A stretch of 8,467 bases of DNA from Thermoplasmata archaeon (lineage in GTDB: Archaea > Thermoplasmatota > Thermoplasmata > Thermoplasmatales > Thermoplasmataceae). The DNA is taken from NCBI GenBank assembly GCA_021845155.1, contig JAKBSB010000048.1:1-8467 (forward strand). Direction: 5' to 3'. The notes beneath the pieces were generated by a model, which made no database searches, was not told the origin of the DNA, and worked only from the letters and a program-made list of their open reading frames with translations. The position numbers and the translations under genes are program-made. This document shows positions 1 to 8,467 of the stretch, in pieces. The first letter of the stretch is position 1; each line of letters opens with the position of its first letter.

Positions 1-393
1 TATTGCAGTTATGACCTCATCGTCCGAATAGAGTCTTTCAATTGTTTTGTATGACACATCAATCCCGGAAATCATGGAGAATATGTCAAGCATGTTTGCG
101 AACATCCTGTTTGATTCTCCAACAAGTTGCTTGATCAATAACAGCTTGACCCTCTGCTCTATGGTAAGTGAATGAGGATGCCCAGGGCCATGTACAATCC
201 GCATTATGGATACCGCTTCGTTTACAAGGGGATCAAGATCCTTCATGGCCATCTTTATTCTTCTGGAGAACTCCTGTTCATATGTTCTCCAGTCCCTCTC
301 CTTTTTAGGATGTTCCAGCCTGTATTTCTTCCCGATGGTACTGTTGATCTCCTCAAGTTTGTATTGAATGTCATCGCTCCTGATCAGACCCAT
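1..393 (-). CDS. Transposase, N-terminal part (partial, continues beyond left edge)
   Basis: An open reading frame starts at an ATG (391-393) and runs 131 codons without a stop to position 1, so the 3' part is missing from the window. The product begins MGLIRSDDIQ and is rich in charged helices. It contains the segments HPHSLTIEQRVKLLL (residues 72-86) and DVSYKTIERLYSDDEV (112-127). I recall this kind of N-terminal helical region from DDE transposases of Thermoplasmatales insertion sequences, but the catalytic Asp-Asp-Glu residues would lie in the missing part. The divergent DUF2080-type gene next to it supports the call. A TATA-like box lies about 29 bp ahead of the ATG, which suggests a leaderless mRNA and supports the start. 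Family-level assignment (IS4, IS5, ISNCY and so on) is uncertain. Confidence 0.6.
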   Translation of the reverse strand, partial: MGLIRSDDIQYKLEEINSTIGKKYRLEHPKKERDWRTYEQEFSRRIKMAMKDLDPLVNEAVSIMRIVHGPGHPHSLTIEQRVKLLLIKQLVGESNRMFANMLDIFSMISGIDVSYKTIERLYSDDEVITAI

Positions 394-416
394 ATGAAAT
401 CTTCATGATCTCTTCT

Positions 417-427
417 TTTATAAATAC
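417..427 (-). promoter_or_regulatory. TATA box of the transposase gene
   Basis: On the minus strand this reads TATTTATAAAA. Its centre is about 29 bp ahead of the transposase ATG at 393, the spacing expected when transcription starts at or within a few bases of the start codon in archaea. Confidence 0.6.
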
Positions 428-445
428 GTCTATAGACATGTTTAT
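420..445. promoter_or_regulatory. Imperfect palindrome between divergent promoters (possible operator)
   Basis: The centre is a perfect 10-bp palindrome, GTCTATAGAC (428-437). Extending outward, 11 of the 13 base pairs of the 26-bp segment are self-complementary. The symmetry axis falls between the transposase TATA box and the TATA-like box of the divergent small gene, so a dimeric protein bound here would sit on both promoters. The role as an operator is inference. Confidence 0.4.
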
Positions 446-448
446 TAT
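438..448 (+). promoter_or_regulatory. TATA-like box of the DUF2080-type gene
   Basis: The stretch ATGTTTATTAT lies about 26 bp ahead of the GTG start at 469. No Shine-Dalgarno sequence lies between them, so a leaderless transcript is likely. It overlaps the right arm of the palindrome. Confidence 0.4.
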
Positions 449-468
449 GATCTATTAACTTACCATAT

Positions 469-654
469 GTGAGCAGGAAGGTATTCGTCCTTGACAACAA
501 ACTGACAATAACAGATGATGAGATAGAGGGTATACTGGAAAGGACTGTGACAAAGCAGGGGACATCAGCCAAGGCTGATGTGCCAAGGAGATACCTTGGG
601 AAGAGGGTTTACGTCATAATTACGAAGTCAGAAGGGGAAGCGGATCGGGAATAG
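469..654 (+). CDS. DUF2080-type transposon-associated small protein
   Basis: The gene encodes 61 residues from a GTG start. The C-terminal half, around VTKQGTSAKADVPRRYLGK, follows the pattern hydrophobic-K-x-G-x-S-A-x-hydrophobic-P-x-x-hydrophobic-G-K-x-V-x-V-I. I recognise this pattern from DUF2080 proteins, which are encoded beside transposases in many archaea, and it resembles a swapped-hairpin AbrB-like DNA-binding fold. The N-terminal part (residues 6-28) looks like one beta strand followed by an acidic helix. The protein could help transposition or regulate the transposase promoter it shares. An ATG two bases upstream (467) is out of frame. The GTG start is chosen because it opens this conserved-looking frame and has a TATA-like box at the right distance. 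The exact function of the family is not established. Confidence 0.72.
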   Translation: MSRKVFVLDNKLTITDDEIEGILERTVTKQGTSAKADVPRRYLGKRVYVIITKSEGEADRE

Positions 655-957
655 TGTCCCACACTCTGGATTTACAGAAATGCTATGTATTAAGCAGTTC
701 TTACGAGTGCTCATCCACTCTTCAACTGAATAAGTAAATTGTAAAATTAGATCTTGAGAATCAGATAAAAGAGCAATATAGACTGCATTTATTAAACAAA
801 GGAGTTTTTCTATGGAAATTATATAAGTCCAAAGGTGATCATATTTGCATTGTCATGAACACAAAAAAATACTAGCTTTGACGAATCTAAATAAATACGA
901 AAATTGAAATTACAAAAAAAATAAAAATTAAAAATTTGATTTGATACGTTTCTGCAC
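655..957. other. Non-coding interval between the IS end and the surface-protein operon
   Basis: No credible gene is visible on either strand; frames are broken by frequent stops. The right part (about 862-937) is strongly A-rich on the plus strand and carries the terminator of the minus-strand operon. At 798-804 a sequence AAAGGAG is followed by ATG at 812, but that frame closes after four codons. The terminus of the insertion sequence probably lies within the first few tens of bases. Confidence 0.6.
914..937 (-). terminator. Oligo-T terminator of the surface-protein operon
   Basis: On the minus strand, 20 to 45 bases after the TAA stop at 958-960, the transcript would run through several T tracts, including T8 (914-921) and two T5 runs, without a strong stem-loop. 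This is the usual form of an intrinsic archaeal terminator. A further T7 run lies at 863-869. Confidence 0.6.
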
Positions 958-3423
958 TTATGGTTGGATAGTGGCATCATATACAACAAACTGACCAGCA
1001 ATGAAATCATAGTCAGGCGGTATGTTGAAGTCGTACATGGTGAAGTACCCATGGGTCACTGTTATGCTTGTGATCTGTACGAATGATCTAGTGAATGCAT
1101 TATACATCATGTCCCTTATTGTCAAATTCTGTGCCGTCACATACCCATGGTTTGTAAGTATGGGCTGATATCCAGAAACATTCAGCATGCCATTGATGTC
1201 GTACTGCCTGTGGAGATGCGTTATGTACAGATCTTTGACCTTCTCCGCATGGTATGAATGAGTGGTGAGATTGTAAGTCATAACATATGATCCAACAATG
1301 TTCAGATCCTGTGCCTTTGTGTACGTTCCATTGGCAAGGAGGATTTCGGTTGTGCCGTTAACGCAACCTGTACCGCCTCCGCCTCCACCACCGCCACTTG
1401 GTGGACTTATGACCTCTGAAAGTGAGAATGTTGTGGATACGCTTCCTCCTGTTGATACTGTTCCACCTGATGGATTTGCTGAATACACATCTGTGTCACC
1501 GTTGGACATCTTTACATCCACGTTTGGGATGCTGTATGAGTACGAGCCGTCTGGAACACCGGATATGCTTATGCTGCTTCCGGAACTGCTTCCTGAGTAC
1601 GAACCTGCGTTTGCCGTCCATGAAGCCCCCGTGGGCAGTCCAGATTCATGGAATGTTATGGTTCCGGTTCCAGTAAATTTTATATTTTGAGATATGGACT
1701 GATCAGTTACAGTGATTGTTCCGCTTTTTGGGGATATATCATATCCTGATAATGACCCAACAACATAGTTGTATGTACCCATATGTTCGGAGAAAGATAT
1801 GACTGATGATGTGCTGGTTTCAGATGTTCCGTTAAGGGATACAGACCAGGAAGTTCCGGAAGAAAGACCTGTTTCCTGGAAGGTAATAGGATAATTTGCA
1901 TACGAAATGGTGAAGTTCTGATAGGAAACTCCAAGATAGTTTCCAACGACAGCGTAAGTGTTGGATGTTGTGTATCCTGATTCTACAGAATAGAGAGAGT
2001 ATGTGGATGTGTTTCCTATGCTTGCACGGTAATTTCCGTTGGAATTAGTATATACTGTTTCTGAACTACCTGCACTGTTCTCCACAATAATAGCCGCATG
2101 ACTGAGCGAACCGGAAGGTCCATCAACGTGTCCTTCTATTATACCACCTACGTTCAATGTCTCATACTCAAGTCCTCCTGGACTTCCAGTTGTGAAATTT
2201 AGGCTGTTCCGTGACAATTCTGGATGGTATAGGGAAGTTCCATTTGATGGTGAGTTGTATGTGGCATAAAGAGTGTAATCTGTCTCAGGCTGAGCAAAGA
2301 ACCTGTAGTTTCCCGCACTGTTAGTCATGACTTTGTAGCTTGCTCCAGTGTGATCGTCAACCAGGTAAACATAATGATTGGCATCTGGTATTGAGTGTCC
2401 CGAACCGAGATATACCGTACCTGATATCTCTGATGCAGGAACTGCTTGAATCTGTTCACTCAGGTGAATGGCCGTGCCATCTGAGTTGTATCCTGCTGCT
2501 TCGTAATTGGTTCCCATGTAGCTTGTTGCATTGATTGTATATGTAACAGGAGTTGCAAATTGGGATGGATAAATATTCAAATACAAAGGAACGCCTGAAC
2601 CAAATACGTCATTGAAGAACGTATTATTCCCTGAACCTGCCAGACTCCCGTTTGTTACTGCAAAATATTCATAACCCGTGCCATTTCCATTGAATGAGGA
2701 CACCATTGTGGGTGAGTGTCCGGTTGATGCACCGTATATCGTGTAAGCAGCACTTCCTGCAGCAATTGCATAGCCCACATAGGGAACGCCGGCAATGGAT
2801 GTCAGAACCCCCAATCCGTCCAGTGCCAGGGAAACCAGAGTTTCACGATATTTGGCGGAATTAATATCCAATGGTCCAGTGGTGTTGAAACCACTTCCGT
2901 ATTGATAACGTAGGGTTGTGTAGAGATCACCGGCATTGGATGAATTTATATAAGGACTTGATGTGTGAATTGAGAGGTTTACATTATTAATGACGGAGGT
3001 GGATCTACTTGAGTTTCTGAAAGCACCCATAAAAGCAATGGGAATATCCACCAGAAAATATTTTGCTCCGGAAAGATAACTTACTTGCTCTGTATTTCCC
3101 CCTGCAACCAAGTAAAGTGAGTTTGGCGTCCCATATGTGTTATTCTGTGAGGTCTGATATCCGGATACATATTCTTCCCTAAAATTCTGAGCTGCCCTGC
3201 TGTAGTTCACACCTGAGACATTTGTGTCATCGGTGTATTTTGTCATATACACTGTACTGTTTCCGTCGTATCCTTCCCAGGAATGTGCATTCTGCTCCAC
3301 GGAAGAATATATGTTTAATGATGGTGTTGATGCATAGGAAACGGGGATAATTGAAAGAGCAGATAATCCTATGATAACAGCCAGGGCAAATGCCACTGTC
3401 CGTGCTTTCGAATGGTTATACAT
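958..3423 (-). CDS. Secreted surface protein with C-terminal Hint (hedgehog/intein) domain
   Basis: The 821-residue product has a Sec-type signal peptide (1-31, likely cut after VSYA). An unrecognised region follows (32-330), with a Gly/Ala-rich hydrophobic stretch at about 195-231. Next are two beta-sandwich segments resembling carboxypeptidase-regulatory-like domains (about 331-390 and 427-485). Then come two FxExGLxxGxSW repeats (511-585 and 586-670), a Pro-Pro-Ser-Gly8 linker (674-684) and a Hint domain (687-816) with a 5-residue tail. I count 22 N-x-S/T sequons, which fits a glycosylated exterior protein, and a single cysteine, C687, at Hint position 1. The ATG is preceded at 10 nt by AGGAGGT, which lies inside the end of the upstream gene; only 4 nt separate the two genes, so translation is probably coupled. 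The function is unknown. The Hint domain may cut the chain after G686, join it to another molecule, or be inactive. Confidence 0.85.
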   Translation of the reverse strand: MYNHSKARTVAFALAVIIGLSALSIIPVSYASTPSLNIYSSVEQNAHSWEGYDGNSTVYMTKYTDDTNVSGVNYSRAAQNFREEYVSGYQTSQNNTYGTPNSLYLVAGGNTEQVSYLSGAKYFLVDIPIAFMGAFRNSSRSTSVINNVNLSIHTSSPYINSSNAGDLYTTLRYQYGSGFNTTGPLDINSAKYRETLVSLALDGLGVLTSIAGVPYVGYAIAAGSAAYTIYGASTGHSPTMVSSFNGNGTGYEYFAVTNGSLAGSGNNTFFNDVFGSGVPLYLNIYPSQFATPVTYTINATSYMGTNYEAAGYNSDGTAIHLSEQIQAVPASEISGTVYLGSGHSIPDANHYVYLVDDHTGASYKVMTNSAGNYRFFAQPETDYTLYATYNSPSNGTSLYHPELSRNSLNFTTGSPGGLEYETLNVGGIIEGHVDGPSGSLSHAAIIVENSAGSSETVYTNSNGNYRASIGNTSTYSLYSVESGYTTSNTYAVVGNYLGVSYQNFTISYANYPITFQETGLSSGTSWSVSLNGTSETSTSSVISFSEHMGTYNYVVGSLSGYDISPKSGTITVTDQSISQNIKFTGTGTITFHESGLPTGASWTANAGSYSGSSSGSSISISGVPDGSYSYSIPNVDVKMSNGDTDVYSANPSGGTVSTGGSVSTTFSLSEVISPPSGGGGGGGGTGCVNGTTEILLANGTYTKAQDLNIVGSYVMTYNLTTHSYHAEKVKDLYITHLHRQYDINGMLNVSGYQPILTNHGYVTAQNLTIRDMMYNAFTRSFVQITSITVTHGYFTMYDFNIPPDYDFIAGQFVVYDATIQP
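976..1365 (-). other. Hint domain (intein/hedgehog-type autoprocessing fold), atypical
   Basis: Residues 687-816 match the order of intein splicing blocks. The block A-like start is CVNGTTEILLANG (C687). The block B-like segment is LNVSGYQPILTNHGYV (747-762), where the usual TxxH becomes S750-x-x-Q753. The following AQNLTIRDMM matches the common A-x-x-L-x-x-G-D segment. The block F/G-like end is YDFNIPPDYDFIAGQFVVYD (797-816), where the usual terminal His-Asn is Tyr815-Asp816, followed by Ala817 instead of Cys/Ser/Thr. There is no room for a homing endonuclease. About 130 residues is typical of hedgehog Hint and bacterial intein-like domains. Standard splicing is unlikely. N-terminal cleavage through a thioester at C687 remains chemically possible, but activity is not shown by sequence. 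Confidence 0.75.
1414..1893 (-). repeat. Two tandem FxExGLxxGxSW surface-protein repeats
   Basis: Residues 511-585 and 586-670 are two copies of one domain. Each starts with a strand and the signature FQETGLSSGTSWSV (515-528) or FHESGLPTGASWTA (591-604), and each ends with a Ser/Thr-rich strand. These repeats are common in exported proteins of acidophilic archaea, including thermopsin-like proteases, where they form stalk-like beta domains. The second copy is longer and more serine/glycine rich. DNA identity between copies is low, so the duplication is old. Confidence 0.65.
2731..2841 (-). other. Gly/Ala-rich hydrophobic hairpin segment within the surface protein
   Basis: Residues 195-231 include LDGLGVLTSIAGVPYVGYAI followed by an alanine- and glycine-rich run (AAGSAAYTIYG). 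Two uncharged helices joined by a Gly-Val-Pro-Tyr turn are possible. Such a stretch is unusual inside an otherwise polar beta-rich exported protein. It may be a buried helical hairpin or a membrane-interacting segment; the sequence alone does not decide. Confidence 0.35.
3331..3423 (-). other. Signal peptide coding segment of the Hint surface protein
   Basis: Residues 1-31 show a basic N-region (HSKAR), a hydrophobic core (VAFALAVIIGL, residues 10-20) and a plausible cleavage site after VSYA before STPS. No second membrane anchor is obvious at the C-terminus, so the protein is expected to be released, or retained through a partner or chemical attachment. Confidence 0.75.
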
Positions 3424-3427
3424 AAGG

Positions 3428-4198
3428 CTAAAGACCTCCTGTTACGTTGTCAACAGCCTTTATGTCCACAGAGTTGTAAACAAGGCTTGAATAACCTGTT
3501 AGAGTTACATTTGTAATGAAACAGAATGGACTTGGAGCAATTGAAAGTCTGGTGGGGGTGACCCTTAGAAGATCAATAAATTTCAAATAAAAGTGATATC
3601 GTCCACTGAAGTTCTGTGACTCTGGTTTCTCATTAATAAACGTTGCATGTCCATTATAGCTGAAATTACCCAAGTTACAATAATCCTCAAATTGGGGGGC
3701 GTTACCGACAGGATTAGTTATAGTTAAAGAAGTGTTTCCCTTGTTGTTTACATCGTTGGAAGAACGTAGGTTAAATCCAATATTTTTTCCATGGAGACCG
3801 GGTGAGTAAAAATTCTCTCCCCTGAAAGAAATGATCATTCCTTGTGGCAATGTGTTCGTTGAAAAATTTCCCGTGAAAGTTACATAGTAATAAACTTCGT
3901 AGACACAAGGCCCATAATTTTCAAACATACGCAGTTTAGTTGAGAGTGTTGACTGGTTGATTCCTCCCTCGTCAACGTATGTAGTGCTGTTAAAGTATCG
4001 GCAATTTGGATTGAAATAATTACCAGTATTACTGGAGATCTTGAAATCCACGGAGTATGTGTAACCTGTAGAGCTATTCACAGAATCAACCTTAATATAA
4101 TGCTGATCAAAGAATTCGAAGAAACCAAAAGGCACTATGATTACAGCTGCAATTATAACAGCCGCAATTGGTATAATGATCTTGTTTCTCTTTTTCAT
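3428..4198 (-). CDS. Membrane-anchored glycoprotein, partner of the Hint surface protein
   Basis: The 256-residue product begins MKKRNK and has one N-terminal transmembrane segment (about 7-26), then a polar extracytoplasmic domain. I count nine N-x-S/T sequons (N41, 70, 81, 111, 155, 178, 196, 230, 251) and four cysteines (66, 98, 174, 226) that could form two disulfides. The pattern of short strands suggests a beta-rich fold; I recognise no family. The frame extends upstream to an ATG at 4270, but those 24 extra residues would place a charged, Cys-containing leader before the membrane segment. The ATG at 4198 gives a normal KKR-positive start and has a TATA-like box at the right distance. 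Only 4 nt separate its stop from the surface-protein start, so the two are almost certainly made together. A role as membrane anchor, assembly factor or substrate for the Hint protein is inference. Confidence 0.78.
   Translation of the reverse strand: MKKRNKIIIPIAAVIIAAVIIVPFGFFEFFDQHYIKVDSVNSSTGYTYSVDFKISSNTGNYFNPNCRYFNSTTYVDEGGINQSTLSTKLRMFENYGPCVYEVYYYVTFTGNFSTNTLPQGMIISFRGENFYSPGLHGKNIGFNLRSSNDVNNKGNTSLTITNPVGNAPQFEDYCNLGNFSYNGHATFINEKPESQNFSGRYHFYLKFIDLLRVTPTRLSIAPSPFCFITNVTLTGYSSLVYNSVDIKAVDNVTGGL
3434..3440 (-). promoter_or_regulatory. Ribosome binding site of the Hint surface protein
   Basis: AGGAGGT on the minus strand, 10 nt before the ATG at 3423, is a near-perfect match to the archaeal anti-Shine-Dalgarno. 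It lies within the last codons (Gly-Gly-Leu) of the upstream gene, so the downstream start depends on an SD within the operon, whereas first genes here look leaderless. Confidence 0.8.
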
Positions 4199-4221
4199 AA
4201 AAATATCAATCCATAAAAATA

Positions 4222-4231
4222 CATTAATTTT
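4222..4231 (-). promoter_or_regulatory. TATA-like box of the two-gene surface operon
   Basis: The minus strand reads AAAAATTAAT, centred about 29 bp ahead of the ATG at 4198 and preceded by TTTTAG. This fits a leaderless archaeal start at 4198 rather than at 4270. The match is A/T rich and not strongly diagnostic. Confidence 0.4.
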
Positions 4232-4343
4232 TCTAAAACACCCATGGGAGTCACAGAATCCTCGGTCCATTTTTTAGCATTGTTCGTTCTTGAACCTGAA
4301 GAGTTTGTATTTCTACCATGATTTAGTTACTTCCAGATGAAAA

Positions 4344-4351
4344 GCTTTATT
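4344..4351 (+). promoter_or_regulatory. TATA-like box for the gene at 4375
   Basis: GCTTTATT, preceded by a purine-rich GATGAAAA element, is centred about 27 bp before the ATG at 4375. This is the spacing of a leaderless archaeal transcript and supports that ATG as a genuine start even though the reading frame later breaks. Confidence 0.5.
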
Positions 4352-4374
4352 CATGGGATCAACACATATAATCA

Positions 4375-4616
4375 ATGAACAACGTAGTGAATTACAGTCT
4401 GCATGAAGCATATTCGTCAATGAAGAGCATAGATAAACTTGCAAAGAACTATCCCAGGATAGACCAGGAATCGTTGAGACTCATAGTAAAGAAACTTTTC
4501 AGGAATGATACTGGAAAAGGTGAAAGACAAACGTTGATGAAACTGCAACGATCAAGACACTGTTCCTTCAGATCATGTACAATCTATTGGATGAATCCAT
4601 GGAGAGGGAACCATGA
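4375..4616 (+). pseudogene. Small helical protein gene, apparently frameshifted
   Basis: From the ATG the frame encodes about 50 plausible residues (MNNVVNYSLHEAY to NDTGKGE, helical and basic). The same frame then turns into a Cys/Trp/His-rich tail with unlikely composition, ending at 4677. A shift of -1 near 4521-4526 (in GGTGAAAGA) instead continues as KTNVDETATIKTLFLQIMYN and ends EREP at a TGA (4614-4616), giving an ordinary helical protein of about 81 residues. In that frame the stop overlaps the next ATG as ATGA, as in a real operon. Explanations, in order: a disrupted gene, a sequencing error, or programmed -1 frameshifting; the shift site lacks a classic heptamer. A short helical protein coupled to a second gene resembles toxin-antitoxin or regulator pairs, but I recognise no family. 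Confidence 0.55.
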
Positions 4617-4687
4617 CAGAATATCATTCCACAACTTTCTCCACTATCCTGAGATCATGCATGACTCCGGATATTAACACATTCTGA
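4613..4687 (+). CDS. Tiny ORF overlapping the helical gene, possible gene remnant
   Basis: This ORF of 24 codons starts at the ATG of an ATGA overlap with the repaired stop of the preceding gene and ends at TGA 4685-4687. It encodes MTEYHSTTFSTILRSCMTPD plus four residues. The overlap geometry suggests it was, or is, the second gene of a two-gene unit. At this length it is more likely the stump of a truncated gene than a functional protein. Confidence 0.25.
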   Translation: MTEYHSTTFSTILRSCMTPDINTF

Positions 4688-4764
4688 AACCAGGAATCTG
4701 AGTATATAAACGAAAGTCTTACATGGGCTATTTCCGCTGACAGGAAATTATACAAATTGTATGA

Positions 4765-4837
4765 GGCCGGGACCGGGAATTGAACCCGGGTCCGGGGATC
4801 CACAGTCCCCAAGGATGCCCACTACCCCACCCCGGCC
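4765..4837 (-). tRNA. tRNA-His (anticodon GTG)
   Basis: The minus strand folds into a standard cloverleaf. The acceptor stem is GCCGGGG/TCCCGGC (the last pair is G-T). The anticodon stem GGGGA/TCCCC holds the loop CTGTGGA with anticodon GTG. The T arm is CCGGG-TTCAATT-CCCGG. The D stem is short, with a weak 13-22 pair. An extra G at position -1 is encoded and faces C73, the identity element of histidine tRNAs, so no later G-1 addition is needed. There is no intron, and CCA is not encoded (TCAT follows). The 3' end points toward the accessory region on the left. Confidence 0.93.
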
Positions 4838-4861
4838 ATTTACGGATGGAAATTATAAGGA

Positions 4862-4876
4862 CCTTAATTATTATTT
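4862..4876 (-). promoter_or_regulatory. Possible promoter of tRNA-His
   Basis: The A/T-rich minus-strand segment with AATAATAATTAA lies about 30 bp ahead of the tRNA 5' end. A second TATA-like stretch, CCTTATAATT (4851-4860), is closer, at 14-23 bp. Either could act; the first has the better spacing. The tRNA could also be transcribed with the upstream methyltransferase gene. Confidence 0.3.
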
Positions 4877-4882
4877 CGTGCT

Positions 4883-5497
4883 TTACGGTGCGTGGATCTT
4901 GCTCTTCAGTTCGAAAATCACAGATGGTATGACGGAATAATCAGAAGTATGATGTGCATAAATTCTCGGTACCCTGATTCCCATTTTTTCAATATGAAGG
5001 ACCTTAGCATTCTTGCCATAAAACTTCGAAACAAATTCCACACCTTTCAGGTTATGTATGGCGTATATCTTGTCACCAATCTCCACGGCCTTTTCCATGA
5101 ATGGCCTGTCTGCAGCCTTTACAACTGATCCAAAAGGAGGATTCATAATAACCGTGTCGAAATGGCCTGAAACGTCTGATACATCCATGGTTAGAAATTT
5201 TATACCCGTCCCCTGTCCATTAATATTTGCAACCCTGATTTGATCCTGATCAATATCAATTCCAAGCACGGAATCAGCACCGAGAATATGAGCCCCTATT
5301 GCGAAGATGCCGTTTCCAGTACCTAGATCAACAACATTTTTTCCAGCAATATCTCCGGACATGAAAGCATTGAAAAGCACCGTGGCAGCAGTTTCCGCGT
5401 CCGTGGGATACTGTTCCAGATCATTCCTGTATGTTGAGGAATGTTCCAGATTCTGCAGAAATATTGCAAGGTCCTTTCTTCCCTTTATTATCCTCAT
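4883..5497 (-). CDS. METTL5-like N6-adenine rRNA methyltransferase
   Basis: The 204-residue product is a Rossmann-fold SAM-dependent methyltransferase. The N-terminal LEQYPT (27-32) is characteristic of archaeal and eukaryotic METTL5 proteins. Motif I is VVDLGTGNG (55-63), with the acidic end of the second strand at D81. The catalytic motif NPPFG (119-123) is that of N6-adenine methyltransferases. The C-terminal region (RIYAHHTSDYSVIPS) is where METTL5 proteins carry basic and aromatic RNA-contacting residues. In eukaryotes METTL5 methylates an adenine of 18S rRNA; a 16S rRNA target here is inference. The frame opens further upstream only at a TTG (5527). The ATG at 5497 is preferred because it starts 4 nt after the preceding stop and matches the family length. 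A TGGGAG at 5515-5520 is too far away for a clear SD. Confidence 0.82.
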   Translation of the reverse strand: MRIIKGRKDLAIFLQNLEHSSTYRNDLEQYPTDAETAATVLFNAFMSGDIAGKNVVDLGTGNGIFAIGAHILGADSVLGIDIDQDQIRVANINGQGTGIKFLTMDVSDVSGHFDTVIMNPPFGSVVKAADRPFMEKAVEIGDKIYAIHNLKGVEFVSKFYGKNAKVLHIEKMGIRVPRIYAHHTSDYSVIPSVIFELKSKIHAP

Positions 5498-5501
5498 TTC
5501 A

Positions 5502-5819
5502 TTACTGCGAATTGCTCCCAACTGCAAGATTCACAACAGCATTGGCCATTTTTCTTGAATCTTCCGGAGTTTCTCCTCTGTTGAGAAAAATCTTTTCTAT
5601 TTTCCTGATAGCTCTCTGTTTTTTCCATGTACCCTTTTCGTGGGCTGCAAGTACAATATATTCCGCTATTTCCCGATCTACGCTTATGCCAAACCTTTCC
5701 CTTATCTTGATCTGCCACACTGGAACGAGCACTGCAGGAATGTCGCCAAGGACACTCTCATGCCTCCTCTCACTAATGAATCTGTTCAGATCATCCTTTT
5801 TCTTTGATGATAAAGGCAT
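5502..5819 (-). CDS. Conserved-looking archaeal protein of unknown function
   Basis: The 105-residue product begins MPLSSKKKDDLNRFISER and is mostly helical. A basic N-terminal helix is followed by a central hydrophobic stretch (DIPAVLVPVWQIKIRERFGI, 26-45) and a helix-turn-helix-like run (VDREIAEYIVLAAHEKGTWK). A basic segment (KKQRAIRKIEK) and an acidic/amphipathic C-terminus complete it. I do not recognise the family. The charge pattern would suit nucleic-acid or ribosome binding. A good TATA box lies 26 bp ahead of the ATG, so this is probably the first gene of an operon with the METTL5-like gene, whose ATG begins 4 nt after this stop. That pairing suggests, but does not prove, a role in rRNA modification or ribosome assembly. 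Confidence 0.75.
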   Translation of the reverse strand: MPLSSKKKDDLNRFISERRHESVLGDIPAVLVPVWQIKIRERFGISVDREIAEYIVLAAHEKGTWKKQRAIRKIEKIFLNRGETPEDSRKMANAVVNLAVGSNSQ

Positions 5820-5840
5820 AAAATTTGATTATCTGGTAGC

Positions 5841-5850
5841 TAATAAATCT
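5841..5850 (-). promoter_or_regulatory. TATA box of the unknown-protein/METTL5 operon
   Basis: The minus strand reads AGATTTATTA, preceded by purine-rich TCAAA, with its centre 26 bp ahead of the ATG at 5819. The upstream argF operon ends only 84 bp away, and this box separates the two units. The transcript is probably leaderless. Confidence 0.6.
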
Positions 5851-5881
5851 TTTGAAGTTGAAATTAATCCAATTTATTAAG

Positions 5882-5887
5882 AAAAAT
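5882..5887 (-). terminator. Weak oligo-T terminator after argF
   Basis: About 17 nt after the argF stop (5904-5906) the minus strand reads ATTTTT within an A/T-rich stretch without a stem-loop. It is a modest archaeal-type termination signal, so some read-through into the next operon is possible. Confidence 0.35.
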
Positions 5888-5903
5888 ATGGTATTTAAGG
5901 GCT

Positions 5904-6821
5904 CTATAACAATGTCAGGAGTATTCCTTTTGCTGTATGGAGGCGGTTTTCTGCCTCATCAAAAACAATACTGTGCAGACTGCCCATCACTGAATCGCTT
6001 ACCTCAAGCCCTCTGTGTGCAGGTAGGCAGTGCATGAAGAGATAATCCTTACTGGCATGTGAAACCAGTTCATCGTTAACCTGGTATGGGCCGAATATCT
6101 TTTCCTTCTCAGCCTTTTGGGATTCCTCTCCCATTGATACCCATACATCGGTATATACCACATCTGCAGATTCAACAGCTTTCTTTGGGTCGTGTACTAC
6201 TTCAACCCTTGAACCAGTTGATTTGGCTATCTCCTTTGCCGTGTTGAAAATCTCTGTGTTGGGTTTATACCTCTCCGGACAACCTATACTCACATCAATC
6301 CCTGTTATGGCACATCCCAGCATTAAAGAATTTGCCATGTTGTTCCCGTCTCCGGTGTATGCCAGTTTGAGTCCTGCAAGTCTGCCCTTCTTCTCCTTTA
6401 TTGTCATCAAATCTGCAACTATCTGTACAGGGTGTTCCAGATCGTCAAGCGCGTTGATAACTGGCACAGATGCATTTTTAGCCAGTTCAACCACACTGGC
6501 ATGCTTGAAAGCCCTGTACGATATAACATCTACCATCCTTGACAGCACTCTTGCTGTGTCGGCAACTGTTTCTCCTCTACCGACCTGCATATCGTTGGGG
6601 TTAAGGTAAATGGCATATCCTCCCAGCTGAGTCATTCCAGTTTCCAGAGATACCCTGGTCCTGGTGCTAGGTTTCTCGAATATCATGCCCAGAACCCTGT
6701 TTCTTGCCACATCGTATGAGCTGTACCTTTCTTTTTTAAGTTTGATGGAAAGATCCACGATATCCTCCAGGTCCTCCATCATGTCAGTCACTGAAATTAT
6801 ATCTCTTTTCACGGTCATCAT
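5904..6821 (-). CDS. argF: Ornithine carbamoyltransferase
   Basis: The 305-residue product joins carbamoyl phosphate and ornithine to give citrulline and phosphate. Family landmarks are present in order: STRTR (52-56) for carbamoyl phosphate, HPVQ (130-133, usually HPCQ or HPTQ), GDGNNMANSL in the second domain (157-166), the ornithine-binding DVWVSMG (225-231) and the HCLPAHRG active-site loop (264-271). HCLP and SMG separate it from aspartate carbamoyltransferase. Length matches the family. The start is the first of two adjacent ATGs; the first overlaps the sucD stop as ATGA, so translation is likely coupled, and no clear SD precedes it. Whether it acts in arginine synthesis or runs in reverse in arginine breakdown cannot be decided, because no other arginine gene is visible. 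Confidence 0.95.
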   Translation of the reverse strand: MMTVKRDIISVTDMMEDLEDIVDLSIKLKKERYSSYDVARNRVLGMIFEKPSTRTRVSLETGMTQLGGYAIYLNPNDMQVGRGETVADTARVLSRMVDVISYRAFKHASVVELAKNASVPVINALDDLEHPVQIVADLMTIKEKKGRLAGLKLAYTGDGNNMANSLMLGCAITGIDVSIGCPERYKPNTEIFNTAKEIAKSTGSRVEVVHDPKKAVESADVVYTDVWVSMGEESQKAEKEKIFGPYQVNDELVSHASKDYLFMHCLPAHRGLEVSDSVMGSLHSIVFDEAENRLHTAKGILLTLL

Positions 6822-7675
6822 CTCAGAAGTTTTGGAACATCCACTGGGTAGTCTGCAACTTTCACGCCTGCCTCGTTGAATGCTTTTATCTTGGATTCTG
6901 CCGTACCAACACCTTTCTCAATTATGGCACCGGCATGTCCCATCCTCTTTCCAGGTGGTGCACTTCTTCCGGTAATGTATGCAACAACCTGCTTCTTGAT
7001 GTTTGCCTTTATATACGCTGCTGCCAGTTCCTCGTTGTTACCCCCTATCTCTCCAACAAGAACAATTTTATTTGTCTTGGGATCATCGTTGAACTTTTTG
7101 AGCACATCTATGAAGGTCAGTCCTACCACAGGGTCTCCACCCAAACCTATTACGGCACTCTCTCCCAATCCACTTTTTGTTATTGCTTCAACTATTTCAT
7201 ATGTCAGGGTTCCACTTCTTGAAGCTACTGCTACATCGCCATCCTTGAATATCTGATTGGGCATGATTCCTATCTTGCATTTCCCTGGAATGGTTATGCC
7301 TGGTCCGTTTGGCCCCATTACAGTTATACCTTTCCTCCTGGCCTGGTGGACGATTTCCATGGTGTCGTGGAATGGAACATGCTCTGTAAGGATATACACA
7401 ATACCTATACCTGCATCTATGGCTTCATAGGCTGCATCCTTTACGAACGGGGCAGCAACCGATATCATTGTTGCATCCGGAGAAAAACTCATCGCGTCTG
7501 CAACGCTGTTTACTATTGGAACCCTGTCCTGGAATTTAGTTCCACCTTTTCCTGGAGATATTCCTGCGACAACTTTTGTGCCGAACTTGATCATTTCACC
7601 TGCGTGGAATGACCCCTGATGCCCGGTTATTCCCTGGACTATTACCTTCGTGTTCTCATCAACATAAACCGACAT
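6818..7675 (-). CDS. sucD: Succinyl-CoA synthetase (ADP/GDP-forming) alpha subunit
   Basis: The 285-residue product is the CoA-binding and phosphohistidine subunit that, with SucC, interconverts succinyl-CoA and succinate with nucleotide triphosphate formation in the TCA cycle. It has the N-terminal CoA-binding Rossmann region (VIVQGITGHQGSFHA, 11-25), the SRSGTLTYE segment (152-160), GGDPVVG (179-185), GEIGG (208-212) and the active-site histidine H247 in RMGHAGAI. The normally conserved GPNCPG is GPNGPG here (121-126). Length is that of the family (about 290). The ATG directly follows the sucC stop (TAAATG) and is preceded by GGAGGTG. A strong match to the family makes this assignment secure. 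Confidence 0.96.
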   Translation of the reverse strand: MSVYVDENTKVIVQGITGHQGSFHAGEMIKFGTKVVAGISPGKGGTKFQDRVPIVNSVADAMSFSPDATMISVAAPFVKDAAYEAIDAGIGIVYILTEHVPFHDTMEIVHQARRKGITVMGPNGPGITIPGKCKIGIMPNQIFKDGDVAVASRSGTLTYEIVEAITKSGLGESAVIGLGGDPVVGLTFIDVLKKFNDDPKTNKIVLVGEIGGNNEELAAAYIKANIKKQVVAYITGRSAPPGKRMGHAGAIIEKGVGTAESKIKAFNEAGVKVADYPVDVPKLLR

Positions 7676-8467
7676 TTACTGCACCTCCGAAACTTTTACC
7701 ACTCTCTCAATTGCTTCCATCATTGTGGGATACGATTCTATTCCGTTATCTTTCAGAATCTGTCTTCCCTCTTCCTCATGAACTCCACTTAGCCGGACCA
7801 CCATTGGCTTTTTAATGGCAAACTTGTTCTTTGCAGCGACTATTCCGTTGGCAACCGTGTCACATTTTGTAACCCCGCCAAAAATGTTTACCAGTATGGC
7901 CCTTGGATTCGCCTTCAATACCAGGTCAAATGCCTCGACCACAATGTCCACATTATCCGTTCCTCCCAGATCGAGGAAGTTTCTTGGCTTTCCATTGTGC
8001 AGTGTTAGAGCATCGAGAGTGGCCATTGTGAGTCCTGCACCATTTGCAATGACACCTATTTTTCCATCAAGTTCCACGAATGCATAGCCTTTTCCCTGTG
8101 CCTCCAGTTCGAGTGGAGTTTTTTCAGGGTCAGTTATGACAATATCCTTATGCCTGAAAAATGAGTCAGAGTCCATTATTACCTTTGCGTCTGCTGCTAT
8201 GAGATTTCCTTCACCAGTTATAACCAGGGGATTTATTTCAACTAACTCACAGTCCTCATTAACAAAAACATTGTACAGATTAACGAGTAGCGATCTGAAC
8301 TGTTTTGCAATATCAGGGTCAAGTTTCATGAATGCTGATGCCTCCCTGCCGATAAAATCAGAATATCCCAGGAGCGGATCTATTTTCTTTGTGAATATTT
8401 CATTCTGTGGAACGGCTTCAATTTCCACTCCACCAGAATTGCTTGCAATGAGAACCGGTTCTCTGTC
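7676..8467 (-). CDS. sucC: Succinyl-CoA synthetase beta subunit (partial, N-terminus outside window)
   Basis: The frame is open to the right edge, so only the C-terminal 263 residues are present; comparison with family length (about 370-390) puts roughly 110-125 residues outside the window. Visible landmarks are GGVEIE near the start of the fragment, LVEINPLVIT and ADAKVIMD (end of the ATP-grasp domain, with metal-binding Asn and Asp), GAGLTMATLDAL, FLDLGGTDN and the ligase segment ILVNIFGGVTKCD. The loop usually written VGGGA is LGGTDN here. The enzyme is an alpha-beta assembly with SucD, encoded immediately downstream. A GTG at 8428 could be mistaken for a start but lies inside the conserved GGVEIE motif. 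Confidence 0.94.
   Translation of the reverse strand, partial: DREPVLIASNSGGVEIEAVPQNEIFTKKIDPLLGYSDFIGREASAFMKLDPDIAKQFRSLLVNLYNVFVNEDCELVEINPLVITGEGNLIAADAKVIMDSDSFFRHKDIVITDPEKTPLELEAQGKGYAFVELDGKIGVIANGAGLTMATLDALTLHNGKPRNFLDLGGTDNVDIVVEAFDLVLKANPRAILVNIFGGVTKCDTVANGIVAAKNKFAIKKPMVVRLSGVHEEEGRQILKDNGIESYPTMMEAIERVVKVSEVQ
7682..7688 (-). promoter_or_regulatory. Ribosome binding site of sucD
   Basis: GGAGGTG on the minus strand, 6 nt before the sucD ATG, lies within the last codons of sucC. It explains efficient re-initiation at the directly abutting TAAATG junction and helps keep the two subunits in balance. Confidence 0.8.

Follow-up and report, generated by a model that had tools for sequence, protein, structure and literature searches.

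A conserved archaeal Hint tail with a position-1 nucleophile and a glutamine for the block-B histidine: a possible device for attaching secreted proteins to the cell surface

What is a Hint domain for at the very end of an archaeal protein that lacks a splicing end? In animals, some Hint domains are known to attach secreted proteins covalently. The domain considered here closes an 821-residue protein encoded in an 8,467-nucleotide stretch of a Thermoplasmata archaeon (contig JAKBSB010000048.1, hereafter the window). The initial annotation placed it at 958–1371, which corresponds to residues 685–821 and the stop codon, and proposed a hedgehog-like release or attachment. The features of the locus are collected in Table 1.

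Table 1. Features of the Hint gene and of its upstream neighbour in the window
Feature	Positions	Strand	Basis or remark
Gene for Hint-tailed, putatively secreted protein, 821 aa	958..3423	(-)	ORF translation
Signal-peptide-like stretch, aa 1-31	3331..3423	(-)	hydrophobic start, by eye in sequence
N-terminal passenger domain, aa 36-330, GYxGNxTxYM-type motif	2434..3318	(-)	alignment and genome search
CarboxypepD_reg domain, aa 333-391	2251..2427	(-)	PF13620, E 5.7e-12 (whole protein)
Two FxESGL-type repeats and the stretch behind them, aa 513-676	1396..1887	(-)	motif starts at aa 513 and 589
Gly-rich linker GGGGGGGGTG, aa 677-686	1366..1395	(-)	sequence
Hint domain, C687 to D816	976..1365	(-)	predicted structure and profile comparison
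C687, position 1 nucleophile	1363..1365	(-)	model residue 9 on intein residue 1; family alignment
Block B S750-G-Y-Q753, replacing T-x-x-H	1165..1176	(-)	alignment
D798, block F position 4	1030..1032	(-)	alignment
Y815-D816, replacing terminal His-Asn	976..981	(-)	structure match, alignment, sequence
Five-residue tail ATIQP	961..975	(-)	sequence
Partner gene, 256 aa, one N-terminal hydrophobic (TM-like) helix	3428..4198	(-)	4 nt upstream of Hint gene

Judging by its N-terminus, the window protein is probably secreted, and its passenger domain (aa 36–330) was found by alignment and genome search to be common to other loci. A MAG contig titled 'Thermoplasmata archaeon' (L001) is 99.2% identical to window positions 1–4596 and encodes a linker two Gly shorter. 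C687 is indeed the lone cysteine of the 821 residues in the ORF translation; as a general feature this did not stand, since just 6 of 18 homologues have a single Cys and the remaining ones have 2 to 19. Homologous passengers with 14–19 cysteines occur in P0007, P0009, P0011, P0012 and P0017, and others have only the Cys of position 1. Q753, Y815, D816 and A817 were found in the sequence as described, and the block-B identities follow from alignment to the DnaX intein.

Near the downstream side of the Hint gene, a transposase-like ORF lies at 1–393 (-); L034 has a longer form of it, also downstream of its Hint gene. A DUF2080 transposon-encoded protein is located just downstream of the Hint gene in the window, at 469–654 (+). 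Another contig of the same MAG (L035, contig 89 of G001) carries a broken Hint copy at 106–380, its pieces lying in different frames and containing stops. P0002 is identical to the window protein (P0001) over the last 194 residues (aa 628–821; window 961–1542) and differs in its N-terminal part. P0005 corresponds to window residues 1–702 with two differences and has a different Hint remainder. Among P0001/P0005 and P0002/P0008, two passengers and two tails are present in all four combinations. Such a tail swap between passengers looks like recombination, and the shared 49–75 aa stretch could also give assembly chimeras; the exchange was kept out of the evidence.

The domain profile built from 13 domains matches the Spl DnaX mini-intein (7cfv) with E 7.3e-6, and hhalign against a canonical Hint alignment gave a probability of 97.7 and E 1.5e-12. 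A Foldseek search of the PDB with the predicted model returned 58 matches at E ≤ 0.001, and all 50 matches listed of these are intein, BIL or hedgehog domains. In the predicted model, the window domain adopts the horseshoe Hint fold, and its C687 coincides with intein residue 1. Profile, hhalign and Foldseek agree on the claimed Hint fold at the protein end, and on these profiles and this model the Hint reading is more than chance. Searched as single sequences, the window protein and its 137-aa domain matched no Hint family of Pfam at E ≤ 1, and NCBIfam gave only intein_Nterm, sub-threshold with 14.8 bits vs a cut-off of 24.5. PHROGs contained no match for the window protein, the Hint domain or the partner, and no relative was found in viral contigs with the sequence patterns used. 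In the alignment to the DnaX intein (7cfv), S750 falls on Thr B:7 and Q753 on His B:10 (block names after the accessible part of PMC4031507).

Position 1 is Cys in all 18 homologues, B:10 is Gln in 16 and Glu in two, and the proteins stop a few residues past the Hint domain. On a broader scale, 97 distinct domains were aligned, five of which were set aside as canonical; of the 92 left in the family, eight were dropped as at least 90% identical, which gave 84 non-redundant domains. The residue at B:10 is Gln in 80 of them, Glu in three and Lys in one (a fragment), and at position 1 there are 76 Cys, four Ser, one Tyr and three gaps; Gln and Cys are possibly over-represented in these counts, since the collecting profile was built from window-type domains, yet five His-type domains were found with it. 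The gaps comprise two fragments and one true loss (P0027). Position 1 is missing in P0026 and P0027 and is a Tyr in P0037, the remainder of the domain being intact in all three. Free variation of C687, named beforehand as the outcome that would count against the proposal, was not seen: Cys or Ser is present in 80 of the 82 non-redundant sequences covering the position, and the four window-type members without Cys have Ser, which is also a usable nucleophile. Asp occupies F:4 in 72 of 82 sequences covering it, and position −1 is Gly in 66 of the 84 domains.

Ranked by entropy among 129 columns, Gln B:10 is second, C1 third and Asp F:4 eleventh; G:6 and G:7, at the splice end, come at 74 and 116. 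The suggested joint conservation of C687, Q753, Y815 and D816 applies to position 1 and Gln B:10, and G:6 and G:7 are poorly conserved. The residues of the first chemical step appear in this alignment to be kept and those of the splice end lost, and Gln at B:10 is apparently a conserved family signature, not an accidental loss. According to the accessible text of PMC4031507, His B:10 ranks first in conservation among intein residues and only two inteins lack it, of which one is a pseudogene; an engineered case is reported in which bulk at −1 offset the loss of this His (PMC6333167, in the portion available). The dN/dS values were 0.034–0.114 in the six closest domain pairs (75–97% identity) and 0.094–0.202 in five more distant pairs, the other 14 being saturated. 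Conservation and dN/dS together rule out the random decay of a Hint domain.

Measured against class 1 inteins, the window domain has the Cys/Ser of position 1 and lacks His B:10, the terminal His-Asn and the +1 Cys/Ser/Thr (Y815-D816-A817). The inteins TvoVMA (4o1s), Spl DnaX (7cfv) and Ssp DnaB (1mi8) share the fold, with blocks A, B and F in order, but here the C-extein consists of only five residues, and the +1 nucleophile, the terminal Asn and His B:10 are missing. Canonical splicing had been called unlikely, and it is rejected here on the short end of the window protein and the poor conservation of the splice-end residues.

Among 400 genomes of the class to which G001 belongs, the domain profile matches 44 at E ≤ 0.001, a figure that includes canonical cases (inteins in L053 and L055, a BIL-type pair in L044). 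This rules out a single odd protein, and the claim is broadened to what appears from the alignments to be a conserved archaeal Hint family. A second family group has the pattern CVLxGT...DQPxY...YIANGxLxDxK and includes Thermoplasma sp. Kam2015, whose protein is named 'Hint domain-containing' in one source. The archaeal Hint domain is already partly annotated; a literature search of titles found no paper on this archaeal Hint family. Unrelated secreted proteins end in the domain, namely the thermopsin P0051, the kumamolisin-type P0019 and CarboxypepD_reg proteins. At least four Gly are present among the 12 residues ahead of position 1 in 45 of 50 proteins scored, the window protein included (P0026, P0027 and P0037 were unscored, and P0007 was cut at the wrong Cys). 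As far as sequence and predicted model go, the domain is a distinct type of archaeal Hint tail, which keeps Cys/Ser1, Gln B:10 and the block-F Asp and has no splice end.

No TM helix was found in the last 80 residues of any of 102 Hint proteins, a set that contains duplicates and some truncated genes, and all of them except L094 end no more than 178 residues past the domain start. Thermopsins of the class end in a TM helix with a mostly basic tail in 17 of 20 cases, these 20 being part of the search matches and chosen before their ends were seen. Since thermopsins have TM ends and the Hint proteins have no C-terminal TM helix, the Hint tail occupies the anchor site of other secreted proteins in the class; it may therefore attach secreted proteins to the cell surface, and may do so by unfamiliar chemistry. 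No archaeosortase-family match was found in any of the 20 Hint genomes searched, and the control gave a match in 3 of 14 named genomes. Relatives of the window-type passenger that have no Hint domain (L120–L125) end behind the CarboxypepD-like stretch and have no C-terminal TM helix either. They give no support to the replacement of an anchor by Hint in this passenger, an idea that instead draws its support from the thermopsin comparison. In L120–L125, at least one single-TM gene comes after the Hint-less passenger gene; the last 50 residues of passenger and TM protein are the same in L121 and L123, suggesting, on this sequence likeness, a duplication or gene conversion of the C-terminal domain.

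The start of the partner gene at 4198 was picked by comparison with L034, the ORF being open to 4270. Of the 16 window-type loci, 14 have a partner homologue upstream, and in the other two the contig ends first. In 32 other loci, a member of the partner family was found in eight; in seven of these it is no more than 530 nt away on the same strand, on either side of the Hint gene, and 25 of the 32 have no adjacent partner of this family. When all 61 Hint matches and the 68 partner rows with E below 1e-8 were counted, weaker rows being left out, 20 of the 61 Hint matches had a partner match within 6 kb vs 0.87 expected at random positions, and 46 of the 68 partner matches were not near a Hint match. 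So many orphan copies mean that the partner can also occur with no Hint gene next to it. Twenty thermopsin stretches contained no partner or Hint match, a weak control with little sequence upstream of the gene. The search for partner homologues returned only five proteins, and the structure model, built with six sequences, has a pLDDT of 38. In L060 (2493–5860), a single Hint gene has three consecutive partner-family genes upstream of it. Some members of the CVAxG subgroup have as their downstream neighbour a hydrophobic, multi-TM-like protein of 88–102 aa (L047 2297–3607, L054 1994–2437, L086 6863–8137), possibly another type of partner.

The best-supported reading, favoured tentatively, is an acyl shift at G686–C687 followed by transfer of the passenger to a membrane acceptor. 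After secretion, an N-S (or N-O) acyl shift would convert the G686–C687 peptide bond to a (thio)ester. This would pass to a membrane acceptor, which may be the single-TM partner encoded alongside or a hydroxyl group of a lipid or glycan; the C-terminal Gly of the passenger would end up attached, and the Hint domain would be left behind. The observed basis consists of the predicted fold, residue conservation, C-terminal position, lack of a C-terminal TM helix and gene pairing. We infer from it that the shift happens, that an acceptor exists and what this acceptor may be. The initial interpretation is borne out in part: the fold, the catalytic positions and the improbability of splicing are supported, and its hedgehog-like idea gains from the lack of a C-terminal TM anchor in Hint proteins and from the many pairings with a TM partner. 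The placement of C687 on intein residue 1, the column ranks, the Ser substitutes, the low dN/dS, the varied passengers, the missing TM ends, the partner pairing and the absence of archaeosortase matches all point to passenger transfer, if short of making it probable. Against it, His B:10 is gone and, with Gly at −1, the compensating bulk is absent; nothing behind the Hint domain is able to recognise an adduct; P0026, P0027 and P0037 have no Cys/Ser nucleophile; 25 of the 32 non-window-type loci have no adjacent partner and 46 of 68 partners are orphans; and the Hint-less passengers of L120–L125 also lack a C-terminal TM helix.

The main rival to passenger transfer is a Hint fold that is catalytically dead and retained for docking; it would bind the TM partner or another surface component non-covalently, its pocket residues serving binding or stability. 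This possibility, doubtful as it is, has real weight: Gln replaces the key His in 80 of 84 domains and the splice end is lost, a TM partner is co-encoded, purifying selection would be equally expected and the same three proteins manage without Cys/Ser at position 1. However, it is hard to see why a dead domain would keep a Cys/Ser of rank 3 (of 129) behind a flexible Gly linker together with a block-F Asp. The same residue evidence would also suit a shift followed by hydrolysis of the thioester, the tail then serving for the timed release of the passenger from the membrane or a secretion complex. Some passengers are of the secreted-protease type, where release or activation would be useful, but the thermopsins of the class are mostly membrane-anchored (17/20), the TM partner argues for retention and the tail has no membrane segment to be freed from; timed release is unlikely.

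The conserved Gln signature may also leave room for readings that are not hedgehog-like. By analogy with Gram-positive thioester adhesins, C687 (or Ser) and the Q753 side chain could form an internal (thio)ester, a reactive or stabilising cross-link within the Hint scaffold. At the known catalytic positions of Hint domains, no polar residues are better conserved than Cys/Ser, Gln and Asp (ranks 3, 2 and 11 of 129), and Cys-Gln thioesters of surface proteins are described in the accessible part of PMC4450167, as are related ester cross-links in that of PMC12679949. Glu, however, replaces Gln in 3 of 84 domains with Cys kept, which speaks against a general rule, and the fold match is to Hint, with no thioester domain among the Foldseek matches listed; such a bond is very unlikely. 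It is just as improbable that the Hint fold serves as a surface-protein warhead, its Cys1/Ser1-Gln internal (thio)ester capturing an acceptor on its own membrane partner or another surface. If true, a Cys-Gln warhead would be a third Hint chemistry beside splicing and hedgehog-type ligation.

Compared with known systems, the domain resembles hedgehog Hog in being a C-terminal Hint with a position-1 Cys in a probably secreted protein. Unlike Hog, it is archaeal, has Gln for the block-B His and often has a TM partner gene; moreover, only ATIQP follows D816, with no sterol recognition region as defined in the available text of PMC2362128. A-type BIL domains end in His-Asn according to the part of PMC7765530 at hand, whereas here the end is Tyr-Asp or variable and His B:10 is Gln. 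Gram-positive thioester domains likewise combine a conserved Cys and Gln in a surface protein (PMC4450167, same part), but the predicted fold here is Hint and the thioester is only a hypothesis. In the archaeosortase/PGF-CTERM system, a C-terminal module on unrelated surface proteins leads to membrane attachment. The Hint tail is also a C-terminal module of unrelated surface proteins, but has no TM tail and no separate sortase.

An archaeal Hint family of this kind would offer a natural system for an N-S acyl shift without the histidine. A conserved archaeal tail that combines a position-1 nucleophile, Gln instead of the most conserved intein residue and no end for splicing would suggest that prokaryotes have such a means to end or anchor their surface proteins.
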